Made by a program: the position numbers and the translations under genes | Assembly: GCA_019454125.1 (NCBI GenBank) | Contig: CP075365.1 | Coordinates: forward strand, 2,226,218-2,290,217 | Direction of reading: 5' to 3' | Source: Fimbriimonadaceae bacterium | Lineage (GTDB): Bacteria; Armatimonadota; Fimbriimonadia; Fimbriimonadales; Fimbriimonadaceae | DNA: 64,000 bases | The notes under the pieces: model-generated | Database searches by the model: none | The model's input: only the letters and a program-made list of their open reading frames with translations | What the model was told of the DNA's origin: nothing | Shown: in pieces, positions 1-64,000 of the stretch | How the letters are laid out: every line of letters starts with the position of its first letter | How positions within the stretch are numbered: position 1 is the stretch's first letter

Positions 1-1325
1 GCGAGAAGGTCGGCCAAGGCTACTACCGCCGCGAGGGCCGCGAACTGATGTCCCTCGACCTCACCACGCTCGCCTATCGGGTGCGGCAGGAACCGGGCAT
101 CTCCAGCGTCGCCGCTCTTTCTAAGAGGCCGCTTGCCGAGCGCCTCTGCGAAGGGCTCAAGCTTCGCGACGAGGCGGGCGAGTTCCTCCGCGCCTACCTC
201 CCCCGCACGCTCGACTATGCGGACTCACTGAAGGAGGAGGTCAGCCACAACGTGGAGGACTTCGACCGCGTGATGAAGTGGGGCTTTGGCTGGGAGGCAG
301 GCCCCTTCGAAATGATGGATATGGTGGACCATCGCCCCCAGAAGTTCTACGTTGGAGGCGAAATGCGAGGGTTCGACGGCTCCATGAAGAGCCGGCCGGA
401 AGAGCCCGAGTACCGCACCTTCAAAGACTATCCGGTCATTGAACAGCGCGAAGGCTTCAATGTGCGCGATATGGGCGACGGGGTCACGCTCATCGGGATC
501 ACGAACAAGATGGGCGTTTTTTCGCCCGCGGTCGTGCGCTCGCTCAAGTCGTTCCTCAACGATAAGACCGCGCAGAGGATCGTGCTCACCAGCGAGCAGC
601 GCGCCTTCTCCGCCGGCTTCGACCTCCAGTTCATCCTCGACGCCGTGAACGAGGGCAGATATGCGGACGTCAACGCGGCCCTGGTCGACCTCCAGCAGTT
701 GGGCGTCTTGCTCTCCCAAGTCCCCTCTGTCGCGGCCGTCTTCGGTTTCTGCCTTGGCGGCGGGTATGAGATGGCGACGTCCTGCTCCATCGTGGCCGCC
801 CACCCGGAGACCCAGATCGGGCTCCCGGAGGCGAAGGTCGGCCTGGTACCCGGCGGGGGTGGGGTCGCCATGATGCGGCTCCGGTTCCAGCAGAGCGCCA
901 AGAACCTGGTCGAGGCGGCCCGGCTCCTCACCCTCGGCGTCGTCGCCACGAACGCGGACGAGGCCCGCCATCTGGGTTATCTCCGCGAGGGCGACATCAC
1001 CGTCTATAACGGAGACCGCCTTCTCACCGAGGCCAAGCGCCTTGCCCTGCAGGCGGTGGCGCATCCGAGGCAGGAGTGGGCGGCCGTGGCCGGCCCCGTC
1101 AGCGGCATGATCGACCAGATGCTCGACAACCTGCAAAAGGCCGGCGAGATCAGCGAACACGACCACAACATCGGGGACCGTGCCAAGCACGTGCTCGTGA
1201 AGTCCACCTCGTTCGAGAACGCGCTCGACAACGAGCGGAAGGCCTTCGACGAACTGCTGAAAGAGGGCCTCACGGTCGCCCGAATCAAGCACATGCTCGA
1301 CACGGGCAAACCGCTGCGAAACTAG
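1..1325 (+). CDS. 3-hydroxyacyl-CoA dehydrogenase/enoyl-CoA hydratase, FadN-like (5' partial)
   Basis: The reading frame is open from the window edge, so this is the C-terminal part of a longer protein; the ATG at 48 is internal. The first ~100 residues look like the end of a 3-hydroxyacyl-CoA dehydrogenase domain (FGWEAGPFEMMD). They are followed by a crotonase-fold enoyl-CoA hydratase with oxyanion-hole segments FSAGFDL and FGFCLGGGYEMA and the acidic LPEAKVGLVPGGGG stretch. Dehydrogenase first and hydratase second is the FadN (YusL) order, the reverse of FadB. Role inferred: the middle two steps of fatty-acid beta-oxidation in the cytoplasm. Its stop codon overlaps that of the convergent VanW gene within a shared palindromic CTAG (1322-1325). 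Confidence 0.88.
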   Translation, partial: EKVGQGYYRREGRELMSLDLTTLAYRVRQEPGISSVAALSKRPLAERLCEGLKLRDEAGEFLRAYLPRTLDYADSLKEEVSHNVEDFDRVMKWGFGWEAGPFEMMDMVDHRPQKFYVGGEMRGFDGSMKSRPEEPEYRTFKDYPVIEQREGFNVRDMGDGVTLIGITNKMGVFSPAVVRSLKSFLNDKTAQRIVLTSEQRAFSAGFDLQFILDAVNEGRYADVNAALVDLQQLGVLLSQVPSVAAVFGFCLGGGYEMATSCSIVAAHPETQIGLPEAKVGLVPGGGGVAMMRLRFQQSAKNLVEAARLLTLGVVATNADEARHLGYLREGDITVYNGDRLLTEAKRLALQAVAHPRQEWAAVAGPVSGMIDQMLDNLQKAGEISEHDHNIGDRAKHVLVKSTSFENALDNERKAFDELLKEGLTVARIKHMLDTGKPLRN

Positions 1326-2833
1326 AGACCGGCGCCGTTGCCCGGGGCCCTGCCACTGGCAGGGTCGTACTCTGGGTTTCCGACGGGCGTGGTCGGGGTC
1401 GCGGCGGGCTTGGCAGCCGGTTTCGCCGTCGCGACCGCATTTGCGTTCGCGTCTGCCTTCGGCTTGGACCGGTTGATCCGGATCACGCGCGGCCCTCCAC
1501 CATAGGTGCTCGTGCCGAGCGACTCGCGGGCGACCTCCTGGCCGTCGCGCATCACCACGCGGTACGAGCTGATGCGGTGCCCCGCGCCGCCCGGCTCCTG
1601 GACCACTTGCTTGCCCGGGGGCAGGCTCGAGTCTTCGATGTACCGGACCGGGTTGCCCCAGCTGGAGCGGCCCCCGGTCACGATCTCCACCTTGACGGAG
1701 GGGTCCTTCGTGCCGAGGATGCGGAACGTGATCGAGCCCCGCCCCGCCTGGGCCGAAAGCGCGATGGGCGTCGAGAAGGAGTTCTCAAAGGCGAAGTCCG
1801 GTGCCGGGTAGCTCACCGTGGCGTCCCGGCCGAGCGGGACATAGGCCACGGGCAGCGAGTGGTTGAAACGGGTCTTCACTTTGAGGTTCGCGTAAAGCAC
1901 CGCGTTATAGAGCGTCGTACTGACCTGGCAGATCCCGCCCCCGATATCGAAGTCGTGCCTCCCGCTGACATAGACACCGGCGAGCTTGAACCCGTTCTCT
2001 TCAGTCCGACGCCCGAGGTGGCCGTTGAAACTGAACGACTCGCCCGGCATCAGGATGACGCCGTCGATCTTGGAGGCGGCCACGCGGATGTTGCTCGCCC
2101 GGTTCACGTTGCCCTCGCTGTAGTTCGTGGTGTAGCTCGCAACGACCTCTTTGATCTTGGCGAGGTCCTCATTGCTCACACGCGGCTTCGCGCTCCGCAG
2201 AGGCACTTGGACCGAATCGCCCGTGAAGACGGCATCCATCAGTCGCTGCTTCAGGCTCTGGTCGTCGACTTCGTACGAGACCGACTCCGGCACCGTGCGG
2301 ACGGCTTTGCCGTCCCAGCTCACCTTCGCCGGGGAAGGCTTGGGAAGAGCGGCCGCGATCTGCGAGCGGAGGCTGGCCAGACCGCCGTTGCGATAGGCTA
2401 CGACGGGCGCAAAGCGGCGCGGACTCGGCACCTCGCCGAAGACCACGCGCCGGCCCATTGCCCAAAAGTCCTCTCGGGGGAGCTTGGCCATCGTTTGCTG
2501 CAAGTCAATTTCTATACCAAGATCGCGCGCCGAAGCGGGGCTGACCTTTGAGGTGAGCGTATCGGACTCCAAGGGAATTTTGCGTGTGGCGACGCCTTCC
2601 CACCAAGCGGAAACCTTTGACTCCGCTTCCAGATCGGTCAGCAAACCGATTGACGCCTCCCCTACCTTGGTTCCTGGGCTAACCAAAGGTTTGTACTGAG
2701 ATTCAGCGACTAAGAGTGCTGCCGCCCCTAATCCAATAACTCCACCGAAGACCCAGATAATTGCTGGGACATTCTTTCTCTGCTTTTTCGCCAAACGCTT
2801 AGCTCCTAGTCGGACGATATTATTGACGATCAT
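1322..2833 (-). CDS. VanW family protein with G5-like domain
   Basis: 503 residues. I chose the ATG at 2833 because the upstream extension is antisense to ilvE. The protein has a short basic N-terminus, one membrane segment (about residues 17-36), a long extracytoplasmic middle region, a VanW domain marked by GGGICQVSTTLYNAVL, a G5-like beta region (about 400-460) and an Ala/Pro/Lys-rich tail. VanW/YoaR proteins are membrane-anchored cell-envelope proteins without an agreed biochemical role; G5 domains are thought to bind peptidoglycan or sugars. The gene is divergent from ilvE, with 51 bp between start codons. No clear ribosome-binding site was seen. Confidence 0.85.
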   Translation of the reverse strand: MIVNNIVRLGAKRLAKKQRKNVPAIIWVFGGVIGLGAAALLVAESQYKPLVSPGTKVGEASIGLLTDLEAESKVSAWWEGVATRKIPLESDTLTSKVSPASARDLGIEIDLQQTMAKLPREDFWAMGRRVVFGEVPSPRRFAPVVAYRNGGLASLRSQIAAALPKPSPAKVSWDGKAVRTVPESVSYEVDDQSLKQRLMDAVFTGDSVQVPLRSAKPRVSNEDLAKIKEVVASYTTNYSEGNVNRASNIRVAASKIDGVILMPGESFSFNGHLGRRTEENGFKLAGVYVSGRHDFDIGGGICQVSTTLYNAVLYANLKVKTRFNHSLPVAYVPLGRDATVSYPAPDFAFENSFSTPIALSAQAGRGSITFRILGTKDPSVKVEIVTGGRSSWGNPVRYIEDSSLPPGKQVVQEPGGAGHRISSYRVVMRDGQEVARESLGTSTYGGGPRVIRINRSKPKADANANAVATAKPAAKPAATPTTPVGNPEYDPASGRAPGNGAGL

Positions 2834-2871
2834 CGGGCCGTTTCGATCCCGCAGACCCAGCGGGACCGGAG

Positions 2872-2877
2872 TAGACT
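2872..2877 (+). promoter_or_regulatory. -10 box of ilvE, leaderless type
   Basis: TAGACT lies 7 nt before the ATG, so transcription should start at or next to the start codon. No good -35 hexamer was found. See the leaderless-promoter finding. Confidence 0.5.
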
Positions 2878-2884
2878 GCCCTCC

Positions 2885-3757
2885 ATGCCCCGGCTTGTTT
2901 GGCTGAACGGCTGCCTCTCGCCACTGGAGGAGGCCACGACCCATGTGGCAGACCACGCGCACCTCTACGGAGACGGTCTGTTCGAAGGGATCCGGATCTA
3001 TGCGCGGCGCGTTTTCAAGCTTGACGAGCACCTCGAACGCGCCTACTTCGGTTGCAAGTACCTCGGCTACGAGATGTCGATCGCGATGCCCGAACTGCGG
3101 GCCATCATCCTGGACGTCTGCAAGAAGGCCGACATCGACGACGGCTACATCCGCCTCAACATCACGCGAGGGACGGGCCTCGGCCTCGACCCCCGGGCGG
3201 TCAAAACGGCCCCGAACGTGATGGTCATGGTCTCCTCCCTCTCTCTGTACCCGCCGGAGGCCTACGAGACCGGGCTTGAGGTCATCACGACCTCCTACCG
3301 TGTGATCAATCCCGACGCGCTCGACCCGCGCCTCAAGTGCATCGGCCGCTACGCGAGCAACATCATGGCCAAGGCAGAGGCCAACCGCGCCGGCGCCGGA
3401 GAAGGGCTGATGCTCAACGCCCAGGGCCACGTGGCCGAAGCCACCGGCGACAACATTTTCGTCGTGCAGAACGGCGTCCTGCGGACCCCGCACCGCGCCT
3501 CCGGCATCCTCCAAGGCATCACCCGCGCGACCGCCATCGAACTCGCCCAGCGAGAAGGCGTCGAAGTCCGCGAGGAAACACTGACCCGCTGGGACATCTT
3601 CAGCGCGGACGAGGCCTTCCTGACGGGAACGGCCGCGGAAATCATCGCCATGGTGAGCCTTGACACCCAGCCGATCGGGGACGGCAAGCCCGGGCCGCTC
3701 ACGAAGCGGCTGACGCAGCTCTACCGCGAAGAGACGCGCACCGGCACCGAGTTCTGA
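2885..3757 (+). CDS. ilvE: Branched-chain amino acid aminotransferase (class IV PLP enzyme)
   Basis: 290 residues, the usual length for bacterial IlvE. It is a fold-type IV aminotransferase. The lysine that should bind PLP is K151 in RLKCIGRYASN, aligned with the IlvE motif K-x3-N-Y. Also visible are the early YGDGLFEGIR motif, EATGDNIF (E185) and the C-terminal FLTGTAAEI phosphate-binding loop. It interconverts branched-chain amino acids and 2-oxo acids using glutamate/2-oxoglutarate. D-amino-acid transaminase or aminodeoxychorismate lyase are related alternatives, but the motif set fits IlvE best. The next gene starts 5 nt downstream and is probably co-transcribed. Confidence 0.9.
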   Translation: MPRLVWLNGCLSPLEEATTHVADHAHLYGDGLFEGIRIYARRVFKLDEHLERAYFGCKYLGYEMSIAMPELRAIILDVCKKADIDDGYIRLNITRGTGLGLDPRAVKTAPNVMVMVSSLSLYPPEAYETGLEVITTSYRVINPDALDPRLKCIGRYASNIMAKAEANRAGAGEGLMLNAQGHVAEATGDNIFVVQNGVLRTPHRASGILQGITRATAIELAQREGVEVREETLTRWDIFSADEAFLTGTAAEIIAMVSLDTQPIGDGKPGPLTKRLTQLYREETRTGTEF

Positions 3758-3762
3758 AGACC

Positions 3763-4014
3763 GTGAGCGGACCCGTCGTGTGGATCACTTGGGAGGGCGA
3801 GACCGAAGAGGTCTCCCTCCACCAGGTGGACCGTGTGACAGGGTTGCCGGGCCTGGCGTCGCTGCTCCAAGACTTGCGCGCGAAACCGGGCAAACGGGAC
3901 GACTGCCCTAGGTGCGGCAAAACCCTCGACCAGGTAAGAAAAAGCGGCCTTCTCGGTTGCCCGCTGTGCTATTCCGTGCTCCTGCCACAGCTCGCCCAAC
4001 GTCAGAAACCGTAG
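3763..4014 (+). CDS. Small McsA-like zinc-finger protein
   Basis: 83 residues from a GTG start 5 nt after the ilvE stop. The C-terminal half has two Cys pairs, C48/C51 and C66/C69, in the pattern CPRCGKTLDQVRKSGLLGCP followed by LCY. This is the signature of the zinc fingers of McsA and UvrBC-motif proteins (CPxCG...GxxGCxxCY). It lacks the second zinc finger and UvrB/C domain of full-length McsA, which is about twice as long. It is probably a structural zinc protein or an adaptor-like relic. Function is unknown, and no McsB kinase gene is nearby. Confidence 0.7.
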   Translation: MSGPVVWITWEGETEEVSLHQVDRVTGLPGLASLLQDLRAKPGKRDDCPRCGKTLDQVRKSGLLGCPLCYSVLLPQLAQRQKP

Positions 4015-4049
4015 TGCTCAGTTCAAATTTGGTATCGTTACGAGTCGTA

Positions 4050-4808
4050 ATGCGGACGCTCTTGATCCGAAAGGTAGCCATTGCCTTCTTGCTCGCCACG
4101 ACTCTCCTGATCGTCGGCTGCGGCGGAAGCGGGGGTGGCGGCGGTGCGAGCAACAAGAACCCGGAGATCCTGTTCATCAATGGATCGGCCGACGGCGGCG
4201 ACCTCGCGTTCTTTTTGGACGACACCAATTTCAGCGGCCCGCTCAAGTACCTCGGCCGTTCTGCAGCCTTCCGCCGGTTCGAGTACCGGTCGGAAGCGGA
4301 CAACGGGTGGGACCTCTCCCTCCGCCAGGCGGACAACAGCGCCGTGTTCGAGAACCTCTTCAAGATCTTCGACCGCGACAAGAGCTACCTTGGCGTGGCC
4401 TTTGGCATGAAGAAGTTCGTCGTGGGCGAAGAGGAAAAACGCCTCACCGAGTCCATCATCGAAGTCGACCGGGCCCGCCCCACAGGCAACCTCGCGAAAC
4501 TCATCGTCTTCCACGGCTTTAACCGCGGGGCAGGCGACGACACCCCCAGCGTCATCTTCCAGAGCCCCGGCGACAACCCGCAGTTCAGCACCGGCAACAT
4601 CCGCTATGGCCTCACCCAGACCATCACGGTGGACTCGGGCAGGTCCGATTGGGTGGTCAAGCGGGCCGACGGCGAAGCGATCTACGCGACCGTCTCCGTC
4701 GACCTTCAACCGTCCAGCATCTACCTGGTGATGATCGGAGGCGTCGAGGGCGCCGCTGCGGCCGGCGAGAGGCCCAGGGCCACCTTTATCAACATTCCTA
4801 CCGATTAG
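4050..4808 (+). CDS. Predicted lipoprotein, DUF4397-like
   Basis: 252 residues starting at ATG 4050; an upstream in-frame ATG would disrupt the signal peptide. The N-terminus is a lipoprotein signal peptide with the lipobox IVGC (Cys24), followed by a Gly/Ser-rich linker. The mature part is beta-rich and resembles DUF4397-type sandwich domains of secreted proteins, with two similar halves (about 36-130 and 140-250). The location should be the outer face of the inner membrane or the outer membrane. No catalytic motif was seen. The family assignment is tentative; the lipoprotein call is firm. Confidence 0.7.
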   Translation: MRTLLIRKVAIAFLLATTLLIVGCGGSGGGGGASNKNPEILFINGSADGGDLAFFLDDTNFSGPLKYLGRSAAFRRFEYRSEADNGWDLSLRQADNSAVFENLFKIFDRDKSYLGVAFGMKKFVVGEEEKRLTESIIEVDRARPTGNLAKLIVFHGFNRGAGDDTPSVIFQSPGDNPQFSTGNIRYGLTQTITVDSGRSDWVVKRADGEAIYATVSVDLQPSSIYLVMIGGVEGAAAAGERPRATFINIPTD

Positions 4809-4834
4809 GGCCGACGAATTCTTTCACTGACGGC

Positions 4835-4860
4835 AGCCCGGGATTTCTCCGGGCTATACT
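4835..4860 (+). promoter_or_regulatory. Hairpin and overlapping -10 box before the sigma factor gene
   Basis: The arms AGCCCGG (4835-4841) and CCGGGCT (4849-4855) form a hairpin after the lipoprotein gene. Its right arm runs into TATACT (4855-4860), a good -10 box about 38 nt before the sigma factor ATG. It may serve as a weak terminator plus promoter. Confidence 0.4.
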
Positions 4861-4898
4861 CACGGCCCCGCGCCTTTTTTGCGCGAGCCCACGTCCCT

Positions 4899-5444
4899 AT
4901 GTCCGGCAGTCCGAAAGAAGACACCTTAGCGGAAAGGCGCTGGCTATCAGCCCTAGCGAACGGAGATCCGAGCGCTCTGGGCGGGATCTACGCGATCTAC
5001 GGGGAAAAGATATTCCGGTACACGTACCGAATGCTTGGGAACCGGAGCGACGCCGAGGATGCTACGGCCGAGACGTTTCTACGAGTGCTCCGGCGCTCCC
5101 GGGACCTCAAGGCCGACGGGGCTTTTCGAACCTGGCTGTTCCGCATCGCAAGGAACCTATGCATCGACAAAATGCGCCAGCACAAGTTGATGGAGCTTCC
5201 GACCGACGCGCACTATACAGGGACGGAAGATAGGGCCGCTCTGCGGGTGACCGTGCAGCAAGCTCTCGACGAGCTGCCGCTCGAGTACCGGGAGCCTCTT
5301 ATCCTCTGCGACTTGGAAGACGTCTCCGCCAAGGAAGCGGCAGAGACACTCAACATCAGCGTGCCAGCCCTCAAGTCAAGGCTGTACCGGGGGAGGCGCG
5401 CCCTGAGGGACCGCTTGGGCGGTTCGATAGAGAAACTGACATGA
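4899..5444 (+). CDS. ECF-type RNA polymerase sigma factor
   Basis: 181 residues with the two conserved sigma domains. Region 2 (about residues 25-95) contains YRMLGNRSDAEDATAETFLR and FRTWLFRIARNLCID. Region 4 (about 115-175) contains DELPLEYREPLILCDLEDVS followed by the helix-turn-helix SAKEAAETLNISVPALKSRL. The spacing and length are typical of RpoE-like ECF factors. Its stop overlaps the next start in ATGA, so it is translationally coupled to a small protein that probably acts as its regulator. Target promoters cannot be read from the window. Confidence 0.92.
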   Translation: MSGSPKEDTLAERRWLSALANGDPSALGGIYAIYGEKIFRYTYRMLGNRSDAEDATAETFLRVLRRSRDLKADGAFRTWLFRIARNLCIDKMRQHKLMELPTDAHYTGTEDRAALRVTVQQALDELPLEYREPLILCDLEDVSAKEAAETLNISVPALKSRLYRGRRALRDRLGGSIEKLT

Positions 5445-5728
5445 ACAAAGAGTTCTACAAGCGATTGGTCGATCTCTATGCCGGTAACGAGCTTACGGAA
5501 GAGCTCACGGCAGAGATGGAGCAAGCGGCGATGTCCGACCCGGACCTGGCCGCAGACATGTTCGCCATGAAGAAGACCGTGGAGACGATCCAGGGCCTTC
5601 CCCAACCCGAAATGACCGCAGAAAGCGACGTGCGTATCAGACTCCTGATGAGGATGCGGGGGGCCGAGGTCCAGGAAACCGCGCCAAGCCCGTCCTTCTG
5701 GCAGTATCATCTCCCCATTCAATCCTGA
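5441..5728 (+). CDS. Probable anti-sigma partner of the ECF factor, lacking a zinc motif
   Basis: 95 residues overlapping the sigma factor by 4 nt (ATGA). The N-terminus (YKRLVDLYAGNELTEELTAEME) looks like the start of anti-sigma proteins that hold a sigma factor through a short helical domain. It has no HxxxCxxC zinc motif and no membrane segment, and it ends soon after residue 80. It could be a minimal soluble anti-sigma factor or a truncated one. The assignment rests mostly on position and on this weak N-terminal resemblance. Confidence 0.5.
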   Translation: MNKEFYKRLVDLYAGNELTEELTAEMEQAAMSDPDLAADMFAMKKTVETIQGLPQPEMTAESDVRIRLLMRMRGAEVQETAPSPSFWQYHLPIQS

Positions 5729-5745
5729 GTCACGCGAGCCCCTAA

Positions 5746-6846
5746 ATGAAGGTCACCGTCCCGCGTAAGGAACTGTCCCAGGCCCTGGCCATAGCCGGTT
5801 CTGCCAGTAGCCTCCGTTCGCCCCACGCCGTCCTCCAAGCCATCCTCATCGATGCGGAGGGCGCCCAAATCGCCCTCACCGGCTGTGACGGGGAGATGTG
5901 GGCGAAAGCCGTCAGCGTCGCAAACGTCCAAGAAAGCGGTTCCGTCTGCGTCCAAGCGCGGCTCCTCTCCGAGATCGTCAACGCTCTGCCGGAAGGCTCC
6001 GTCGACTTCGAGATCTCGGGCACGACGGTGCTCATGAAGCACGGGCAGTCCGAATGGAAACTCCTCGCCTTGCCGGCAGAGGAGTTTCCGCCTATCCCCG
6101 AGGTCGAGGAGCAGTCCCAGCTCACCCTCACCATGGGCGACTTCACTGAAGCGGTGGAGTCCGTCATCTTCGCAGTCTCCGACGACCTCAGCCGCGCCTT
6201 TCTTACGGGCGTGCTGTTCAACTACGACGGCGCCCTCCTCACGATGGTCGCCACCGACACCCACCGCCTGGCCGTCAACCGGCTGCACCGGGAAGGCATT
6301 GGCTCTCCGCTCAACGTTATCGTGCCGGAGAAAGCCCTCAAGACGATCAAGACCCTGCCCGTCGCCGCCGACGACCCCGTCACCATCCGTTTCGACGACA
6401 CGCGCCTGATGGTCGACGTCGGCACCGCAAAGATCGTCGCCCAGCTTCTGAACGGCCAATATCCCAACTGGGAGAGGGTCGTCCCCGCAGAATTCACCCG
6501 CACCTGGACCATCGACCGCACCGAGCTCCACGAGAACGTGAAGCGCGCCATGATCCTGGCCAAGGACAACGCCAACCGCGTCCGCTTCAGCGGCGTGGGC
6601 GACAAGGTCGTGATCTCCGCCCGGTCCGAAGACCGCGGCGAAGCGAAGGAAGAAGTCGCGATCATCAGCAAGAACGGCGACATGGAGATCGCCTTTAACG
6701 GCCGCTACATCATGGACGCGCTCAGCGCGATTCCTGGCGACGGCATCGTCGCGCAAATGACGGAACCCTCGCGCCCGGCCGTGATCAGGCCGATCGAGAA
6801 CGGGGAGGATCGCTTCTGCGTCGTGATGCCGATGGCGCTGGGCTGA
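5746..6846 (+). CDS. dnaN: DNA polymerase III beta subunit (sliding clamp)
   Basis: 366 residues, the normal length for DnaN, with the three successive clamp folds (about 1-120, 125-245, 250-366). Recognisable segments are ALTGCDGEMWAKA, FAVSDDLSRAFLTGVLF, MVATDTHRLAVNRL in the middle domain, and the C-terminal hydrophobic MPMAL, which lies in the peptide-binding region. It forms the dimeric ring that tethers DNA polymerase III to DNA. It is not next to dnaA or recF here, so the classical origin cluster is not conserved. It begins 17 nt after the small sigma partner gene. Confidence 0.95.
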   Translation: MKVTVPRKELSQALAIAGSASSLRSPHAVLQAILIDAEGAQIALTGCDGEMWAKAVSVANVQESGSVCVQARLLSEIVNALPEGSVDFEISGTTVLMKHGQSEWKLLALPAEEFPPIPEVEEQSQLTLTMGDFTEAVESVIFAVSDDLSRAFLTGVLFNYDGALLTMVATDTHRLAVNRLHREGIGSPLNVIVPEKALKTIKTLPVAADDPVTIRFDDTRLMVDVGTAKIVAQLLNGQYPNWERVVPAEFTRTWTIDRTELHENVKRAMILAKDNANRVRFSGVGDKVVISARSEDRGEAKEEVAIISKNGDMEIAFNGRYIMDALSAIPGDGIVAQMTEPSRPAVIRPIENGEDRFCVVMPMALG

Positions 6847-6853
6847 GGAAAGC

Positions 6854-7339
6854 TTAAGCTTCGGCTTGCTGCGGGTTGTGGTCGGGTTCGGCCGCGTCGG
6901 CGATCGTGCACAGGCCGCAGGCGCAAGCCGCTTCCCGCATCAGCCGGTGGTTCCAGATGTGGAACGCGACGAGGGTCAAGCCGCCCAAGACCGCACCGAT
7001 CGCCAAGACCGGGTTCTCATGGGAATGGGTGTGGGCGTGGCCCGTCGCCTCCCGCCCAAGGACCAGAACGGCATGGCTGGAAAAGACCAACCCGAGGCCG
7101 ATAAACATGAGCGCCATGGGGCCCCACTTCTTGTGCTGCCGGAACCCGCGCCACGCCGCCCAGCAACCAAAAATCACGGCGGCGCTGATAAAGCTGGCCT
7201 CGACGAACGGGTTCGTGAGGAACGTCGCCCCGATGACTGGCAGCAGGCCTAAGAGCAGACCCGTTAGGGCGCAGTGCACTGCGCACAGGCCGCTCGCAAA
7301 CGCGCCCAGTTTGTCCGCGTCAAAAGTGCGACGACCCAT
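6854..7339 (-). CDS. MerC-domain membrane protein
   Basis: 161 residues with about four membrane helices. The first helix carries GLCAVHCALTG (Cys19, Cys23), the hallmark of MerC-domain proteins, and there are further Cys residues near the C-terminus (EAACACGLC). A His-rich loop (HAHTHSHEN) precedes the last helix, and the tail is acidic. MerC proteins transport or bind mercury and other soft metals. A wider set of chromosomal homologues has no proven substrate. No mer operon genes lie nearby, so a general metal-related role is more likely than mercury resistance. The gene is convergent with dnaN. Confidence 0.8.
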   Translation of the reverse strand: MGRRTFDADKLGAFASGLCAVHCALTGLLLGLLPVIGATFLTNPFVEASFISAAVIFGCWAAWRGFRQHKKWGPMALMFIGLGLVFSSHAVLVLGREATGHAHTHSHENPVLAIGAVLGGLTLVAFHIWNHRLMREAACACGLCTIADAAEPDHNPQQAEA

Positions 7340-7396
7340 AAGACCTGCAACAAAATTACCTCATTGCGAGCCACGAAAGTGGGCCTGGAAGAGTGG

Positions 7397-7469
7397 CGCG
7401 CTCGAGAGGACTCGAACCTCCGACCCCCAGCTCCGCAAGCTGGTGCTCTATCCACTGAGCTACGAGCGC
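7397..7469 (-). tRNA. tRNA-Arg (anticodon GCG)
   Basis: A full cloverleaf folds on the minus strand: acceptor GCGCTCG/CGAGCGC, D-arm GCTC/GAGC, anticodon stem CCAGC/GCTGG around loop TTGCGGA (anticodon GCG, reading CGC) and T-arm with TTCGAGT. Discriminator G. CCA is encoded directly after it (complement 7394-7396). Confidence 0.97.
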
Positions 7470-7527
7470 TTGAAGCAAGTAGGATACCGCTTTGCCCGCC
7501 CCAACTAAGGGCCTCGGAAAAGAAAAC

Positions 7528-7553
7528 GGCCCCCGGCACGCTGGCCGGGAGCC
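7528..7553 (-). terminator. Rho-independent terminator of the exported protein gene
   Basis: On the minus strand GGCTCCCGGC and GCCGGGGGCC form a 10-bp stem (one G-T) with a 6-nt loop, followed by a T-rich run (complement of 7517-7527). It lies about 25 bp past the stop of the gene ending at 7579. Confidence 0.8.
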
Positions 7554-7578
7554 GGATAGCAGGACAGGCTTTGCGGGC

Positions 7579-8694
7579 TTAGCCGCCGACCGTGAACTTC
7601 ACGAAGTCGACTTCGTGGCACCAGAGGCTGGCGCCGGCCGGGCCGGTCTGGCGGATGGTGTAGCGCATGGTCACGCGGTTGTTGCCGGCGACGTAGCGGC
7701 TGAACGGAGCGGTGCCCGTCAGCGTGCTCGTGCTGAACGAAGTGTTCTTCACGTTGTCGAGGTCGTTGACCCACGTGTTGTTCGTCGTGTCGAGGAACTG
7801 CATGCGTTGGCGGAAGGCGCCGGTCGTCTGCATGCGCGACTTGACCTCGGCGGTCAGACTGCTCGGGTTGGTCCTCGTCGTCACCGTGAAGACTTCGACG
7901 TTGACCGGGTCCACGGCCTGGTTCGGCACGATGAACTTGCAGACGCGAAGCACGTTGCCATCGTCGGCGGCAAGGCTGCCGACGTTACCGGCGTCGACGC
8001 GGCCAAGCCGGGTGACAAAGCCGGTCGGAGCAAGCACCTCGTTAGTGCTGCCAGCGGTGGCGTTGAAGCTGAGGACGGGACCGTCGTAGTTGAAGTTGGT
8101 GTAGCCCGCGTAGGTCGCGGCGACGTTGGCCGGGCCGCTGACCTCGTCCGGCGTCACGACCAGGCGGACTTGGCTGTTCGAGTTGAGCTGCGAGATCAAG
8201 AGGCTCTTGGCCTGCGGGGTGAGGTTGAAGCTGAAGACGTCGGTTGTGCCGCTCGCGATCTGGCGGAACGAGCCGGGGCCCAGGTAGACGAGGGTCAGCT
8301 GGGTACCCACGCCCTCGGGGGTCACGCCGTCCAGCCAAACATAGGGAGAGGTGCCGGGGTCGATCGAAGTGGTGCTGTCGGTGGCGAGCCAGAACTTGAT
8401 CTCACCGTCGATCGTGAAGGCCGCGTTGGCCTGGGTCAGGAAGACCTGGAAGTCCGTGATGTCGCCCACGTTGAACGGGATGTTGAAGTCAGAAGCCTTG
8501 AAGTCGGCGGCGCCCCAGCTGCGGAACTGAGGGGCGTTGCCAGAACCTTCGATGTTCCAGAAGGCCTTACCGTTCGTGCCGGGGCGGGGACCGGCGGCTT
8601 GGATCGTGCCGTTGTTGAAGGCTTCGGCTTGGTACTGGGCAAGCGAGACCGCGGCGAGGAACACCGCGAAAGACGTGAGGGTGAATTTTTGCAT
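7579..8694 (-). CDS. Exported protein with repeated Armatimonadota-type C-terminal domain
   Basis: 371 residues with an N-terminal signal peptide (MQKFTLTSFAVFLAAVSLAQ) and a good Shine-Dalgarno AGGAGAG just upstream. Residues ~20-220 form a beta-rich region with no motif I recognise. Residues ~227-371 are a separate domain nearly identical in plan to the C-terminus of the protein at 21968 (for example LRVCKFIVPNQ, YTIRQTGPAG and SLWCHEVDFV). More distant copies occur in both sugar dehydrogenases at 60-63 kb. Two conserved Cys (251 and the one in LWCHE) could pair. It is probably secreted or surface-attached; its function is unknown. Confidence 0.75.
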   Translation of the reverse strand: MQKFTLTSFAVFLAAVSLAQYQAEAFNNGTIQAAGPRPGTNGKAFWNIEGSGNAPQFRSWGAADFKASDFNIPFNVGDITDFQVFLTQANAAFTIDGEIKFWLATDSTTSIDPGTSPYVWLDGVTPEGVGTQLTLVYLGPGSFRQIASGTTDVFSFNLTPQAKSLLISQLNSNSQVRLVVTPDEVSGPANVAATYAGYTNFNYDGPVLSFNATAGSTNEVLAPTGFVTRLGRVDAGNVGSLAADDGNVLRVCKFIVPNQAVDPVNVEVFTVTTRTNPSSLTAEVKSRMQTTGAFRQRMQFLDTTNNTWVNDLDNVKNTSFSTSTLTGTAPFSRYVAGNNRVTMRYTIRQTGPAGASLWCHEVDFVKFTVGG

Positions 8695-8839
8695 GGCTCT
8701 CCTGAAATGCGGCGAGAAGGCTCCGCACGCCGCCAGGTTACGGCCCCGGACAGGCGCCCGTGGTTAAGACTGTGTTAAGCCCCGTAAAGTCAGGAGGAAG
8801 TGCCCAAGAAGCCTGGTATCTCTGGCACCAGAATGCTCC

Positions 8840-9307
8840 CTATCCCATGGGATCTATGCCCAGTTGCTGGAGCAGTTGCGCGATTTGGCCCTCGTGGTAC
8901 GCCATGTTCCACACGTGGTACTGGATGTTGTCCGCCACGCGGTGGTCTCCTGGAAAGGGCATCTGGGTGGTGGCGGCAAACTCCTCCGGCGCAAGGCTCC
9001 GCGTGAATTCCACCAATCGGGCCGTGTCCGCCTTAAGCCGCGCCTCAAGCTCCTCGACCGTCTTCAGCTGCTGCCTGCGCTCCATGTAGGCGCCCCATTT
9101 CTCCTCGTCCCAGTCCATCTTCCGGTCAGAGTAGATCTCCCAGTGGTCGCCCACGATTGTCGCGACCTCCTGGAACTGGTCCAGCACGCTGCGCACCCCC
9201 TCGCTCGGGGACCAATCCAGCTTATCCTTTGGCACGCGGTGCACCATCTTCAGAAAGGACTCTTGCTGGCGCTCGAGCTGGCGGACGAGGATATCGGCGG
9301 CAGTCAT
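8840..9307 (-). CDS. DinB/YfiT-fold protein (copy 1)
   Basis: 155 residues; start chosen at ATG 9307 (MTAADILVRQ) because the upstream extension is short and atypical. Four-helix DinB fold with a putative metal-binding His triad: one His in helix 2 (VGDHWEI) and two in the C-terminal motif YHVWNMAYHEGQI. The DinB superfamily includes thiol-S-transferases (bacillithiol, mycothiol) and many members of unknown role. It is the first of six DinB-like genes in the window. It is a monocistronic gene ending near the signal-peptide gene and preceded by the LacI regulator on the same strand. Confidence 0.82.
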   Translation of the reverse strand: MTAADILVRQLERQQESFLKMVHRVPKDKLDWSPSEGVRSVLDQFQEVATIVGDHWEIYSDRKMDWDEEKWGAYMERRQQLKTVEELEARLKADTARLVEFTRSLAPEEFAATTQMPFPGDHRVADNIQYHVWNMAYHEGQIAQLLQQLGIDPMG

Positions 9308-9334
9308 GGCAGGACGAATCCTACCCAAGTCGAC

Positions 9335-10330
9335 TCACTCGCAAGCGACCAGCGGCATGGGCAAGAGCACGGCGCGCGGTTCCGCATCGGAGCCCTCCAT
9401 CCGCTCACGCAGCATCTGCCAGGCAAGCTCCACTGCCTCTGGGACCGGCACCGCGGCGAGCGAGACAGGCGGGCCGCTCGCCAAACCTTCGCAAGAGCTG
9501 TAGTACGCCCACACCTGGCATTGCTGGGGCAACTTGACGCCGAGTGAAAGCAGCTTTCGCTCAACCACCAGGGCCGCGTTCATCGAAGTGCAAAAAACGG
9601 CCTTCGGGGTCGGCGAACCGTCCAGAAACGCCGTCAGCTCTTGGATGGAGGGCATCCCGCTCTCATCCTCCGGCTCCAGCCAACGCGGGCAAAGGCCGAG
9701 CTCGCTCGCCACCGCTTCGAAAGTCGTGCGGCTGTACTCCTTCCTCCGACGCCCGATGTGGCAAACCTCACTGATGCCGTCACCCGCGACCTGGACCAGC
9801 AAGTGCCGCAGGGCACCTGTGAGGTCCCAGAACACGGCGTCTGACTTGCCCCCTTCCGAATAGCCGAGGATCACCGCCGGGACGTCCGAACAGAACGGCT
9901 GGCTTTCAAGCAAGCAATCCGGGTCGCCCATCGAGAGCCAGAAGGCCCCGTCCGCCGGAAACCGGGGCAGCCTGAAGGAGCTCTCCCCCGTCCGCTGCGG
10001 GCGGATCTCGTGCACCATCAACTCGTAGCCGTCGAGACGGACGACCCGCGCGATCTCGCAAAGGGCGTCGATCGCCGCCGGACACGGCACTTCCAGGTGC
10101 GTCCAAACCGAGATAACGTAGGTCTTGCCCTGCCGCATGGCTTGGGCGAGGCGGTTCGGGCGGTACTCAAGCTGCTGTGCGGCCTCGGCGACCTTGGCGC
10201 GGGTCTTCTCCGCGATCCGGGCTTGGGGAGTCCCGGCGAGAACCTGCGAGACCGTTTGGACGGAAACTCCCGCAAGTCGGGCGACATCAGCCAACGTCAC
10301 CCTCGCGGCACGTCTCGGATTACCCGACAT
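9335..10330 (-). CDS. LacI/GalR-family transcriptional regulator
   Basis: 331 residues. The N-terminal helix-turn-helix VTLADVARLAGVSVQTVSQV and hinge (PNRLAQAMRQGKTYVISV) are classic LacI family. The effector-binding part (about 70-331) keeps the periplasmic-binding-protein-like fold but is divergent, with no clear sugar-binding signature. It should bind a palindromic operator as a dimer and respond to a small molecule. No sugar-utilisation operon is adjacent, so the regulon is unknown. A TAAAAT box 9 nt before the start suggests a leaderless or nearly leaderless mRNA. Confidence 0.9.
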   Translation of the reverse strand: MSGNPRRAARVTLADVARLAGVSVQTVSQVLAGTPQARIAEKTRAKVAEAAQQLEYRPNRLAQAMRQGKTYVISVWTHLEVPCPAAIDALCEIARVVRLDGYELMVHEIRPQRTGESSFRLPRFPADGAFWLSMGDPDCLLESQPFCSDVPAVILGYSEGGKSDAVFWDLTGALRHLLVQVAGDGISEVCHIGRRRKEYSRTTFEAVASELGLCPRWLEPEDESGMPSIQELTAFLDGSPTPKAVFCTSMNAALVVERKLLSLGVKLPQQCQVWAYYSSCEGLASGPPVSLAAVPVPEAVELAWQMLRERMEGSDAEPRAVLLPMPLVACE

Positions 10331-10339
10331 CCGGGAATG

Positions 10340-10345
10340 ATTTTA
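10340..10345 (-). promoter_or_regulatory. -10 box of the LacI-family gene
   Basis: TAAAAT on the minus strand, 9 nt before the ATG at 10330; leaderless type. Confidence 0.4.
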
Positions 10346-10477
10346 CCGATTATGTTAAGAACCGCTTGTCCCCAAAACAGAGGACATTTAGAATTGTCGG
10401 CTTATCTTCCGCCGATTTGCCGGCTCTAAGGGACGCTTTGTCCCAAAGCGACCGCTACAGACTCGTCAAAGAGGTTT

Positions 10478-10876
10478 GTGGAGTCAGAACAGCAGGCGGT
10501 CACCCCGATGTTGGCGGTTCGCGACGCGGAGGCGGCAATCGAGTTTTACCGGGACGTCTTTGGGGCCGAAGAGATCGGCGAGCGGCACCCTTATGAGGGC
10601 AAGATCGGCCATGCCGAGCTGCGAATCGGCACCGGGCTCGTAATGCTGGCGGACGAGCTTCCCGAGTTCAACGTATCGCCCGAATCCCTTGGCGGTACCC
10701 CCGTCATCCTGCACCTGGAGGTGCAGGACGTCGACGGCATCGTCGCCCGCGCCGAGGTCGCTGGGGCCGTCGTCGTCCGTCCCCCTGAGAACTTCCCCTA
10801 TGGCCGCACTTCGAAGATTCGCGATCCTTATGGTCATGTATGGATGCTAAATGGCCCGGTGGACGTTCAACTTTAG
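10478..10876 (+). CDS. VOC-family protein (glyoxalase/bleomycin-resistance fold)
   Basis: 132 residues. The GTG start gives the usual VTPMLAVRDAEAAIEFYRDV opening of this family; a later ATG at 10508 would remove the first beta strand. Two beta-alpha-beta-beta-beta modules are visible, with LHLEVQDVDGIVARAE starting the second and KIRDPYGHVWML near the end. These proteins resemble the PhnB-like group of the VOC superfamily, which bind a divalent metal; the substrate cannot be inferred. It is a single gene, divergent from the LacI regulator. Confidence 0.82.
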   Translation: MESEQQAVTPMLAVRDAEAAIEFYRDVFGAEEIGERHPYEGKIGHAELRIGTGLVMLADELPEFNVSPESLGGTPVILHLEVQDVDGIVARAEVAGAVVVRPPENFPYGRTSKIRDPYGHVWMLNGPVDVQL

Positions 10877-11002
10877 CCCACTCTTTGGAGGCAGTCTCAG
10901 CCATAAATTAAAGTCTTGAGCGAATAAGAAAGGCATAAGAAGGCACGCATTATGCCGGGTTCCGGGATTGAACGCTCGTTTATAGCTTTAGGAGAACTCC
11001 TT

Positions 11003-12058
11003 ATGCGAGTAACAAGATTTAAACGATCGGCGTTCATGGCTGTCGCCCTTTTGGCGGCCGGCTTGGCGACGGCACAGCAGGATATGGGGCGCGACATGAA
11101 TCGCGACGACAAAGACCGGAAGGGCCAGGACACCATGAACCAGCAGTGGGATTCTGGGCCTCAGAAGATGTGGCGTCCGATGAATGCCCAGCAGCTCGAG
11201 CAGTTAACGGCTTCTTGGCCACGGGAGATCCAAAACGTCGCTCGAGAAATGAGCGAGCGATACGGCGCTCCTGACTCCGTGACATCCACATCTATGATGT
11301 GGTACGGCAACGGGCCTTGGGCTTACACTTTGCTCACCAGTGACCCGGTGCCGCACAACTTCCCCACCCCCCACGACGACTTCCTGATGAGCGCCGTGGA
11401 ATTCAAAGTTCCCGATTCTAAAGTTTCAGATCTCGCCCGACTCAACGGCAGCCTGATCTGGGACAAAACCTCAGGCATCCTCGCCGCCCGATGCAATAGC
11501 GAAGCGATGAACTTCTTGGCGATCAATGTCGCCCGAGAGGTCGTGGACGGGAAAAAGTCGGTCAAGGAAGCTCGCGCGTTCATGGCTTACGCGGCAGATG
11601 AATACATCAAGAACCGGGGGCGAGATGACGCGATGGCGAGCACCCGATACAGCGGGCAGGACGACGATCGGCAGGATCGCAATCGAGACGAGAATATGGA
11701 CCGCCAACGGGATAACAACTCGAGTGGCACCCAGATGATCGACCGGACAGAGCGGCGCTATCGAGACACCGGTCAATACCAAGACTTCACGAGCACGCGC
11801 CGCGACCGGACAAGCTGGCAGTACCGGTCTCGTTCGACCCGCCAAGGCACGATGGAGAGCGCCTATTTTGGCTCGATGGATTCCAAACTGCGCGACTACT
11901 TCACTGGCTTCATGTTCGACCAGTATCGGGACAAGACCAGCGACCCGGGAACGTCGGTACGGGCTAACGAATACCGGACGAACTGGTCGGATCGAAACTC
12001 GTGGTACATGAGCGGCGATAATCCGTTAGATCCGTTCGACCACTGGAGGAAGAAGTAA
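11003..12058 (+). CDS. Exported hypothetical protein with Asp/Arg/Asn-rich segment
   Basis: 351 residues from ATG 11003, which has a clear Shine-Dalgarno GGAGA (10991-10995) and begins a signal peptide (MRVTRFKRSAFMAVALLAAG, cleavage after ATA). Residues ~40-190 form a mixed alpha/beta region with no recognised fold. Residues ~200-250 are low-complexity and rich in Asp, Arg, Asn and Gln. The rest is Tyr/Arg/Ser/Asp-rich and probably disordered. No family match is recognised. It is followed by a strong hairpin. Confidence 0.65.
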   Translation: MRVTRFKRSAFMAVALLAAGLATAQQDMGRDMNRDDKDRKGQDTMNQQWDSGPQKMWRPMNAQQLEQLTASWPREIQNVAREMSERYGAPDSVTSTSMMWYGNGPWAYTLLTSDPVPHNFPTPHDDFLMSAVEFKVPDSKVSDLARLNGSLIWDKTSGILAARCNSEAMNFLAINVAREVVDGKKSVKEARAFMAYAADEYIKNRGRDDAMASTRYSGQDDDRQDRNRDENMDRQRDNNSSGTQMIDRTERRYRDTGQYQDFTSTRRDRTSWQYRSRSTRQGTMESAYFGSMDSKLRDYFTGFMFDQYRDKTSDPGTSVRANEYRTNWSDRNSWYMSGDNPLDPFDHWRKK

Positions 12059-12095
12059 CACGGAAGCCGCGGTAGCCCTACAACTCTCTAAGCAG

Positions 12096-12123
12096 CACCC
12101 CGCCGGATGATTCCGGTGGGGTG
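12096..12123. terminator. Bidirectional terminator hairpin
   Basis: Arms CACCCCGCCGGA (12096-12107) and TCCGGTGGGGTG (12112-12123) pair over 12 bp with a TGAT loop and one G-T. The T-tract on the plus strand is weak (GTTCTATT). It lies between convergent genes ending at 12058 and 12127. Confidence 0.65.
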
Positions 12124-12126
12124 GTT

Positions 12127-12513
12127 CTATTGCGGACGTTCAAATTCTGCGATGAGCGAACGAGGTGCTCGGCACCGCCAAGCTTCGATCAGAAGGGGCT
12201 CGATCTCCTCTTTCGAAACCAGCGGAAGCCGCACCAGGACCGCAGGGTAATTGTTGTAGTGCGACTCGGTAAAGAACGCCTCAGTGTTTGATTGAAGAAG
12301 AAGCTCTTTAGCCATCAAACTCGGCACTAGAACCGCGAGTACGTCCAAATTCGGTGTGCGGGCCTTTTTGGGCTCTAAGCGTTCGAGCCAGGACCAGCAA
12401 TATCCTTTAAGCTTTCCCTTGATTTCCACAGACAACCCAAACTGTGCGCCTGCACCCTCCACAGTCCCAGGGAGGGTCGATCCAATCTCGCGAACGTCTT
12501 CTAAGGTGGCCAT
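12127..12513 (-). CDS. MmcQ/YjbR-family protein
   Basis: 128 residues. The sequence follows the MmcQ/YjbR pattern: an N-terminal EDVREIGSTLPGTVEGAG helix, a short KGKLKGYCWSWLER strand pair, an LVPSLMAKELLLQ helix, then AFFTESHYNNYPAVLVRLPLV and a C-terminal helix (EEIEPLLIEAWRCRAP). The fold is a double-wing or cyanase-like DNA-binding domain. Individual functions are mostly unknown. It is a single gene on the minus strand. Confidence 0.85.
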   Translation of the reverse strand: MATLEDVREIGSTLPGTVEGAGAQFGLSVEIKGKLKGYCWSWLERLEPKKARTPNLDVLAVLVPSLMAKELLLQSNTEAFFTESHYNNYPAVLVRLPLVSKEEIEPLLIEAWRCRAPRSLIAEFERPQ

Positions 12514-12726
12514 AACATTTCAGCCGCGCAAAGTCGTGCGCGACCCGTTGCTCTACACTTAAATTATGGCCTCATGCGCCGATTGCCCCTAACACTCTTC
12601 GTCGTCCTCTCCCCACGAGGAATCCAGATGATCGCTATGACGAGCGAGTCGATAGGCTGTTTTGGTTAAATCTGAGGAATCTTGACGAAATTGACGTAAC
12701 CGAGGTTTAGCCCACCGCCTTGCGGG

Positions 12727-12732
12727 TATAAT
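12727..12732 (+). promoter_or_regulatory. Consensus TATAAT box
   Basis: Perfect TATAAT in a 258-bp gene-free interval; no matching -35 at 16-18 bp. It would drive the small RRM-like ORF that starts 40-80 nt downstream. Confidence 0.45.
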
Positions 12733-12771
12733 AGAGGTGCTTCCTTTGGTGCGCCGTCAGAATCCATTGGA

Positions 12772-13074
12772 TTGCGGCCCGAAGCATCGTTTGCTTTGCT
12801 GATTGCGACCTTGAATTTTCGAACCCTTATTATTCTGAACCTTCCCTCTGGAGCCTCGGCTGAGAGCCTTCACAAGCTCTTCGCGTGCTTCGACTGCCAG
12901 AACATTCGCGTAGACATCGACGGGCGGTCTGCCCTCATGGAAGTACCCATCGAGCTTGTAGGGCCAGCGATTCGCGCCCGGGACGGGGTCGTCTTCGATG
13001 GAGCGACGATCGCCGTGCGCGAGGCTCCTTGCCTCCCCCCACCCATTGAGATACCGCGGTCACGCCACCTTTAG
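12772..13074 (+). CDS. Small degenerate RRM-like protein
   Basis: Up to 100 residues. No ATG is available: TTG at 12772 or TTG at 12811 are possible starts. From TLIILNLPSGASAESLHKLF onward it lines up with the RRM protein at 42011 (TLYVGNLPYSVDQRQLQDFF). It keeps the RNP2-like strand, the first helix, the GRSALMEV strand at the RNP1 position and the final FDGATIAVREA strand. The aromatic residues that stack on RNA in RNP1 are missing. Either it is a divergent RRM with a non-RNA role or a decaying one. The perfect TATAAT box upstream supports expression. Confidence 0.5.
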   Translation: MRPEASFALLIATLNFRTLIILNLPSGASAESLHKLFACFDCQNIRVDIDGRSALMEVPIELVGPAIRARDGVVFDGATIAVREAPCLPPPIEIPRSRHL

Positions 13075-13232
13075 CGGCTCCGGCGCTCTCAGCTTCCGGA
13101 CCGATAGTGGAACGACCTCGTAAAGGCTTGTTCTGCGTAGGAATCCCCGATTTCCGACACGCGCGACGAGTGACAGATCCCTCTGGCAGAACGACTCCCC
13201 AGAGCCCGACTCTTCCCACAAGACCGGCGCGG

Positions 13233-13883
13233 CTATTCTGCCTTGATCGCCTCGAAAGAAATTCGCACGATCACCTCGTCGCTCAGAGGCAGCGTTCCAT
13301 TGGGCATCTTTTCCATGCTGCCCACCCCAAAATCGCTGCGCTTTATCTTGATCGGTTCTGCGACAACACCAATCCTCTCTTGCGGGCCGGCCTTTATGGG
13401 GCCGTAATGCTTAAAGGGGATCGTGACCTCCTTACTCTTACCTCTTAGGGTGAGCTCTCCCGTCACCGTGTAGCCCTCGCCATTCCTCGAAACTTTCGAG
13501 CTTTTGAAAGTCATCGTCGGATATTGCTCGGCTGAGAAGTATCTCTCCGACCTCAGGTCTTGGTCTCGCATCGGGACGGCGGTATTGATCGAGGCGACCT
13601 CCGCGCTGAATTCGACCCTCGACTTGGTCAGATCTGCCGGGTCTTCATGGATCGTGCCTTCGAATTTATCGAACCGGCCGTGAACTTCGGAAAGTCCGAG
13701 GTGGTTGATTTCGAACCCGATATGCGCGTGCATGGAGTCGATCTTGAACGTGGCCTCCTCTGTAAACACGCTCGCGGCGCCTTTGCTCCGAACCGGGTCG
13801 GCATTGGCGACACCGGGGTGGAAGGCCCCGACGCCGAAACTGAGGACGGCAAGGGAAACCGCAGTAAGACTCAATCGTTTCAC
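13233..13883 (-). CDS. YceI-family periplasmic lipocalin-like protein
   Basis: 216 residues from a GTG start with a CAGAAT box 6 nt upstream. Signal peptide about residues 1-28 (ending GVANA). The mature part has the YceI pattern: FKIDSMHAHIGFEINHLGLS, GRFDKFEGTI, the MRDQDLRSERYFSAEQYPTM block and GELTLRGKSKEVTIPF. YceI proteins form an extended lipocalin barrel that binds isoprenoid lipids such as polyprenyl quinones, and some are induced by base stress. Location: periplasm. It sits upstream of a thioredoxin-like gene on the same strand, with a 42-bp gap. Confidence 0.92.
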   Translation of the reverse strand: MKRLSLTAVSLAVLSFGVGAFHPGVANADPVRSKGAASVFTEEATFKIDSMHAHIGFEINHLGLSEVHGRFDKFEGTIHEDPADLTKSRVEFSAEVASINTAVPMRDQDLRSERYFSAEQYPTMTFKSSKVSRNGEGYTVTGELTLRGKSKEVTIPFKHYGPIKAGPQERIGVVAEPIKIKRSDFGVGSMEKMPNGTLPLSDEVIVRISFEAIKAE

Positions 13884-13889
13884 CCCGCT

Positions 13890-13895
13890 ATTCTG
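13890..13895 (-). promoter_or_regulatory. -10 box of the YceI gene, leaderless type
   Basis: CAGAAT on the minus strand, 6 nt before the GTG start at 13883. This supports GTG as the true start. Confidence 0.45.
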
Positions 13896-13925
13896 CCATA
13901 GTCGGGGCGAGATCCAGGCGCACGG

Positions 13926-14396
13926 TCACTTGCGTGCCCACTTGTTCAGGAAAGCCATCACTTTGTCATGGTCGTGATGGTCGCCACTTTCCAGGGCCCC
14001 TGTGTCCTGCGAACACAAGACTTTGCCCTTTTCATCGAGGACGAAAAGGTGCGGGAAGGCTTCGACCTTCCCGTACTTTTTCAACACCGCCTCGTTGGTG
14101 TTCTCCTCGCTATAGTTGATCTTGATCACGACGTAGTGTTTCTTAAGCGTCTTTGCGACTTCCACGTCTTCGCGAAACATCTTGTCTAGCTTGTGGCACC
14201 AAGGACACCATTCGCCGCCGACGTCCAGGAGGACGCGCTTGCCCTGTTTGCGGGCCAGTTCCACCCCATAGGCAACGTCCTTTGCCGCATCGCGCGTGGG
14301 GTCGAACTTCTCCTGTTTGTCGGCCGCGACCTTTTGAGCGAGCGCGGGCACTACCAGGGATGTGAGGAGGATCGCGGCGAAGAGTCGCTTTAGCAT
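13926..14396 (-). CDS. Exported thioredoxin-fold protein
   Basis: 156 residues with a signal peptide (MLKRLFAAILLTSLVVPALA) and a thioredoxin fold. The redox motif is CPWC (Cys64, Cys67) within GEWCPWCHKLD, followed by the cis-Pro region VEAFPHLFVLD. This resembles thioredoxin_7/DsbD-gamma-like proteins that act as periplasmic disulfide reductants or isomerases. A TATAAT box on the minus strand about 20 nt upstream gives a normal short leader with GGTGA near the start. Its partner is unknown. Confidence 0.88.
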   Translation of the reverse strand: MLKRLFAAILLTSLVVPALAQKVAADKQEKFDPTRDAAKDVAYGVELARKQGKRVLLDVGGEWCPWCHKLDKMFREDVEVAKTLKKHYVVIKINYSEENTNEAVLKKYGKVEAFPHLFVLDEKGKVLCSQDTGALESGDHHDHDKVMAFLNKWARK

Positions 14397-14417
14397 AGTG
14401 TCACCTACTACCGGACA

Positions 14418-15053
14418 TTATAAACCAGCGTCGTCTGTCGAGCGCGCTTTTCGCAATATCACCACCGCGATCGTGCTGTCCGGATAGCGCGCGACGTTCA
14501 CGGTGACGAAACCCAGGATACGGTTCCCGTGGTAGTCCAGGATCTCGACCGGTTGGCCGTGGGCCACTTCGACGCGCCGCGGGGTTTCGACCAGGTCGCG
14601 GCGGTATTCGCGATGCGCATCGTGAAACTCTTCAGGGATAAACTTGCCCACACGCACGCCGGAAAACTTTTCGATGGGGCATGCCAGCATTTCGGCCGCA
14701 AGCTGGTTCCCCCGGAGGACGACCCCGGCCGGGTCGACCGCCAGCATCGCTTCAGGGGCCGCATCAAGGATGTGCTCCATCTTCGCGAAATCGCGGCGAA
14801 GTTCCTCCTCCCGAACCGCCATCTTGCGCAACTCTTCTTTGAGGGCGGCGATGTCGGCTTCGGTCGACGCCCGCACGAAGGCGGCCACGAGTTCGGTCCG
14901 AGGATGTTGGCCGATCTTAGCCCTTATCCGCGACCAATAAGTTATCACCGTCGTGGCGGAGATGCCGAGCTTAACGGCGATTCCTTTGTCGGTTAAGCCC
15001 TGTGCGGCAAGTTCGAGAACTCGCCGTTCCCGGGGCGACATTGTAACGACCAT
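14418..15053 (-). CDS. LuxR-type HTH regulator with C-terminal PAS domain
   Basis: 211 residues from ATG 15053; a longer version to 15107 is possible. The N-terminus is a LuxR/GerE helix-turn-helix (MSPRERRVLELAAQGLTDKG, then ATTVITYWSRIRAKIG). A coiled-coil linker (about 65-95) follows, then a PAS domain (about 98-205; LDAAPEAMLAVDPAGVVLRG, then VEILDYHGNRILGFVTVNV). DNA-binding domain first and sensor last is the reverse of most LuxR/PAS proteins. It presumably senses a ligand or redox state. It is divergent from the respiratory operon at 15198, with 144 bp between starts, so that operon is a natural target. Confidence 0.8.
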   Translation of the reverse strand: MVVTMSPRERRVLELAAQGLTDKGIAVKLGISATTVITYWSRIRAKIGQHPRTELVAAFVRASTEADIAALKEELRKMAVREEELRRDFAKMEHILDAAPEAMLAVDPAGVVLRGNQLAAEMLACPIEKFSGVRVGKFIPEEFHDAHREYRRDLVETPRRVEVAHGQPVEILDYHGNRILGFVTVNVARYPDSTIAVVILRKARSTDDAGL

Positions 15054-15182
15054 CCTAGGAGTGTCCCGATCCTTGAGGACAGAGTTATTATGGCAGACCC
15101 GACGCATAGCCCCCTGCCATTATCCGAACGTGAGTAATCGAACCGTCTATACCGGGGACGGTATCGCGCAGAATCAGCGAGC

Positions 15183-15190
15183 GAAGGAGG
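15183..15190 (+). promoter_or_regulatory. Strong Shine-Dalgarno of the respiratory operon
   Basis: GAAGGAGG lies 7 nt before the GTG at 15198 and decides this non-ATG start. Confidence 0.7.
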
Positions 15191-15197
15191 TTAGCCG

Positions 15198-16313
15198 GTG
15201 AACAACCTCTTTCCATCCGCCGATCCTATCCCTCTGCCGGCTCCAGTCTGGTTGATCAAGCTCCTGAGCGTCCTGACTCTCGGCCTGCACTTCTCCGCGG
15301 TCATGATCCTGGTGGGAAGCCTGGTGCTCGTCATCTGGCTGAACGTCAGGGCAAGGTCTGCAAAGGACGTGGGGCTCCTCGGTGCAAGTTACACCTTGGC
15401 CAAGCGCCTCCCCGTTGTGATGACTTTCGTCATCAACTTGGGCGTACCGCCCCTCCTTTTTGTCCAAGTCCTATACGGTCAGCAAATCTATAGCAGCAGC
15501 GTCTTGATCGGAGCCGTCTGGTTCTCGATCCTCCTGTTGTTGATGCTTTCTTACTGGTTGCTCTATCGCACCATCGCCGCGATGGAAAAGGGAAGGGCGG
15601 CATGGCACATAGCCCTGTTCACGCTTCTTATCGTGCTTGGGATCGGGCAGATCTACGCGTTTAACATGACGCTCATGCTGCACCCGGAAGTATGGCAAGC
15701 CATGTACCAGAAGAGCCCGGTGGGGCTCCAAGGTTTCAGCGGCGACCCGACCACCTCGTCCCGATGGCTCTTCGTCATGAGCGGCGGGCCGCTGATCGGC
15801 GGGCTCTGGGCTGCGCTGCTGAGCAACATGGTCTATCTGCAGGAAGGCGTCCGCAACGCCCTGCGACGGTCGGGCGGCATGCTCGCCGGAGTCGGCGCGC
15901 TGCCGATGCTCTTCTTCGGATGGCGGATCGTGACGGGCCAGCCCGAGCACGTGCTCTCCGCGATCATGGCGTCCCCCATGCACCAGGTCTCACTTCTGGC
16001 CAGCGCCGCGACCATTTTGCTGGGCGGCTTGCTCGGGCTGGTCCAAGGGCTCGGCAAGACGAACACGCTCATCGGCAGCCTTGGCCTCGTCCTCGGCCTC
16101 GTCGCCAACGTGGCGGCCGGCATCGTCCGGGACGGCATCCGCGACTTCACGCTACAGCCGAAAGGGTTCGACGTGAACCTGACGCCCGTGTACCCGAACT
16201 GGAGCGTCCTCGTCGTCTTCCTGCTCCTCTTTGTGGCGATGCTCGGCGTCGTTTACTGGCTCCTGCAAGTTATGCGCAAAGCAACCCCGCCGACCGAGGA
16301 GGTGGCCCTATGA
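15198..16313 (+). CDS. Polytopic membrane protein of the bc/bd-like respiratory operon
   Basis: 371 residues from a GTG start with a strong Shine-Dalgarno. About eight to nine membrane helices; the first contains LTLGLHFSAVMILVGS with a membrane His. The helix pattern (INLGVPPLLFVQVLYGQQIY, then WFSILLLLMLSYWLLYR) resembles the early helices of the bd-like protein encoded by the fourth gene of this operon. It may therefore be a divergent CydA- or CydB-like second subunit. No c-type heme motif. Its stop overlaps the Rieske start in ATGA. The subunit role is inferred from operon and topology; sequence alone does not identify it. Confidence 0.6.
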   Translation: MNNLFPSADPIPLPAPVWLIKLLSVLTLGLHFSAVMILVGSLVLVIWLNVRARSAKDVGLLGASYTLAKRLPVVMTFVINLGVPPLLFVQVLYGQQIYSSSVLIGAVWFSILLLLMLSYWLLYRTIAAMEKGRAAWHIALFTLLIVLGIGQIYAFNMTLMLHPEVWQAMYQKSPVGLQGFSGDPTTSSRWLFVMSGGPLIGGLWAALLSNMVYLQEGVRNALRRSGGMLAGVGALPMLFFGWRIVTGQPEHVLSAIMASPMHQVSLLASAATILLGGLLGLVQGLGKTNTLIGSLGLVLGLVANVAAGIVRDGIRDFTLQPKGFDVNLTPVYPNWSVLVVFLLLFVAMLGVVYWLLQVMRKATPPTEEVAL

Positions 16314-16804
16314 GCGAATCCATGACTAATCAAGACAGTCCAAACGTCGAGAACGATAGGGACGACGAGATGTCCCGCCGAGGCTTCGTGCGCGTCGCCG
16401 TCGTCGGGGTCTCTGTCGCCTACCTGGCCGCGCTCGGATACCCCATCTACCGCTACCTCTATTCGCCGGTCGAGAAGGCGCAGGCGATGGCGGCCGTCAC
16501 CGAAATCTCCTTGGAGAAGGCCGACGAGCTCCCGAAGGGCTCCGCGATGATCTTTAAGTTCGGCGTGCGCCCCGCGCTGCTCATCCATCACGAGGACGAC
16601 TCTTGGATCGCCTTGGACGCGGTCTGCACCCACATGGGCTGCACCGTGGCTTACCACCCCGAGACGCAGCAGATCAGGTGCGCCTGCCACGGCGGGGTCT
16701 ACGACGCCAAGACGGGCCACAACGTCTCGGGCCCGCCGCCCCGGCCCCTCACCGCGTACAAGACCGACGTCCAATCCGGATTTGTCAAGGTGTCGAGGGT
16801 CTAA
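16310..16804 (+). CDS. Rieske iron-sulfur protein of a cytochrome b complex
   Basis: 164 residues. A twin-arginine-like start (SRRGFVRVA) and one membrane anchor (about 25-50) precede the Rieske domain. Box I is CTHMGC (ligands Cys106 and His108) and box II is CACH (ligands Cys124 and His127); Cys111 and Cys126 are placed for the usual disulfide. All residues needed to hold a 2Fe-2S cluster are present. It takes one electron from quinol at the Qo site of the neighbouring cytochrome b. It overlaps the previous gene by 4 nt, and cytochrome b starts directly after its stop. Confidence 0.93.
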   Translation: MSESMTNQDSPNVENDRDDEMSRRGFVRVAVVGVSVAYLAALGYPIYRYLYSPVEKAQAMAAVTEISLEKADELPKGSAMIFKFGVRPALLIHHEDDSWIALDAVCTHMGCTVAYHPETQQIRCACHGGVYDAKTGHNVSGPPPRPLTAYKTDVQSGFVKVSRV

Positions 16805-17875
16805 ATGGCAAAGATCGGTTCCTACCTCGTCGACCGGCTCGGCCTGGAAGACGTCATCGCCCATGCGAAGAAGAAGACGGTTCCCCTCCACAACCAAACG
16901 GCTTGGTACTACTGGGGCGGGATCTCGCTCTTCTGCTTCCTGTTGCAGGCCGTCACCGGCGTCCTCTTAATGGTCTATTACCGCCCCGGCCCCGAGGCTT
17001 ACGAATCGGTCCGGCAGCTGACTTACGAGATCCACTTCGGCTGGCTCATCCGGTCGATGCACGTTTGGGCGGCGAGCGCTTTCCTCCTCTCGGTGTTCAT
17101 CCACATGTTCACCGTGTACTTCATGCGGGCGTACCGACGTCCGCGTGAGATCGGCTGGTGGTCCGGCATCCTGCTCTTGCTGCTCGGGCTCACGTTCGGG
17201 TTCAGCGGCTACCTCCTGCCGATGGACGACCTCGCGTTCTTCGCGACCAAGGTCGGCCTGGAAGTCCCCGCCTCGATCCCGCTCATCGGCCAGCCCATCG
17301 CGGACCTGCTGCGGGGGGGCCTCGAAGTCACGGAGTTCACCGTCCAGCGCTTTTTCGCCCTGCACGCCGTCGTCCTGCCGCTTCTTTACCTGCCGTTGCT
17401 CGGCGTCCACCTCTGGCTCGTCCAGAAGCATGGCAACGCCCTGCCGCCCAGCGAAGAGGAGAAGCCGGAATCGGAGCGGAAGTCCATGCCGTTCTTCCCG
17501 AACTTCCTTGCCAAGGACCTCGCCATGTGGCTCATCACGCTCAACGTGATCGCGCTGATGGCCGCCGCCTTCCCCTGGCAGCTCGGGCCGATGGCCGACC
17601 CCCTGGCTCCCGCCCCCGTCGGCATCAAACCGGAGTGGTTCTTCATGAGCCCTTACGCCGTGCTCAAGCTTCTCGGCAACCTCTTCCCCGGCATGGCCGG
17701 AGAGGCGATCGGGATGACCCTCTTCACTCTCGGCCTCGTGCTCTGGGCGCTCGTGCCGGTCTTCGACAACAAGCACGAGAACGGGACGCGCGGCCGCCAA
17801 GCCACGTACTTCGGCATCTTCGTCGTCGCCGTGCTCATCCTGACGACCATGTGGGGCTACCTGGGCCCGTTATAA
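16805..17875 (+). CDS. Cytochrome b (fused b6/subunit IV type)
   Basis: 356 residues. The first His pair is MHVW...FIHMF (14 residues apart), and the second is LHAVV...GVHLW, 15 residues apart as in cytochrome b6 (one more than in mitochondrial cytochrome b). The Qo motif is PEWFF, matching PEWY/F. About eight helices; the b6-like and subunit-IV-like parts are one chain, joined by a charged linker (EEEKPESERKS). Role: oxidises menaquinol (quinone type inferred), passing one electron to the Rieske centre and one through the two b hemes. No separate cytochrome c1 or f gene follows. Confidence 0.92.
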   Translation: MAKIGSYLVDRLGLEDVIAHAKKKTVPLHNQTAWYYWGGISLFCFLLQAVTGVLLMVYYRPGPEAYESVRQLTYEIHFGWLIRSMHVWAASAFLLSVFIHMFTVYFMRAYRRPREIGWWSGILLLLLGLTFGFSGYLLPMDDLAFFATKVGLEVPASIPLIGQPIADLLRGGLEVTEFTVQRFFALHAVVLPLLYLPLLGVHLWLVQKHGNALPPSEEEKPESERKSMPFFPNFLAKDLAMWLITLNVIALMAAAFPWQLGPMADPLAPAPVGIKPEWFFMSPYAVLKLLGNLFPGMAGEAIGMTLFTLGLVLWALVPVFDNKHENGTRGRQATYFGIFVVAVLILTTMWGYLGPL

Positions 17876-17888
17876 GGCAGAACAAAAC

Positions 17889-19271
17889 ATGAACTATCCG
17901 TATTGGGAAGTGCCAGTCATAGGCGGGGCGTGGGTGATCGGCATCGTGTCGATCTACCACGTGCTCATCGCCTGGTTCGCGGTCGGCGGCGGGCTTTACC
18001 TGCCGCTGGCCGAAGCAAAGATCTATCGGGAAGGAAGGGAGGAATGGCTGCCCGTGCTGATCCGTCACTCGCGCCTTTTCCTCGTGACCACCGGCATCTT
18101 CGGGGCCATCTCCGGGGTCGGGATTTGGTTCTCGATCGGCTTGGTGCACCCCGAGGCGACCTCGACCCTCATCCATAACTTCGTCTTCGGTTGGGCGATC
18201 GAGTGGGTGTTCTTCGTCGTGGAGCTGGCGGCCGCCGCCGTTTACTACTACAGTTGGAACCGTATCCCACGGGCGCTCCACTTAAAGGTGGGGTACCTCT
18301 ACGCGGCCTCCTCCTTCCTTACCCTCGTCATCATCAACGGCATCCTCTCCTTCATGCTCACGCCGGGCAGCGCGTGGCTCAAGGTCGCAGGAACCGGCAC
18401 GGAAGCAAGCCAGTTCTGGATGGCCTTCTTCAACCCGACTTACTTCCCCTCCCTCTTCCTGCGGACGCTCGCCTGCCTGTCGCTGGCGGGGATCTATGCG
18501 CTCATCTCCTACTCCCGGGTCGAAGGGCCGGAGATCGAGAAGACCAAGGCGCGGATGGTCCAGTGGAGCGCCAAGTGGCTCATGCCGATGGTGCTGCTCC
18601 TGCCCCTCGGCCTCGTCTGGATGATGTTCTCGATGCAGCCGGACAGCCGCGAGATTCTCACACGCGGGCTCTCCACCATCGGGTCGGGCATGTTCACCCA
18701 GGTCACCCGCATCTCGATGCTCACCATCCTGACAACGGTCACGATCGCGGGCGTCGTCTATTTCTTCGCATTCAAGTATCCGCGCGACCTCACGAAGAGC
18801 CACGCTATCGCCCTGCTGGGGCTCGCCGCCGTCGCGACCGCATCCACCGAGTACGCGCGAGAAACGGTCCGCAAACCCTACGTCATCCACGGGTTCATGT
18901 ATTCGAACGGGGTCCGCACGACCGAAGTCCAAAAATTGGACACCGAGGGCTACCTAGCCCACTCGATCTGGACCACGAAGGAGATGGAACCTGTCCAGCT
19001 CGGCCAGGCGATGTTCCGCGGGCAGTGCATGTCGTGCCACACGACAAACGGCTACCGCTCGATGACAAAGCTCCTGCAAGGGCGCGACATCCAAGCCATC
19101 CGCCAACTCTTAGACATGCTGCACGAACCTCCAAAGGATTCGCCCTATCCCAAATACATGCCGCCTCTCGTCGGCACCGCCGAAGAGCGGGAAAACCTCG
19201 CGCTCTACCTGGCTACGCTCAGCGAAAAGCGCGCTGCGGAACCAGCCAAGACCATAGCGCAAAAGGAATAG
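17889..19271 (+). CDS. Cytochrome bd-like subunit I fused to a c-type cytochrome
   Basis: 460 residues, about nine helices plus a C-terminal domain. Helix 1 has SIYHVLIAWFAVGGG (His24, at the CydA heme ligand position) and helix 3-4 has AIEWVFFVVE (Glu105, Glu112), like the paired CydA glutamates. Met277 in TRISML may match the b558 Met ligand, but the partner His is replaced (FLRTLAC, Arg192). No Q-loop GRWxxQPW. The tail has one c-type heme site CMSCH (380-384) and a possible Met424 ligand (YMPPL). The heme c should take electrons from the Rieske protein. The terminal reaction (O2 or other) is not proven. It resembles the quinol-site-less bd-like families. Confidence 0.75.
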   Translation: MNYPYWEVPVIGGAWVIGIVSIYHVLIAWFAVGGGLYLPLAEAKIYREGREEWLPVLIRHSRLFLVTTGIFGAISGVGIWFSIGLVHPEATSTLIHNFVFGWAIEWVFFVVELAAAAVYYYSWNRIPRALHLKVGYLYAASSFLTLVIINGILSFMLTPGSAWLKVAGTGTEASQFWMAFFNPTYFPSLFLRTLACLSLAGIYALISYSRVEGPEIEKTKARMVQWSAKWLMPMVLLLPLGLVWMMFSMQPDSREILTRGLSTIGSGMFTQVTRISMLTILTTVTIAGVVYFFAFKYPRDLTKSHAIALLGLAAVATASTEYARETVRKPYVIHGFMYSNGVRTTEVQKLDTEGYLAHSIWTTKEMEPVQLGQAMFRGQCMSCHTTNGYRSMTKLLQGRDIQAIRQLLDMLHEPPKDSPYPKYMPPLVGTAEERENLALYLATLSEKRAAEPAKTIAQKE

Positions 19272-19294
19272 CCTTCACTCCTGGCAAGCATTGA

Positions 19295-19325
19295 GCCGCT
19301 GGATTCCCTCCAGCGGCCCTTTTTT
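19295..19325 (+). terminator. Terminator of the respiratory operon
   Basis: GCCGCTGGA (19295-19303) and TCCAGCGGC (19309-19317) form a 9-bp stem with a TTCCC loop, followed by CC and six T. A textbook Rho-independent terminator 24 bp after the stop. Confidence 0.92.
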
Positions 19326-19331
19326 CTTGAC

Positions 19332-19703
19332 CTAACCGTTCGCCGAGCGGTGGAAATGGATGTGGCGCCAGCCCTCCGTGCACCGTTGCCAAACGCGCGT
19401 CTCCTCGTATTGCAGCGTCCCGGTCGCGTGCTGCACCAGGCGCGAATAGGCGATCACCGCGAGGTCGCCCGTAAGCCAGACCTTCGGAGAGCAAATGGTG
19501 GACTGCATGACCGGGCCCGTTTCTCGCAGATCGAAGTAAAAGCGGTGGAACGGGAGCCCTTCGACCAGTTGGCCGCGCGCCTCCGGCTCGAAGGCAGTCA
19601 GGCCCGGGTCGCAGAGGCGCTCGTAAGTCCGCCAATCCCCAGAGGCCACCGAGTCCAAAAGTTCCTGGGTCAGGGCAACGATCTCTTTCTGCTCGTCCGA
19701 CAC
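19332..19703 (-). CDS. CaMKII-association-domain/SnoaL-like protein
   Basis: 123 residues from the GTG at 19703 (VSDEQKEIVALTQELL); longer in-frame extensions have no family character. The fold is NTF2-like. The series DWRTYERLCDPGLTAFEPEA, EGLPFHRFYFD and RVWQRCTEGWRHIHFHRS matches the bacterial relatives of the CaMKII association domain. These form dimers or larger rings; whether they bind a small ligand is not known. The gene is single and convergent with the respiratory operon. Confidence 0.8.
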   Translation of the reverse strand: MSDEQKEIVALTQELLDSVASGDWRTYERLCDPGLTAFEPEARGQLVEGLPFHRFYFDLRETGPVMQSTICSPKVWLTGDLAVIAYSRLVQHATGTLQYEETRVWQRCTEGWRHIHFHRSANG

Positions 19704-19869
19704 TCTCTGTTTGCAGATTACTCTAGTCAGCCTTGATGTTGAAGCTGGGCACTGAACGCCGACCCCTTCATCGAGAACGATGTCCAGCCCGTCAAGACGG
19801 TGGTGGAATTGGCCAAGGCCGACGAGCGCGTTCACGCACTGGTCTGAAACCCCAATCCGGCCCCGCCGC

Positions 19870-20709
19870 CTAGTCCTTGCCGAAGAGGAAGAGCAGGATG
19901 AGGTCGAAGCGGCGGGCCCAGGCCTCTTCGTTGTGCTCCGCGTTCGCGTCCTCGTAGTACACAAGGTCGCGGTTCTCGCGCCACCCCTTCGCCTTCAGCG
20001 CCTGGGCCAGGTCGCGCGCGTCGGTGACCGCTTCCCGCCCTTCCAGGGCCCCCATGTCCACCCAGATCCGGGTGTCCGGCTTCTTTTTGAGCTCAGCGAC
20101 CCTCGTGAGCATCACCCGTCCGTCCCACCAGACCGAGGGGGAGACGACTGCGCCCTTGCCGAAGACCGCAGCCCGCGAAAGCAAGAGGTGCAGAGTCACG
20201 ATGCCGCCGAACGAAGAGCCGCAGACCGCCGTGTCCTTCCGCCCCGTCTTGGTGCGGTACGTGCGGTCGATGAAAGGTTTCAGCTCGTCCACCAAGAAGT
20301 CGCCGTACTTGTCCGCCTTGCCGCCCATCTCCGCGGAGCCAGCCTTCGCGCGGGTGGGCAAGTACTCGTCCCCGCGCGCCATTCCCGCGTTGTCGACCCC
20401 GACGAGGATCACCGGCTCGATCCACCCGCTCCTGATCAAGGCTTCCGCCGCCTCGTCCGCGCGCCACTCCTTGTTCGGGATGTAGCTCGTCCGTCCGTCG
20501 AAGAGGTTTTGGCCGTCGTGCATATAGAGCACGGGGTACCGCGCGCTCGACGAGACATAACCTGGCGGCAGATAGACGCGCACCGTCCGCTCGTTGCCGA
20601 GCGACTTGGACGCGAAGCGCTCGTGGTACCGGATGTCGCCGGTCGTGCTCGCTTTACGCGCCGCCTCTTGCGGCGCGACGAGGAGGGTGAAAGCCAGGAG
20701 GGTGGTCAT
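19870..20709 (-). CDS. Exported alpha/beta-hydrolase, enterochelin-esterase-like
   Basis: 279 residues from ATG 20709 with a short signal peptide (MTTLLAFTLLVAPQEA). The PF00756-type esterase fold shows RTVRVYLPPGY, YPVLYMHDGQNLFDG, VILVGVDNAG and the nucleophile elbow CGSSFGG (G-x-S-x-G-type). The likely His is in DANAEHNEEAW near the end. The family includes iron-siderophore esterases and S-formylglutathione hydrolase relatives; the secreted location argues for an extracellular or periplasmic ester. No siderophore genes nearby. It is 49 bp upstream of the next minus-strand feature and may be independent of it. Confidence 0.85.
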   Translation of the reverse strand: MTTLLAFTLLVAPQEAARKASTTGDIRYHERFASKSLGNERTVRVYLPPGYVSSSARYPVLYMHDGQNLFDGRTSYIPNKEWRADEAAEALIRSGWIEPVILVGVDNAGMARGDEYLPTRAKAGSAEMGGKADKYGDFLVDELKPFIDRTYRTKTGRKDTAVCGSSFGGIVTLHLLLSRAAVFGKGAVVSPSVWWDGRVMLTRVAELKKKPDTRIWVDMGALEGREAVTDARDLAQALKAKGWRENRDLVYYEDANAEHNEEAWARRFDLILLFLFGKD

Positions 20710-20758
20710 GCTTGCCACCCTCAGTATGCCCGGCGGCTGCGCCGCCGGGCGCGGCTGG

Positions 20759-21250
20759 TCAGACTCTCGCCGAGACCATCTCCACGAGCTGGTCGAGGGC
20801 CTTGCCCCAAACGTCGTAGAAGCCCATTCCCTCGTGCTGCTGCTTGTCCTGCGGGTTCCCGTGGATCACCGTCGCCGTGTACTTGCAGCCGCTGGGTACA
20901 GGTTCTAGCTCGATGAGGGCCGTAAAGACGAACCCTTGGTCAGGGACGCCCTTCGGCCGGTACCCCGGCTCGAGCGCTGACGTCCAGACCAGCCGCTGGT
21001 TCGGCACGACCTCGAGGTAACACCCGGTGCCGTCGAAGCTCTCCCCTTCCGGGCCCTCCATCAGGGTTCGGAACTTGCCGCCAGGCCGCAAATCGACGTC
21101 AACCTCGCTGGTCCGCCATGGGCGGGGCGTGAACCACTGCTTCAAGAGCTCGGGTTCCGTCCAGGCCGCCCACACCTTCTCGGGTGCGACGTCGATCACG
21201 CGCTCGAGCCTCAGGTCGAGTTCGGGGTTGAAAACATGTGCAGAGTTCAT
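20759..21250 (-). CDS. SRPBCC/AHSA1-domain protein
   Basis: 163 residues from ATG 21250, which overlaps the ArsR stop in ATGA. The AHSA1 pattern is clear: LERVIDVAPEKVWAAWTEPE, LLKQWFTPRPW, VDLRPGGKFRTLM and the C-terminal helix YDVWGKALDQLVEMV. It forms a helix-grip cavity that binds a hydrophobic ligand. Pairs of ArsR regulator plus AHSA1 protein are common in bacteria and are usually autoregulated; the ligand is rarely known. It is translationally coupled to the ArsR gene. Confidence 0.92.
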   Translation of the reverse strand: MNSAHVFNPELDLRLERVIDVAPEKVWAAWTEPELLKQWFTPRPWRTSEVDVDLRPGGKFRTLMEGPEGESFDGTGCYLEVVPNQRLVWTSALEPGYRPKGVPDQGFVFTALIELEPVPSGCKYTATVIHGNPQDKQQHEGMGFYDVWGKALDQLVEMVSARV

Positions 21251-21579
21251 TGGTTCTTGGTCTCCTTTAGGAATGCGTCGAGGCGGTCGAGACGGGCCTC
21301 CCATTGGCGGCGGTGGGCCGCCAACCAGCCTTCGGCCTGCGCGATCGGCTGGGGCCGGAGCTGGAAGACCCGCGACCGCCCCCGCTTCTCCGATGCCACG
21401 AGCCCCGCCTGCTCCAGGACCTGGAGGTGCTGGAGGAAGGAAGGCAGCGCCATGTCGAACGGCTTGGCCAGTTCCGTCATGGCCGCCGAGCCAAGCGCCA
21501 GCCGCTCCAAGACTCCGCGCCGCGTCGGGTTCGCGAGAGCCTGGAACACGCTGTCGAAGTCGGCAACTTGGTTAGGCAT
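21247..21579 (-). CDS. ArsR-family transcriptional regulator
   Basis: 110 residues with the winged-helix ArsR fold: FQALANPTRRGVLERLALGS, the recognition region LAKPFDMALPSFLQHLQVLE, then AGLVASEKRGRSRVFQL. The Cys metal-binding motif of ArsR/SmtB sensors is absent, so it is not a classic arsenic or zinc sensor. Its own start codon lies inside a perfect 7+7 palindrome (21572-21587), the likely operator. It is coupled to the downstream AHSA1 gene. Confidence 0.93.
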   Translation of the reverse strand: MPNQVADFDSVFQALANPTRRGVLERLALGSAAMTELAKPFDMALPSFLQHLQVLEQAGLVASEKRGRSRVFQLRPQPIAQAEGWLAAHRRQWEARLDRLDAFLKETKNQ

Positions 21580-21587
21580 CTGCCTAA
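21572..21587. promoter_or_regulatory. Palindromic operator over the ArsR start codon
   Basis: TTAGGCA and TGCCTAA are perfect inverted repeats separated by TC, spanning the ATG complement (21577-21579). Position and symmetry fit ArsR autorepression. Confidence 0.6.
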
Positions 21588-21935
21588 GTATTGCTCAACA
21601 GAGGCTGGGTGGTCTGGGTCCTTGTCAAGTCGACTGCGGCCGATCGCGGACGCTCCCCCCAATTGTTTGCAATCATTGAACCTGGTACTAAACCGTAAAT
21701 ATTTTCCTGAAACTGTCAATCACCCATGCTTATCCTATAACTTATGTGCCATTCCTTGTCTTTATTAGTCAATAAATTCCTCGCAACTGCGCGCGCTCTC
21801 TGCACGCCGCCGGGCTGAACCGATTCAGCCTGAGGTTGTTGAACCGGTCGCAAACCAGCTGGCGGGGGCCCCAAATGCCAGGCAAAAGTACTTGAAAAAC
21901 ACCAAGAAGCATAGCTTTGCATGCCGTTCCGAAGA
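21588..21935. other. Gene-free interval before the exported protein
   Basis: About 350 bp with lower GC than its surroundings. No ORF with coding character, tRNA or strong hairpin was seen. It probably holds control sequences for the ArsR gene at its left end and for the gene at 21968 at its right end. Confidence 0.5.
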
Positions 21936-21941
21936 TAGAAT
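21936..21941 (+). promoter_or_regulatory. -10 box of the exported protein gene
   Basis: TAGAAT followed by a leader ending in GCGAAGGAGCTGACAA before ATG 21968. The same arrangement (TACAAT, 24122-24127) precedes the paralogue at 24155, so promoter and leader were duplicated together. Confidence 0.6.
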
Positions 21942-21967
21942 CAGAGCGCAGCGAAGGAGCTGACAAA

Positions 21968-23122
21968 ATGACAAACCGCCTCAAATTCGCATTGTTCGCA
22001 GGGCTTGCAGCCCTCTCTGCCTTCGGCCAGGCTAACCTGTTGGCTAACGGCGACCTCGACGTGACCTATCAGCAGGAGATCCTGCCCGGGTTCTTCCTGC
22101 CGAAGCCGCACATCTGGCAGAACGTCGGCACGCAAAGCATCTCAGGCCCCTACGAGGACGAAATGTCCAGTGAGCCGTGGGCCGGCCCCGCGCCGACCCC
22201 TGAGACCACCAACGGTTTCGACGTCACCAACAACGACCCGAACGGTCTCGACTGGGGCGTCTTCTTCAAGCCCTTCACGGGCAACGTGGCCAACGGCACC
22301 GCCACCGGCCACCTCTTCCAGGACGTGCCCGGCACCGCGGGCACGGGCTACATGCTCACGGGTTGGGCGGGCGCCGAGGCGAACGCGACCATGCGGGACG
22401 CCGTCCTCGCCATCGACTTCCTCGATGCCAACCGAAACGTGATCGTCTCCAACGAGCGGTCTATCCTCGCCGACCTCTTCATTGAGAACGGGGAGCGGTT
22501 CAACTATAAGAAGTACTCGGTCTCCGCGACGGCCCCAGCCGGCACGGCTTTCGTCCGAGCCCGCATCTCCATGCTCGACGCCACCGCCAGCCCCAACGGC
22601 GGAGGCCAGGCCTTCGTCTGCGACGACTTCGACCTCACCGCCACGGGCAGCACCGCGACGATCATTCCGAGCGCCTTCCAGGTCCTCCTTGGCCGGACCG
22701 CAAGCGGCAACCTCGCGAGCCTCGCCAACGATGACAACAACGCCCTGCGCGTCTGCAAGTTCATCGTGCCGAACCAGGTCGTCGACCCGATCAACGTCGA
22801 AGTAAGCGGAGTCTCCACGATCGCGGCCCCGACCGAGTTCTCGCTCACCGCGAAGACCCGCATGGCCACGACCGGCTCGTTCCGCCAGAACCTGGAGCTC
22901 TTCAACTACTCGACCAACAACTGGGACGTCACGGACACCCGATCGGACGCCGTGAACACCACGTTCGCCACCCGCACCCTTGCTGGCACCGGCGTTCTCA
23001 GCCGCTACATCGGCCCGGGCAACGCCGTCAAGATGCGCTATCGCATCCGCCAGACCGGCCCCGCCGGCGTGCCGCTTTGGTGCCACGAGACCGAGTTCGT
23101 CAACTGGACCGTCAAGGGCTGA
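21968..23122 (+). CDS. Exported protein: PEP-CTERM-type N-domain joined to the repeated C-terminal domain
   Basis: 384 residues from ATG 21968 with Shine-Dalgarno AAGGAG; an in-frame ATG at 21917 is upstream of the promoter box. Signal peptide 1-22. Residues 22-224 are about 65% identical, almost gap-free, to the PEP-CTERM protein at 24155 (for example LDVTYQQEILPGFFLPKP). They look like a carbohydrate-binding-type beta sandwich. Residues ~237-384 are not PEP-CTERM but the repeated domain also found in the gene at 7579 (LRVCKFIVPNQ, YRIRQTGPAG). The two paralogues thus differ in their C-terminal sorting or attachment module. Location: secreted. Function unknown. Confidence 0.78.
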   Translation: MTNRLKFALFAGLAALSAFGQANLLANGDLDVTYQQEILPGFFLPKPHIWQNVGTQSISGPYEDEMSSEPWAGPAPTPETTNGFDVTNNDPNGLDWGVFFKPFTGNVANGTATGHLFQDVPGTAGTGYMLTGWAGAEANATMRDAVLAIDFLDANRNVIVSNERSILADLFIENGERFNYKKYSVSATAPAGTAFVRARISMLDATASPNGGGQAFVCDDFDLTATGSTATIIPSAFQVLLGRTASGNLASLANDDNNALRVCKFIVPNQVVDPINVEVSGVSTIAAPTEFSLTAKTRMATTGSFRQNLELFNYSTNNWDVTDTRSDAVNTTFATRTLAGTGVLSRYIGPGNAVKMRYRIRQTGPAGVPLWCHETEFVNWTVKG

Positions 23123-23148
23123 CAAACCTTTAAGGTCTCGAACTCCCC

Positions 23149-23180
23149 GCTCCCGGCCGTGAAGGCCGGGAGCTTTTTCT
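23149..23180 (+). terminator. Rho-independent terminator
   Basis: GCTCCCGGCC (23149-23158) and GGCCGGGAGC (23164-23173) form a perfect 10-bp stem with a GTGAA loop, followed by TTTTTCT. Confidence 0.95.
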
Positions 23181-23233
23181 TTGCGCCAAGGGGCAAGAAA
23201 CCGGACCTGGTTCTCACCCTCCGCATGCATGAG

Positions 23234-23761
23234 TTAGCCCTGCTGCGCCTTCCAGAGGTCGTGGAGCATCAGGATCTGCCCGCCGTGGTAGCTCTCGTGC
23301 TGGATGACATGGCCCAGCACCCACCGCGGCGTTATGGTGAAGTCGTGCATGGGAATCCGCTCCTCCGGCCCGGGCCACTCCTTCACCGACTCCAGCGTCC
23401 TCGCCCGCAACCGGTCGTGCAACTCGTAGTACCAGCGCAGAGGCTGGCTCGGGGCGTCCGGCCACTGGTTGTTGTCGACGTCCGTCTCCGCACGCAAGAG
23501 GAGCCTGACTTCTTCGGGGTCTGCCTGCCGCCTCAAGACGAACTCTTCCAGCCAATAAATCTCGACGCTCGCCATGTGCAGGATGACCGCGCCCATGCTG
23601 TGCATGCCCGGCGCGATGCGCCACGTCATCGCCTCGGCCGGAAGGTCTTCGTGCCAAAGCTCCATCTTGCGCCAGTCGTTGGTGGCGTCCTGCAAGATGG
23701 CGCAGAGGAGCCCATAAGGCTCCCGATATCCGGGCAAAGGGGCGACGTCGCGGTCCACCAC
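23234..23761 (-). CDS. DinB/YfiT-fold protein (copy 2)
   Basis: 175 residues as drawn from GTG 23761; a second GTG at 23758 is equally possible and lies 6 nt after a CATAAT box. Four-helix DinB fold with His in helix 2 (VILHMASVEIYW) and the closing HVIQHESYHGGQILML motif, giving the usual three His. It is slightly longer than copy 1, with an extended loop after helix 3. A metal-dependent transferase or a general thiol-stress role is possible but unproven. It is convergent with the exported-protein gene, sharing its terminator region. Confidence 0.85.
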   Translation of the reverse strand: MVDRDVAPLPGYREPYGLLCAILQDATNDWRKMELWHEDLPAEAMTWRIAPGMHSMGAVILHMASVEIYWLEEFVLRRQADPEEVRLLLRAETDVDNNQWPDAPSQPLRWYYELHDRLRARTLESVKEWPGPEERIPMHDFTITPRWVLGHVIQHESYHGGQILMLHDLWKAQQG

Positions 23762-24121
23762 CAGATTATGCCCTGCCTCGCGAAACTCCCCAGTCGCCCG
23801 AATCCAGGTGGCCGTTAACGCCTAAATCTCTGAAGAGTTTTCCATTTGTGCACGAGAATCGAGGCCTCATATCGAGGGCCTCTACTAATTCATATAGACA
23901 CCTTGTATATCATTTTGTAGCGTCGAGGTCGTGCCATAACTGTTATAGAGTCGCGATAATCGGGAGCTCCGACTTAACCGGTTCAGTAACCTGGGATTCT
24001 GGTAAATTTTCTGTGCCATCTTGTCACAAAAATGCCGGATTTGGACAATATAGCGGTGTCTTGCATAGCACAAGTACCGGATTATGGTTGCAACCAGTAA
24101 CAATTCACTAAGTCGCAGGGT
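23762..24121. other. AT-rich gene-free interval
   Basis: About 360 bp, clearly more AT-rich than the rest of the window. No coding ORF. A small hairpin with arms GAGGCC and GGCCTC lies at 23861-23882. The right end carries the promoter of the PEP-CTERM gene. Confidence 0.5.
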
Positions 24122-24127
24122 TACAAT
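24122..24127 (+). promoter_or_regulatory. -10 box of the PEP-CTERM gene
   Basis: TACAAT followed by a leader with GCAGCGAAGGAGCTGACAA before ATG 24155, matching the leader of the gene at 21968. Confidence 0.6.
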
Positions 24128-24154
24128 CAGATCTGCAGCGAAGGAGCTGACAAC

Positions 24155-24895
24155 ATGAAAATTAACAACAAACTTGCTTGGTTCGGAGGGGTCGTCGCAC
24201 TTTCGGGTATCGCCCAGGCCAACCTCCTTTACAACGGCAACCTCGACCGCCGCTATCAGCAGGAGATCGTTCCTGGCTTCTTCCTTCCGAAGCCGGACGG
24301 TTGGGTCAACGAAGGCACGCGCACCGTCACGGGAGCGTTCGAGGACGAGTCCTCTAGCGAGCCGTGGGCCGGCCCCGCGCCGACTCCGGAAACCACCGAC
24401 GGATTCGACGTCACGAACAACGTGGCGGACGGCGGCGACTGGGGCCTCTTCTTCAAGCCCTTCACCGGTAACACGGCCAACGGCGCCGTCACCGGCCACC
24501 TGTACCAGGACGTCGCGGCCGCGGCCGGTTCCGTCTACACCCTTAAGGGTTGGGCCGGCGCTGAAGCCAACGCCACCATGGAAGACGCCGTTCTCGCGCT
24601 CGACTTCCTCGATGCCAACAAGAACGTTCTCTCCAGCAGCGTCTACTCGATGCTCGCCGAGCTGAAGGTCGTCAACGGCTTTGCCTTCAACTATAAGGAG
24701 TACAGCGTCAGCGGCACCGCCCCGACGGACACCGCGTTCGTCCGCGCCCGCGTCTCGATGATCAACGGCGTTAATGCTTCGGGTGGCCAGGCGTTCGTCG
24801 TCGACGACTTCGACCTGGAAGTCGTGCCCGAGCCGGCCACCATGGTCGCCATGGGCGCCGGCCTGCTCGCCCTCGCGCGACGCCGCCGCAAGTAA
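24155..24895 (+). CDS. PEP-CTERM sorting-domain protein
   Basis: 246 residues. Signal peptide 1-22, then a single ~200-residue beta-sandwich domain paralogous to residues 22-224 of the protein at 21968. The C-terminus is a classic PEP-CTERM signal: VVPEPATM, a hydrophobic helix (VAMGAGLLALA) and the basic tail RRRRK. Such proteins are processed by an exosortase and exported to the surface or the extracellular matrix; no exosortase gene is in the window. Shine-Dalgarno AAGGAG. It is the last gene before a hairpin terminator. Confidence 0.93.
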   Translation: MKINNKLAWFGGVVALSGIAQANLLYNGNLDRRYQQEIVPGFFLPKPDGWVNEGTRTVTGAFEDESSSEPWAGPAPTPETTDGFDVTNNVADGGDWGLFFKPFTGNTANGAVTGHLYQDVAAAAGSVYTLKGWAGAEANATMEDAVLALDFLDANKNVLSSSVYSMLAELKVVNGFAFNYKEYSVSGTAPTDTAFVRARVSMINGVNASGGQAFVVDDFDLEVVPEPATMVAMGAGLLALARRRRK

Positions 24896-24922
24896 GGTCG
24901 CGCGCTTTCACGCTCAATCGCC

Positions 24923-24952
24923 GGAGCCCTCGGTCCAAGGACCGGGGGCTCC
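24923..24952 (+). terminator. Hairpin terminator
   Basis: GGAGCCCTCGGTCC and GGACCGGGGGCTCC pair over 14 bp (one G-T) around AA; the T-tract is short (CCATTTTG). Confidence 0.6.
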
Positions 24953-24980
24953 CCATTTTGCGCCCTTGGTCGCCAGGACG

Positions 24981-25011
24981 TTGACACCGACGGATATTCT
25001 TGGTGTATATT
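24981..25011 (+). promoter_or_regulatory. Promoter of DinB copy 3, leaderless type
   Basis: Perfect -35 TTGACA (24981-24986), 19-bp spacer and -10 TATATT (25006-25011), only 7 nt before the GTG start. This is the best-supported leaderless promoter in the window. Confidence 0.7.
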
Positions 25012-25018
25012 TGTCTAC

Positions 25019-25516
25019 GTGACGCCCACTGAAGCCCTCCTCGAATCTTGGACGCGCCAATCCAAGATCCTGGCCAACATCACCACCCTCCTCACGCCCG
25101 AGCTCCTGGAAGCCAAGCCCTCGGAAGACGGATGGACGGTGGCCTTCCACCTGGCCCATCTCCACTCGACGCGCCGCTACTGGCACATGAACGCGGCTGG
25201 GTTGGAGAAGCCCTACGGGCCAAGCCTCTATACCGTCACCGGGGACGAGTGGATCCCGTCGCACGACCTCGACGAGATTCGCGAAAGGCTCGCCGAAAGC
25301 GAGGGTCTGGTGCACGATTGGGTCGCCACGAAGATCATGGAAGGCGCCCAACAGGTCGGCAACTACGACCACCCCGTCCTCTATCTGCAGCACATGATTT
25401 GGCATGAAGGATGGCACTGCGGGCTCATCTTCCTTGCCCTGAGGTTGGCCGGCCACGAGCCGACAGAAGAATGGGAGTGTGAGAACGTCTGGGATCTCTG
25501 GCGGCTCCCTGATTAG
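25019..25516 (+). CDS. DinB/YfiT-fold protein (copy 3)
   Basis: 165 residues from a GTG start supported by the promoter position. Helices show WTVAFHLAHLHSTRRYW in helix 2 and the closing YLQHMIWHEGWHCGLIFLAL motif, providing the His triad. This is the short DinB form annotated as DinB-domain or YfiT-like hydrolase. A thiol-transferase or metal-dependent role is a family-level guess only. It is monocistronic, with its own promoter. Confidence 0.87.
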   Translation: MTPTEALLESWTRQSKILANITTLLTPELLEAKPSEDGWTVAFHLAHLHSTRRYWHMNAAGLEKPYGPSLYTVTGDEWIPSHDLDEIRERLAESEGLVHDWVATKIMEGAQQVGNYDHPVLYLQHMIWHEGWHCGLIFLALRLAGHEPTEEWECENVWDLWRLPD

Positions 25517-25715
25517 CGCGCCCGCCGCGCATGTGACTGAATACAACTCCATTCGTTAACGGCTAATGAGTCCTTGTGATTAACGATTATCGAATAGAAC
25601 GGTTTTGCTATTGGTAGTGTCCCGTAGCGAAAGTAGCCAACACTAGGGAGAAGTGCCCTGTAGCGTTCTTGAAGAGCGTATTCCTTAACTGCATATGACC
25701 GAAGTGAGGTTACGT

Positions 25716-26300
25716 ATGAAGAAAGAAACACTTTCCAACACCTTAGCGTTTTGCGCTTTCACCCTGGCGGTCGCTCTGGCCCCGATGCAGTCCACTGCCC
25801 AAAGTGGCGACCCGACCTCGAACTCGCAGAACTCCCAGACTGCGATAAAGATCAAAACTGGCAGCTTTAGGCCCAATCCGAGCTCGATGACGGAAGGCTA
25901 CTTCCAACCCATGCCGGACGATGAGAGCATGCGCGTCGCGGCACCGAGCCAGACCGGCGAAATGTCCGACATGGCCACGATCAGGGATCGCACCCAGGTC
26001 TACACAACCCGGACGATCAACGCGCTCCCATTTACTGAGGACGCGATAAGTGAGACGTCCTACGTGACGACCGCCATCATCGTCGATTCCCCGGAAACGG
26101 GATGGTGGACGAGCCCCGGGCCGACGAACCGCTCCACGTTCCACCCCGAATACGGTTGGCTCACGCTCGTGAACTATCCGTGGGGCAACGTGCTCTACAC
26201 TTACGGCTATCAAGTCGTCAACTACCGATCCGCCACCGGCTACACGTGGACGGCTTACCCCGGGATCGCCGGTGTGGCTTACCCGGTCATCTACCGTTAA
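25716..26300 (+). CDS. Exported hypothetical protein
   Basis: 194 residues from ATG 25716, with GAGG 7 nt upstream; an earlier ATG at 25695 lacks a ribosome site. Signal peptide (MKKETLSNTLAFCAFTLAVA, ending STA). The mature part begins with a disordered Ser/Asn/Gln stretch. It then has Tyr/Trp-rich beta-like sequence (TGWWTSPGPT, YGWLTLVNYPWGNVLYTYGY). No family recognised. It is followed by a long hairpin. Confidence 0.65.
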   Translation: MKKETLSNTLAFCAFTLAVALAPMQSTAQSGDPTSNSQNSQTAIKIKTGSFRPNPSSMTEGYFQPMPDDESMRVAAPSQTGEMSDMATIRDRTQVYTTRTINALPFTEDAISETSYVTTAIIVDSPETGWWTSPGPTNRSTFHPEYGWLTLVNYPWGNVLYTYGYQVVNYRSATGYTWTAYPGIAGVAYPVIYR

Positions 26301-26319
26301 ACCTTTCGGGAGATCCTTT

Positions 26320-26352
26320 GAGCAACCCAGCACGGATCGTGCGGGGTTGCTC
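26320..26352. terminator. Bidirectional terminator between convergent genes
   Basis: GAGCAACCC (26320-26328) and GGGTTGCTC (26344-26352) pair perfectly; the inner GCACG/CGTGC arms extend the stem. It is followed by TATTAATA on the plus strand. Confidence 0.75.
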
Positions 26353-26373
26353 TATTAATAACTGGACACGTCT

Positions 26374-27165
26374 TCAACCCTTTGCGTCCCGCGCGACTCG
26401 AAAACCTTGGTTGCTAAAGGAGGCACGGGGATTCACTCCACCGACGTCCACCGAGTTGAAGAAACTGCAAGAGTTCTTGCTGCACCACCAAGAACCGCCC
26501 CGAGCGTGGACGGTCGCCTTACTCTTATCGGTCGGCAACCGACCCGTGCAAAACTCGAAAACGTTGCCATAAACGTCGTAAAGGCCCCAAGGGTTTGCCT
26601 TGAAAGACCCCGCAGGAGCGGTCGTTACGTAACCGTCAGAGTTGTCGGCTTTTGTGTGGTCGCGGCCGTGCCAGATGTTCGCGTACTCCCCGATCTTCCC
26701 TACCTCGCCAAAGAAGTGGTCTCCGCTCGTTCCCGCGCGTGCGGCGGCCTCCCACTCTTCCAGGCTCGGCAGACGCACCTTAGCCCATTTGCAGTACGCG
26801 GTGGCATCGTTAAAGCTGATCGAAGTAACCGGATGCCGTCCCTTGCCCTCGATGCCGCCCCGGGTCACTCCATTAGGAAATCGCCACTGGGCCGTCTTGT
26901 CGCGAATCCAGCGGAACTCCGGCAAAGGCGGCTGGAACACCATCGCGTTGCCGAGCCGTTCCGCGTCGGTGACGTAGCCCGTCGCCTTGACAAAGGCCGC
27001 AAACTCGTCGTTTGTGGTCTCGAACTTAGCGATCTCGTAAGCCTTAAGCCGCACGACGCGCGCCGGGTTGTTTTGCTTTTCCCTACTGCCGACCCTGTAC
27101 TGCCCTGCCGGCACCGTAACGAATTGTGGCGCTGAAAGAAACGCACAGGCGACTAACGCTAACAT
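26374..27165 (-). CDS. Exported formylglycine-generating-enzyme-like (SUMF1) protein
   Basis: 263 residues from ATG 27165, overlapping the upstream gene's stop. Signal peptide 1-12. SUMF1 fold: VPAGQYRVGS, FETTNDEFAAFVKATGYVTD, HPVTSISFNDATAYCKWA, RLPSLEEWEAAARAG, GNVFEFCTGR and RGGSWWCSKNSCSFF. Cys228 and Cys233 are spaced C-x4-C after GGS, exactly like the copper-binding catalytic pair of true formylglycine-generating enzymes. Most bacterial SUMF1-domain proteins lack both. It may therefore oxidise a Cys (or another residue) of an exported substrate; no sulfatase gene is present here. Confidence 0.82.
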   Translation of the reverse strand: MLALVACAFLSAPQFVTVPAGQYRVGSREKQNNPARVVRLKAYEIAKFETTNDEFAAFVKATGYVTDAERLGNAMVFQPPLPEFRWIRDKTAQWRFPNGVTRGGIEGKGRHPVTSISFNDATAYCKWAKVRLPSLEEWEAAARAGTSGDHFFGEVGKIGEYANIWHGRDHTKADNSDGYVTTAPAGSFKANPWGLYDVYGNVFEFCTGRLPTDKSKATVHARGGSWWCSKNSCSFFNSVDVGGVNPRASFSNQGFRVARDAKG

Positions 27166-27899
27166 CAACGCTTCTTCGATTCGTAGAACCCGCGCGCAAG
27201 CCGCAAGATTTCCTGTTCTGTGGGCACCGTGTGCGGCATGAACGCTTGATAGCCGCTGTCGTCCCCATAAAGCGCAAGGTACGCCTCGCAATAGAAGAAG
27301 GGCTCGTACTCCGCCTTCCGCATTTGCAGCATCAGCAAAGTGAGGATGTCATGGTCCTTTCTGTCGCGCCGATATTCCGCAATGAGGTCCGGGATCAGTT
27401 CCCACGCGTTCAGGTAATCGATCGCGGCTTTAAAGTTCACGCCGACCCGTTGGCGCGCCCGGATGGTCTCGCGCAGAAGGCTGACGACCTTCGCGCGGTT
27501 CTTCGCCATGAAGTCCAACTGGCGCTGGCTCCACGTCGCTTCGTCCCCGAAGGCAGCCGGCGGGAACGGGAAGATCTTCTTGTCCTCATCCTGGATCGGC
27601 GGCATCGCGTCGCAGTTCTGCGAGAAATACTCGCCATGGAGCATGCAGAACGTGAACTTTTCATCGACGCTAAGGCTGTTGTAGACCTTGTCCGGCAGCA
27701 TCAGGTCGTCGTTCTCGTTGCGCTTAAGCCTCGCGACGAGCGCCTTGATCTTCGCCACGTGGCGCAGGGGCTCGGTCAATTGCTTTCGGTATTCGTTGTA
27801 CTGCCGGCTCGCGGAGCTCGGACGCACATAGGATCCCTCTTCCTGACAAATGGCGAGGGCGGAAAAGCCGAAGAGGGCAAGGGTGAAAACCGCTTTCAT
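27165..27899 (-). CDS. Exported hypothetical protein coupled to the SUMF1 gene
   Basis: 244 residues from ATG 27899; signal peptide MKAVFTLALFGFSALAICQ. The mature part is helical and rich in Arg/Lys/Glu, with FTFCMLHGEYFSQNCDAMPP as the only Cys cluster, and repeated arginine-rich amphipathic helices (RETIRARQRVGVNFKAAIDY). No known family. Its stop shares a base with the SUMF1 start (TGATG), so the two are translated together. It could be the substrate or partner of that enzyme; this is positional inference. Confidence 0.6.
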   Translation of the reverse strand: MKAVFTLALFGFSALAICQEEGSYVRPSSASRQYNEYRKQLTEPLRHVAKIKALVARLKRNENDDLMLPDKVYNSLSVDEKFTFCMLHGEYFSQNCDAMPPIQDEDKKIFPFPPAAFGDEATWSQRQLDFMAKNRAKVVSLLRETIRARQRVGVNFKAAIDYLNAWELIPDLIAEYRRDRKDHDILTLLMLQMRKAEYEPFFYCEAYLALYGDDSGYQAFMPHTVPTEQEILRLARGFYESKKR

Positions 27900-28017
27900 A
27901 GGTGACAATAGTCTTGACGTTCCGCCAGTCGAGATAAACCGCGAGCCAGGCGAAAATCCCGTCCGCCTAGTGCAAAAGCCGTGATGCCCATGCCGCTTCT
28001 CGTGCCAACATCCGACC

Positions 28018-29109
28018 ATGACCGCGACGGAAACGGTAAAGACGACCCCCCTCCACGACGAGCATGTCGCCCTGGGCGGGCGCATGGTGGAGTTCGCTGG
28101 CTATTCCCTGCCCGTGCAGTACAAGGGCGTCATCGCCGAATCCAAGGCCGTGCGCGAGGGCGCCGGCATGTTCGACGTCAGCCACATGGCCCGGCTCGAG
28201 TTCCACGGCCCGCGCACGCTGGAGTTCCTCGAGTGGGCGACCACGAACGACGTCGCAAAGCTCACCGCCGGCCAGGGCCAATACTCCATGCTGCCAAACG
28301 CCCAGGGCGGCACTGTGGACGACATCATCCTTTACCGCCTCGGAGACGACCGCTTCAAGATGGTCGTGAACGCGGCCAACCACGGAAAGGACGTCGCCCA
28401 CCTGCAGTCGCTCGACACAAGCGGCGTCGAAATGCGCGACTATACGAACGAGACCGCGATGATCGCCGTCCAAGGGCCGAGGGCCACCGAGATCGTCGCA
28501 GCGCTCGCCGGCCCGGACAAGGGGCGCGTCACCGAAGCCGCCTTTTTCGACGCTTTCGACTGCACGGTCGCGGGAGTGCCGTGCTTCGCTGCTCGCAGCG
28601 GCTATACGGGCGAGGACGGCTACGAGCTGCAATGCGCCGCCTCCGACGCGCCGCGCCTTTGGAAGGCGTTGCTGGAGGCCGGGGTCGAACCCTGCGGGCT
28701 CGGCTCGCGCGATACCCTCCGTGTGGAGGCTGGCTTGCCGCTCTACGGCCACGAGCTCTCGGACGACCTTTCGCCGATCGCGGCAGGCCTCGGCTGGGTG
28801 GTCTCGAAGACGAAGTCGTTCCTCGGCTCGGAGAAGATCCAGAACGCCCGCAAGGAGGGCACGCCCTCCAAGCTCCAAGGCGTGCGGCTCGAGGGCAAGC
28901 GCCTGCCCCAACCCGGCATGTCCGTGATGGTCGAAGGGCGCGAGGTGGGCAAAGTCTCGAGCGGAGTCTTTTCCCCGCTCCTGGATTGCGGCATCGCCTT
29001 CGCCTTCCTCGAACCAACTGTCGCCCTGGAGACGTCGTGCCATGTTGAGGTCCGCGGGACACTGGTGCCGGGCCAAGTGGTCAACAAGCGGTTCTTCAAG
29101 AGGGGCTGA
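28018..29109 (+). CDS. gcvT: Glycine cleavage system T protein (aminomethyltransferase)
   Basis: 363 residues. Typical GcvT series: TPLHDEHVALGGRMVEFAGY, MFDVSHMARLEFHGP, the GQGQYSMLPNAQGGTVDDII folate-site region, RSGYTGEDGYELQC and LGSRDTLRVEAGLPLYGHEL. It transfers the methylene group from the aminomethyl-lipoyl H protein to tetrahydrofolate. The gcvH and gcvP genes are not adjacent. It is a single gene, divergent from the 27899 gene. Confidence 0.95.
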   Translation: MTATETVKTTPLHDEHVALGGRMVEFAGYSLPVQYKGVIAESKAVREGAGMFDVSHMARLEFHGPRTLEFLEWATTNDVAKLTAGQGQYSMLPNAQGGTVDDIILYRLGDDRFKMVVNAANHGKDVAHLQSLDTSGVEMRDYTNETAMIAVQGPRATEIVAALAGPDKGRVTEAAFFDAFDCTVAGVPCFAARSGYTGEDGYELQCAASDAPRLWKALLEAGVEPCGLGSRDTLRVEAGLPLYGHELSDDLSPIAAGLGWVVSKTKSFLGSEKIQNARKEGTPSKLQGVRLEGKRLPQPGMSVMVEGREVGKVSSGVFSPLLDCGIAFAFLEPTVALETSCHVEVRGTLVPGQVVNKRFFKRG

Positions 29110-29228
29110 CCACTCAGAGAAGGGTCAAACGGCGCATCGAAAGGATGGTCATCTGGAACCGAAGGGAACATGGACTCGTTATGCAGGCTCCAAAGGGGAC
29201 ACAACCCTGCCGATAGGAGGCATAGGAA

Positions 29229-29537
29229 ATGACGCAGCTACAAGACTGCCCGTTTGTAGAGATTGACGACCACTTTCCCGACGTGGTCTTCGTCTTGCGG
29301 CACCCGCCTAGCGGCAAATATGGGTGCTATTGCCACGAAGGCGTACACGGCCTTGCGTGCTTTTCGACCGAACTCGGAGCGTTTCGATTTGCGGAATGGA
29401 TCGACCTGAGCGGCATGTCCTGCATGGAAGTGAGCTTCGACGAAGCCCGCGAGATCGCCAAGGACCGCCCCTTGCCGATCGTTTCAGTGATGCTGCTGGA
29501 CAACCTCGCCAGCCCCGCCATCCACTTCGTCCGCTGA
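29229..29537 (+). CDS. Small hypothetical protein
   Basis: 102 residues with a strong Shine-Dalgarno (AGGAGG, 29214-29219) upstream. Sequence has a CYCHEGVHGLACF stretch and a C-terminal VSFDEAREIAKDRPLPIVSV helix-strand pattern that loosely resembles proteins of the SseB-like or immunity-type class. No membrane helix. Function unknown. It starts 119 nt after gcvT. Confidence 0.65.
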   Translation: MTQLQDCPFVEIDDHFPDVVFVLRHPPSGKYGCYCHEGVHGLACFSTELGAFRFAEWIDLSGMSCMEVSFDEAREIAKDRPLPIVSVMLLDNLASPAIHFVR

Positions 29538-29610
29538 GCCAATTGTCCCCCTGACACCGAGCGGGGTGGGCTCGGCTCTTCCTAGCCAGCGGAAGCGTCG
29601 CGAGTCCGCC

Positions 29611-30330
29611 TTAGGCGAACGGGCTCTCCGCGTTCGTCACGACTAGCGGGTTCGCGAACTCCATGTTGCGGGGGGCGGCCAGCGCCTCCACCGCGACCTT
29701 CGCGACCTGTGCCGCCGTGAGCATGCGGGCCCTCTGCTCCGCCGACGCCAGATCGGACCAGATGTCCGTGTCGACCGAACCAGGGCAGAGCGAAAGCGCG
29801 CGGACCCCGAGCGGTTGGCCTTCCAGCTTCAGCACCTCGGTGAAACCGTTCAACCCGAACTTCGAGGCACTGTACGCGCTGCTCCCATGGAACCCCTGCG
29901 TCCCTGCGATGCTGCTCACATTCAGGACTTGGCCCCGGCTCGCCACCAGGTGCGGCCACGCCGCTCGGGTCACCAGGAAGGCGCCCGTAAGGTTGGTCTC
30001 CAGCACATCGCGCCAGGCCTGCGGCGACGTCTGGCCCAGGGGCGTCATGATGAGGCCGAGCCCGGCGTTGTTCACCACGAGGTCCAACCTGCCGCCCCAG
30101 GCCGCGACTTGCCCCACCCCGACCTCCACCGAGGCTTGGTCGCGTACGTCCATCGCCAGAGCCAGCCCCTCGGTCGCGAGAATCCTCACCGCCTGCTGAA
30201 GAGTCCCAAGGTTCCGCCCCGTGACCGCCACACGCGCGCCGCGGTCCGCAAGCGCCTGGGCGATCGCAAGGCCGATGCCCTTGCCCCCGCCCGTGACCAA
30301 GGCGACCTGCCCCTCAAAGAACCGCTCCAT
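29611..30330 (-). CDS. Short-chain dehydrogenase/reductase
   Basis: 239 residues. N-terminal Rossmann motif VTGGGKGIGLAIA (T-G-x3-G-x-G), NNAG in VVNNAGLG, catalytic Ser in LNVSSIAG and YSASK (Tyr-x3-Lys). Classical SDR size. The ARG after the second strand (VAVTGRNLGTL) suggests NADP preference. It resembles 3-oxoacyl-ACP reductase and general aldehyde/ketone reductases; the substrate is not predictable. A TAGACT box lies 9 nt before the ATG. Confidence 0.92.
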   Translation of the reverse strand: MERFFEGQVALVTGGGKGIGLAIAQALADRGARVAVTGRNLGTLQQAVRILATEGLALAMDVRDQASVEVGVGQVAAWGGRLDLVVNNAGLGLIMTPLGQTSPQAWRDVLETNLTGAFLVTRAAWPHLVASRGQVLNVSSIAGTQGFHGSSAYSASKFGLNGFTEVLKLEGQPLGVRALSLCPGSVDTDIWSDLASAEQRARMLTAAQVAKVAVEALAAPRNMEFANPLVVTNAESPFA

Positions 30331-30339
30331 GGGGCAAGG

Positions 30340-30345
30340 AGTCTA
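30340..30345 (-). promoter_or_regulatory. -10 box of the SDR gene, leaderless type
   Basis: TAGACT on the minus strand, 9 nt before the ATG at 30330. Confidence 0.45.
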
Positions 30346-30410
30346 CCTACGCCCCTTTCTGAGAAAAACCCGCGCGGCCGGCACCGCGGACCGGGTACCA
30401 ACCTCTCCCG

Positions 30411-31079
30411 ATGGGTTCGAGTCTTGTGGCCCTTTGCGTCCTCTTGCAGCAAGCCGCCGCCCCGGCCCAAGAATTGCCCTACGCCCAGGAGATCGCCGGG
30501 TTCCAGCGGCTCGACCGCGAGTCCCCGCCCGCGAAGGGCCAGGTCCTCTTCATCGGGAGTTCGTCATTCACGCGCTGGACGACCGTGCAGGAAGCCTTCC
30601 CCGAGGTGCGCATTTTGAACCGGGCCTTCGGCGGTTCCACCTTGGTGGACGTGCTCGCCCGGTTGGACGACGTGGTCTTCCCCTATGAACCCCGCCAGGT
30701 CGTCGTCTATTGCGGCGAGAACGACTTCGCCTATGACCCCGAGGCGAGCGTTGCCACCGTCGTCGGCCGCGCCGAAGAACTCTTTCGCCGTGTCCGGACG
30801 CGCCTGCCCCAAGCCCGCTTCGCCTATGTCAGCATGAAGCCCAGCCCGAGTCGCTGGAACCTGGCGCCCAAGTACCGGGAGGCCAACCGGCAAATCCGCG
30901 GCTTCCTCGCCAAGCAGCGCGGCACCGACTTCGTCGACCTGTGGCCCGTGATGATCGGCAAGGACGGCCGGCCGAAGGCCGACCTCTTCACCGAGGACGA
31001 GCTCCACGTGAACGAGAAGGGCTATGCCCTTTGGATCCCGCTCATCAAGAAAGTGCTGGCGAAAGAGACCCGCAAGTAG
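30411..31079 (+). CDS. Exported SGNH/GDSL-type hydrolase
   Basis: 222 residues with a short signal peptide (MGSSLVALCVLLQQAAAPAQ). SGNH blocks: block I VLFIGSSSFTRW (Ser), block II NRAFGGSTLVD (Gly), block III GENDF (Asn), block V FTEDELHVNEKGY (Asp/His). It resembles GDSL-type acyl hydrolases acting on esters of sugars, peptidoglycan or lipids. The exported location suggests polysaccharide deacetylation. It is followed after 27 nt by a DinB gene with its own promoter. Confidence 0.9.
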   Translation: MGSSLVALCVLLQQAAAPAQELPYAQEIAGFQRLDRESPPAKGQVLFIGSSSFTRWTTVQEAFPEVRILNRAFGGSTLVDVLARLDDVVFPYEPRQVVVYCGENDFAYDPEASVATVVGRAEELFRRVRTRLPQARFAYVSMKPSPSRWNLAPKYREANRQIRGFLAKQRGTDFVDLWPVMIGKDGRPKADLFTEDELHVNEKGYALWIPLIKKVLAKETRK

Positions 31080-31093
31080 CGGGGCCGGCGCGT

Positions 31094-31099
31094 CAGAAT
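31094..31099 (+). promoter_or_regulatory. -10 box of DinB copy 4, leaderless type
   Basis: CAGAAT, 7 nt before ATG 31107. Confidence 0.4.
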
Positions 31100-31106
31100 C
31101 CACACC

Positions 31107-31595
31107 ATGGCAGTCGCCCCGGCCGTAATAGACTACGTCATCAACGGGATCGGTGGAACCCCGACCGTGCTCCGCTCCCTCCTCGGAACGATGCCGAACG
31201 ACGATCCGCGCTGGGACGAGCGCCTCGACCCCGCCCGCTTCACCCTGCGGGAGGTGGTCGCCCACCTCGCCGATTGGGACGAGATCTACCTGCGGCGGGC
31301 CGAGCGGACCCTGACCGAGGACAAACCGACCTTGGAGAACATCGACGAGGGCACCCTCGCCGAAGAACGCGGCTACGCGCGCCAAGACGCCGTCGCAAAC
31401 CTCAACCGCTTCGCAGAGAACCGTCTCAAACTCGTAGCGAAGCTGCGCGAGGTGAAGGCGGAGGAGTGGGGGCGCACCGCCCACCGCGAGTTCGTCGGAG
31501 ACGTCACCCTCTTCGAGATCGCGGTCATGGTCCTCGGCCACGACGCCTACCACTTGCACCAGGCGGCGAGCCCGGCAGGACGCCCGACCGGATAA
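31107..31595 (+). CDS. DinB/YfiT-fold protein (copy 4)
   Basis: 162 residues. DinB/YfiT four-helix pattern: PARFTLREVVAHLADWDEIY gives the helix-2 His, and VMVLGHDAYHLHQ gives the closing pair. Residues 60-100 carry the acidic loop usual in this group. Together with the helix-1 pattern it is a typical small DinB protein. Its stop is directly followed by the in-frame remnant of the GH130 gene. Confidence 0.85.
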   Translation: MAVAPAVIDYVINGIGGTPTVLRSLLGTMPNDDPRWDERLDPARFTLREVVAHLADWDEIYLRRAERTLTEDKPTLENIDEGTLAEERGYARQDAVANLNRFAENRLKLVAKLREVKAEEWGRTAHREFVGDVTLFEIAVMVLGHDAYHLHQAASPAGRPTG

Positions 31596-31664
31596 ACGGA
31601 CTTCCGGCGTATCAGGCCAGGCCCAAACCCGGACCAAGACGAAATCGGCGTTTACGACCCGCGC

Positions 31665-32351
31665 GTGCAAATCGTAGAAGACCGCGTCATCGTCACCCCC
31701 GCCGTGCTGACCCACCACGGTGACCGCGCCTATATCCTGGAGACCGAGGACTTCCTCAGCTTCCGCACGATCGATAAGTCGACCCCCGACAACCGCAACG
31801 TCGTCCTCTTCCCGGAGCGCATCGACGGCCTCTACTGGCGCCTGGAGCGGCCGTTCCCGATCTACTCGCGCGACTGGCAGGAGCGGTTCGACATCTGGGT
31901 CTCCTGCTCGCCGGACATGCGCCACTGGGGCCAGGCCGAGCCGCTGCTGTGCGTCGAAGACGTCCCCTTCTCGAACATGAAGCTCGGGGCCGGATCCGCA
32001 CCGGTCCTGACTGAAGAAGGCTGGCTCGTGCTCTTCCACGCGGTGGACGAGGACGAGTCGCGCGGCAAGAACGGCTGGGAACCCGAATGGCTCCGGCGCT
32101 ACACGATTGGGGGCATGCTCATCGATCCGGAAAACCTCTACCGAGTCCGCTCGGTGGCCAAGTCACCGCTGCTCGTGCCGGAGGCCAACTACGAGACCAA
32201 AGGCGGGTTTCGCAACGACGTCCTCTTTCCCGGTGCGCTCATCATCGAGGACGACGGTGCGGCAAAGGTGTACTACGGGGCGGCGGACACGGTCGAGTGC
32301 CTCGCCGAGTCCACCCTGGCCGAGCTTGTGGACTACTGCCTCGGGCGCTAG
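31665..32351 (+). pseudogene. 5'-truncated GH130-type glycoside phosphorylase/hydrolase
   Basis: 228 residues from GTG 31665, but the frame is open back to the DinB stop (31595) and the text just upstream (DQDEIGVYDPR) is family sequence, so the real N-terminus is missing. Visible GH130 beta-propeller features: VYDPRVQIVEDRVIVTPAVL, KNVVLFPERIDG-like RNVVLFPERIDG, SCSPDMRHWG, KLGAGSAPVLTEEGWLVLFH and LFPGALIIEDDGAAKVYYGA. Normal members have about 80-100 more residues at the N-terminus. No ribosome site before the GTG. Probably a gene remnant after deletion of its 5' end; a shortened functional protein is less likely. Confidence 0.7.
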
Positions 32352-32392
32352 CCGGGCAACGGTCGAGCGTCCAAAGGGGCAGGGCCCTTACG

Positions 32393-32882
32393 ATTGTCTC
32401 GATCGCGCTCGCGCTCTCCGTGCTCTGCCCCGACAATACGCAGTACCCCGACTTGCCGCTGATCGTCGAAAAGGTCTATGCCGGCAAGCGGTACGTCATC
32501 GAAGGAACCCTTTACTTCGGCTTCGACGATGGGCACAACTTTGTGACGGTCGGGGTCGCTCCCACCCGGAAGCTCTTGGCTGACCGGCGAGACTCTGAGA
32601 GGTTGCTCGACTCGGAGGTTGGGGGACGCCAGACCGGGCCTACTCCATTTCTGCCCGAGCCACGCCGGCCGGCAGGGCTGCCCGAACCCCTACACCGCAA
32701 TTGGGGCGACTACACGGTCTGGGCCTCGACGACGCTGACGCGCGCCGCCTATGATCCGATCGCCCCGAAAGCCGAGCAGCGCCGAACTGGAAGGCGTAAT
32801 CGACGCGACGATCGCATGGCTCGAGCGCACAAATGGCGCTTGCCTTTTAGGCCTCCACGGCTCGCCCCAGGGACTGGATTAG
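32393..32882 (+). pseudogene. Frameshifted small ORF, probable decayed gene
   Basis: Between the GH130 remnant and the groES operators an ORF reads with coding character (VEKVYAGKRYVIEGTLYFGF, NWGDYTVWASTTLTRAAY) until about 32755. The continuation in the next frame (ELEGVIDATIAWLERTNGAC) is also protein-like and ends at TAG 32880-32882. No ATG/GTG/TTG start matches the hydrophobic beginning (IVSIALALSVL). The simplest reading is a single-base shift in a once longer exported protein gene. Family not recognised. Confidence 0.4.
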
Positions 32883-32905
32883 CACTCCAGTCCCAAGACT
32901 GCTAG
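32879..32905. promoter_or_regulatory. CIRCE operator 1 (degenerate)
   Basis: TTAGCACTC (32879-32887), 9-nt spacer, GACTGCTAG (32897-32905). The left arm is a perfect match to the CIRCE consensus; the right arm has two mismatches. The binding site of repressor HrcA. Confidence 0.7.
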
Positions 32906-32931
32906 ACAGGCGCGGACGGCGACGCCATAAT
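32903..32931 (+). promoter_or_regulatory. sigma-70 promoter of groES
   Basis: -35 TAGACA (32903-32908), 17-bp spacer, -10 CATAAT (32926-32931). The -35 overlaps the right end of CIRCE 1, and CIRCE 2 begins 3 bp after the -10. Confidence 0.7.
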
Positions 32932-32933
32932 TG

Positions 32934-32960
32934 TTAGCAGTCGGAGCCGAGGAGTGCTAA
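32934..32960. promoter_or_regulatory. CIRCE operator 2
   Basis: TTAGCAGTC (32934-32942), 9-nt spacer, GAGTGCTAA (32952-32960), one mismatch from consensus. HrcA bound here would cover the transcription start of groES. Confidence 0.92.
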
Positions 32961-33013
32961 CTCCGGGGCCCGCTTCAGGCGGCCGCAAGGCCGCCGCTGC
33001 AAGGAGAAAGACT

Positions 33014-33307
33014 ATGCCGAACATCAAACCGCTTGGTGACAAGGTCGTCGTGGAGCTGATCGAAGCCGAGGAGAAGACCTCCGGCGGGATCATCCTTCCC
33101 GACTCCGCGAAGAAGAAGCCCACCGAAGGCCGCGTCATCGCCGTCGGCACCGGCCGCACCCTGGACAACGGCGAACGCAACACGCTCACCGTCAAGGAAG
33201 GCGACCGCGTGCTCTTCAGCAAGTACGGCGGAAACGAGGTCACGCTCGAGGGTCAGGACTACACGATCCTCGACGAAGACCAGATTTACGCGATCGTCAA
33301 CAACTGA
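33014..33307 (+). CDS. groES: Co-chaperonin GroES (Cpn10)
   Basis: 97 residues from ATG 33014 with AAGGAGA 8 nt upstream; the longer in-frame extension includes the CIRCE element and is wrong. GroES features: [20 protein letters not shown], mobile loop [36 protein letters not shown] and the C-terminal [13 protein letters not shown]. It caps the GroEL cavity as a heptamer. It is regulated by two CIRCE operators (HrcA, heat shock). It is separated from groEL by an inserted gene and two repeat arrays. Confidence 0.97.
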
Positions 33308-33377
33308 GTTGGCAGTTGGCAGTTGGCAGTTGGCAGTTGGCAGTTAGGGGTTAGCAGTTAGGGGTTAGCAGTTGGGG
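33308..33377 (+). repeat. Left heptad array: 10 units of GTTRGSR
   Basis: Starting right after the groES stop: five GTTGGCA, then GTTAGGG, GTTAGCA, GTTAGGG, GTTAGCA and GTTGGGG, in perfect 7-nt register. The start codon TTG (33372) of the next gene lies in the last unit. The array is complementary in its GTTGG core to the right-hand array at 33774-33941. Confidence 0.95.
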
Positions 33378-33773
33378 ACGGAGAAGTTCAGGTACGAAAA
33401 GCTCGAGATCTGGCAGTTAGCCATGTCTCTCGTTGAAGCCGTCTATCGCGTCACCGCAACCTTTCCGCCGGCCGAGTTGTACGGCCTGACGGTGCAGATG
33501 CGTCGCGCTGCCGTGTCGGTGCCCTCGAACATTGCCGAAGGCTACGGGCGGCAGTCTCAAGCAGCATTCTCAAACCACGTCCGGATCGCGCGCGGCTCGC
33601 TGTACGAGTTGAGGACGCTCCTAGAGGCCGCCCGGCGGCTCTCGACGATTGACGATGAGGAGACGGACAGCCTCCAAGCCGAGATGGTGCTGCTAAGTAA
33701 AAAGCTCGACGCCTTCCTTAAGAGTCTGGAGAACGTCGTCGTGCGGGAAGAGACCGCTGCCTACAACAGCTAA
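33372..33773 (+). CDS. Four-helix-bundle protein (S23/IVP-like), inserted between groES and groEL
   Basis: 133 residues. TTG start within the repeat array; no better start exists because the domain begins at once (FRYEKLEIWQLAMSLVEAVY). Typical motifs of the family: LYGLTVQMRRAAVSVPSNIA and EGYGRQSQAAFSNHVRIARG, followed by a long C-terminal helix. Relatives are the proteins encoded in 23S rRNA intervening sequences and the Avd accessory protein of diversity-generating retroelements; they form basic pentameric barrels that bind nucleic acid. No reverse transcriptase is nearby. Location between two chaperonin genes and bracketing by inverted arrays are both unusual. Confidence 0.9.
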   Translation: MGTEKFRYEKLEIWQLAMSLVEAVYRVTATFPPAELYGLTVQMRRAAVSVPSNIAEGYGRQSQAAFSNHVRIARGSLYELRTLLEAARRLSTIDDEETDSLQAEMVLLSKKLDAFLKSLENVVVREETAAYNS

Positions 33774-35581
<1,808 letters not shown>

Positions 35582-35594
35582 AGTCCGAACGCTT

Positions 35595-35618
35595 CCCTCT
35601 CCCCTCCGGGGGAGAGGG
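35595..35618 (+). terminator. Hairpin after groEL
   Basis: CCCTCTCCCC (35595-35604) and GGGGAGAGGG (35609-35618) form a 10-bp stem with a TCCG loop. No T-run follows, so it may be a stability element instead. Confidence 0.5.
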
Positions 35619-35630
35619 TCGGTGAGTCTT

Positions 35631-35750
35631 ATGCCTCGGCACGCCCCGTGCCGAGGCTGTCCTCAGCCAGCGCGAGCGATTTGCATGCCTCAGCCCACAC
35701 CTAGGAGGCCGCGGCAAGAAAAAAGAGCCCCCGTCACTCCCTGTTGTCTC
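35631..35750 (+). repeat. Palindromic repeat, long form, copy 1
   Basis: A 120-bp unit that begins with ATGCCTCGGCACG and contains an inverted repeat with arms GCCTCGGCACG and CGTGCCGAGGC around CCC. Copy 2 at 35755-35874 is the same for 120 bp. The first ~45 bp are shared with the short form further right. Confidence 0.9.
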
Positions 35751-35754
35751 GTTT

Positions 35755-35874
35755 ATGCCTCGGCACGCCCCGTGCCGAGGCTGTCCTCAGCCAGCGCGAG
35801 CGATTTGCATGCCTCAGCCCACACCTAGGAGGCCGCGGCAAGAAAAAAGAGCCCCCGTCACTCCCTGTTGTCTC
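35755..35874 (+). repeat. Palindromic repeat, long form, copy 2
   Basis: Identical to copy 1 over the whole 120 bp; the start-to-start period is 124 bp. Confidence 0.9.
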
Positions 35875-35903
35875 CGTGCTTCAATCGTGCCGGAAACGTG
35901 CGC

Positions 35904-35961
35904 CATCTGTGCTGCAAACCCCGGTGTGCAGCACGTTTGCAGCACGTGTGCAGCACAGATG
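35904..35961. repeat. Inverted repeat with TGCAGCAC direct repeats
   Basis: CATCTGTGCTGCA (35904-35916) and TGCAGCACAGATG (35949-35961) are perfect 13-bp inverted repeats. The interior and right arm carry four GCAGCAC units. Regulatory or structural role unknown. Confidence 0.8.
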
Positions 35962-35990
35962 CAGCACAGGGAGACCCTTTCATTTCATTC

Positions 35991-36087
35991 ATGCCTCGGC
36001 ACGCCCCGTGCCGAGGCTGTCCTCAGCCAGCGCAGGCGACCTGCGTGACGGGGCATGAGAAAAGCCAGGAAATTGTGTAGCATTTTC
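35991..36087 (+). repeat. Palindromic repeat, short form, copy 1
   Basis: Same 45-bp palindromic head as the long form, but a different tail ending in GAAATTGTGTAGCAT. It encodes a 29-codon ATG-to-TAG ORF (35991-36080). Confidence 0.88.
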
Positions 36088-36185
36088 ATGCCTCGGCACG
36101 CCCCGTGCCGAAGCTGTCCTCAGCCAGCGCAGGCGACCTGCGTGACGGGGCATGAGAAAAGCCAGGAAATTGTGTAGCATTCTTC
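36088..36185 (+). repeat. Palindromic repeat, short form, copy 2
   Basis: Differs from copy 1 by one base in the right arm (CCGAAGC for CCGAGGC) and by the junction bases. It contains the same 29-codon ORF (36088-36177). Confidence 0.88.
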
Positions 36186-36278
36186 ATGCCTCGGCACGCC
36201 CCGTGCCGAGGCTGTCCTCAGCCAGCGCAGGCGACCTGCGTGACGGGGCATGAGAAAAGCCAGGAAATTGTGTAGCAT
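36186..36278 (+). repeat. Palindromic repeat, short form, copy 3, with the upp -10 box
   Basis: The same unit again. It ends with TAGCAT (36273-36278), 7 nt before the upp ATG, so the last repeat appears to supply a leaderless promoter for upp. The 29-codon ORF is 36186-36275. Confidence 0.85.
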
Positions 36279-36285
36279 CGCGCTG

Positions 36286-36906
36286 ATGCCCGTCCACGTC
36301 GTCGACCACCCCCTCGCCCAGCACTTGCTCACCGGGCTGCGCGACAAGCGCACCGAACCGGCGACTTTTCGGAGGTACGCGTGGGTCCTCTCGACGCTCG
36401 TCATACTCGAGGCGACCCGCGGGGTCCCGCTGCAAGGGCATCCCGTGGAGACGCCCCTCGAAACGGCCGAGGGGGCGTCATTGAAGGTGGGCCTGGCGGT
36501 CGTGCCGGTCCTTCGGGCGGGGCTCTCCATGCTGGAGTCGGCGCTTGAGATCTTCCCGGACGTCGCGGTGGGCTACATCGGGCTCGAGCGCTCCCACGAG
36601 ACGGCGGTCGCGCACAGCTACTATGTGAAGCTGCCGAGGCTCGCGGACCGGTACACCTTGCTCGTGGACCCGATGCTGGCTACCGGCGGCTCGGCCTCGC
36701 AGGCGATCGCGTTGCTGAAGGCGAACGGGGCGCGGTCGGTGGCGATGGCGGCGATCGTCTCCGCGCCGGAAGGGGTCGCGCGGTTGGCCGCGGACCACCC
36801 GGACGTCGACGTCTTCACGGCCGCGATAGACCGCGAACTAGACCATCGCAAGTACATCCTCCCCGGCCTGGGCGACTACGGCGACCGGCTCTACGGGACT
36901 TCCTAG
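36286..36906 (+). CDS. upp: Uracil phosphoribosyltransferase
   Basis: 206 residues from ATG 36286; the in-frame ATG at 36250 lies inside the repeat. The PRPP-binding motif is DPMLATGGSA (residues 128-137), with VVPVLRAGLSMLESALEIFP and GYIGLERSHET upstream and YILPGLGDYGDRLYGT at the end. It salvages uracil to UMP. No uracil permease gene is adjacent. The upstream region consists of five repeat units. Confidence 0.95.
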   Translation: MPVHVVDHPLAQHLLTGLRDKRTEPATFRRYAWVLSTLVILEATRGVPLQGHPVETPLETAEGASLKVGLAVVPVLRAGLSMLESALEIFPDVAVGYIGLERSHETAVAHSYYVKLPRLADRYTLLVDPMLATGGSASQAIALLKANGARSVAMAAIVSAPEGVARLAADHPDVDVFTAAIDRELDHRKYILPGLGDYGDRLYGTS

Positions 36907-36932
36907 CTCCGGGTTGGCGGCCCCCGCGACTG

Positions 36933-38189
36933 TCAGCCGCCGTCCCGATCGGCGAAGGCGGGGAGCACTCGGTCGCGGCGGATTCGTTCGACAGCCGCGT
37001 AGCCCCCGTCGAAGAAGGCTCGGGCGAGGACGAGGCATGGGACGGTGGCTGTGACGTGGTTGAGGCTCGACCCTTCGACGCTGAAGGCGCGCACGTGGGC
37101 GAGGTGCCCCATCCGTTCCATGGCCCGATGGGTGTTCTCGGGCAGGACGGTGTCGTCCGTGGTCAGGTAGGCCAGCATCGTCTTGGTCTTGGGCTCCCAG
37201 TCGTAGCAGTCGTTCGCCGCGAGCAGCCGGAGGAGGGGATGGTCCTCGTCTCGGTCTCGGAGGGCCCGAAGCGTGTCGGGCTGGAGGATTCGCTCGATCG
37301 AGCCGACCCCTCCAAGCTGCGTGCCCTTCGTCATGAACCGCCCCGCTACCTGGAGCGTGGTCTGGTCCGCCTCGAACACGGTCGGCACGTAGCTGGCGAA
37401 CGAAGGGACGAAGACCTCTTCGAGACTGAGGCCCGGCACTCGGTCGCTCGCGCCGTACCCGACCAATGCCGCCGCCACGAACTTGAAGGCAAGGAGCCCG
37501 GCCGAGCGGGTCGGGGCGACGAGCCAACCCGACGTCGTCCCACTGAGGTCGTACGGCCCGGAGAGCGGTGCGCTGAGGTCGACCCGGCGTCCGAGCGACT
37601 CCATCCGCCTGGTCATCCACATCGCTTTGGCGCCGCCTTCACTGTAGCCCGTCACGAGGAGGCGGGGGCCGGTCGTGACGCGCGCCGCCGCGAGTGCCCA
37701 GCGCGCCGGCTCGACGATGTCGATCCCGGAACTGGAGGTCACCGAGCCCTGGATGTAGGGCTGGGGCCGCCGGTCGTCGCCGAGCCCGTACGAGTCCGGC
37801 GCGGCGACGGCGTAGCCATGCTGCGTGAAGGCGAGCACGACGGGGTCCATCGGGTGCTTGGGGTCGGTGCCTCGGTACCGGCTGGGCGACTCGGCCCGGT
37901 CCACCGTCGTCCCCTGGAAGAAGACGACGAGCCCCCGGGGCGCCCCGTTCGCTGGGACGGCGAGGAGCCCGCTGGTGCGCACCCGCCCCGTCCCGTCGTC
38001 CGAGTCGTAGTCGAGCCGGAGCAGGCGGACCGCGGAGCCGGTCGGCGTCTCACCGGACCAGCCGAAGACCTCGGAGTACCTCGCGGCCGCCGTGACGCCG
38101 GCGATCGAGCCGATAACTCTCGCTTGAGAGGACAGGCCGATGGCCGAGACAGCTAAGGTCGCCAGGACAAGGGCAAGCCGGTGGCGCAT
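36933..38189 (-). CDS. Exported lipase/esterase (secretory-lipase-like alpha/beta hydrolase)
   Basis: 418 residues with a signal peptide (MRHRLALVLATLAVSAIGLS). Alpha/beta hydrolase with GLVVFFQGTTVDR, the region GYAVAAPDSYGLGDD and the nucleophile elbow GYSEGG; acid and base should be in YLTTDDTVLP and SSLNHVTATV. The layout is like the LIP-type secretory lipases. Codon choice favours GTCG/CGG blocks more than in neighbouring genes. A TATACT box lies 6 nt before the ATG. Substrate unknown, probably an extracellular ester. Confidence 0.85.
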   Translation of the reverse strand: MRHRLALVLATLAVSAIGLSSQARVIGSIAGVTAAARYSEVFGWSGETPTGSAVRLLRLDYDSDDGTGRVRTSGLLAVPANGAPRGLVVFFQGTTVDRAESPSRYRGTDPKHPMDPVVLAFTQHGYAVAAPDSYGLGDDRRPQPYIQGSVTSSSGIDIVEPARWALAAARVTTGPRLLVTGYSEGGAKAMWMTRRMESLGRRVDLSAPLSGPYDLSGTTSGWLVAPTRSAGLLAFKFVAAALVGYGASDRVPGLSLEEVFVPSFASYVPTVFEADQTTLQVAGRFMTKGTQLGGVGSIERILQPDTLRALRDRDEDHPLLRLLAANDCYDWEPKTKTMLAYLTTDDTVLPENTHRAMERMGHLAHVRAFSVEGSSLNHVTATVPCLVLARAFFDGGYAAVERIRRDRVLPAFADRDGG

Positions 38190-38195
38190 CGGAAG

Positions 38196-38201
38196 AGTAT
38201 A
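38196..38201 (-). promoter_or_regulatory. -10 box of the lipase gene, leaderless type
   Basis: TATACT on the minus strand, 6 nt before the ATG at 38189. Confidence 0.5.
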
Positions 38202-38235
38202 GCTTCCGTCCTCCCTTCGTTCACACCCCAGACAG

Positions 38236-38256
38236 TTCGCACTCCCATGCTAGACG
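38236..38256 (+). repeat. 21-bp repeat, left copy
   Basis: TTCGCACTCCCATGCTAGAC plus G; 19 of 21 positions match the copy at 40759-40779 in the same orientation. The two copies flank the OsmC/regulator pair. Confidence 0.6.
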
Positions 38257-38360
38257 GCAGGTGGCCCGGTCTGGCCCGGAGGGCAGGCCGGGGTAGCGGG
38301 GGGCCCTGCGGTGTGGATTCGCTTCGCCGCAGGGACGGAAAGTTTTGCCTGGTGGTGACG

Positions 38361-38966
38361 TCAAGCGACTTCGACGATCACCTCCACCGGGGTGCCGCTG
38401 GAGACGATGTCGAAGACGGGCGAGTGCGCTTGGCCCAGACGCGCCATCTCCAGCATCTGCTCCTTCGTGCCGGAGCCCGAAACCTTCAACCGCATAACGA
38501 GCCGTTCGTAGCCGTTGCGCTTGGCGCCTGGCATCGCCAGGAGGCCACGCAAGTCGAGGTCGCCTTCCAAACGAGACTGGACCGACTCGATCCGAATGCC
38601 GTGGGCGGCGGCGTGGTAGACCATTGTGGTCGTGACGCAGGCGGCGAGCGCGTGGAGCACGTACTCGACCGGGTTGGCGCCGCGATCGAAGCCGAGCAGC
38701 ACGTGCGGCTCGTCGGCGTCCATGCTGAACTCGCATTCGCGGGTCTGCTCGCCCATCAGGCCGTAGAACCCGCTGATCGTGGATCGGTTGTGGCCGCCGT
38801 CCAGCCACTCGTTCTTGGAGCGGAACTTGAAGCTCGCGAGGGCGGGCTCCGAGGCGATCGCCTCCATCGCCTCCGTCAGGGCGCGGACGTCGACGCCGTT
38901 GCGCACCATCGCGTTCGGCTTCGGGGTCATCGCAGTGTCGTTCATGCTGTTCGTCGTAGTGTTCAT
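38361..38966 (-). CDS. OsmC-family protein
   Basis: 201 residues from ATG 38966 with GAGAACAGAG upstream; in-frame starts further upstream are less likely. OsmC fold: NPVEYVLHALAACVTTTMVY contains the Cys of the peroxide-reducing site; the partner Cys may be in EQTRECEFSM. Region IRIESVQSRLEGDLDLRG and the C-terminal HSPVFDIVSSGTPVEVIVEV complete the fold. Members remove organic hydroperoxides or act on sulfur-containing substrates. It is divergent from a wHTH regulator at 39113, its likely controller. Confidence 0.92.
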   Translation of the reverse strand: MNTTTNSMNDTAMTPKPNAMVRNGVDVRALTEAMEAIASEPALASFKFRSKNEWLDGGHNRSTISGFYGLMGEQTRECEFSMDADEPHVLLGFDRGANPVEYVLHALAACVTTTMVYHAAAHGIRIESVQSRLEGDLDLRGLLAMPGAKRNGYERLVMRLKVSGSGTKEQMLEMARLGQAHSPVFDIVSSGTPVEVIVEVA

Positions 38967-39100
38967 GGTTCTCTGTTCTCTTTCGGTGCGCCGCATTGGG
39001 GGGGCGCCTCCGGTGGTCATGATGCGGGTCGCCCAAGCGGGGAAGCTTGATGGAAACCTTGCGAAAACCTTGGGATTTCATTCCGAGGCCGACTGGACGC

Positions 39101-39106
39101 TAGAAT
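39101..39106 (+). promoter_or_regulatory. -10 box of the wHTH regulator, leaderless type
   Basis: TAGAAT, 6 nt before ATG 39113. Confidence 0.55.
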
Positions 39107-39112
39107 CGGCTC

Positions 39113-40591
39113 ATGCCCTACGTGTTCGGCGAGTACCGCTTAGACCCGGCGCGGTACGAACTGCGGGGCCCCGAAGGCACGGTCGGGGTCGAGCCACAGG
39201 TTTTCGAGGTGCTCTGCTATCTCATCCAGAACCGTCACCGGGTGGTCGGCAAGGACGAGCTCCTGACTGCGGTGTGGGGCGACACGTTCGTCAACGAGGC
39301 CACGCTCAGCGGTCGGATCATGGCGGCCCGCCGTGCGATCGGCGACTCCGGGTCGCGGCAGTGCTGGATCAAGACTGTGCACGGCCGCGGGTTCCGGTTC
39401 GTGGGGGAGGTCCGCGAAGGCACATCCTTTCCGGCCGACGACCTTGAGGGGGCCCTCACAGGGGCCCAGACCGCCATCGAGTCGGTCGATGGACGGGCGG
39501 CGATCGAGGCGCTTGAAGGCTGTCGGGTCTCCGTCGAGAGTGACGGGCCACCCGAACTGGACGCCCTTCGAGCCGATTGGCACCGGCTCTTCGCACAGGC
39601 GCTGCTGCTCCGCGACGGCTGGACGAGCCAGGAGGCGCGCCGACACTGCTTGGAAGCGATCCGACTGGCGGAGGGCGTCGGAGCGGTGGACGTCTTTCGC
39701 GCCGCTCGCTACCACCTCGCGACGATCTACGAGCTGGCGGGCGAGTACCCGGAGTCCGAGACGCTGATGCGCGCGGCGGTGACGCTAGCCTCGCCGGAGC
39801 ACGTCGACGTCGAAGCGAGCGAGCTTCTTGCGTGCTCGCTGTTCCACCAGGGACGATTCCGGGAGTGCGTCGAGCAGGCGACGGTCGGCGCATCGTGCGA
39901 GTTGGGACCCGGTGATCGCCGGTTGAGCGCGTTCTACGGCGAGCACCCGGGGGTGGGCTGCCACTTCTGGTTGGCCCTCTCGCTCTGGTTCCTGGGCGAC
40001 GAGGTCGAGGCCCATCGGCAAGCGAGCGCGGCGATCCGACGGGCCGAGCAGCCCGGAGCGATCTATTGCCTGGCCCATGCACGGCAGCAAGCGGCGATGC
40101 TGCACCAGCTACGGGGCGACGCGCCCCTCTGCGAGCATTGGGCGGGGGCGCTCCAGGCGATCGGGCGGCGGCAGTCGCTCCCGTACCGCGAGGCCGTGGC
40201 GGCCCTCTTGCTCGGGTGGGCGCGGGGCGCCCAGGCCGATCCTTCTCCGGAACTAGCCGTGATGCGCGAGGCTCTCGAGGAGATCGAGCGGTCGGGAGTG
40301 CGCATGGAACTCGCCTACTTCATGTCTGTGCTGGCCGATTCCGAACTCGCCTCCGGCCGGGCGGATCGGGCGGCTGAACTCCTGGATCGGGCCCTCAAGG
40401 TCAGCGCCGGGCGCGGGTACTTCCATCGCGCTGAGACCCTGCGCCTGCGGGCGAGGGCCACGGCATCGCTCGGCTTGTCCGGGGCACGGGAGTGCCTTGA
40501 GGAGGCCCTGACGGTCGCGCGGGGACAGGATGCAGAGGCCTTGGTACGTCGGTGCGAGGCGGACGTACTCGCCCTGGCAGCCAGCCCCTGA
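39113..40591 (+). CDS. Winged-helix (OmpR/CadC-type) regulator with TPR-like C-terminus
   Basis: 492 residues. The N-terminal DNA-binding domain (about 1-105) has the OmpR/PhoB winged-helix pattern: YVFGEYRLDPARYELRG, QVFEVLCYLIQNRHRVVGKD, ELLTAVWGD and IKTVHGRGFRFVG. There is no receiver domain, as in CadC/ToxR or SARP-like proteins. The rest is helical and TPR-like (many Ala/Arg/Leu/Glu pairs of helices) with no AAA or membrane segment. It probably senses a ligand or partner through the repeats. It is divergent from OsmC, sharing a 146-bp intergenic region. Confidence 0.82.
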   Translation: MPYVFGEYRLDPARYELRGPEGTVGVEPQVFEVLCYLIQNRHRVVGKDELLTAVWGDTFVNEATLSGRIMAARRAIGDSGSRQCWIKTVHGRGFRFVGEVREGTSFPADDLEGALTGAQTAIESVDGRAAIEALEGCRVSVESDGPPELDALRADWHRLFAQALLLRDGWTSQEARRHCLEAIRLAEGVGAVDVFRAARYHLATIYELAGEYPESETLMRAAVTLASPEHVDVEASELLACSLFHQGRFRECVEQATVGASCELGPGDRRLSAFYGEHPGVGCHFWLALSLWFLGDEVEAHRQASAAIRRAEQPGAIYCLAHARQQAAMLHQLRGDAPLCEHWAGALQAIGRRQSLPYREAVAALLLGWARGAQADPSPELAVMREALEEIERSGVRMELAYFMSVLADSELASGRADRAAELLDRALKVSAGRGYFHRAETLRLRARATASLGLSGARECLEEALTVARGQDAEALVRRCEADVLALAASP

Positions 40592-40758
40592 CGGAGGGCG
40601 TCTCGAGGCGAGCCCCTTGTTGGGTGCCTTCGACTTCCTCGCCGCCTTGCTCGAGACCGTCCGTATCAGCGGGCTCAGCCGCGTGGCGGGAGGTCTTGCG
40701 CGACCACGGCCACCCTGTCAGCCCGCTCCCCCCTTACCGCACTCACAGCTTCCAGCGG

Positions 40759-40779
40759 TTCGCACTTCCCTGCTAGACG
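40759..40779 (+). repeat. 21-bp repeat, right copy
   Basis: TTCGCACTTCCCTGCTAGAC plus G, matching the copy at 38236-38256 at 19 of 21 positions in direct orientation. Confidence 0.6.
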
Positions 40780-40935
40780 CTATGCCTTTCCGGGTGGCAT
40801 GCGGGAAGGATCAGAGTGCACCGCCGAGCCGTTTCGGCCAGCGGACTCCGCGACGTTCCAACGACTCGACCCCCGCGAAGGGCTGAGGCACAAATGAGGG
40901 ACGGTTCGCAACCCACTTTCAGAAAGGCCGCGGGA

Positions 40936-40941
40936 TAGAAT
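40936..40941 (+). promoter_or_regulatory. -10 box of DinB copy 5, leaderless type
   Basis: TAGAAT, 8 nt before ATG 40950. Confidence 0.55.
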
Positions 40942-40949
40942 CACCCTTC

Positions 40950-41435
40950 ATGCCGTTCTTGGAGAGCCAATCGCAAGCTTGGGACAAGGCACACTGGGAG
41001 TTCTCGCTCGTCTTCGAAGGCCTCCAGGACGAAGACCTGTGGCGCAGGCCCGATCCGAAGCTGCTCAGCGTGGGCGAGATCGCCTGCCACCTGGTCTACG
41101 CGCTGGCGAAGTTCGCAAACGGCCTGGATCCCGCCGCGGGGATCGAGTCTCCGCTGGCCCGCGAAGAGGCGGGCTACTACCTCTCGACGGTCGACCAGCC
41201 GCTGGCCCTGGGCATGACCGTGTCCGAGGTGGAAGCCGAGCTGGACCGCGTCCAGAAAGCGGCCAAGGCCGCCTTTCTCGGCTTGGACGCCGAACGTGGC
41301 GACCCTCTCCCAATCGAGGGCCCCGGAGAGACGTTCGGCGACTTCGCCGACTACATGGTGTTCCACGCCGCCTATCACACGGGACAGGCTTTCTCGGCCA
41401 GGCACCTGATGGGGCACCGGACGAACGACAACTGA
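40950..41435 (+). CDS. DinB/YfiT-fold protein (copy 5)
   Basis: 161 residues. DinB fold with helix-2 His in LLSVGEIACHLVYALAKF and the closing pair in MVFHAAYHTGQAFSARHLMG. Its leaderless promoter indicates independent expression. Metal binding is likely from the His triad. An NTF2-like gene follows 47 nt later. Confidence 0.87.
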   Translation: MPFLESQSQAWDKAHWEFSLVFEGLQDEDLWRRPDPKLLSVGEIACHLVYALAKFANGLDPAAGIESPLAREEAGYYLSTVDQPLALGMTVSEVEAELDRVQKAAKAAFLGLDAERGDPLPIEGPGETFGDFADYMVFHAAYHTGQAFSARHLMGHRTNDN

Positions 41436-41482
41436 GGGCCCCCGTCAGGAACTAACCGCGCCCGCCAAGGATTCCAAAACTG

Positions 41483-41824
41483 ATGGACATCGTCATCCTT
41501 CCCCTTCCGATCGAACGGTACTTCGCCTCACGGGACGGCGCGCGCGAGGTGTTCGCCGCGGACGCTGTCGTCTGGGACAACGGCGAGGACAAGGAGCTGC
41601 GCGGGGTCGATGCCATCGAGGACTGGATGCGAGGCAACTCCGGTGCCTACGACCTGAAGACGGACGTCAAGTCCCTCACGCAGAAGGGTCTGCAGCACGT
41701 GGTGGGCGCGGTGGTCTCGGGCACGTTCCCCGGCAGTCCCTATGAGTTCGAGTACCGCTTCAAGCTCGCGGACGGCCGGATCCAGGAACTGGTGATCGAC
41801 CCGGTCGGTCCACTGGCCCCTTAA
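41483..41824 (+). CDS. NTF2-like (SnoaL-type) protein
   Basis: 113 residues. Typical small NTF2/SnoaL fold: IERYFASRDGAREVFAADAV, DNGEDKELRGVDAIEDWMRG and a C-terminal YEFEYRFKLADGRIQELVI strand pair. Such proteins are enzymes or binding domains with a deep cavity; the ligand is unknown. The C-terminal helix is absent, as in many short members. Confidence 0.85.
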   Translation: MDIVILPLPIERYFASRDGAREVFAADAVVWDNGEDKELRGVDAIEDWMRGNSGAYDLKTDVKSLTQKGLQHVVGAVVSGTFPGSPYEFEYRFKLADGRIQELVIDPVGPLAP

Positions 41825-41945
41825 AAGGGACATCTGCCAAAGGCCCTGGAGGCAATGGGCCTAATGCGCTGAGCAAAATCCGGCGTTGACCAATAATGAG
41901 AGTGATTCGTTTCACTGCGGTTGAATTCGTTACAAAAGACTTGCC

Positions 41946-42003
41946 CCTCGGGCCGGTTCGAAGTTGCGCCTTCTAGCACCGAACCGGACAACGCCTCCCG
42001 AGG
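41946..42003 (+). promoter_or_regulatory. Structured leader sequestering the RRM-gene Shine-Dalgarno
   Basis: CCTCGGG (41946-41952) pairs with CCCGAGG (41997-42003), stacked on CCGGTTCG (41953-41960) with CGAACCGG (41980-41987). The only Shine-Dalgarno-like stretch, GAGG (42000-42003), 7 nt before the ATG, is inside the outer stem. Confidence 0.75.
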
Positions 42004-42010
42004 CTACAAC

Positions 42011-42343
42011 ATGGCTACTAAAACCCTTTACGTCGGCAACTTGCCGTATTCCGTCGACCAGCGACAGCTCCAAGACTTCTTCAGCGCCTATGGCGGCACG
42101 AACGCCCGCATCATCGAGGGCCGGGGCTTCGGCTTCGTCGACATCAACGCGGACGACCTTGCGCAGGCCATTGCCGACAAGAACAACGTCCAGATGGACG
42201 GTCGCACCCTCACCGTCAACGAAGCCCAGCCGCGCGAAGACCGCGGGGGCGGAGGAGGCGGCGGCAACCGTGGTGGTGGCGGCGGCGGCTATGGCGGCAA
42301 CCGTGGCGGTGGCAACCGCGGCGGCGGCGGCAACCGCTGGTAA
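42011..42343 (+). CDS. RRM RNA-binding protein with Gly/Arg-rich tail
   Basis: 110 residues from ATG 42011; the frame continues upstream but through the leader hairpin. One RRM (residues 4-72): RNP2 is LYVGNL (6-11) and RNP1 is RGFGFVDI (38-45), with the aromatics needed to stack on RNA. The tail (79-108) is a Gly/Arg/Asn-rich low-complexity region like cyanobacterial Rbp proteins, which are cold-induced. It probably binds RNA as a chaperone. The leader hairpin suggests post-transcriptional control. Confidence 0.95.
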   Translation: MATKTLYVGNLPYSVDQRQLQDFFSAYGGTNARIIEGRGFGFVDINADDLAQAIADKNNVQMDGRTLTVNEAQPREDRGGGGGGGNRGGGGGGYGGNRGGGNRGGGGNRW

Positions 42344-42360
42344 TCACTTAACCCAGGCTT

Positions 42361-42433
42361 GACGCTGGCGGTTCGCCTCCAGCGTCCAAGAAAGATCCGG
42401 GCCCCTCCATTGCCGAAAGGCAGCGAGGGGCCC
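42361..42433. terminator. Two terminator-type hairpins after the RRM gene
   Basis: First: GACGCTGG (42361-42368) with CCAGCGTC (42379-42386) and a TTCG tetraloop inside. Second: GGGCCCCTC (42399-42407) with GAGGGGCCC (42425-42433), with an inner TGCC/GGCA stem closed by GAAA and followed by TTCACTT. The convergent DinB gene ends at 42449. Confidence 0.75.
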
Positions 42434-42448
42434 TTCACTTACCCGGGC

Positions 42449-42943
42449 CTAGAAGTGGATCTCCTGGTCGTCCCAGCAAGTCTGCAAGAAGTCGATCTGG
42501 CCGTGGTGGCTAAAGGCATGGGTGCCCGGGAGCTTCATCATCCAGGTCATCGGCATGCTCCAGCCTTGGCCGCTGTCCAAGGAGATCGCAAAGTCCTCCT
42601 CGGTCAAGCCGTCCAGGGCGGCGAGCACCGCCTCTGTGTTCTTCCGGAACACGCTCTCCATCTCCTCACGGGTGGTGATGGCCTCCTCTTCCGCGCGCGT
42701 CCGCGCCACGAAGTCGGGGATCTCGTCCCCATAGGGGACCCGCCGCTCGCGGATCATGCGGGCGAAGTTCCCCGCCGCCACCGCCGTGTGGGCCCCGACG
42801 CGCAACGCGGACTTGGCCGTCGGCACCGGAGTCCAGTGCAGCTTGTCGTCGGGCACGTACTTGAACACGCGCAGGAACTCTTCCATCCCGGCCACGGCGC
42901 TCTTCTTGCAGAACTCGACCAAGCACTCTGACTGAACGTTCAT
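42449..42943 (-). CDS. DinB/YfiT-fold protein (copy 6)
   Basis: 164 residues. Helix-2 His in SALRVGAHTAVAAGNFARMI and the closing His in LPGTHAFSHHGQIDFLQTCW. The second motif has HAFSHHGQ, one residue register different from the other copies, so it may be a subfamily variant. Family-level function only. It is convergent with the RRM gene. Confidence 0.82.
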   Translation of the reverse strand: MNVQSECLVEFCKKSAVAGMEEFLRVFKYVPDDKLHWTPVPTAKSALRVGAHTAVAAGNFARMIRERRVPYGDEIPDFVARTRAEEEAITTREEMESVFRKNTEAVLAALDGLTEEDFAISLDSGQGWSMPMTWMMKLPGTHAFSHHGQIDFLQTCWDDQEIHF

Positions 42944-43001
42944 GCCTCAATTTTGGCGCGTCTTGCCGCTCTCCAGCAGGCTCCAAGGGGGGCCGAGTAC
43001 C

Positions 43002-43307
43002 ATGGACGCGGTGATCATCCTTACCGCCTATAGCCATCTCCGTGCAGGCACCGAGCAGACCGCCTTCGAGCTGAGCCGCGCAAACAAGGCCCGGGCATTG
43101 ACCGAAGCGGGGTGCCTCAAGTTCGACTACTACACCAGCGTCGAAGACCCGCTCAAGATCGTGTTCGTCGAAGAGTGGGAGAGCATGGACGCGCTCAACG
43201 CGCATTTCGAGGGCCCAGCGTTCAAGGGCTTTTTCGACGGGTTCGTGGCATGCCTGGAGGCGCCTCCCGAGATCCGCATCTTCGAAGCCACCAAGCTCGA
43301 AGACTAG
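43002..43307 (+). CDS. Antibiotic-biosynthesis-monooxygenase (ABM) domain protein
   Basis: 101 residues from ATG 43002; the in-frame ATG at 42942 adds an unrelated basic segment. ABM fold of a dimeric alpha+beta barrel: LSRANKARALTEAGCLKFDY, then FVEEWESMDALNAHFEGPAF and a C-terminal IRIFEATKLED. It resembles YgiN-type quinol monooxygenases and small heme-degrading enzymes, though the metal-free catalytic His is not obvious. It is divergent from DinB copy 6. Confidence 0.82.
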   Translation: MDAVIILTAYSHLRAGTEQTAFELSRANKARALTEAGCLKFDYYTSVEDPLKIVFVEEWESMDALNAHFEGPAFKGFFDGFVACLEAPPEIRIFEATKLED

Positions 43308-43381
43308 CGCAACTGCGCGAGCCTAGGGACTTCCTGGCGTTGCGCCAAGCGCGGAGCCAGGAAGCCGCTGCAGGGTCGAGC

Positions 43382-44158
43382 TCAGGAACCTTTCCGAGTG
43401 CCCCTGCGGCGCACCAGGGCAAGGAGGCCTCCCGCAAGCAAGAAGCTGCCCGGTTCCGGCACCACGCAGATCTGGTTGAAGTAAGCGTCGTGGGCAGGGC
43501 CGCTCCCCGCGTTCACGTTTACGAACTCGAACGAGGTGAACGAGCTGATGCCGTTGGCAAGGATCCCGTTGGTCGTGAAGAAGGCGTTGTCCACCAGCCT
43601 GGTCACGCCCACGAGGTAGCCGCCCCCGCCGGTGAGCTTCAGGTCGACGTGGAGCCCACCGTCGGTGAACCCGAGGCCGGTCGAGCTGACCCCTCCGGCG
43701 TCGCTGTACCAGTAGTCGCTGCCACCACCGGTGAAGCCGATCCTCCAAGCTTCGGTCGAACCGTTGAAGAACGCGACCGAGACGCTCGAACCGTTGTCGA
43801 TGAAGCCCGTGTCCAGATCGAACGACACCGTATCGCCCGTGACGACCGGGAGGATGAACGCGCGCTCCGCCTTGGCCACGTTGCCGCTGTTCGCGTACAT
43901 CCCCCAGGCATGGCCGAAGATGTCGATGCCAGGCCCGCCGTTGGCACCGTTCCCGTTCGAGGAGGCGCGGAAGTGGCCGCCCTTATTGGGGTCGTTGATC
44001 GTGTTCGTCAAGACCCAGGGGCCAAACCCGAACCCACCGTTCGTCCCGTTCGTCCATCCGCCCCCGTACGCACCAGAGGTCGCATTGTCACACGGGAACT
44101 GCTGCGCGAAGGCCAAGACCGGCGTCACGCAGGCGAGAAGCGTCAGAGTTCTTAACAT
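43382..44158 (-). CDS. PEP-CTERM sorting-domain protein
   Basis: 258 residues from ATG 44158; the in-frame extension upstream lies in the promoter. Signal peptide MLRTLTLLACVTPVLAFAQQ. Central part is Gly/Asn/Ser-rich beta structure with GIDIFGHAWGMY, consistent with a secreted carbohydrate-related sandwich. C-terminus VVPEPGSFLLAGGLLALVRR is a clear PEP-CTERM signal, with a basic end. Location: exported, then exosortase-processed. A TATACT box lies 10 nt before the start. Confidence 0.92.
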   Translation of the reverse strand: MLRTLTLLACVTPVLAFAQQFPCDNATSGAYGGGWTNGTNGGFGFGPWVLTNTINDPNKGGHFRASSNGNGANGGPGIDIFGHAWGMYANSGNVAKAERAFILPVVTGDTVSFDLDTGFIDNGSSVSVAFFNGSTEAWRIGFTGGGSDYWYSDAGGVSSTGLGFTDGGLHVDLKLTGGGGYLVGVTRLVDNAFFTTNGILANGISSFTSFEFVNVNAGSGPAHDAYFNQICVVPEPGSFLLAGGLLALVRRRGTRKGS

Positions 44159-44168
44159 TGCCCCAAGC

Positions 44169-44174
44169 AGTATA
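44169..44174 (-). promoter_or_regulatory. -10 box of the PEP-CTERM gene
   Basis: TATACT on the minus strand, 10 nt before ATG 44158. The intergenic region is AT-rich. Confidence 0.5.
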
Positions 44175-44295
44175 GCAAACTTATATATGGATTGTACATT
44201 TTTTTTACACACCCTCCTGCCTGAGCGCCCCTCGAGTCGAAAGGATTCCTCAAAAACACCCTGCCGAAGCGTCGCTATTCACCCTCGAACTCTCA

Positions 44296-44301
44296 TATAA
44301 T
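44296..44301 (+). promoter_or_regulatory. -10 box of the hypothetical exported gene
   Basis: Perfect TATAAT, 10 nt before ATG 44312, leaving a leader of only a few nt. Confidence 0.6.
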
Positions 44302-44311
44302 CTGGCCTCCT

Positions 44312-45091
44312 ATGCGTCCGCGCTTGAAGGGAGCGGGAAAACGGGCCGCGCTACTCGCGCTGGCGATGCTCGCCGCGCGGGTGCCAGCCCAAAGCGCCGA
44401 CCTCGCGTTCGAGGCCGTGGACAAGTTCGGCCGGCAGACCAAGCTTGTGACGGGCCCCACCGCACCGGGGCTGGCGGGCTTGCTGGCCGTCCGGACGATG
44501 GAGGTCAGTGCCCTCGCGAAGCCGGGTCGCCTGCAGTTCGGCGCCGACCTCTCCACTGGTGGACTCGCGGTCAACTCGCTCCTCGGAAGGCTGAACGCAA
44601 CGCTGCGGGACGACGTCACCGTCACCAGCGACCGCTGGCCGACCGGGACGCCCATCGGGCTCGCGCTCAGCGTCGAAGTGACCGCGAGTTGCCGGGCGGG
44701 AATGGTCGGTGACGACCTCTGGTACCAGTCGCTCTACCTTACCAGCGCCGCCTACTCCCTGCCCCAAGGCGCGCAACTGGCCCGCACGCCTCCGATGGAG
44801 GTCTTCCAGGGCACGCTGCAACCGGGCACCAGCTATTCCCGACGGGGCCAGGACGTCCGCACGGTGACGTTCCCGGCGGTGGTCGGCGGCACCTATCGCG
44901 TCGATCTCCAAGCGATCGCCACCTCAGAGGTTGCGAGCTATGCCCGGGCGCCGGGGCAACCGAGCTGGACACAAACCGGCCTGATCGTGCGGCAAACACT
45001 CCGGCCCTCAGTCCCGGGCGTGAAGGTCTCGGGAAAGTCCGGCCACGTCTATTCGGACATGCCGGGCATCGTCCTCCCGACCGTGCACTGA
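44312..45091 (+). CDS. Exported hypothetical protein
   Basis: 259 residues. Signal peptide about 1-28 (AALLALAMLAARVPAQS). The rest looks like one or two beta-sandwich domains (GLALSVEVTASCRAGMVGDD and VVGGTYRVDLQAIATSEVAS), ending in a Gly/Ser-rich tail. A single Cys. No recognised family. Its promoter is divergent from the PEP-CTERM gene, with 153 bp between starts. Confidence 0.65.
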   Translation: MRPRLKGAGKRAALLALAMLAARVPAQSADLAFEAVDKFGRQTKLVTGPTAPGLAGLLAVRTMEVSALAKPGRLQFGADLSTGGLAVNSLLGRLNATLRDDVTVTSDRWPTGTPIGLALSVEVTASCRAGMVGDDLWYQSLYLTSAAYSLPQGAQLARTPPMEVFQGTLQPGTSYSRRGQDVRTVTFPAVVGGTYRVDLQAIATSEVASYARAPGQPSWTQTGLIVRQTLRPSVPGVKVSGKSGHVYSDMPGIVLPTVH

Positions 45092-45148
45092 CGCGCGTCC
45101 GGCTGCCGTGGGGGCAAAACCTGGATGATGGGTGTATCCTCACGATCG

Positions 45149-46198
45149 ATGGGCATGTCCACCGCCGCTTACGCCGTCCACTCCCCGACCACCCCGCTGG
45201 AACCATGGAGCTTTAACCGCCGCGAACCCGGCCCGGACGATGTGCTCGTCGACATCCTCTACTGCGGCGTCTGCCACAGCGACATCCACTTCGCCCGCAA
45301 CGAGTGGGGCTTCTCGATCTATCCGATGGTGCCGGGGCACGAGATCGTCGGAACCGTCACCAAGGTCGGCGGGAACGTGACCAAGTGGAAGGTCGGCGAC
45401 CGGGTCGGCATCGGCTGCATGGTCGATTCCTGCCGCACCTGCGGGCCCTGCCGCGATGGCGAGGAACAGTACTGCGTCCAAGGCTCGACCTACACCTACA
45501 ACGGCCAAGAAAAGGACGGGAGCGGCGTCACTTACGGTGGCTATTCCACGCAATACACCTGCAACCAAGACTTCGTGGTGCGCATCCCGGACAACCTTCC
45601 GCTGGACGCCGCCGCCCCCCTGCTCTGCGCCGGCATCACGACCTACTCCCCCCTTCGCCACTGGGGCGTGAAAGAGGGCACCCGCATGGGCGTGGTCGGC
45701 CTTGGCGGGCTCGGCCATATGGCGGTCAAGTTCGGCCGTGCCATGGGCGCGCACGTCACCGTGCTCAGCCACTCCGCCGGAAAGGAGGAGGACGCGAGGC
45801 GGCTCGGCGCCGACGCCTTCGTCGTCACCCGGGACGAGTCCGTCTTCGAACAGCATGCGAACCAGTTCGACTTCATCATCGACACCGTCTCCGCGACCCA
45901 TGACCTCAACGCCTACCTCGGACTGCTCGACCTCGACCGCACCATGGTGCTCATCGGCGTCCCCGACCCCAGCCCGCTCCACGCCTTCCCGCTGGTCCTG
46001 CGCCGCCGCAACCTCGCCGGCTCACTCATCGGCGGCATCCGCGAGACCCAAGAGATGCTGGACTTCTGCGGCGAGAAGGACATCACCTGCGACATCGAGG
46101 TAATCGCCATGCAGCAGATCAACGAGGCCTATGAGCGCATGCTCCGCAGCGACGTGCGCTACCGGTTCGTCATCGACATGGCGAGCCTGAAAGGCTAA
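45149..46198 (+). CDS. Zinc-dependent NAD(P)-alcohol dehydrogenase (CAD/YahK type)
   Basis: 349 residues from ATG 45149, placed 8 nt after a TATCCT box; starts at 45125 and 45155 are alternatives. Catalytic zinc ligands: C42 in YCGVCHSDIH, H64 in PGHEIVG and a later Cys. Structural zinc site: C95, C98, C101, C109 in the CxxCxxCx7C pattern. Nucleotide site GVVGLGGLGHMAVK. The sequence is close to YahK and cinnamyl-alcohol dehydrogenase-like enzymes that reduce aldehydes with NADPH. It is a single gene. Confidence 0.92.
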   Translation: MGMSTAAYAVHSPTTPLEPWSFNRREPGPDDVLVDILYCGVCHSDIHFARNEWGFSIYPMVPGHEIVGTVTKVGGNVTKWKVGDRVGIGCMVDSCRTCGPCRDGEEQYCVQGSTYTYNGQEKDGSGVTYGGYSTQYTCNQDFVVRIPDNLPLDAAAPLLCAGITTYSPLRHWGVKEGTRMGVVGLGGLGHMAVKFGRAMGAHVTVLSHSAGKEEDARRLGADAFVVTRDESVFEQHANQFDFIIDTVSATHDLNAYLGLLDLDRTMVLIGVPDPSPLHAFPLVLRRRNLAGSLIGGIRETQEMLDFCGEKDITCDIEVIAMQQINEAYERMLRSDVRYRFVIDMASLKG

Positions 46199-46209
46199 CC
46201 CGTGCCTTT

Positions 46210-46240
46210 GCCCCCTCGCCCTCAGTGAGGGAGAGGGGGC
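46210..46240. terminator. GC-rich hairpin between convergent genes
   Basis: GCCCCCTC (46210-46217) with GAGGGGGC (46233-46240) and an inner CCTC/GAGG stem. No T-run; could be a REP-like or stability element. Confidence 0.45.
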
Positions 46241-46264
46241 TCCACCTTCCAGGCGTGCGCGACC

Positions 46265-47893
46265 TTAGCGGGGGCCACCCGCGGGAATGCAAAGGCAGGA
46301 GGAATTGATCGGGGTCTCGTGCGTGGCCCAGACCTTGTTGAACATGGCCAACGATTCTTCTGCCTCGTGAGCGCGGCCCAGGCCCCGGAGGGCGAGCGAC
46401 TGGCCATAAAGCGACCAACCGTTGAAGGGCAGCTTTTGCTGGTCCCTCTTGAAGACGGCGAGCGCCTCGTCATAGCGGCCTTCACGCAGGAGCAGGGCGC
46501 CCAGGGTGTGGCGGGTCGGCTGGATCCAGTCCGGCGGCTCCATGTAGTTCAGCCGGTCTTCGGCCGCGACCGCGGACCGCAAGTGGCTGAGCGCTAAGTC
46601 CACATCCGCCTCCGCGACCTTGATCTCGCCGTTCATCAGGTGGTTGGCGACGATGAGGATGTCCTTCCCCGTGTTGCCGCCGAACATCTTATCAGCGGGG
46701 ACCCGACGGCGGGCCGCATAGAACGCGGCCTGTTCGCGCCGGGCGGACTTGGGGTCGCCTTTGGCGGCAAAGGCCATTGCCCGCGCGGCCCGCTGCATCG
46801 CCACCGAGAGCGGGAACATGTCGTCGAGCATCGGATAGTCCAACACCTCGTCCCACATGCCGAACCGTAGCCGCACGTCGACGGGCATGACGAACCAACC
46901 GTCCATCCAGGAAGCGCTAGCCTTCTTCACCTCGGCGGGCACCTCGCGGGCGATCGTGTCCATCGCGTCGACCGCCACCTTCTTCTGGCCGTTCATCATG
47001 GCGGCGAAGCCGAGCATGTGCCAGTTGTGGACCATGTACAGCCAGTAGAAGCCTTGCTCAGGGCGCGCGGCCCGGTAGGCGTCGTCGGCCTTGATCGCCT
47101 TCTGGTTCGCCTCGATCGCCTTTTGCCAAGCGCCGACCCGCACGTCGATGTGCGAAGGCATGTGGACGTTGTGGCCAAGCCCCGGCTGCAGGTCGCGCAA
47201 CCGATCCGCGGCAGGCACGGCCTTTTCGGGGTGTGGCCCCGCCTCCACTGCATGGATGTAGAGGTGGAGCGCCATCGGATTTTGCGGGTTGTTCGCCATC
47301 ACCTCCTCAAGCACCTGCAAGATGCGCGGCGTGCCGGGGTTCGGCTTCTGGTCGTGCGTCCAGAGGTTCCAGGGGTTCTGGTTCATCAGGGACTCGGCGT
47401 AGAAGGCGCCGACGTCGTCGTCCTTCGGCCAGCGGCCGTACGCCTTCGCGAGCTCGTCGCTGTAAGCCTTCTCCAGTTTCGTCCGGTCGCCCTGCGGCCA
47501 GCGGAACCGCTTGCTCGTGGCGAGGACGAGGGCCTGGTCGATGGCGGGCTCGTCCGCCATGACGCGGCGGGCTTGGGATATGGCCTCGACCGCCTCTTTC
47601 TCGTCCTCGGGCGGGACGACCATGTTGTTGTAGTGCGGGCCGTTCGCCATGGCGACGCCCCACCACGCCATGGCCGACTCAGGGTCCAGCCGGGCCGCCG
47701 TGCGGAACGAGCGCTCGGCTTCCGCCTGGTTGAACGCGTAGAGCATATTGAGGCCCTGGTCGAAGAACTGCTGCGCACGCTCGACCTGGGTCGTGATTCG
47801 CCTCTTGTGGGGCCCGTTGCCTTCAAAGAGGCGGTCGTCGGTGACCCCTCCGTGGGCGAGGGCCAGAGTCGCGAGAGCGAGAAGATTCAGCAT
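46265..47893 (-). CDS. Exported TPR-repeat protein
   Basis: 542 residues from ATG 47893 with GGAGAAACTAAG before it; a start at 47914 would put charged residues before the signal peptide. Signal peptide MLNLLALATLALAHG. TPR-like helix pairs occur at about 35-95 (FFDQGLNMLYAFNQAEAERS, RTAARLDPESAMAWWGVAMA) and at 455-525. The middle has HNVHMPSHIDVRVGAWQKAI. No catalytic motif seen. It probably scaffolds protein complexes in the periplasm. Confidence 0.82.
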   Translation of the reverse strand: MLNLLALATLALAHGGVTDDRLFEGNGPHKRRITTQVERAQQFFDQGLNMLYAFNQAEAERSFRTAARLDPESAMAWWGVAMANGPHYNNMVVPPEDEKEAVEAISQARRVMADEPAIDQALVLATSKRFRWPQGDRTKLEKAYSDELAKAYGRWPKDDDVGAFYAESLMNQNPWNLWTHDQKPNPGTPRILQVLEEVMANNPQNPMALHLYIHAVEAGPHPEKAVPAADRLRDLQPGLGHNVHMPSHIDVRVGAWQKAIEANQKAIKADDAYRAARPEQGFYWLYMVHNWHMLGFAAMMNGQKKVAVDAMDTIAREVPAEVKKASASWMDGWFVMPVDVRLRFGMWDEVLDYPMLDDMFPLSVAMQRAARAMAFAAKGDPKSARREQAAFYAARRRVPADKMFGGNTGKDILIVANHLMNGEIKVAEADVDLALSHLRSAVAAEDRLNYMEPPDWIQPTRHTLGALLLREGRYDEALAVFKRDQQKLPFNGWSLYGQSLALRGLGRAHEAEESLAMFNKVWATHETPINSSCLCIPAGGPR

Positions 47894-47999
47894 CTTAGTT
47901 TCTCCACGCGGCAAGACGAAGCACGGGTCAAGCGGTCGAATTGCCGAGCTTAGGAAACGTTATACACGATTCTGCTAAAAATACCAACTAGGCGCCACC

Positions 48000-48815
48000 T
48001 CACCGAGGGAGTCGGACGCGGGCCACGACCGGGAAATGGTCGCTCGGATAGCGCCCTTCGGGCGTGGTCGATTGGTCGACCACGGTCTCCACCACTTCGA
48101 TGCCCTGCGAGACGAAGATGTGGTCGATCATCTCCCCTTCCGTCGCCCCTGCCTGGAACGCGTTGAACGTGCCCCGGGGGCCCCGGGCGGGCACGCATGC
48201 GACAAAGCGCCCCTCGACAAGGTGCGCGGTGGGAGAAGCTCCGGGGGGAGAGTTGAAGTCGCCCATTACGATCGCGGGCACCGGGCTCCGTGCTTCGGCG
48301 AACGCGCGCATCTGCCGGGCGCCCATGAGCCGGGCGTCCGGCGACACATGGTCGAGATGGGCGTTGACGACCAACAGCCGCCCCCCACTCTCCACAAAGA
48401 ACTCGCCCCACGAGAACACGCGCGTGATCTGCGCACCCGGGCCGAGCGAACCAGGAACGTCCGGTGTGTCGCTGATCCACCGAGTGCCGCCCTCGCGCAG
48501 GCCGAACATGCCGCGCCGATAAAAGACGACGCTGTGCTCTCCCTTGCGGATGCCGTCGTCCCGGCCGACGCCGACCACGGCATGGGTGGGCAGGGCGCGG
48601 CGCAACTCATCGACCTGCTCCACCAAGGCTTCTTGCAGCCCCAGCACGTCAGGGTCGTGCCCTTTGACAAGGGCGATCAGCGCGTCCTTCCGCTTTGGCC
48701 ACGCGTTGTCGCCGTCAGACGCGGTGCCAAACCGGACGTTGTAGGTCATGACCTTGACCTCAACCTCCGGCACGACGGCGGCACAGAAGGCGGCGAGGGC
48801 CAGCGCGCTCCACAA
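48000..48815 (-). CDS. Exported endonuclease/exonuclease/phosphatase-family protein
   Basis: 271 residues from TTG 48815, 4 nt after the previous stop on this strand. Signal peptide region ALALAAFCAAVVPEVEV. EEP motifs: VMTYNVRFG, VLGLQEALVEQ, VVNAHLDHV, VMGDFNSPPG and YPSDHFPVVARV, with the metal Glu and His/Asp pairs intact. It resembles secreted phosphodiesterases or sphingomyelinase-like enzymes. Probably co-transcribed with the nitronate monooxygenase gene upstream. Confidence 0.9.
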   Translation of the reverse strand: MWSALALAAFCAAVVPEVEVKVMTYNVRFGTASDGDNAWPKRKDALIALVKGHDPDVLGLQEALVEQVDELRRALPTHAVVGVGRDDGIRKGEHSVVFYRRGMFGLREGGTRWISDTPDVPGSLGPGAQITRVFSWGEFFVESGGRLLVVNAHLDHVSPDARLMGARQMRAFAEARSPVPAIVMGDFNSPPGASPTAHLVEGRFVACVPARGPRGTFNAFQAGATEGEMIDHIFVSQGIEVVETVVDQSTTPEGRYPSDHFPVVARVRLPR

Positions 48816-48819
48816 GGGA

Positions 48820-50259
48820 CTATCCCACCGCGACCGCGCGGTTGCTCAGCAGGTACGCGAGCACGTCGTCCACCGAGTAGCTGTCGCGGCCGGGCGGGAT
48901 GATTTGGGCGAGGTTCACCAGTTCGTCACCCGCCGTCAGGATCGGCGGTTCGAAAGTGCCGTCCTTGCGGCGCTGGCCCAGCCCGATCGTCGAGATCAGC
49001 CCGTTGCAGATGCACTTGCGGCCCACCGTCTCGCTGAGTTCGCCGCCCTTGGCGATATAGTCGTCCACCGGTTCGCTGGCGCAGCGGTAGCCGATGGAGC
49101 CGTCCTCCTTTCGGTAGGGAGTGCGAAGGTAGCCGAGGTCGCAGATGCGTTGGCGCTCGCCGTACACCTTGTCGGTGCTCAGCGTCCCCTCCATTTGGAC
49201 GACCTTGAACGGGAAGCCGGTCGGGCTTGCCACCGGGTCGGTCTTCACGGAGACCTCGCCCCTCAAGACCTTCTGGATCACCTCGCGCTTGATGTCCGGG
49301 TCGATGCCGGACTCGTTGCAGAAGGCAAAGGCGGTGCCCACCTGCACGCCCTGCGCGCCCGCTTCCAGCGCCTTTTCAATCATCCCCGGCTTGCCATAAG
49401 CGCCCGCCATCCAGAAGGGGGCACCGAGGTCGCGGATCGCCTCCAAGTCCGGGACGTCGCGCGCTCCGTAGACGGGCTCGTTGTTCTCGTTCAGGACCAT
49501 AGCGCCACGCGGCGGCGCGTTGTGGCCCCCAGCCAGAGGGCCCTCCACGACAAAGCCGTCCACCGGCGGCACGCACTTCTTGATGAGGGACTGCGCCAAG
49601 ACACTACTGCTGACTATGGCGAGGAACTGGGGCCGAGGGAGCTCCGTCATCGGCCAGTCCACCAGGGAACGGGGCCGGAGGTGGGTGAGGTAAGTCTCCC
49701 CCGAAAGGGCGCCGGCGACATCAACCCGGTAGCTCGTGTCCTCCAGCTGGCTGAGGGAATCCAGCACGGCCGGGATTTGGCGCGGGATGCCCGCACCCAT
49801 CAAAACGTAATCCACCCCGGCGAGCATCGCCCCAAAGAGGCAAGCGAGGTGCGGCAACTGGATCTTCTCCAGTAGGTTGATCCCGATCGGCCCGTTATGG
49901 CCCTGTTTTGCCAGCCAGACCTCGACAAAGTTGGAGACGACGGTGAGCTCGATCCCCGCTTGGCCGGTCTCGATGTTGGTCACGGGCTTTGCCCGGAAAG
50001 GGGCGTCTGCGGCCTTCCCTTCCGGCACAAAATAACGGCTCCAAACCCGTCGCGCCATTTCAGGCACGGGGAAAGCATCGAATGCGCGCTTCAGCGCGCC
50101 GGTCGGGTCGCCCAATTGCAGGCGACGGCTGACCACCGTGTCGAGACCCGTCCCGGAGATAACGCCCATGTGCCCCCGCGAAGCCACCGCGTTGGCAAGC
50201 ACCCAGTTCGAGACCGCCACACCCATGCCACCCTGGATGATCAGGGGAAGTGCCATCAT
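48820..50259 (-). CDS. Nitronate monooxygenase-family FMN protein
   Basis: 479 residues; longer than class II enzymes (~330) because of an extra C-terminal part. TIM-barrel features: IQGGMGVAVSNWVLANAVAS, GHMGVISGTGLD, VDGFVVEGPLAGGHN (the GGH loop) and GVQVGTAFAFCNESG. The C-terminal ~110 residues contain KCICNGLISTIGLGQRR and may form a separate lid. It resembles the PfaD-like branch as well as 2-nitropropane dioxygenases. Reaction: FMN-dependent oxidation of nitronate or another enoyl-like substrate, not certain. Confidence 0.82.
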   Translation of the reverse strand: MMALPLIIQGGMGVAVSNWVLANAVASRGHMGVISGTGLDTVVSRRLQLGDPTGALKRAFDAFPVPEMARRVWSRYFVPEGKAADAPFRAKPVTNIETGQAGIELTVVSNFVEVWLAKQGHNGPIGINLLEKIQLPHLACLFGAMLAGVDYVLMGAGIPRQIPAVLDSLSQLEDTSYRVDVAGALSGETYLTHLRPRSLVDWPMTELPRPQFLAIVSSSVLAQSLIKKCVPPVDGFVVEGPLAGGHNAPPRGAMVLNENNEPVYGARDVPDLEAIRDLGAPFWMAGAYGKPGMIEKALEAGAQGVQVGTAFAFCNESGIDPDIKREVIQKVLRGEVSVKTDPVASPTGFPFKVVQMEGTLSTDKVYGERQRICDLGYLRTPYRKEDGSIGYRCASEPVDDYIAKGGELSETVGRKCICNGLISTIGLGQRRKDGTFEPPILTAGDELVNLAQIIPPGRDSYSVDDVLAYLLSNRAVAVG

Positions 50260-50621
50260 TTAAAAGGTTACTCCGAGAGGAACGCGTTGGGCCGGGCTGT
50301 CCGCCAATTTACTGTGGTCAGCCGCGTCTTCATTGTGCCCTTCCCGCGCCAATCAGTCTATTGGACGACAAACGCCGGGCTTTTGCTCCCTCTGGCCCTA
50401 GTAAGGGCGCACCCCCACCCCGTCTGCCCCTCCCCTTCATAGACGCGAGAAGGGGGCGGACCAGGCCGTAAGGCCGGCTGTTGCCGCCAAGTCCCAAGGA
50501 AGACCTGCTATTTGAAGGGGTCAGCCGTGTCCCTACCTTTGTGCCACGGGCGCCGGAGGGCCGAGCAAAACCTGGCCCGCATATGGTAGACATATGTTCA
50601 CCTAAAGGCCCCTGTGACACT
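50260..50621. other. Gene-free interval
   Basis: About 360 bp between the nitronate monooxygenase and the HTH gene. No coding ORF, hairpin with T-run or repeat that I can support. An in-frame ATG at 50583 is a weak alternative start for the next gene. Confidence 0.5.
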
Positions 50622-51050
50622 ATGAGAGCAAAAGATATTTCCGCGAGTGCGGACGCCTTGCTTGGCCAAATCGAGCGGGACCGGTCCGCGCCCCACTACC
50701 GAGAGGACAGCTTCCGGCGCAAGCTCGAGGAAGCGCACAAACGTGAGTCGAAGATGCCCCTGCCGGCCGGCGGCAAGGAGGCGCACTACCTCATCACCCA
50801 AGAGTGGATCGAGGTCACCGAAGCGGCGGGCCTGACCGAGGGACAGCTCGAAGTGGTGCGCCTGCGGCTGGCCGGCAACACCTTTGAGGAGATCGGCCGC
50901 CGCCGCGGCCACACCAAGCAGGGCGCCCAGAACGTGTTCTTTCAAGCGGCGAAGAAGCTTGTCCGGGCCTGGATGGACTATCCCTACCGGGGACTTCACC
51001 AGGTGTTCCGCGAGGAAGTTCGCCGGGGTTACCTACGACCGCGCCGATAG
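50622..51050 (+). CDS. Small sigma-region-4/LuxR-like HTH protein
   Basis: 142 residues from ATG 50622. The C-terminal half is a helix-turn-helix: LTEGQLEVVRLRLAGNTFEE, then GRRRGHTKQGAQNVFFQAAK, which is like sigma factor region 4. There is no region 2, so it is not a full sigma factor. The N-terminus (residues 1-60) is helical and charged. It probably binds DNA. It is followed after 80 bp by the TPR operon. Confidence 0.7.
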   Translation: MRAKDISASADALLGQIERDRSAPHYREDSFRRKLEEAHKRESKMPLPAGGKEAHYLITQEWIEVTEAAGLTEGQLEVVRLRLAGNTFEEIGRRRGHTKQGAQNVFFQAAKKLVRAWMDYPYRGLHQVFREEVRRGYLRPRR

Positions 51051-51099
51051 GACCGAACCGATTCGCCTTGAACTGCCGTCTAGCGGCCAGAAGGATTGG

Positions 51100-51105
51100 T
51101 ACAAT
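51100..51105 (+). promoter_or_regulatory. -10 box of the zinc-ribbon/TPR operon
   Basis: TACAAT, 25 nt before ATG 51131. An ATG (51104) overlaps it. Confidence 0.4.
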
Positions 51106-51130
51106 GATCCTGTCGCCACCGAGTCCCTTG

Positions 51131-52408
51131 ATGCTATTGTGCCGCCGATGTGGAGTCGAGCTCGCTCCTGGCAGTAAGTTCTGCCAGGAGTGCGGCCAAT
51201 CCGTGGCTCCCACAGACCCACGGGGCCTCGCCGAGGTCGACGCCCAAGTCGCCGAGGGGCAGCGCCTCTTCGGCGAGGGCCGGGTCGCCGAAGCTCTCAT
51301 GGTCTGCGATGCGGTCTTGGTGGTGATGCCGACCCACGTTCCCGCGCTCGCCCTCAAGGGCGACTGCCTGGAGACCCAGAACGACATCGCGGGAGCCTTG
51401 GAGTGCTACGAAAGGGTCATTGAGATGCGGCCCGACTCTGCCCTGGACCGCATTCGTGTCGCCCACTTGCGGCGCGCCGCCCACAAGCCCGTCTATCTGG
51501 AGCCGGAACGGCCCGATCGGCGCAACGCGATCTTCGCGGCCATTGCCGCTTGCATCCTCCTCGTCTCCACCGCTTCAGCGCTCTTCCTCGCCACGCGCAA
51601 GACCACGGACACCGGTTCCCTGGTCGCGGACAACAATGAAGTCTCCAAGCCCTTCGTGACCCCGGTCCCCGTCTCTCCGAACAAGCAGCCGTCAGAACTG
51701 GACGCGCAGAGCACGCCGGCCGTCAACGAGCGCGGGCAGCAAGGGGCGGAGCAAACAAACGAGCAAACGTTGCCAGATCGGACCCTCGTCCGAGTCGGCG
51801 ACGAAACCCCGGCCCAGAGGAACAATATCGTCACGTCGCGGCCCCAAAACCTCGAAGGGGCACGTCCGAACGTCTCCTCCCAAGGCAACTCCAGCGGCTA
51901 CGCGCCGCTCGAGCCGTACGTGACCCCGGAGTCCGCGCCGAAGACCCAGCCGGAAAAGCCGCCCGTCAACAACGATCCGGAGCCCAAGTCGATCCAGCCG
52001 CAGAACGCCGACGGACGGTCGAAGACGAACAGGCAGGCGATCATCGACGTCCGACCGAGCCCGGGAAGCACCGAGGTCACCAGGGGCGGCAGCGTGGTCT
52101 TGGAAGCCAACGACGCGAACGAGGGCGAAGCCCTGGTCCGGACGGCGCGCCAGCAGTTCCTGAGCGGTAAGTTCGCCGACGCGGCCCGCACCTACGAGAG
52201 GGCGCTCAAGCTGGGCGTGAGCCCGGCCAGCGCCAACCATCGCCTCGCTCAGTGCTACGTGAACCTGAAGCGCCGTCCCGAGGCGAAGGCCGCCTACGAG
52301 CGCGCCCTCAGCGCCTATGAGAGGATGTTGGAGAAAGGGCAGGGCGACCCGAAACTGATCCAGAGCTACATCGACGAGTGTAAGCAGGCCATCGGGCACC
52401 TCGAATGA
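51131..52408 (+). CDS. Zinc-ribbon membrane protein with TPR repeats
   Basis: 425 residues from ATG 51131. A zinc ribbon opens the protein (CRRCGVELAPGSKFCQECG, two CxxC pairs). Then a TPR pair (about 30-100), one membrane helix (IFAAIAACILLVSTASALFL, ~135-158), a long Pro/Ser/Asn-rich disordered region and a C-terminal TPR region (about 345-425). It probably sits in the inner membrane with the TPR tail outside. It overlaps the next gene by 4 nt (ATGA). Confidence 0.82.
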   Translation: MLLCRRCGVELAPGSKFCQECGQSVAPTDPRGLAEVDAQVAEGQRLFGEGRVAEALMVCDAVLVVMPTHVPALALKGDCLETQNDIAGALECYERVIEMRPDSALDRIRVAHLRRAAHKPVYLEPERPDRRNAIFAAIAACILLVSTASALFLATRKTTDTGSLVADNNEVSKPFVTPVPVSPNKQPSELDAQSTPAVNERGQQGAEQTNEQTLPDRTLVRVGDETPAQRNNIVTSRPQNLEGARPNVSSQGNSSGYAPLEPYVTPESAPKTQPEKPPVNNDPEPKSIQPQNADGRSKTNRQAIIDVRPSPGSTEVTRGGSVVLEANDANEGEALVRTARQQFLSGKFADAARTYERALKLGVSPASANHRLAQCYVNLKRRPEAKAAYERALSAYERMLEKGQGDPKLIQSYIDECKQAIGHLE

Positions 52409-53952
52409 GGGGCCGCGCCGCCCTCGCCGCCCTGCTCGCCCTAACTGGCGTGGTCGCCTCGGCTGCGCCGCTCGTCCTCATCGTCCAGTCCAAGCTCCCG
52501 ATTAAGGGCGACGTGGACCCGAACTTCGTCATTGCCCCCTACCTCGCGCAGGAGCTCGAGAGCGAGGGCCGGGTCGACCCCGTGACCTGGTCCATGCTGG
52601 ATCCCCGCTTCCGCGAGTGGATCGGCGATGGGACGGCGCCCGCCGACGAGTGGAACCCGGACTTACGCCGCATGCTCGCGGTCGCCGCGAAGCAGAAGGC
52701 CGCCTATGTGGTGCGGGTGGAAGCGGAGCGCGCCGGGGCGCGAGTCCGCGCCAGGATCGAGGTCTTCCGCGGGAACCGCATGGTCTGGAGCTACGGCCGC
52801 GCGCGGCCGTTCTCAGAGCAGGACCTGGTGGACACGTCCGTGCCCTTGACGCCCGAGACCGCCCGGAAGACCGAACGCCAGACCCAGAAGTTCCAGGACG
52901 AGCCCGGCAACCTCATCGTCTTCATCGACGGCCTGCCGGATTGGGACCGCACCAGCCGGGCCATCGCCCACGACTGGCGGCTCCAGCTGGCCCAGGGCCC
53001 CTTCCAAGGCCTCGCTCCTCGGGCGAAGCCCGTTGAAACAAATAGCCAGACGACCCAAACCCCGACCGTCGGGGAGCCCGCCCAAGACCCCATCGCCACC
53101 GCCCAGGAGCTTGTCCAGAAGGGGCAGGTGGAAGCGGCCCTGCTCGTGATCCACGACGCGGTTGACGCAGACCCCCTGGACCCCGCCCTGCGCTTGGCTT
53201 TGGCAAACGCCTACCTCGCTGCGGAAAAGCCGGTCGAAGCCTCGCGCGAAGCCCGGCGGGCGGCCGAATCCGGGATCGGCGGGGCGGACGCCTGGCTGTT
53301 AGCGGCCGAGGCGGCCCTGCAGGCCGGCGACTTTGACGGGGGCCGGGACGCCCTGAAGCACGCCCGCGCCCGAGGCGCCAAGGGCCCGCTCGCCGACCAA
53401 CTTCAAGGCGACTTCGCCCTCCTCGACGGCAATTGGGAGAGCGCGGCGGAAGGCTACGGAACCGGCTCCCCGAACTGCATCCCGGGCCGCGCCACCGCTT
53501 TGGCCCTGCTCGGGAGGACCGAGGGCCTCGCCCAGGAGCTGGCAGCGATCACCGAGCCCATCTCCCCCAAGACTTACCGGCTCTGCATCCTGTCCGTCGA
53601 ACAAGCCCTGCTCAGCCTGCTCGACGAGCTCCGCACCATCCCCCAAATCGTCCGCACGAGCCCCGGGGCGCCAAAGACCCTACAGAGGGCGGAGGCCGCC
53701 GCGACCAAGGCGGAGGCCCTTTCGACCCTGATGGACGGTCTCAGGCCCCCGACGGTGCACGAGGAAAGCCACGCAGCCCGCAAATTGGCACACGTCATGC
53801 TGCAACAATCTGCGCTCGAGTCCTTCCGCTTCGCAAAGACGAACGATCCAGACGCCGGAGAGGAGGCCGTCGCAAGCCTCGGCCAAGCGATTCGCCTCCT
53901 CAATTCGGCCCGCGAGAACTTCGCCTCGGAAAGGAGCAAGGCCGGGCGCTAA
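52405..53952 (+). CDS. Exported TPR protein
   Basis: 515 residues, starting in ATGA with the previous gene. Signal peptide MRGRAALAALLALTGVVASA. Residues 25-195 are a mixed alpha/beta domain with FVIAPYLAQELESEGRVDP. From ~215 on there are TPR-like helix repeats (EALLVIHDAV-like, ALRLALANAYLAAEKPVEAS, DAWLLAAEAALQAGDFDGGR). The end is helical and Gln/Ala-rich. It probably forms a complex with its operon partners. Confidence 0.78.
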   Translation: MRGRAALAALLALTGVVASAAPLVLIVQSKLPIKGDVDPNFVIAPYLAQELESEGRVDPVTWSMLDPRFREWIGDGTAPADEWNPDLRRMLAVAAKQKAAYVVRVEAERAGARVRARIEVFRGNRMVWSYGRARPFSEQDLVDTSVPLTPETARKTERQTQKFQDEPGNLIVFIDGLPDWDRTSRAIAHDWRLQLAQGPFQGLAPRAKPVETNSQTTQTPTVGEPAQDPIATAQELVQKGQVEAALLVIHDAVDADPLDPALRLALANAYLAAEKPVEASREARRAAESGIGGADAWLLAAEAALQAGDFDGGRDALKHARARGAKGPLADQLQGDFALLDGNWESAAEGYGTGSPNCIPGRATALALLGRTEGLAQELAAITEPISPKTYRLCILSVEQALLSLLDELRTIPQIVRTSPGAPKTLQRAEAAATKAEALSTLMDGLRPPTVHEESHAARKLAHVMLQQSALESFRFAKTNDPDAGEEAVASLGQAIRLLNSARENFASERSKAGR

Positions 53953-53964
53953 AGGAGCCCGCCT

Positions 53965-54657
53965 GTGGAAGAACTTGCATCCGTCGGCCTTGTCGGGGCC
54001 GCTTCTATCCTCGCGGGGTACCTCGTGGCCCTCGGGTTCCGCCCGGATCGCACGCGCAAGCCGCGCGTCAACCTGGATCTGAGGCCGGGCACCATCGCCC
54101 GCGTGATCGTTCCCGGAGGCGCCTATCGGTGCCGGATCGACGCCTGCGCGCCCCAGTACATCACGTTTTCCGCACCCCTGCACCAAGACACTTTCGTCCC
54201 CCTTCGCCCAGGGCAGACCGTGGTCGTCCAGATCGGCGACGCGGGCGGGCTGCTCACCTTCCGCTCTGAAATCCTGGCGCGCGATAGCCGCGCCCACACG
54301 CTCTGCCTGGCCCAGCCCCGCCACTTCCGCCACTCGGAACGGCGGTCCGAGCCCCGCCTCAAGGAGGTCGATGACTTCAGGGTGATGGTCGACGGGCAAA
54401 CGGCTCGGCTCGTGGATCTCTCCGCGCGCGGCGCGAAGGCGGTCACCGCCGCGCACGTCAAGCCCGGCGACCGTGTCCGGCTCTCGATCGAAGAAGCTCC
54501 CGGCGAAGCGGTCGGCTCCGTGCTGGAAAGCCGCTGGGACACCCTTGGGGGCCGGCCGGCCCGCGAAGTCCGCATCATGTTCGACGAGCCCTTTGAGGGC
54601 GTCGCGGAGGTCCGGCGCGGGCACCTCACCCTCTTAAGAGCGACGGGCCCTGGCTAA
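53965..54657 (+). CDS. PilZ-domain c-di-GMP-binding protein
   Basis: 230 residues from GTG 53965, 12 nt after the previous stop. One N-terminal membrane helix (LVGAASILAGYLVALGF), a YcgR-like beta domain (about 40-120) and a C-terminal PilZ domain. PilZ motif: RRSEPR (126-131) and DLSARG (151-156), matching RxxxR and DxSxxG, so c-di-GMP binding is likely. It would link the second messenger to the envelope complex made by the two TPR proteins. A terminator hairpin follows. Confidence 0.88.
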   Translation: MEELASVGLVGAASILAGYLVALGFRPDRTRKPRVNLDLRPGTIARVIVPGGAYRCRIDACAPQYITFSAPLHQDTFVPLRPGQTVVVQIGDAGGLLTFRSEILARDSRAHTLCLAQPRHFRHSERRSEPRLKEVDDFRVMVDGQTARLVDLSARGAKAVTAAHVKPGDRVRLSIEEAPGEAVGSVLESRWDTLGGRPAREVRIMFDEPFEGVAEVRRGHLTLLRATGPG

Positions 54658-54753
54658 TCGCCAGGGCCGCCGCCGTGCTTCTCTCGTTATCGTGATCCTT
54701 TCCCGGAACCACTCTCGCCTCATTTGAACATCCGTCCGGCGGGGCTTGTTCCG

Positions 54754-54784
54754 GCCCCGGTCGGAATTCTGTCGGGACCGGGGC
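54754..54784. terminator. Bidirectional terminator
   Basis: GCCCCGGTC (54754-54762) and GACCGGGGC (54776-54784) form a perfect 9-bp stem, followed by TTTA, which is the end of the convergent amidohydrolase gene. Confidence 0.75.
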
Positions 54785-54785
54785 T

Positions 54786-56252
54786 TTAGGCCGTCACCGG
54801 TGCCCGCTCCCACTCTTGGAAGGCGGCCACCGCACCGTCGCGGATCTCGCCGAAGAGTCCTTGGTCGCCGTTCGCGCGGGCAGCGTCCACCGTGTACGCC
54901 CGCACAGCCTCCTCCAGCGTGACGTTCTCGGCGGGGTCGAACCCTTCGGGGCGCCGCACGGCACAGGCGATACCGTCGCGCGGATCGCCCGGCACGATCG
55001 GCCGGTCGCTGCTGAAGCTCAGCTTCACCCCCGCGTCGAGGCACGACCGGGCCCTTTTCAACCGGGCCGAGACCGCAGGGCCCAGCTGCTTCTGGTAGGC
55101 GTGGCCGAACCGCATCAAAAACTCGGGCTGCATCGTGGCCTCGCAGCCCAGCCGGACGATCCGTGCGATTTGCTCGTCGCTCAGCATCATCACGTGTTCT
55201 AGCCGGTGCCGCGAAGGGTCGGGCGTGGCCTCCACCGCGTCCATCACCAGGTCGGTCGAACGATCCCCGATCGTGTGCACCGCCACGGACCAGTCCGCCT
55301 CGGCCGCCTGGGCCACCATCTTCTTCAGCTTGTCCGGCGCATAGATCAGCTGGCCGTTGCCACCGGTCGTGAGGAAGGCACCGTGGATCGCCGCCGTCGC
55401 GGAGCCGATCGCCCCGTCCGCGAAAATCTTGAGGCCGATGGCGCGGCACCGAACCGGGTCCATCGCGGCGAGCAGCTCCCGGAGCCGCGCGGCTTCGATC
55501 CCCCGCGGCCCGAGCACCGTGCCCCATTGCAGGCAAAGCCGAAGGGCGACCTCGCAACCCGCCTCGGCGGCCGCGTTGTAAGCGAGGAGCTCCTGCTCCA
55601 AGTCCCATCGCCCCGTCATCATGTCAGTCGCGCACGCGATGCCGAGTTCGGCCATCCGGTGGCCCGCCTCGAGGATCGCCGAAGTCATCTCGGCTAGGGT
55701 CGGTGTTGGCATCGCCGCCGTGACCCGCTCGTGCGCACGCTCAAGCAGGACGCCCGTGAGACGGCCTCCCTCGTCGCGCACATAGGTGCCGCCGGCGGGG
55801 TCTGGTTCGTCCTCGCGGACCCCTGCCGCCACGAGCGCGGCCGAGTTCGCGACGCTCGCGTGGCCGTTCGAGTGGCGCAAGAGGACGGGACGGGACGGCA
55901 CCACCGCGTCGATCTCGTCGCGGGTCAAGTGCCGGGCGTCGGCAAACCGCGTCTGGTCGTAATGCACGGCCGCGAGCCACCCGTCCGGGTGCGACCCGTG
56001 CCGCCGCTCCACAGCCGCCACCACCGCCTCGCGCGAGTCCAGACCGCCCAGGTGCAGCTTCTGCAGGTCCAGTCCGGTCGGGAGGATGTGGCAGTGGGCG
56101 TCGACGAAGCCCGGCGCGATCGTCTTGCCGCCGAGGTCGACGTCGAAGCCTTCCCCTGAATCGTTCGCGACTTCGCGAAACCGCCCGTTCTCGACCGAGA
56201 AGCACAGCGGCCGTCCGTCGAGCGTACGCCCGTTACCGTATGTGGTCTTCAA
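54786..56252 (-). CDS. YtcJ-like metal-dependent amidohydrolase
   Basis: 488 residues from a TTG start at 56252, overlapping the amine oxidase gene by 20 nt. Metal-binding opening APGFVDAHCHILPTGLDL, then LLRHSNGHASVANS, GLKIFADGAIGSATAAI, VAVHTIGDRSTDLVMDAVEA, RHRLEHVMMLSDEQIARI and the closing SFSSDRPIVPGDPRDGIACA. Typical of the YtcJ/amidohydrolase_3 group, which includes N-substituted formamide deformylase. The substrate is not known. It is the last gene of a four-gene operon. Confidence 0.88.
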   Translation of the reverse strand: MKTTYGNGRTLDGRPLCFSVENGRFREVANDSGEGFDVDLGGKTIAPGFVDAHCHILPTGLDLQKLHLGGLDSREAVVAAVERRHGSHPDGWLAAVHYDQTRFADARHLTRDEIDAVVPSRPVLLRHSNGHASVANSAALVAAGVREDEPDPAGGTYVRDEGGRLTGVLLERAHERVTAAMPTPTLAEMTSAILEAGHRMAELGIACATDMMTGRWDLEQELLAYNAAAEAGCEVALRLCLQWGTVLGPRGIEAARLRELLAAMDPVRCRAIGLKIFADGAIGSATAAIHGAFLTTGGNGQLIYAPDKLKKMVAQAAEADWSVAVHTIGDRSTDLVMDAVEATPDPSRHRLEHVMMLSDEQIARIVRLGCEATMQPEFLMRFGHAYQKQLGPAVSARLKRARSCLDAGVKLSFSSDRPIVPGDPRDGIACAVRRPEGFDPAENVTLEEAVRAYTVDAARANGDQGLFGEIRDGAVAAFQEWERAPVTA

Positions 56253-57474
56253 GCCTCACTTCCTCCGCAACGCGCTCGGCGCTCTCCAGCGCCCCCTCGA
56301 TGAAGCCGAGCCACGCCGCCGTATGCTCGCCCGCGAAGTGGAGCGCGCCGATCGGCTTGGCAAGGATCTCGGGCGTCTGCTCCGCCCCGGGGGGCAGCGT
56401 CGCGAAACCGCCGAGGCTGTAGGGGTCGTGCACCCAGTTGAAGAGCGTGCCGCCGGTGAAGTGGCGGCCCGCTTCGGGCGCGATCTCCTCCAGGGCCCCC
56501 AAACAGAGTTTCGGCGCCGTTTCGGGCTCGGCGGCGAGCCGCTCGGCGTCCCGGCCGCAGACATAGCAGTCGAGCACGTTCGCCCCCTCCCGACCGCTGG
56601 CCCAGACCTGCTGGAACAGGCGGTTCGATTGGGCCGAACCGTTCCACCCCTTCGCCTCCCAGAAGGGTTCGCTGAACTCCAGCGCGACTTTCACGAGCGG
56701 CGCCCGGCCGATGCTCGCCACCGCGTCCGCCTTCTCTTGCGGCCAGTCCGGTTCGATCTCGATCCGCGCGAGCGGCCCGGGCGGCACGGCGAGGACGACG
56801 CGGTCGGCCATCGTCACTTCCCCGCCGCGAAGCCAAAGTTCGACCTGCGACTCGCCCGACTGCACGGCGAGCACCTCGCGCTCCAAGACCGGCGGGCGCG
56901 CGAGCGTCGCCGCTATCTTTTCGCAGAGCCTTTGCGCCCCGCCCGGGAACCGGAACGCGCTCGCCTCGCCACCTTCGCGCCCGCCATACATCTTCAAGAA
57001 CTTAAAATAGCCGGCGAGGCCGATCCGGTCTGAATCGTCGCCTTCGTCCGAAAGTGCCTTGGCCTCCAGATACCAACGCGCGCGATCGGTCTCCGCGCAA
57101 CGGTCGAGCAGTTCGCCCAGGGTGCCGTGGGTGGCGGTGGCGGAGGCCGCCCCCAGCCGCGCCGCCGCCCCTTCGGCGTCCGGCCAAAGCGCGTCCGACG
57201 CGCACTCCTCCGCGTCGAAGACCAGGCGGCTGGGCCGCTTGTCGACTGGCTCCGGCTCTAAGCCGAATTCCGCGAGCAGCGAAAGGACGCGCGCCTGGTC
57301 GGCGTCGATCCACTCGCCGCCCGCCTCGTAGAAGCCTTCCTTCAACGAAACGGTGGCGAGCCGGCCACCAACCCGGCCGCGGGCCTCGAGCACATGGACC
57401 TCGTGGCCCGCGCGCTCCAAGAGCTGCGCGCATCGCAGGCCCGCGATCCCCGCCCCGACGACCACGATCCTCAT
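56233..57474 (-). CDS. FAD-dependent amine oxidase-family protein
   Basis: 413 residues. FAD motif VVVGAGIAGLRCAQLLERAG with the following GGRLATVSL, and the closing GALHFAGEHTAAWLGFIEGA typical of the amine oxidase/protoporphyrinogen oxidase superfamily. The middle has SVAL-like hydrophobic strands and no membrane helix. The substrate may be an amine or a desaturation substrate. It starts in ATGA with the AKR-like gene and overlaps the amidohydrolase by 20 nt. Confidence 0.9.
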   Translation of the reverse strand: MRIVVVGAGIAGLRCAQLLERAGHEVHVLEARGRVGGRLATVSLKEGFYEAGGEWIDADQARVLSLLAEFGLEPEPVDKRPSRLVFDAEECASDALWPDAEGAAARLGAASATATHGTLGELLDRCAETDRARWYLEAKALSDEGDDSDRIGLAGYFKFLKMYGGREGGEASAFRFPGGAQRLCEKIAATLARPPVLEREVLAVQSGESQVELWLRGGEVTMADRVVLAVPPGPLARIEIEPDWPQEKADAVASIGRAPLVKVALEFSEPFWEAKGWNGSAQSNRLFQQVWASGREGANVLDCYVCGRDAERLAAEPETAPKLCLGALEEIAPEAGRHFTGGTLFNWVHDPYSLGGFATLPPGAEQTPEILAKPIGALHFAGEHTAAWLGFIEGALESAERVAEEVRLEDHIR

Positions 57475-58133
57475 GTTGCCACCCCTTGACGCACGACGCC
57501 TTCGATCTCGGCCGCGCTTCGAACCGGTACGAGCACGCTTCCCATCTCCAAACCAGACTCATACCCTTGCGGGGAGGGCCAGCAAAGGACGACGCCGGTT
57601 CGCTTCTCCTTCGCATGCTTCAGCAGGCTGGGGTCAGCCCCACTGGCCTCCATCGCCACCGCTTCGAACCCGTCGCGCCCGGCCCATTGGCCAAGCACCG
57701 CCGGCGGCGGCCCGGCGACGTCCAAGCCCAAACTCCCGACCAGCCCGTCCTGCCGCGCGATCTCGAGCGACTCGAACATGCCGTCGAGCGCGTCCACGCT
57801 CTCTTCGCCCGTGACCCCGACAAAGCAAAGGTCCAGGTGGCTCCGGCCCAGGCAGGCCAGCAGCGCGAAGAGGTCTGCGCCAACGAGGTCGGCCGCGAGC
57901 CCCCCGTTCGACGTCTTCGGAGGCAAGGGGCTCAAGAAGGCGACGGTGGCGTTCTTGGCCCCTGCAAGGCCGGGCCCCCAAAGGCTGGTCGCGCGGGTGA
58001 CGTCGAGCGGCAAGCCGCTCCGCACCGCCGCCTCCACCATCTCCGGCAGGGCTTGATCGCCACCCTCGGGCGGCAAGAGCCGAAGCCAGGTTCGAGGCAG
58101 CCTCAAATTCGTGCGGCCGAAGAGCGGGGTCAT
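57471..58133 (-). CDS. Aldo/keto-reductase-like protein (divergent)
   Basis: 220 residues from ATG 58133, overlapping the UbiA stop (ATGA). The pattern LGRSHLDLCFVGVTGEESVD, ALDGMFESLEIARQDGLVGS and GVVLCWPSPQGYESG follows the later strands of the AKR barrel. The catalytic Tyr/Lys/His of AKRs is not seen and the length is much shorter than the usual ~300. It could be a non-catalytic member or a distinct fold. Tight coupling on both sides shows it belongs to this pathway. Confidence 0.55.
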   Translation of the reverse strand: MTPLFGRTNLRLPRTWLRLLPPEGGDQALPEMVEAAVRSGLPLDVTRATSLWGPGLAGAKNATVAFLSPLPPKTSNGGLAADLVGADLFALLACLGRSHLDLCFVGVTGEESVDALDGMFESLEIARQDGLVGSLGLDVAGPPPAVLGQWAGRDGFEAVAMEASGADPSLLKHAKEKRTGVVLCWPSPQGYESGLEMGSVLVPVRSAAEIEGVVRQGVAT

Positions 58134-59023
58134 GCCGCCCGAACCACCGTGTCCCACAAGACGCAGAGGAAAAAGCCTATCGACACATAGCCGTTAACGG
58201 TGAAGAAGGCTGCGTCCACCCGGCGCAGGTCGTCCGGCTTCACGAGGCTCTGCTCATAGGCGAGGAGACCGGCCGCAAGGGCCACCCCTGCCCAGGCCGC
58301 GAGACTCCCCTGGACCATCCAGACGGCGAGGGCAAGGGCGGCCACCGCCAGGACGTGGCTGGCGCGGCTCACTCCAAGCGCGCGCCCCCGACCCAGCGTT
58401 TCCGGAAGCGACCGCAAACCCTTCGATTTGTCAAACTCCGAGTCCTGCAAGCTATAGATAATGTCGAACCCTGCAGTCCAGAGCGCCACCGCGAGCGTAA
58501 GCGGCAAGATCACGGGGTCTAGACGGCCCGTCACCGCGATCCATGCCGCGGCGGGTGCAATTCCCAGGCTCAAACCTAGGACATAGTGCGTCACCGGTGT
58601 GAACCGCTTCGTCAAGGAATAGCCCAAGGTCACAAGGAGCGCGACCGGACTGAGCGCGAAAGCGAGCTGGTTCAAGCCCCAAGCCGCGGCGACGAAAATC
58701 ACCACCGAGGCAACAAAGTAAAGGTTTGCCGTTCGGAGGCTGAGCAGACCGGCAGGCAGGGCGCGGACCTTCGTCCGCGGGTTCTCCGCGTCCACGTCCC
58801 GGTCCACGATGCGGTTGAACGCCATCGCCGCGCTGCGGCACGAGACCATCGCCAAGACGATCAGGCCAAAGATCCGCCAACCCGGCCAGGGCCGTCCAAA
58901 ATCAGCGAGGCTGGCCCAGACCATTCCCGTCAGCGCAAAAGGCAACGCGAAGATGCTGTGCTCAAACTTTATCATCTCGAGGTAAACGCGCAGTCCGCGC
59001 AAACCTCGGTGAGCCATCGCCAC
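58130..59023 (-). CDS. UbiA-family prenyltransferase (probably MqnP/UbiA-like)
   Basis: 297 residues; the GTG at 59023 is 6 nt after a TAGACT box and fits better than ATG 59017. About nine helices. Mg/diphosphate motifs: NRIVDRDVDAENPRTKVRAL (first Asp-rich) and DIIYSLQDSEFDKSKGLRSL (second). It is of the 4-hydroxybenzoate prenyltransferase group, which in bacteria without ubiquinone serves menaquinone (MqnP). This fits the menaquinol-type cytochrome complex of the window, but no other mqn genes are seen. Confidence 0.9.
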   Translation of the reverse strand: MAMAHRGLRGLRVYLEMIKFEHSIFALPFALTGMVWASLADFGRPWPGWRIFGLIVLAMVSCRSAAMAFNRIVDRDVDAENPRTKVRALPAGLLSLRTANLYFVASVVIFVAAAWGLNQLAFALSPVALLVTLGYSLTKRFTPVTHYVLGLSLGIAPAAAWIAVTGRLDPVILPLTLAVALWTAGFDIIYSLQDSEFDKSKGLRSLPETLGRGRALGVSRASHVLAVAALALAVWMVQGSLAAWAGVALAAGLLAYEQSLVKPDDLRRVDAAFFTVNGYVSIGFFLCVLWDTVVRAA

Positions 59024-59029
59024 GTCCGG

Positions 59030-59035
59030 AGTCTA
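59030..59035 (-). promoter_or_regulatory. -10 box of the UbiA operon, leaderless type
   Basis: TAGACT on the minus strand, 6 nt before the GTG at 59023. Confidence 0.5.
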
Positions 59036-59068
59036 CTGGGCCGTGGCGCCGGACAACGGGATTCCCCC

Positions 59069-60145
59069 ATGAAGTTCTATTTCCACCCCCGAATGACCAG
59101 GTACGACTTCGGCCCGAACCACCCTCTTCGGCCGGAGCGCCTGGCGCGGGCCATCGCCCTGCTGGAAGCGGTCGCGCCCGACCTCGACGTCCTCGACCCT
59201 GGCCCAGGGTCGCGCGACGAGCCGCTCTTGGTCCACGCGCCGGATTACGTCGCGTTTCTGGAGGCCCATCAGGCGATCGCGCCAGACCCTCCCGAGGCGG
59301 CCGCTTTCGGGATCCGGCCCGGGGATAACCCGTGGTTCCCGGCAATGTACACGGCTTCGCTGGCCTACCTGTCCGGATCGGTGCGCGCGGCCGAAGCGGT
59401 GAGGGACGGCGAGAGCCTGGCCTTCAATCTTGGCGGGGGCCTCCACCATGCCCAGCTACGGCTGGCGAGCGGCTTCTGCGTGTTCAACGACTGCTCCGCC
59501 GCCGTCGCAATTCTGAGGGAGCGCTTCGCGCGGGTCGCCTATATCGACATCGACCTGCACCATGGCGACGGCGTCCAGTGGCACTATTACGAAGACCCAA
59601 GCGTTCTGACCTACAGCGTCCACCAGACCGGCCGCACGCTCTATCCCGGCACCGGGTTCGTCCACGAGGTGGGCGCGGGCCACACCAAAATCAACGTTCC
59701 GCTCGAAGGCGGCACTTCCGGGGACACCTGGCTTTGGGCGGTCGAAGAGACCTTGCCGCGCGCCATCGAGCGCTTCCAACCGGAGGCGGTCGTGCTGCAA
59801 ATGGGGACCGACGCCCACTATCTCGACCCGCTCGGCAACCTTCGTGCAACGGCGAAGGACTGGCTGGCCGCGGTGAGCCTGGTGCGCGGTTTTGGGCTCC
59901 CCTTGGTCGCCCTGGGGGGCGGCGGCTATGACATCACCGTCGTTCCCCGCCTGTGGGCGGCGGCGACCCTCACCCTCCTGCGACGCGAAGTCCCGGAGTT
60001 CGTCCCCGCGGAGATCCCGCCGGAATGGGGCCTCTTCACCTTTCTTGACACAAACCCGCCCAGCGAACGCTGGGCGGGCAGACCCGAGGCCGAAGAGACG
60101 GTTCGGGCAGTTCGCGAGAACCTCGATAGGATCAGCGCGCCGTGA
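59069..60145 (+). CDS. Histone deacetylase-family enzyme (AcuC-like)
   Basis: 358 residues from ATG 59069; the longer in-frame extension is antisense to ubiA. HDAC-fold motifs: NHPLRPERLARAIALLEAVA, GGLHHAQ, the zinc site YIDIDLHHGDGVQWHYY and QMGTDAHY, and the closing LVALGGGGYDITVVPRLWA. Close to AcuC, which deacetylates acetyl-CoA synthetase. It overlaps the convergent sugar dehydrogenase gene by 14 nt. Confidence 0.92.
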   Translation: MKFYFHPRMTRYDFGPNHPLRPERLARAIALLEAVAPDLDVLDPGPGSRDEPLLVHAPDYVAFLEAHQAIAPDPPEAAAFGIRPGDNPWFPAMYTASLAYLSGSVRAAEAVRDGESLAFNLGGGLHHAQLRLASGFCVFNDCSAAVAILRERFARVAYIDIDLHHGDGVQWHYYEDPSVLTYSVHQTGRTLYPGTGFVHEVGAGHTKINVPLEGGTSGDTWLWAVEETLPRAIERFQPEAVVLQMGTDAHYLDPLGNLRATAKDWLAAVSLVRGFGLPLVALGGGGYDITVVPRLWAAATLTLLRREVPEFVPAEIPPEWGLFTFLDTNPPSERWAGRPEAEETVRAVRENLDRISAP

Positions 60146-61766
60146 TCACGACCTGGTCCCAGTAGACGAACGCAGAAGTCGCGATCGCACCCTTGACCTC
60201 CATCTGCGCCCGGACCTCGACGCGACCGTCAGAGCCGCGGACGTACGTCCCTGCGGGCAAGCCGGTGACGCGGAACCGGCGCGACACTCCGTCCATGTTA
60301 AAGGCCGAGACCTGGACGAACTCACCGTCGCTCCATCGCTTCAGCATCACACGCAGGGTGGCTTTCGCGTCAATGCCATACCGACCGACCAGGTCGACGT
60401 CCAGCGCGGTGGGGTTCGCCCGGTTCGTGTTGCCGACGAAGTCAATGATCGAGCGGCGAGCTGCGAGGTTCGGCCGCAAGACCAGCTCGACGTTATCGCG
60501 CAGCAGCACGTGGCGGAGAGACCCGCGAATAATCGTGCCCTCACGGTTGACCAGGCCCGAAAGCCACGTCGAATTGGGGCGGTTCAGCTTCAAGACGCGG
60601 CCGCCGCTGTAGTCGCAAAGGTAGAGCTCCCCGTCGTAGCCCATGTCGATCGAGGAGATACTCCCGAGGCCGCCGATCCCCGCGAAGTCCGCCGTGTGCT
60701 CGCGCAGGCCCCGGCCCACGTACCGCTGCAGCGTCTGGTCATAGGTGATCACCATCGACCAGAGCTTCCCGGCGGCAAAGTCGCCGAAGAAGTAGCGGCC
60801 GAAGTATTCTGGCCCGAGCTGCAAACCCCGGTAAACGTAGCCGCCGACCACGGACTGGCCCGTCGCGTGCCCATAAACGTAGGTCGGCGACTGGAGCGGC
60901 TCATAGGCCGGGGAACCACTCTTGAACGTGGCAAAACCCTCCCGGAGCGGCCAACCATAGTTCGCACCGCCCTTCCGGTACGGCTCGTAATTGATCTCCT
61001 CGTAGCGGTCCTCCCCGACGTCCCCGAAGATCATCGCCCCGTTTCCAAAGAGGCGCGTGTCGTCGAAGCTGAATTTCCACGGGTTCCTTGTGCCGAACGA
61101 CCAGATCTCACCCAGCGCGGAAATCGGCTGGCCGTTCACGAACGGGTTGTCCGGTGGGATCTTGTAGTTCCTTGCCGGGTCGGTCGGAAAGTCGTCGCCG
61201 GTCGGATCGATGCGGATGATCTTGCCGAGCAAGCTCTGGGGGCTTTGTGCGACGTTGATCAGCGGGTTTGCCCCGTCGCCCATCGCGACGTAGAGCTTGC
61301 CGTCCGCATTGAAGTGCATGGTGCCTCCGTTGTGGTTGCCCGTGCTCCTCGACGTGCGGAGGATGTTGAACCGGCTGTTCGGGTCGGCCACGTACTGGTC
61401 GCCCACACTGCGGCTATAGCGGGCGATCTGCATGCCCTCGCTCTTATCCCGGAAATTCACGTAGAAATACCGGCTCGTCGCATAGTCGGGCGGGAAGGCC
61501 AAGCCGAGCAGGCCGTTCTCTCCCGAGAAGGACACGATAGAGCTGATGTTCAAAAACGGGGTCGGGCGCAGGACGCCGTTCACGACGACGCGGACGACTC
61601 CGTTCTGTTCGACCAAGAACTGGATTTGGGCGTCGCTCGGGTGCCGGACGAGGGCGACCGGGCTTTGCCGCCCGGTGAGGAGGGTGGTGGCGCCGAGTGT
61701 CTGGGCATGGCTACTCGACCACACTGCAGCCAAGAGTGCGCCAGCGACTAACGGCAACGTTCGCAT
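60132..61766 (-). CDS. PQQ-type sugar dehydrogenase (GSDH fold) with repeated C-terminal domain
   Basis: 544 residues with a signal peptide (1-21). Beta-propeller residues 30-395 match glucose/sorbosone dehydrogenases: GLLGLAFPPDY, TGNHNGGTMHFNADGKLYVA with the base His145, DNPFVNG and FGTRNPWKFSFD with Arg227. Residues ~401-544 are an added beta domain related in plan to those at 7579 and 21968. It oxidises an aldose or alcohol in the periplasm with PQQ. A TAGAAT box lies 9 nt before the start. A paralogue follows on the same strand. Confidence 0.9.
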   Translation of the reverse strand: MRTLPLVAGALLAAVWSSSHAQTLGATTLLTGRQSPVALVRHPSDAQIQFLVEQNGVVRVVVNGVLRPTPFLNISSIVSFSGENGLLGLAFPPDYATSRYFYVNFRDKSEGMQIARYSRSVGDQYVADPNSRFNILRTSRSTGNHNGGTMHFNADGKLYVAMGDGANPLINVAQSPQSLLGKIIRIDPTGDDFPTDPARNYKIPPDNPFVNGQPISALGEIWSFGTRNPWKFSFDDTRLFGNGAMIFGDVGEDRYEEINYEPYRKGGANYGWPLREGFATFKSGSPAYEPLQSPTYVYGHATGQSVVGGYVYRGLQLGPEYFGRYFFGDFAAGKLWSMVITYDQTLQRYVGRGLREHTADFAGIGGLGSISSIDMGYDGELYLCDYSGGRVLKLNRPNSTWLSGLVNREGTIIRGSLRHVLLRDNVELVLRPNLAARRSIIDFVGNTNRANPTALDVDLVGRYGIDAKATLRVMLKRWSDGEFVQVSAFNMDGVSRRFRVTGLPAGTYVRGSDGRVEVRAQMEVKGAIATSAFVYWDQVVITAR

Positions 61767-61775
61767 AGTCCCTCT

Positions 61776-61781
61776 ATTCTA
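61776..61781 (-). promoter_or_regulatory. -10 box of the sugar dehydrogenase gene
   Basis: TAGAAT on the minus strand, 9 nt before ATG 61766. Confidence 0.5.
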
Positions 61782-61838
61782 CAGAAACCGTGCCGGGTTG
61801 CCACAAACTTTCGTCAACAACCCGGCACGTTCAACAGG

Positions 61839-63473
61839 TCACTGGACCCGGACTTCGATCCGGTCGTAAAGGTTCGAATAGAAGGCCCGGGTCAAGATGC
61901 CGCTATAGCTCGTGGCCACCTGGACCTCGATGCGGCCATCGCTGGACCGCACGTAGTCTGCCGCGCTGCCAGTTCCGGTCAGCGGAGTCGGCGTCCCCGT
62001 AATGTTGCCAGTCGCCACCGCGTCGAACTGGCCGGTCTGCCAGTTACGAAGGCTGACCACGGTCCCCACCGGGATCGACTGGTTGGCGCGGCCCAAGAAC
62101 TCGACCGTCACCGTGTTCCGGTTCGCCACGTTCGTTTTGAAGCCGGCCGTCATCCGGGTGACCTTGGTGTTGCGGGCCCCGGGGGCGAACGGCACGATCT
62201 CCAGTTCTTTGCCGTCCGCGATCACGAGGGAGCGCAGCTGGCCGGAAAGGAACACGCCCTCTTGGCGGCTCGCATCGGTCAAGTGGGTCACGTTCTGTCG
62301 CCCGAGCTTATAGACGGTGCCACCGAGGGCCACTGTGTACAGCTCGCCGTTCTCGTCCGGGTTGATGGACGAGATGTTCCCGATGCTGCCGACTTCGCTG
62401 CTGTGGTTGCGGTTGTCGGTGGCGGTGGCCTCGCCCGTGACCGGGTCGATCACGAGCCTAAGCGAGAAGAGCCGCCCCGCGACGTAGTCCGCATAAACGT
62501 AGCGGCCGAAGAAATCCGGGCCCAGCTCCAGGCCTCGATAAACGTAGCCGCCTGTGATGGACTGGCCGACCGAGCGGTTGTAGGCGAAGATCGGCTTGGT
62601 GTCCGGGCCATAGGCGAGGGCTCCCCCGTTGATCATCTGAGACCCTTCCCAGACGCGCCAACCGTAGTTGCGGCCCCCTTGGCCGGCGGGCTCGTAGTCG
62701 ATCTCCTCCCATGCGCTCTGGCCGACGTCGCCGACGACCATGGCACCCGTTCCGAGCAGGTTCGGATCGTCAAAGCTGAACTTCCACGGGTTGCGGTAAC
62801 CGAAAGCCCAGATCTCGTCCAGGGCCGCGATCGGGTCGTTATCGACGAAAGGGTTGTCCGGCGGGATCGCATAGTTCCGCTCGGGGTCGGCCGGAAAATC
62901 GTCGCCCGAGACGTCCAGGCGCAGCATCTTGCCCAGCAACTCGTTCGGGTTCTGGGCGCGGTTGCCCGGGTCGTTCGCGCTGCCACCGTCACCGGTCGGC
63001 ACGTACAGATAGCCGTCCGGGCCGAACTGGATGGTCCCAGCGTTGTGGTTCGTGAACGGGCGCTGCGTCCGCAGAACCTTGACCTGGCTGGCCGGGTCGG
63101 CCTCGAGCCGGGTGCCCGCCTTCAGCTGGAAGCGGCTCAGCTGCATGTAGACGGGGCTCGTGTTCGAGGTGTAGTTGACGTAGAACGTGCCGCTGGTGGC
63201 GTAATCGGGCGGGAAGGCGAGGCCGAGCAGGCCGCGCTCACTGCCGACAAGGACGCTCAAGGTGAGGAACGGGGTGGGCAACCGGACTCCGTCTTGCACG
63301 ACGAAGATCGTGCCTCCCTGCTGGATCACGTACTGCAGGCTCGGATCGACGGGGTCCTGAATGATCCCCACCGAGCTGCTAAAGCCGCTGACATACGGCG
63401 TGGCCGTCAGGTTCTGGGCGAGCGAAGGCACCGTGGCGACGGCGAAAATGGCTAAGGCAAGCAAACGTTTCAT
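61839..63473 (-). CDS. PQQ-type sugar dehydrogenase paralogue with repeated C-terminal domain
   Basis: 544 residues, the same length as its neighbour, roughly half identical in the propeller. Signal peptide MKRLLALAIFAVATVPSLAQ. Motifs: TNHNAGTIQFGPDGYLYVPT, GDGGSANDPGNRAQNPNELL, IWAFGYRNPWKFSFDDPNLL and GGYVYRGLELGPDFFGRY. The C-terminal domain is residues ~398-544. AGGAGAG lies 5-11 nt before the start, and a TATAGA box further upstream. It is transcribed before its paralogue; the 73-bp gap holds the latter's own -10 box. Confidence 0.9.
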   Translation of the reverse strand: MKRLLALAIFAVATVPSLAQNLTATPYVSGFSSSVGIIQDPVDPSLQYVIQQGGTIFVVQDGVRLPTPFLTLSVLVGSERGLLGLAFPPDYATSGTFYVNYTSNTSPVYMQLSRFQLKAGTRLEADPASQVKVLRTQRPFTNHNAGTIQFGPDGYLYVPTGDGGSANDPGNRAQNPNELLGKMLRLDVSGDDFPADPERNYAIPPDNPFVDNDPIAALDEIWAFGYRNPWKFSFDDPNLLGTGAMVVGDVGQSAWEEIDYEPAGQGGRNYGWRVWEGSQMINGGALAYGPDTKPIFAYNRSVGQSITGGYVYRGLELGPDFFGRYVYADYVAGRLFSLRLVIDPVTGEATATDNRNHSSEVGSIGNISSINPDENGELYTVALGGTVYKLGRQNVTHLTDASRQEGVFLSGQLRSLVIADGKELEIVPFAPGARNTKVTRMTAGFKTNVANRNTVTVEFLGRANQSIPVGTVVSLRNWQTGQFDAVATGNITGTPTPLTGTGSAADYVRSSDGRIEVQVATSYSGILTRAFYSNLYDRIEVRVQ

Positions 63474-63569
63474 GACTCTCCTGGAAAAAGCGGGAAAACA
63501 CAGTTCCCCACCCCTCTATACGAGTGCTCGCCAGAAAGAGGTCACGGAGTTTTGCGAGAAAGGGTGTGG

Positions 63570-63640
63570 CTGCCGGACTAGGATTCGAACCCAGACTGAC
63601 GGTACCAAAAACCGCTGTCCTACCCTTAGACGATCCGGCA
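63570..63640 (-). tRNA. tRNA-Gln (anticodon TTG)
   Basis: A cloverleaf folds on the minus strand: acceptor TGCCGGA/TCCGGCA, anticodon stem GCGGT/ACCGT around loop TTTTGGT (anticodon TTG, reading CAA) and T-arm with TTCGAAT. Discriminator G, and CCA is encoded (complement 63567-63569). Confidence 0.95.
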
Positions 63641-63679
63641 GTCCAGTGGCAAGGGTACCTGCGGATGCGACAGGGACGG

Positions 63680-63685
63680 TAGGAT
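63680..63685 (+). promoter_or_regulatory. -10 box of the tryptophan dioxygenase gene, leaderless type
   Basis: TAGGAT, 6 nt before ATG 63692. Confidence 0.5.
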
Positions 63686-63691
63686 ACGGGT

Positions 63692-64000
63692 ATGTCGCAC
63701 CGGCCCATGGAAGCGACCATCGAGACGGACTTCGAGCACCGCCTTGACTACGCGGGCTACTTGATGCTCGACCAGCTCCTGGATTGCCAGCGTCCGCTCT
63801 CCGAGCCGGCCCACCACGACGAGACCCTCTTCATCGTCCAGCACCAGACCTCCGAACTCTGGATGAAGCTCGTCGTCCACGAGCTGAAGGCCGCCGTCCG
63901 CCTCGTCCAAGAGGACGCCCTCGAGCCGTCTTTTAAGATTCTGGCGCGCGTTAAACACGTCCAAAAGATGCTGTTCGAGCAGTGGTCGGTCCTACAAACC
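63692..64000 (+). CDS. Tryptophan 2,3-dioxygenase (3' partial)
   Basis: 103 residues before the window edge. The start of TDO is clear: [39 protein letters not shown] with the substrate-site His, and [20 protein letters not shown]. It is a heme enzyme that opens the indole ring of tryptophan to N-formylkynurenine, the first step of kynurenine degradation. The rest of the gene and possible kynurenine-pathway partners lie beyond the window. Confidence 0.93.

Follow-up and report, generated by a model that had tools for sequence, protein, structure and literature searches.

The ends of four exported proteins in the window, the stretch of 64,000 nucleotides analyzed here from a 2.65-Mb Armatimonadota (Fimbriimonadaceae-like) chromosome, are copies of one domain (Table 1). 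We consider it likely that this C-terminal domain is an interchangeable attachment (anchor/sorting) module that keeps exported proteins at the cell surface or in the matrix. The strongest clue to its function, and the main evidence for it, is module exchange. A PEP-CTERM or a docking module occupies the same place on close relatives of domain-bearing proteins, and the domain thus probably serves to attach secreted proteins to the surface or slime.

The four ORFs (7579-8694, 21968-23122, 60132-61766 and 61839-63473) were confirmed, and a domain of about 150 aa is common to the ends of all four proteins (P0001-P0004). The preliminary description of this DNA had seen one shared plan in these C-termini, with the first two copies close and the two dehydrogenase copies remote but in the same order, and all of this was borne out. 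The close pair (7579-8694 and 21968-23122) is 50% identical over the C-terminal 161 aa, and the dehydrogenase pair (60132-61766 and 61839-63473) is 34% identical over 146 aa (E 2e-18). Between the pairs, single-sequence phmmer matches are weak (E about 1e-3 to 0.3 in the set of four sequences), so profiles that excluded the tested sequences were used. A profile of 18 genome copies, with the window copies left out, matches P0001 at 4e-31, P0002 at 2e-38, P0003 at 3.5e-9 and P0004 at 3.5e-15. Reversed-sequence controls gave E >= 36 with each of three profiles. A profile of 16 close copies alone matches P0004 at 2e-4 and P0003 only at 0.24, which is not reliable; the link between close and remote copies thus rests on intermediate copies.

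Table 1. Copies of the C-terminal domain in the window, the proteins that carry them, and the PEP-CTERM paralogue.
Feature	Position	Strand	Details
Exported protein, type-I-like signal peptide + unassigned N-domain + C-terminal domain	7579..8694	-	
C-terminal domain, copy 1	7582..8049	-	Residues 216-371 of the 371-aa protein 7579-8694; profile + model mdf0699ca3b80
Exported protein ending in the C-terminal domain; N-domain paralogous to PEP-CTERM protein 24155-24895	21968..23122	+	
C-terminal domain, copy 2	22646..23119	+	Residues 227-384 of the 384-aa protein 21968-23122; profile
Paralogue of 21968-23122, PEP-CTERM (24824-24889) in place of the domain	24155..24895	+	67% over 229 aa
C-terminal domain, copy 3	60135..60572	-	About residues 399-544 of GSDH protein 60132-61766; profile + model mc2346635a49e
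Glucose/sorbosone dehydrogenase (GSDH, PF07995) N-domain of the copy 3 protein	60615..61661	-	Pfam
C-terminal domain, copy 4	61842..62285	-	About residues 397-544 of GSDH protein 61839-63473; profile
Glucose/sorbosone dehydrogenase (GSDH, PF07995) N-domain of the copy 4 protein	62421..63329	-	Pfam

The four copies described at the outset fall far short of the true number. A profile of four rows matched the 2.65-Mb genome at 38 places. The 36 strong ones then served as the rows of a second profile, which at E <= 0.01 located 44 copies, including one interrupted by an in-frame TAG. This interrupted copy (L042, C1:276787-277242) adjoins an intact copy at 278244-278690. When all candidates were scored in 16 genomes (E <= 0.001), the genomes of the same family held 43 (the genome of the window), 54, 44, 36, 65, 37, 31, 7, 5, 2, 0, 0 and 4 copies, and those of a sister family 19, 19 and 16. 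A survey of the phylum that scored at most 12 candidates per genome found matches at E <= 0.001 in 104 of 291 genomes. Limitation to one phylum had been named as a supporting outcome, and this stands for the close sub-type only, for which 16/16 confirmed loci in named genome records belong to Armatimonadota (e.g., records titled Fimbriimonadaceae or Chthonomonadaceae bacterium). A tblastn search of plasmids with the domain gave no match.

The domain is last in 44/44 copies of its own genome and in 61/61 distinct copies from other genomes, the latter a sample of retrieved loci out of several hundred matches (one copy cut by the locus end, L130, was not counted). It usually ends 0-5 residues before the stop. 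In three copies of the home genome the match breaks off 17-29 residues too soon, with the end of the model not yet reached, and the remainder of the domain fills the gap. No tandem or internal copy, and no ORF with two copies, occurs among these 105. Signal peptides are present in 36/36 strong copies of the home genome, 35 by a hydropathy rule and one (D35) once the correct start was chosen, and are clear by eye in five of the eight weaker ones. The N-domains named by Pfam and NCBIfam include the GSDHs of the window, subtilases, a GDSL hydrolase, SMP-30/NHL, PQQ propellers, PKD, and BNR or sortilin-like propellers; many others are without a name. Two choice-of-anchor B proteins of the genome (TIGR04312, 358 and 297 bits) have matches that end just before the C-terminal domain. 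The claim that the domain always sits last, in exported proteins with unrelated N-domains, is thus upheld. D35 itself is a stand-alone copy, a 171-aa protein of signal peptide and domain only (L043:4158-4616; C1:376160-376621 in the genome). A second stand-alone copy, with only 24% identity in the matched part, is in L101.

Structure prediction had been proposed as a check on the kinship of the two pairs, and a close and a remote copy, modeled separately with AlphaFold2, have the same fold. The close copy (7582-8079, 36 rows) reached pLDDT 95.8 and pTM 0.87, and the remote GSDH copy (60135-60617, 20 rows that exclude the close group) pLDDT 92.3 and pTM 0.85. The models have an identical strand order and the same best PDB matches, and the predicted fold is a CBM-like beta-jelly roll. 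In the lists of both, a domain of the phi812 baseplate comes first (Z 14.2 and 14.5), followed by CBM4-2, CBM22, CBM16, CBM29 and other galactose-binding-like sandwiches (Z about 9.5-11.5, ~117-135 residues). The CBM/galactose-binding fold is widespread and by itself shows no function. In sequence searches of the PDB, P0001 alone had no match at E <= 10, and the best match of the four-row profile (E 0.023) was taken as chance.

The preliminary description could not match the domain to a named family, and had counted a profile hit on a known domain as refuting evidence. Weak matches to one family touch on that condition and call for qualification. Pfam PF14741 (GH114_assoc) matches P0001 at 22.1-23.0 bits against a cut-off of 22 (best E 9.4e-5), and it matches 8/36 copies at E <= 1. 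P0001 is the only copy known to pass, and the others with known scores fall below the cut-off. Eight places in the genome match PF14741. The 36 copies match 11 Pfam families in all, and none besides PF14741 is matched by more than one copy. From its sequence similarity, PF14741 is a probable distant relative, and the borderline scores are not proof of membership. By its Pfam name PF14741 is N-terminal, whereas the domain is last in every copy of its own genome, and Pfam scans of 34 full-length proteins found no GH114 partner.

The CBM-like fold and the borderline relation to the GH114-associated PF14741 would both suit a conventional carbohydrate-binding module with a nutritional role, one that targets enzymes to polysaccharides in the environment. 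We think this improbable. The fold is predicted to be like that of CBM4/16/22/29-like modules, but the domain is strictly terminal and never repeated, whereas typical CBMs can be tandem or internal, and 0/36 copies match a CBM Pfam family. N-domain scans with Pfam and NCBIfam yielded neither a glycoside hydrolase nor a polysaccharide lyase; the N-domains that received a name belong to propellers, subtilases, GDSL hydrolases and choice-of-anchor proteins. Exchange with PEP-CTERM would also be hard to explain for a nutritional module.

This exchange can be seen within the window. The protein at 24155-24895 is a paralogue of the domain-bearing protein at 21968-23122, with 73% DNA identity over 658 columns. 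After a common ...DDFDL, it ends in VPEPATM...RRRRK, scored as PEP-CTERM at 31 bits. A further PEP-CTERM protein of the genome (L061) is 38% and 33% identical to the domain-bearing proteins D09 and D11. These two are the only ones with a domain-bearing relative among 17 PEP-CTERM proteins of the genome, the other 15 being those in retrieved stretches. PEP-CTERM with its exosortase is likewise C-terminal, has many substrates per genome, and occupies the position of the domain on paralogous N-domains within one genome. It is, however, a motif of 24 positions with a hydrophobic stretch and a basic end, whereas the domain is a fold of 150 aa with neither, and PF07589 (PEP-CTERM) is absent from the families matched by the 36 domain copies. 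The genome encodes a single exosortase, and its PEP-CTERM matches number 43 at E <= 10. A possible second PEP-CTERM ORF in the window (43382-44278, minus strand) overlaps an ORF on the opposite strand, and its status as a gene is uncertain. The exosortase was rejected as a discriminating partner of the domain, being present in 99/113 genomes of the order. An inverse relation between PEP-CTERM and domain numbers was also rejected (rho 0.16, n=16). One genome (G137) has 75 PEP-CTERM matches (E <= 10) and neither the domain nor dockerins, and another of 1.5 Mb (G132) is practically without all three.

The second exchange is with dockerin-like modules. The order has 50 choice-of-anchor B matches, and each was examined: 45 end in the domain (two of them cut inside it by a contig or locus end), three in dockerin-like repeats and one, in G121, in PEP-CTERM. 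The 50th (L188) seems by eye to have a divergent domain copy, and a cut duplicate (L150) was not counted. In a tree of the N-domains, the starred branches force a minimum of two switches between domain and dockerin-like ends. In a GSDH subfamily of 28 proteins, hand-picked from a lower score band, 13 end in the domain (groups f1 and f2) and 15 in dockerin-like repeats (f3 and f4). A tree of GSDH proteins does not include the 30 top-scoring loci (L189-L218), and none of those among them that were listed matches the domain. The window GSDHs form a separate group of this tree together with one G129 protein that has neither end. Loci of f3 and f4 (L219-L224, L233-L236, L238 and others) show a recurring pair of a small C-terminal beta-domain and dockerin-like repeats. 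Scanned singly, 2/8 of the dockerin-like tails reach the Pfam cut-off, and the name dockerin-like therefore rests also on a repeated GDxNxDxxI-like pattern. Type I dockerins are C-terminal attachment modules that sister genomes have on the protein families which here carry the domain, although their fold and sequence are unrelated to those of the domain. Dockerins bind cohesin. On homologous N-domains the domain thus takes the place of known anchor or sorting modules, which is one mark of the choice-of-anchor functional class.

Copy numbers of the two modules are opposed. Among 32 genomes, 12/13 with at least 12 domain copies have 0-2 dockerins, and 11/12 with at least 10 dockerins have 0-2 domain copies (Spearman -0.56, Fisher p 0.008, with kinship ignored and with the domain numbers of 16 of the genomes taken from the survey that scored at most 12 candidates each). 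One genome (G145) has both, with at least 12 domain copies and 87 dockerins, the most in any genome. That close relatives have PEP-CTERM or dockerin-like modules instead of the domain also bears on whether the domain is a folding or protease-resistance cap with no targeting role. Its core is compact and conserved, and C47 and C154 are invariant in the close sub-type, where they could form a disulfide. D158 is conserved as well; a role for it as a ligand of structural calcium was considered and dropped. A cap would nevertheless leave the replacements unexplained, and we regard it as very improbable.

The main alternative is that the domain is a dedicated secretion signal, recognized by an outer-membrane machinery of its own and maybe removed or linked after passage, in the manner of type IX C-terminal domains (CTDs). 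T9SS CTDs (types A and B) are obligate C-terminal beta-sandwiches on scattered exported proteins, and the domain resembles them in this. Its strict terminal position in 105/105 copies, dozens of scattered substrates and the lack of another obvious exit route would be consistent with such a signal. So would a protein of about 900 aa, like an outer-membrane barrel and with a weak SprA-like segment, in most genomes. This type of protein also occurs, however, in two genomes without the domain (G112 and G137). SprA/Sov was over the cut-off in 0/14 genomes, in a search run without a T9SS-bearing positive control, and the partial matches span about 110 positions or fewer. T9SS CTD families match 0/36 copies, and the domain fold differs from the small Ig-like fold of these CTDs. 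The stand-alone copies, moreover, speak against a pure tag. A dedicated secretion signal thus appears unlikely to us. Two large exported proteins with short SprA-like segments are encoded at L139:1678-4425 (minus strand, ~900 aa) and L140:4-3495 (minus strand, ~1160 aa). The L139 protein resembles an outer-membrane barrel, with such a match in 13/14 genomes, including two without the domain.

The preferred reading remains that of an attachment module. An ordinary N-terminal signal peptide would direct each protein into the Sec pathway. Once the protein is exported, its very C-terminus, the folded CBM-like beta-sandwich, would fix it to a component of the cell surface or extracellular matrix, probably non-covalently. 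One paper describes PEP-CTERM as exopolysaccharide-associated sorting (PMC1569441). Given the CBM-like fold and the exchange with exopolysaccharide-linked PEP-CTERM, the partner is most likely a surface polysaccharide. A CBM-like domain that replaces PEP-CTERM would most simply be a direct binder of surface or matrix polysaccharide. The strict terminal position, the signal peptides, the multiplicity, the unrelated N-domains and the opposed copy numbers of domain and dockerins were also counted in favor of the anchor. We counted against it the stand-alone copies without cargo (D35 and L101), since a mere tag would have no use for such copies, and the commonness of the CBM/galactose-binding fold. 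The genome with both modules, the absence of an anticorrelation with PEP-CTERM and the few dockerin-like tails over the Pfam cut-off were counted likewise. The preliminary description had offered a sorting, attachment or matrix-binding role, and the exchange with PEP-CTERM and dockerin-like modules gives strong indirect support, short of proof, to sorting or attachment. A more specific proposal, which we hold as tentative and on balance doubtful, is that the domain belongs to an undescribed sorting system of Fimbriimonadia. The CBM-like domain would be the address label, with its own unrecognized receptor or translocon, working beside PEP-CTERM/exosortase in one cell and replacing dockerin attachment in sister lineages.

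Interchangeable C-terminal anchors are already known as a kind. In the open-licence literature we found no folded CBM-like domain described as a terminal-only anchor with 30-65 copies in each of the richest genomes, no paper on sorting domains of this kind, and nothing on GH114_assoc or on PEP-CTERM in Fimbriimonas. Judged by title, the same literature holds no choice-of-anchor paper on Armatimonadota, and none of the papers on dockerins and Armatimonadetes concerns this topic. T2SS genes are listed in the 2014 Fimbriimonas genome paper (PMC4072686). How proteins are placed on the surface of Armatimonadota is hardly described, and a module that replaces PEP-CTERM and dockerins on the same proteins provides a handle on it. 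The domain predicts which proteins would be co-located, about 30-65 of them in each of the richest genomes, and the genes at 21968-23122 and 24155-24895, about 1 kb apart, form a pair that differs mainly in the C-terminal module.
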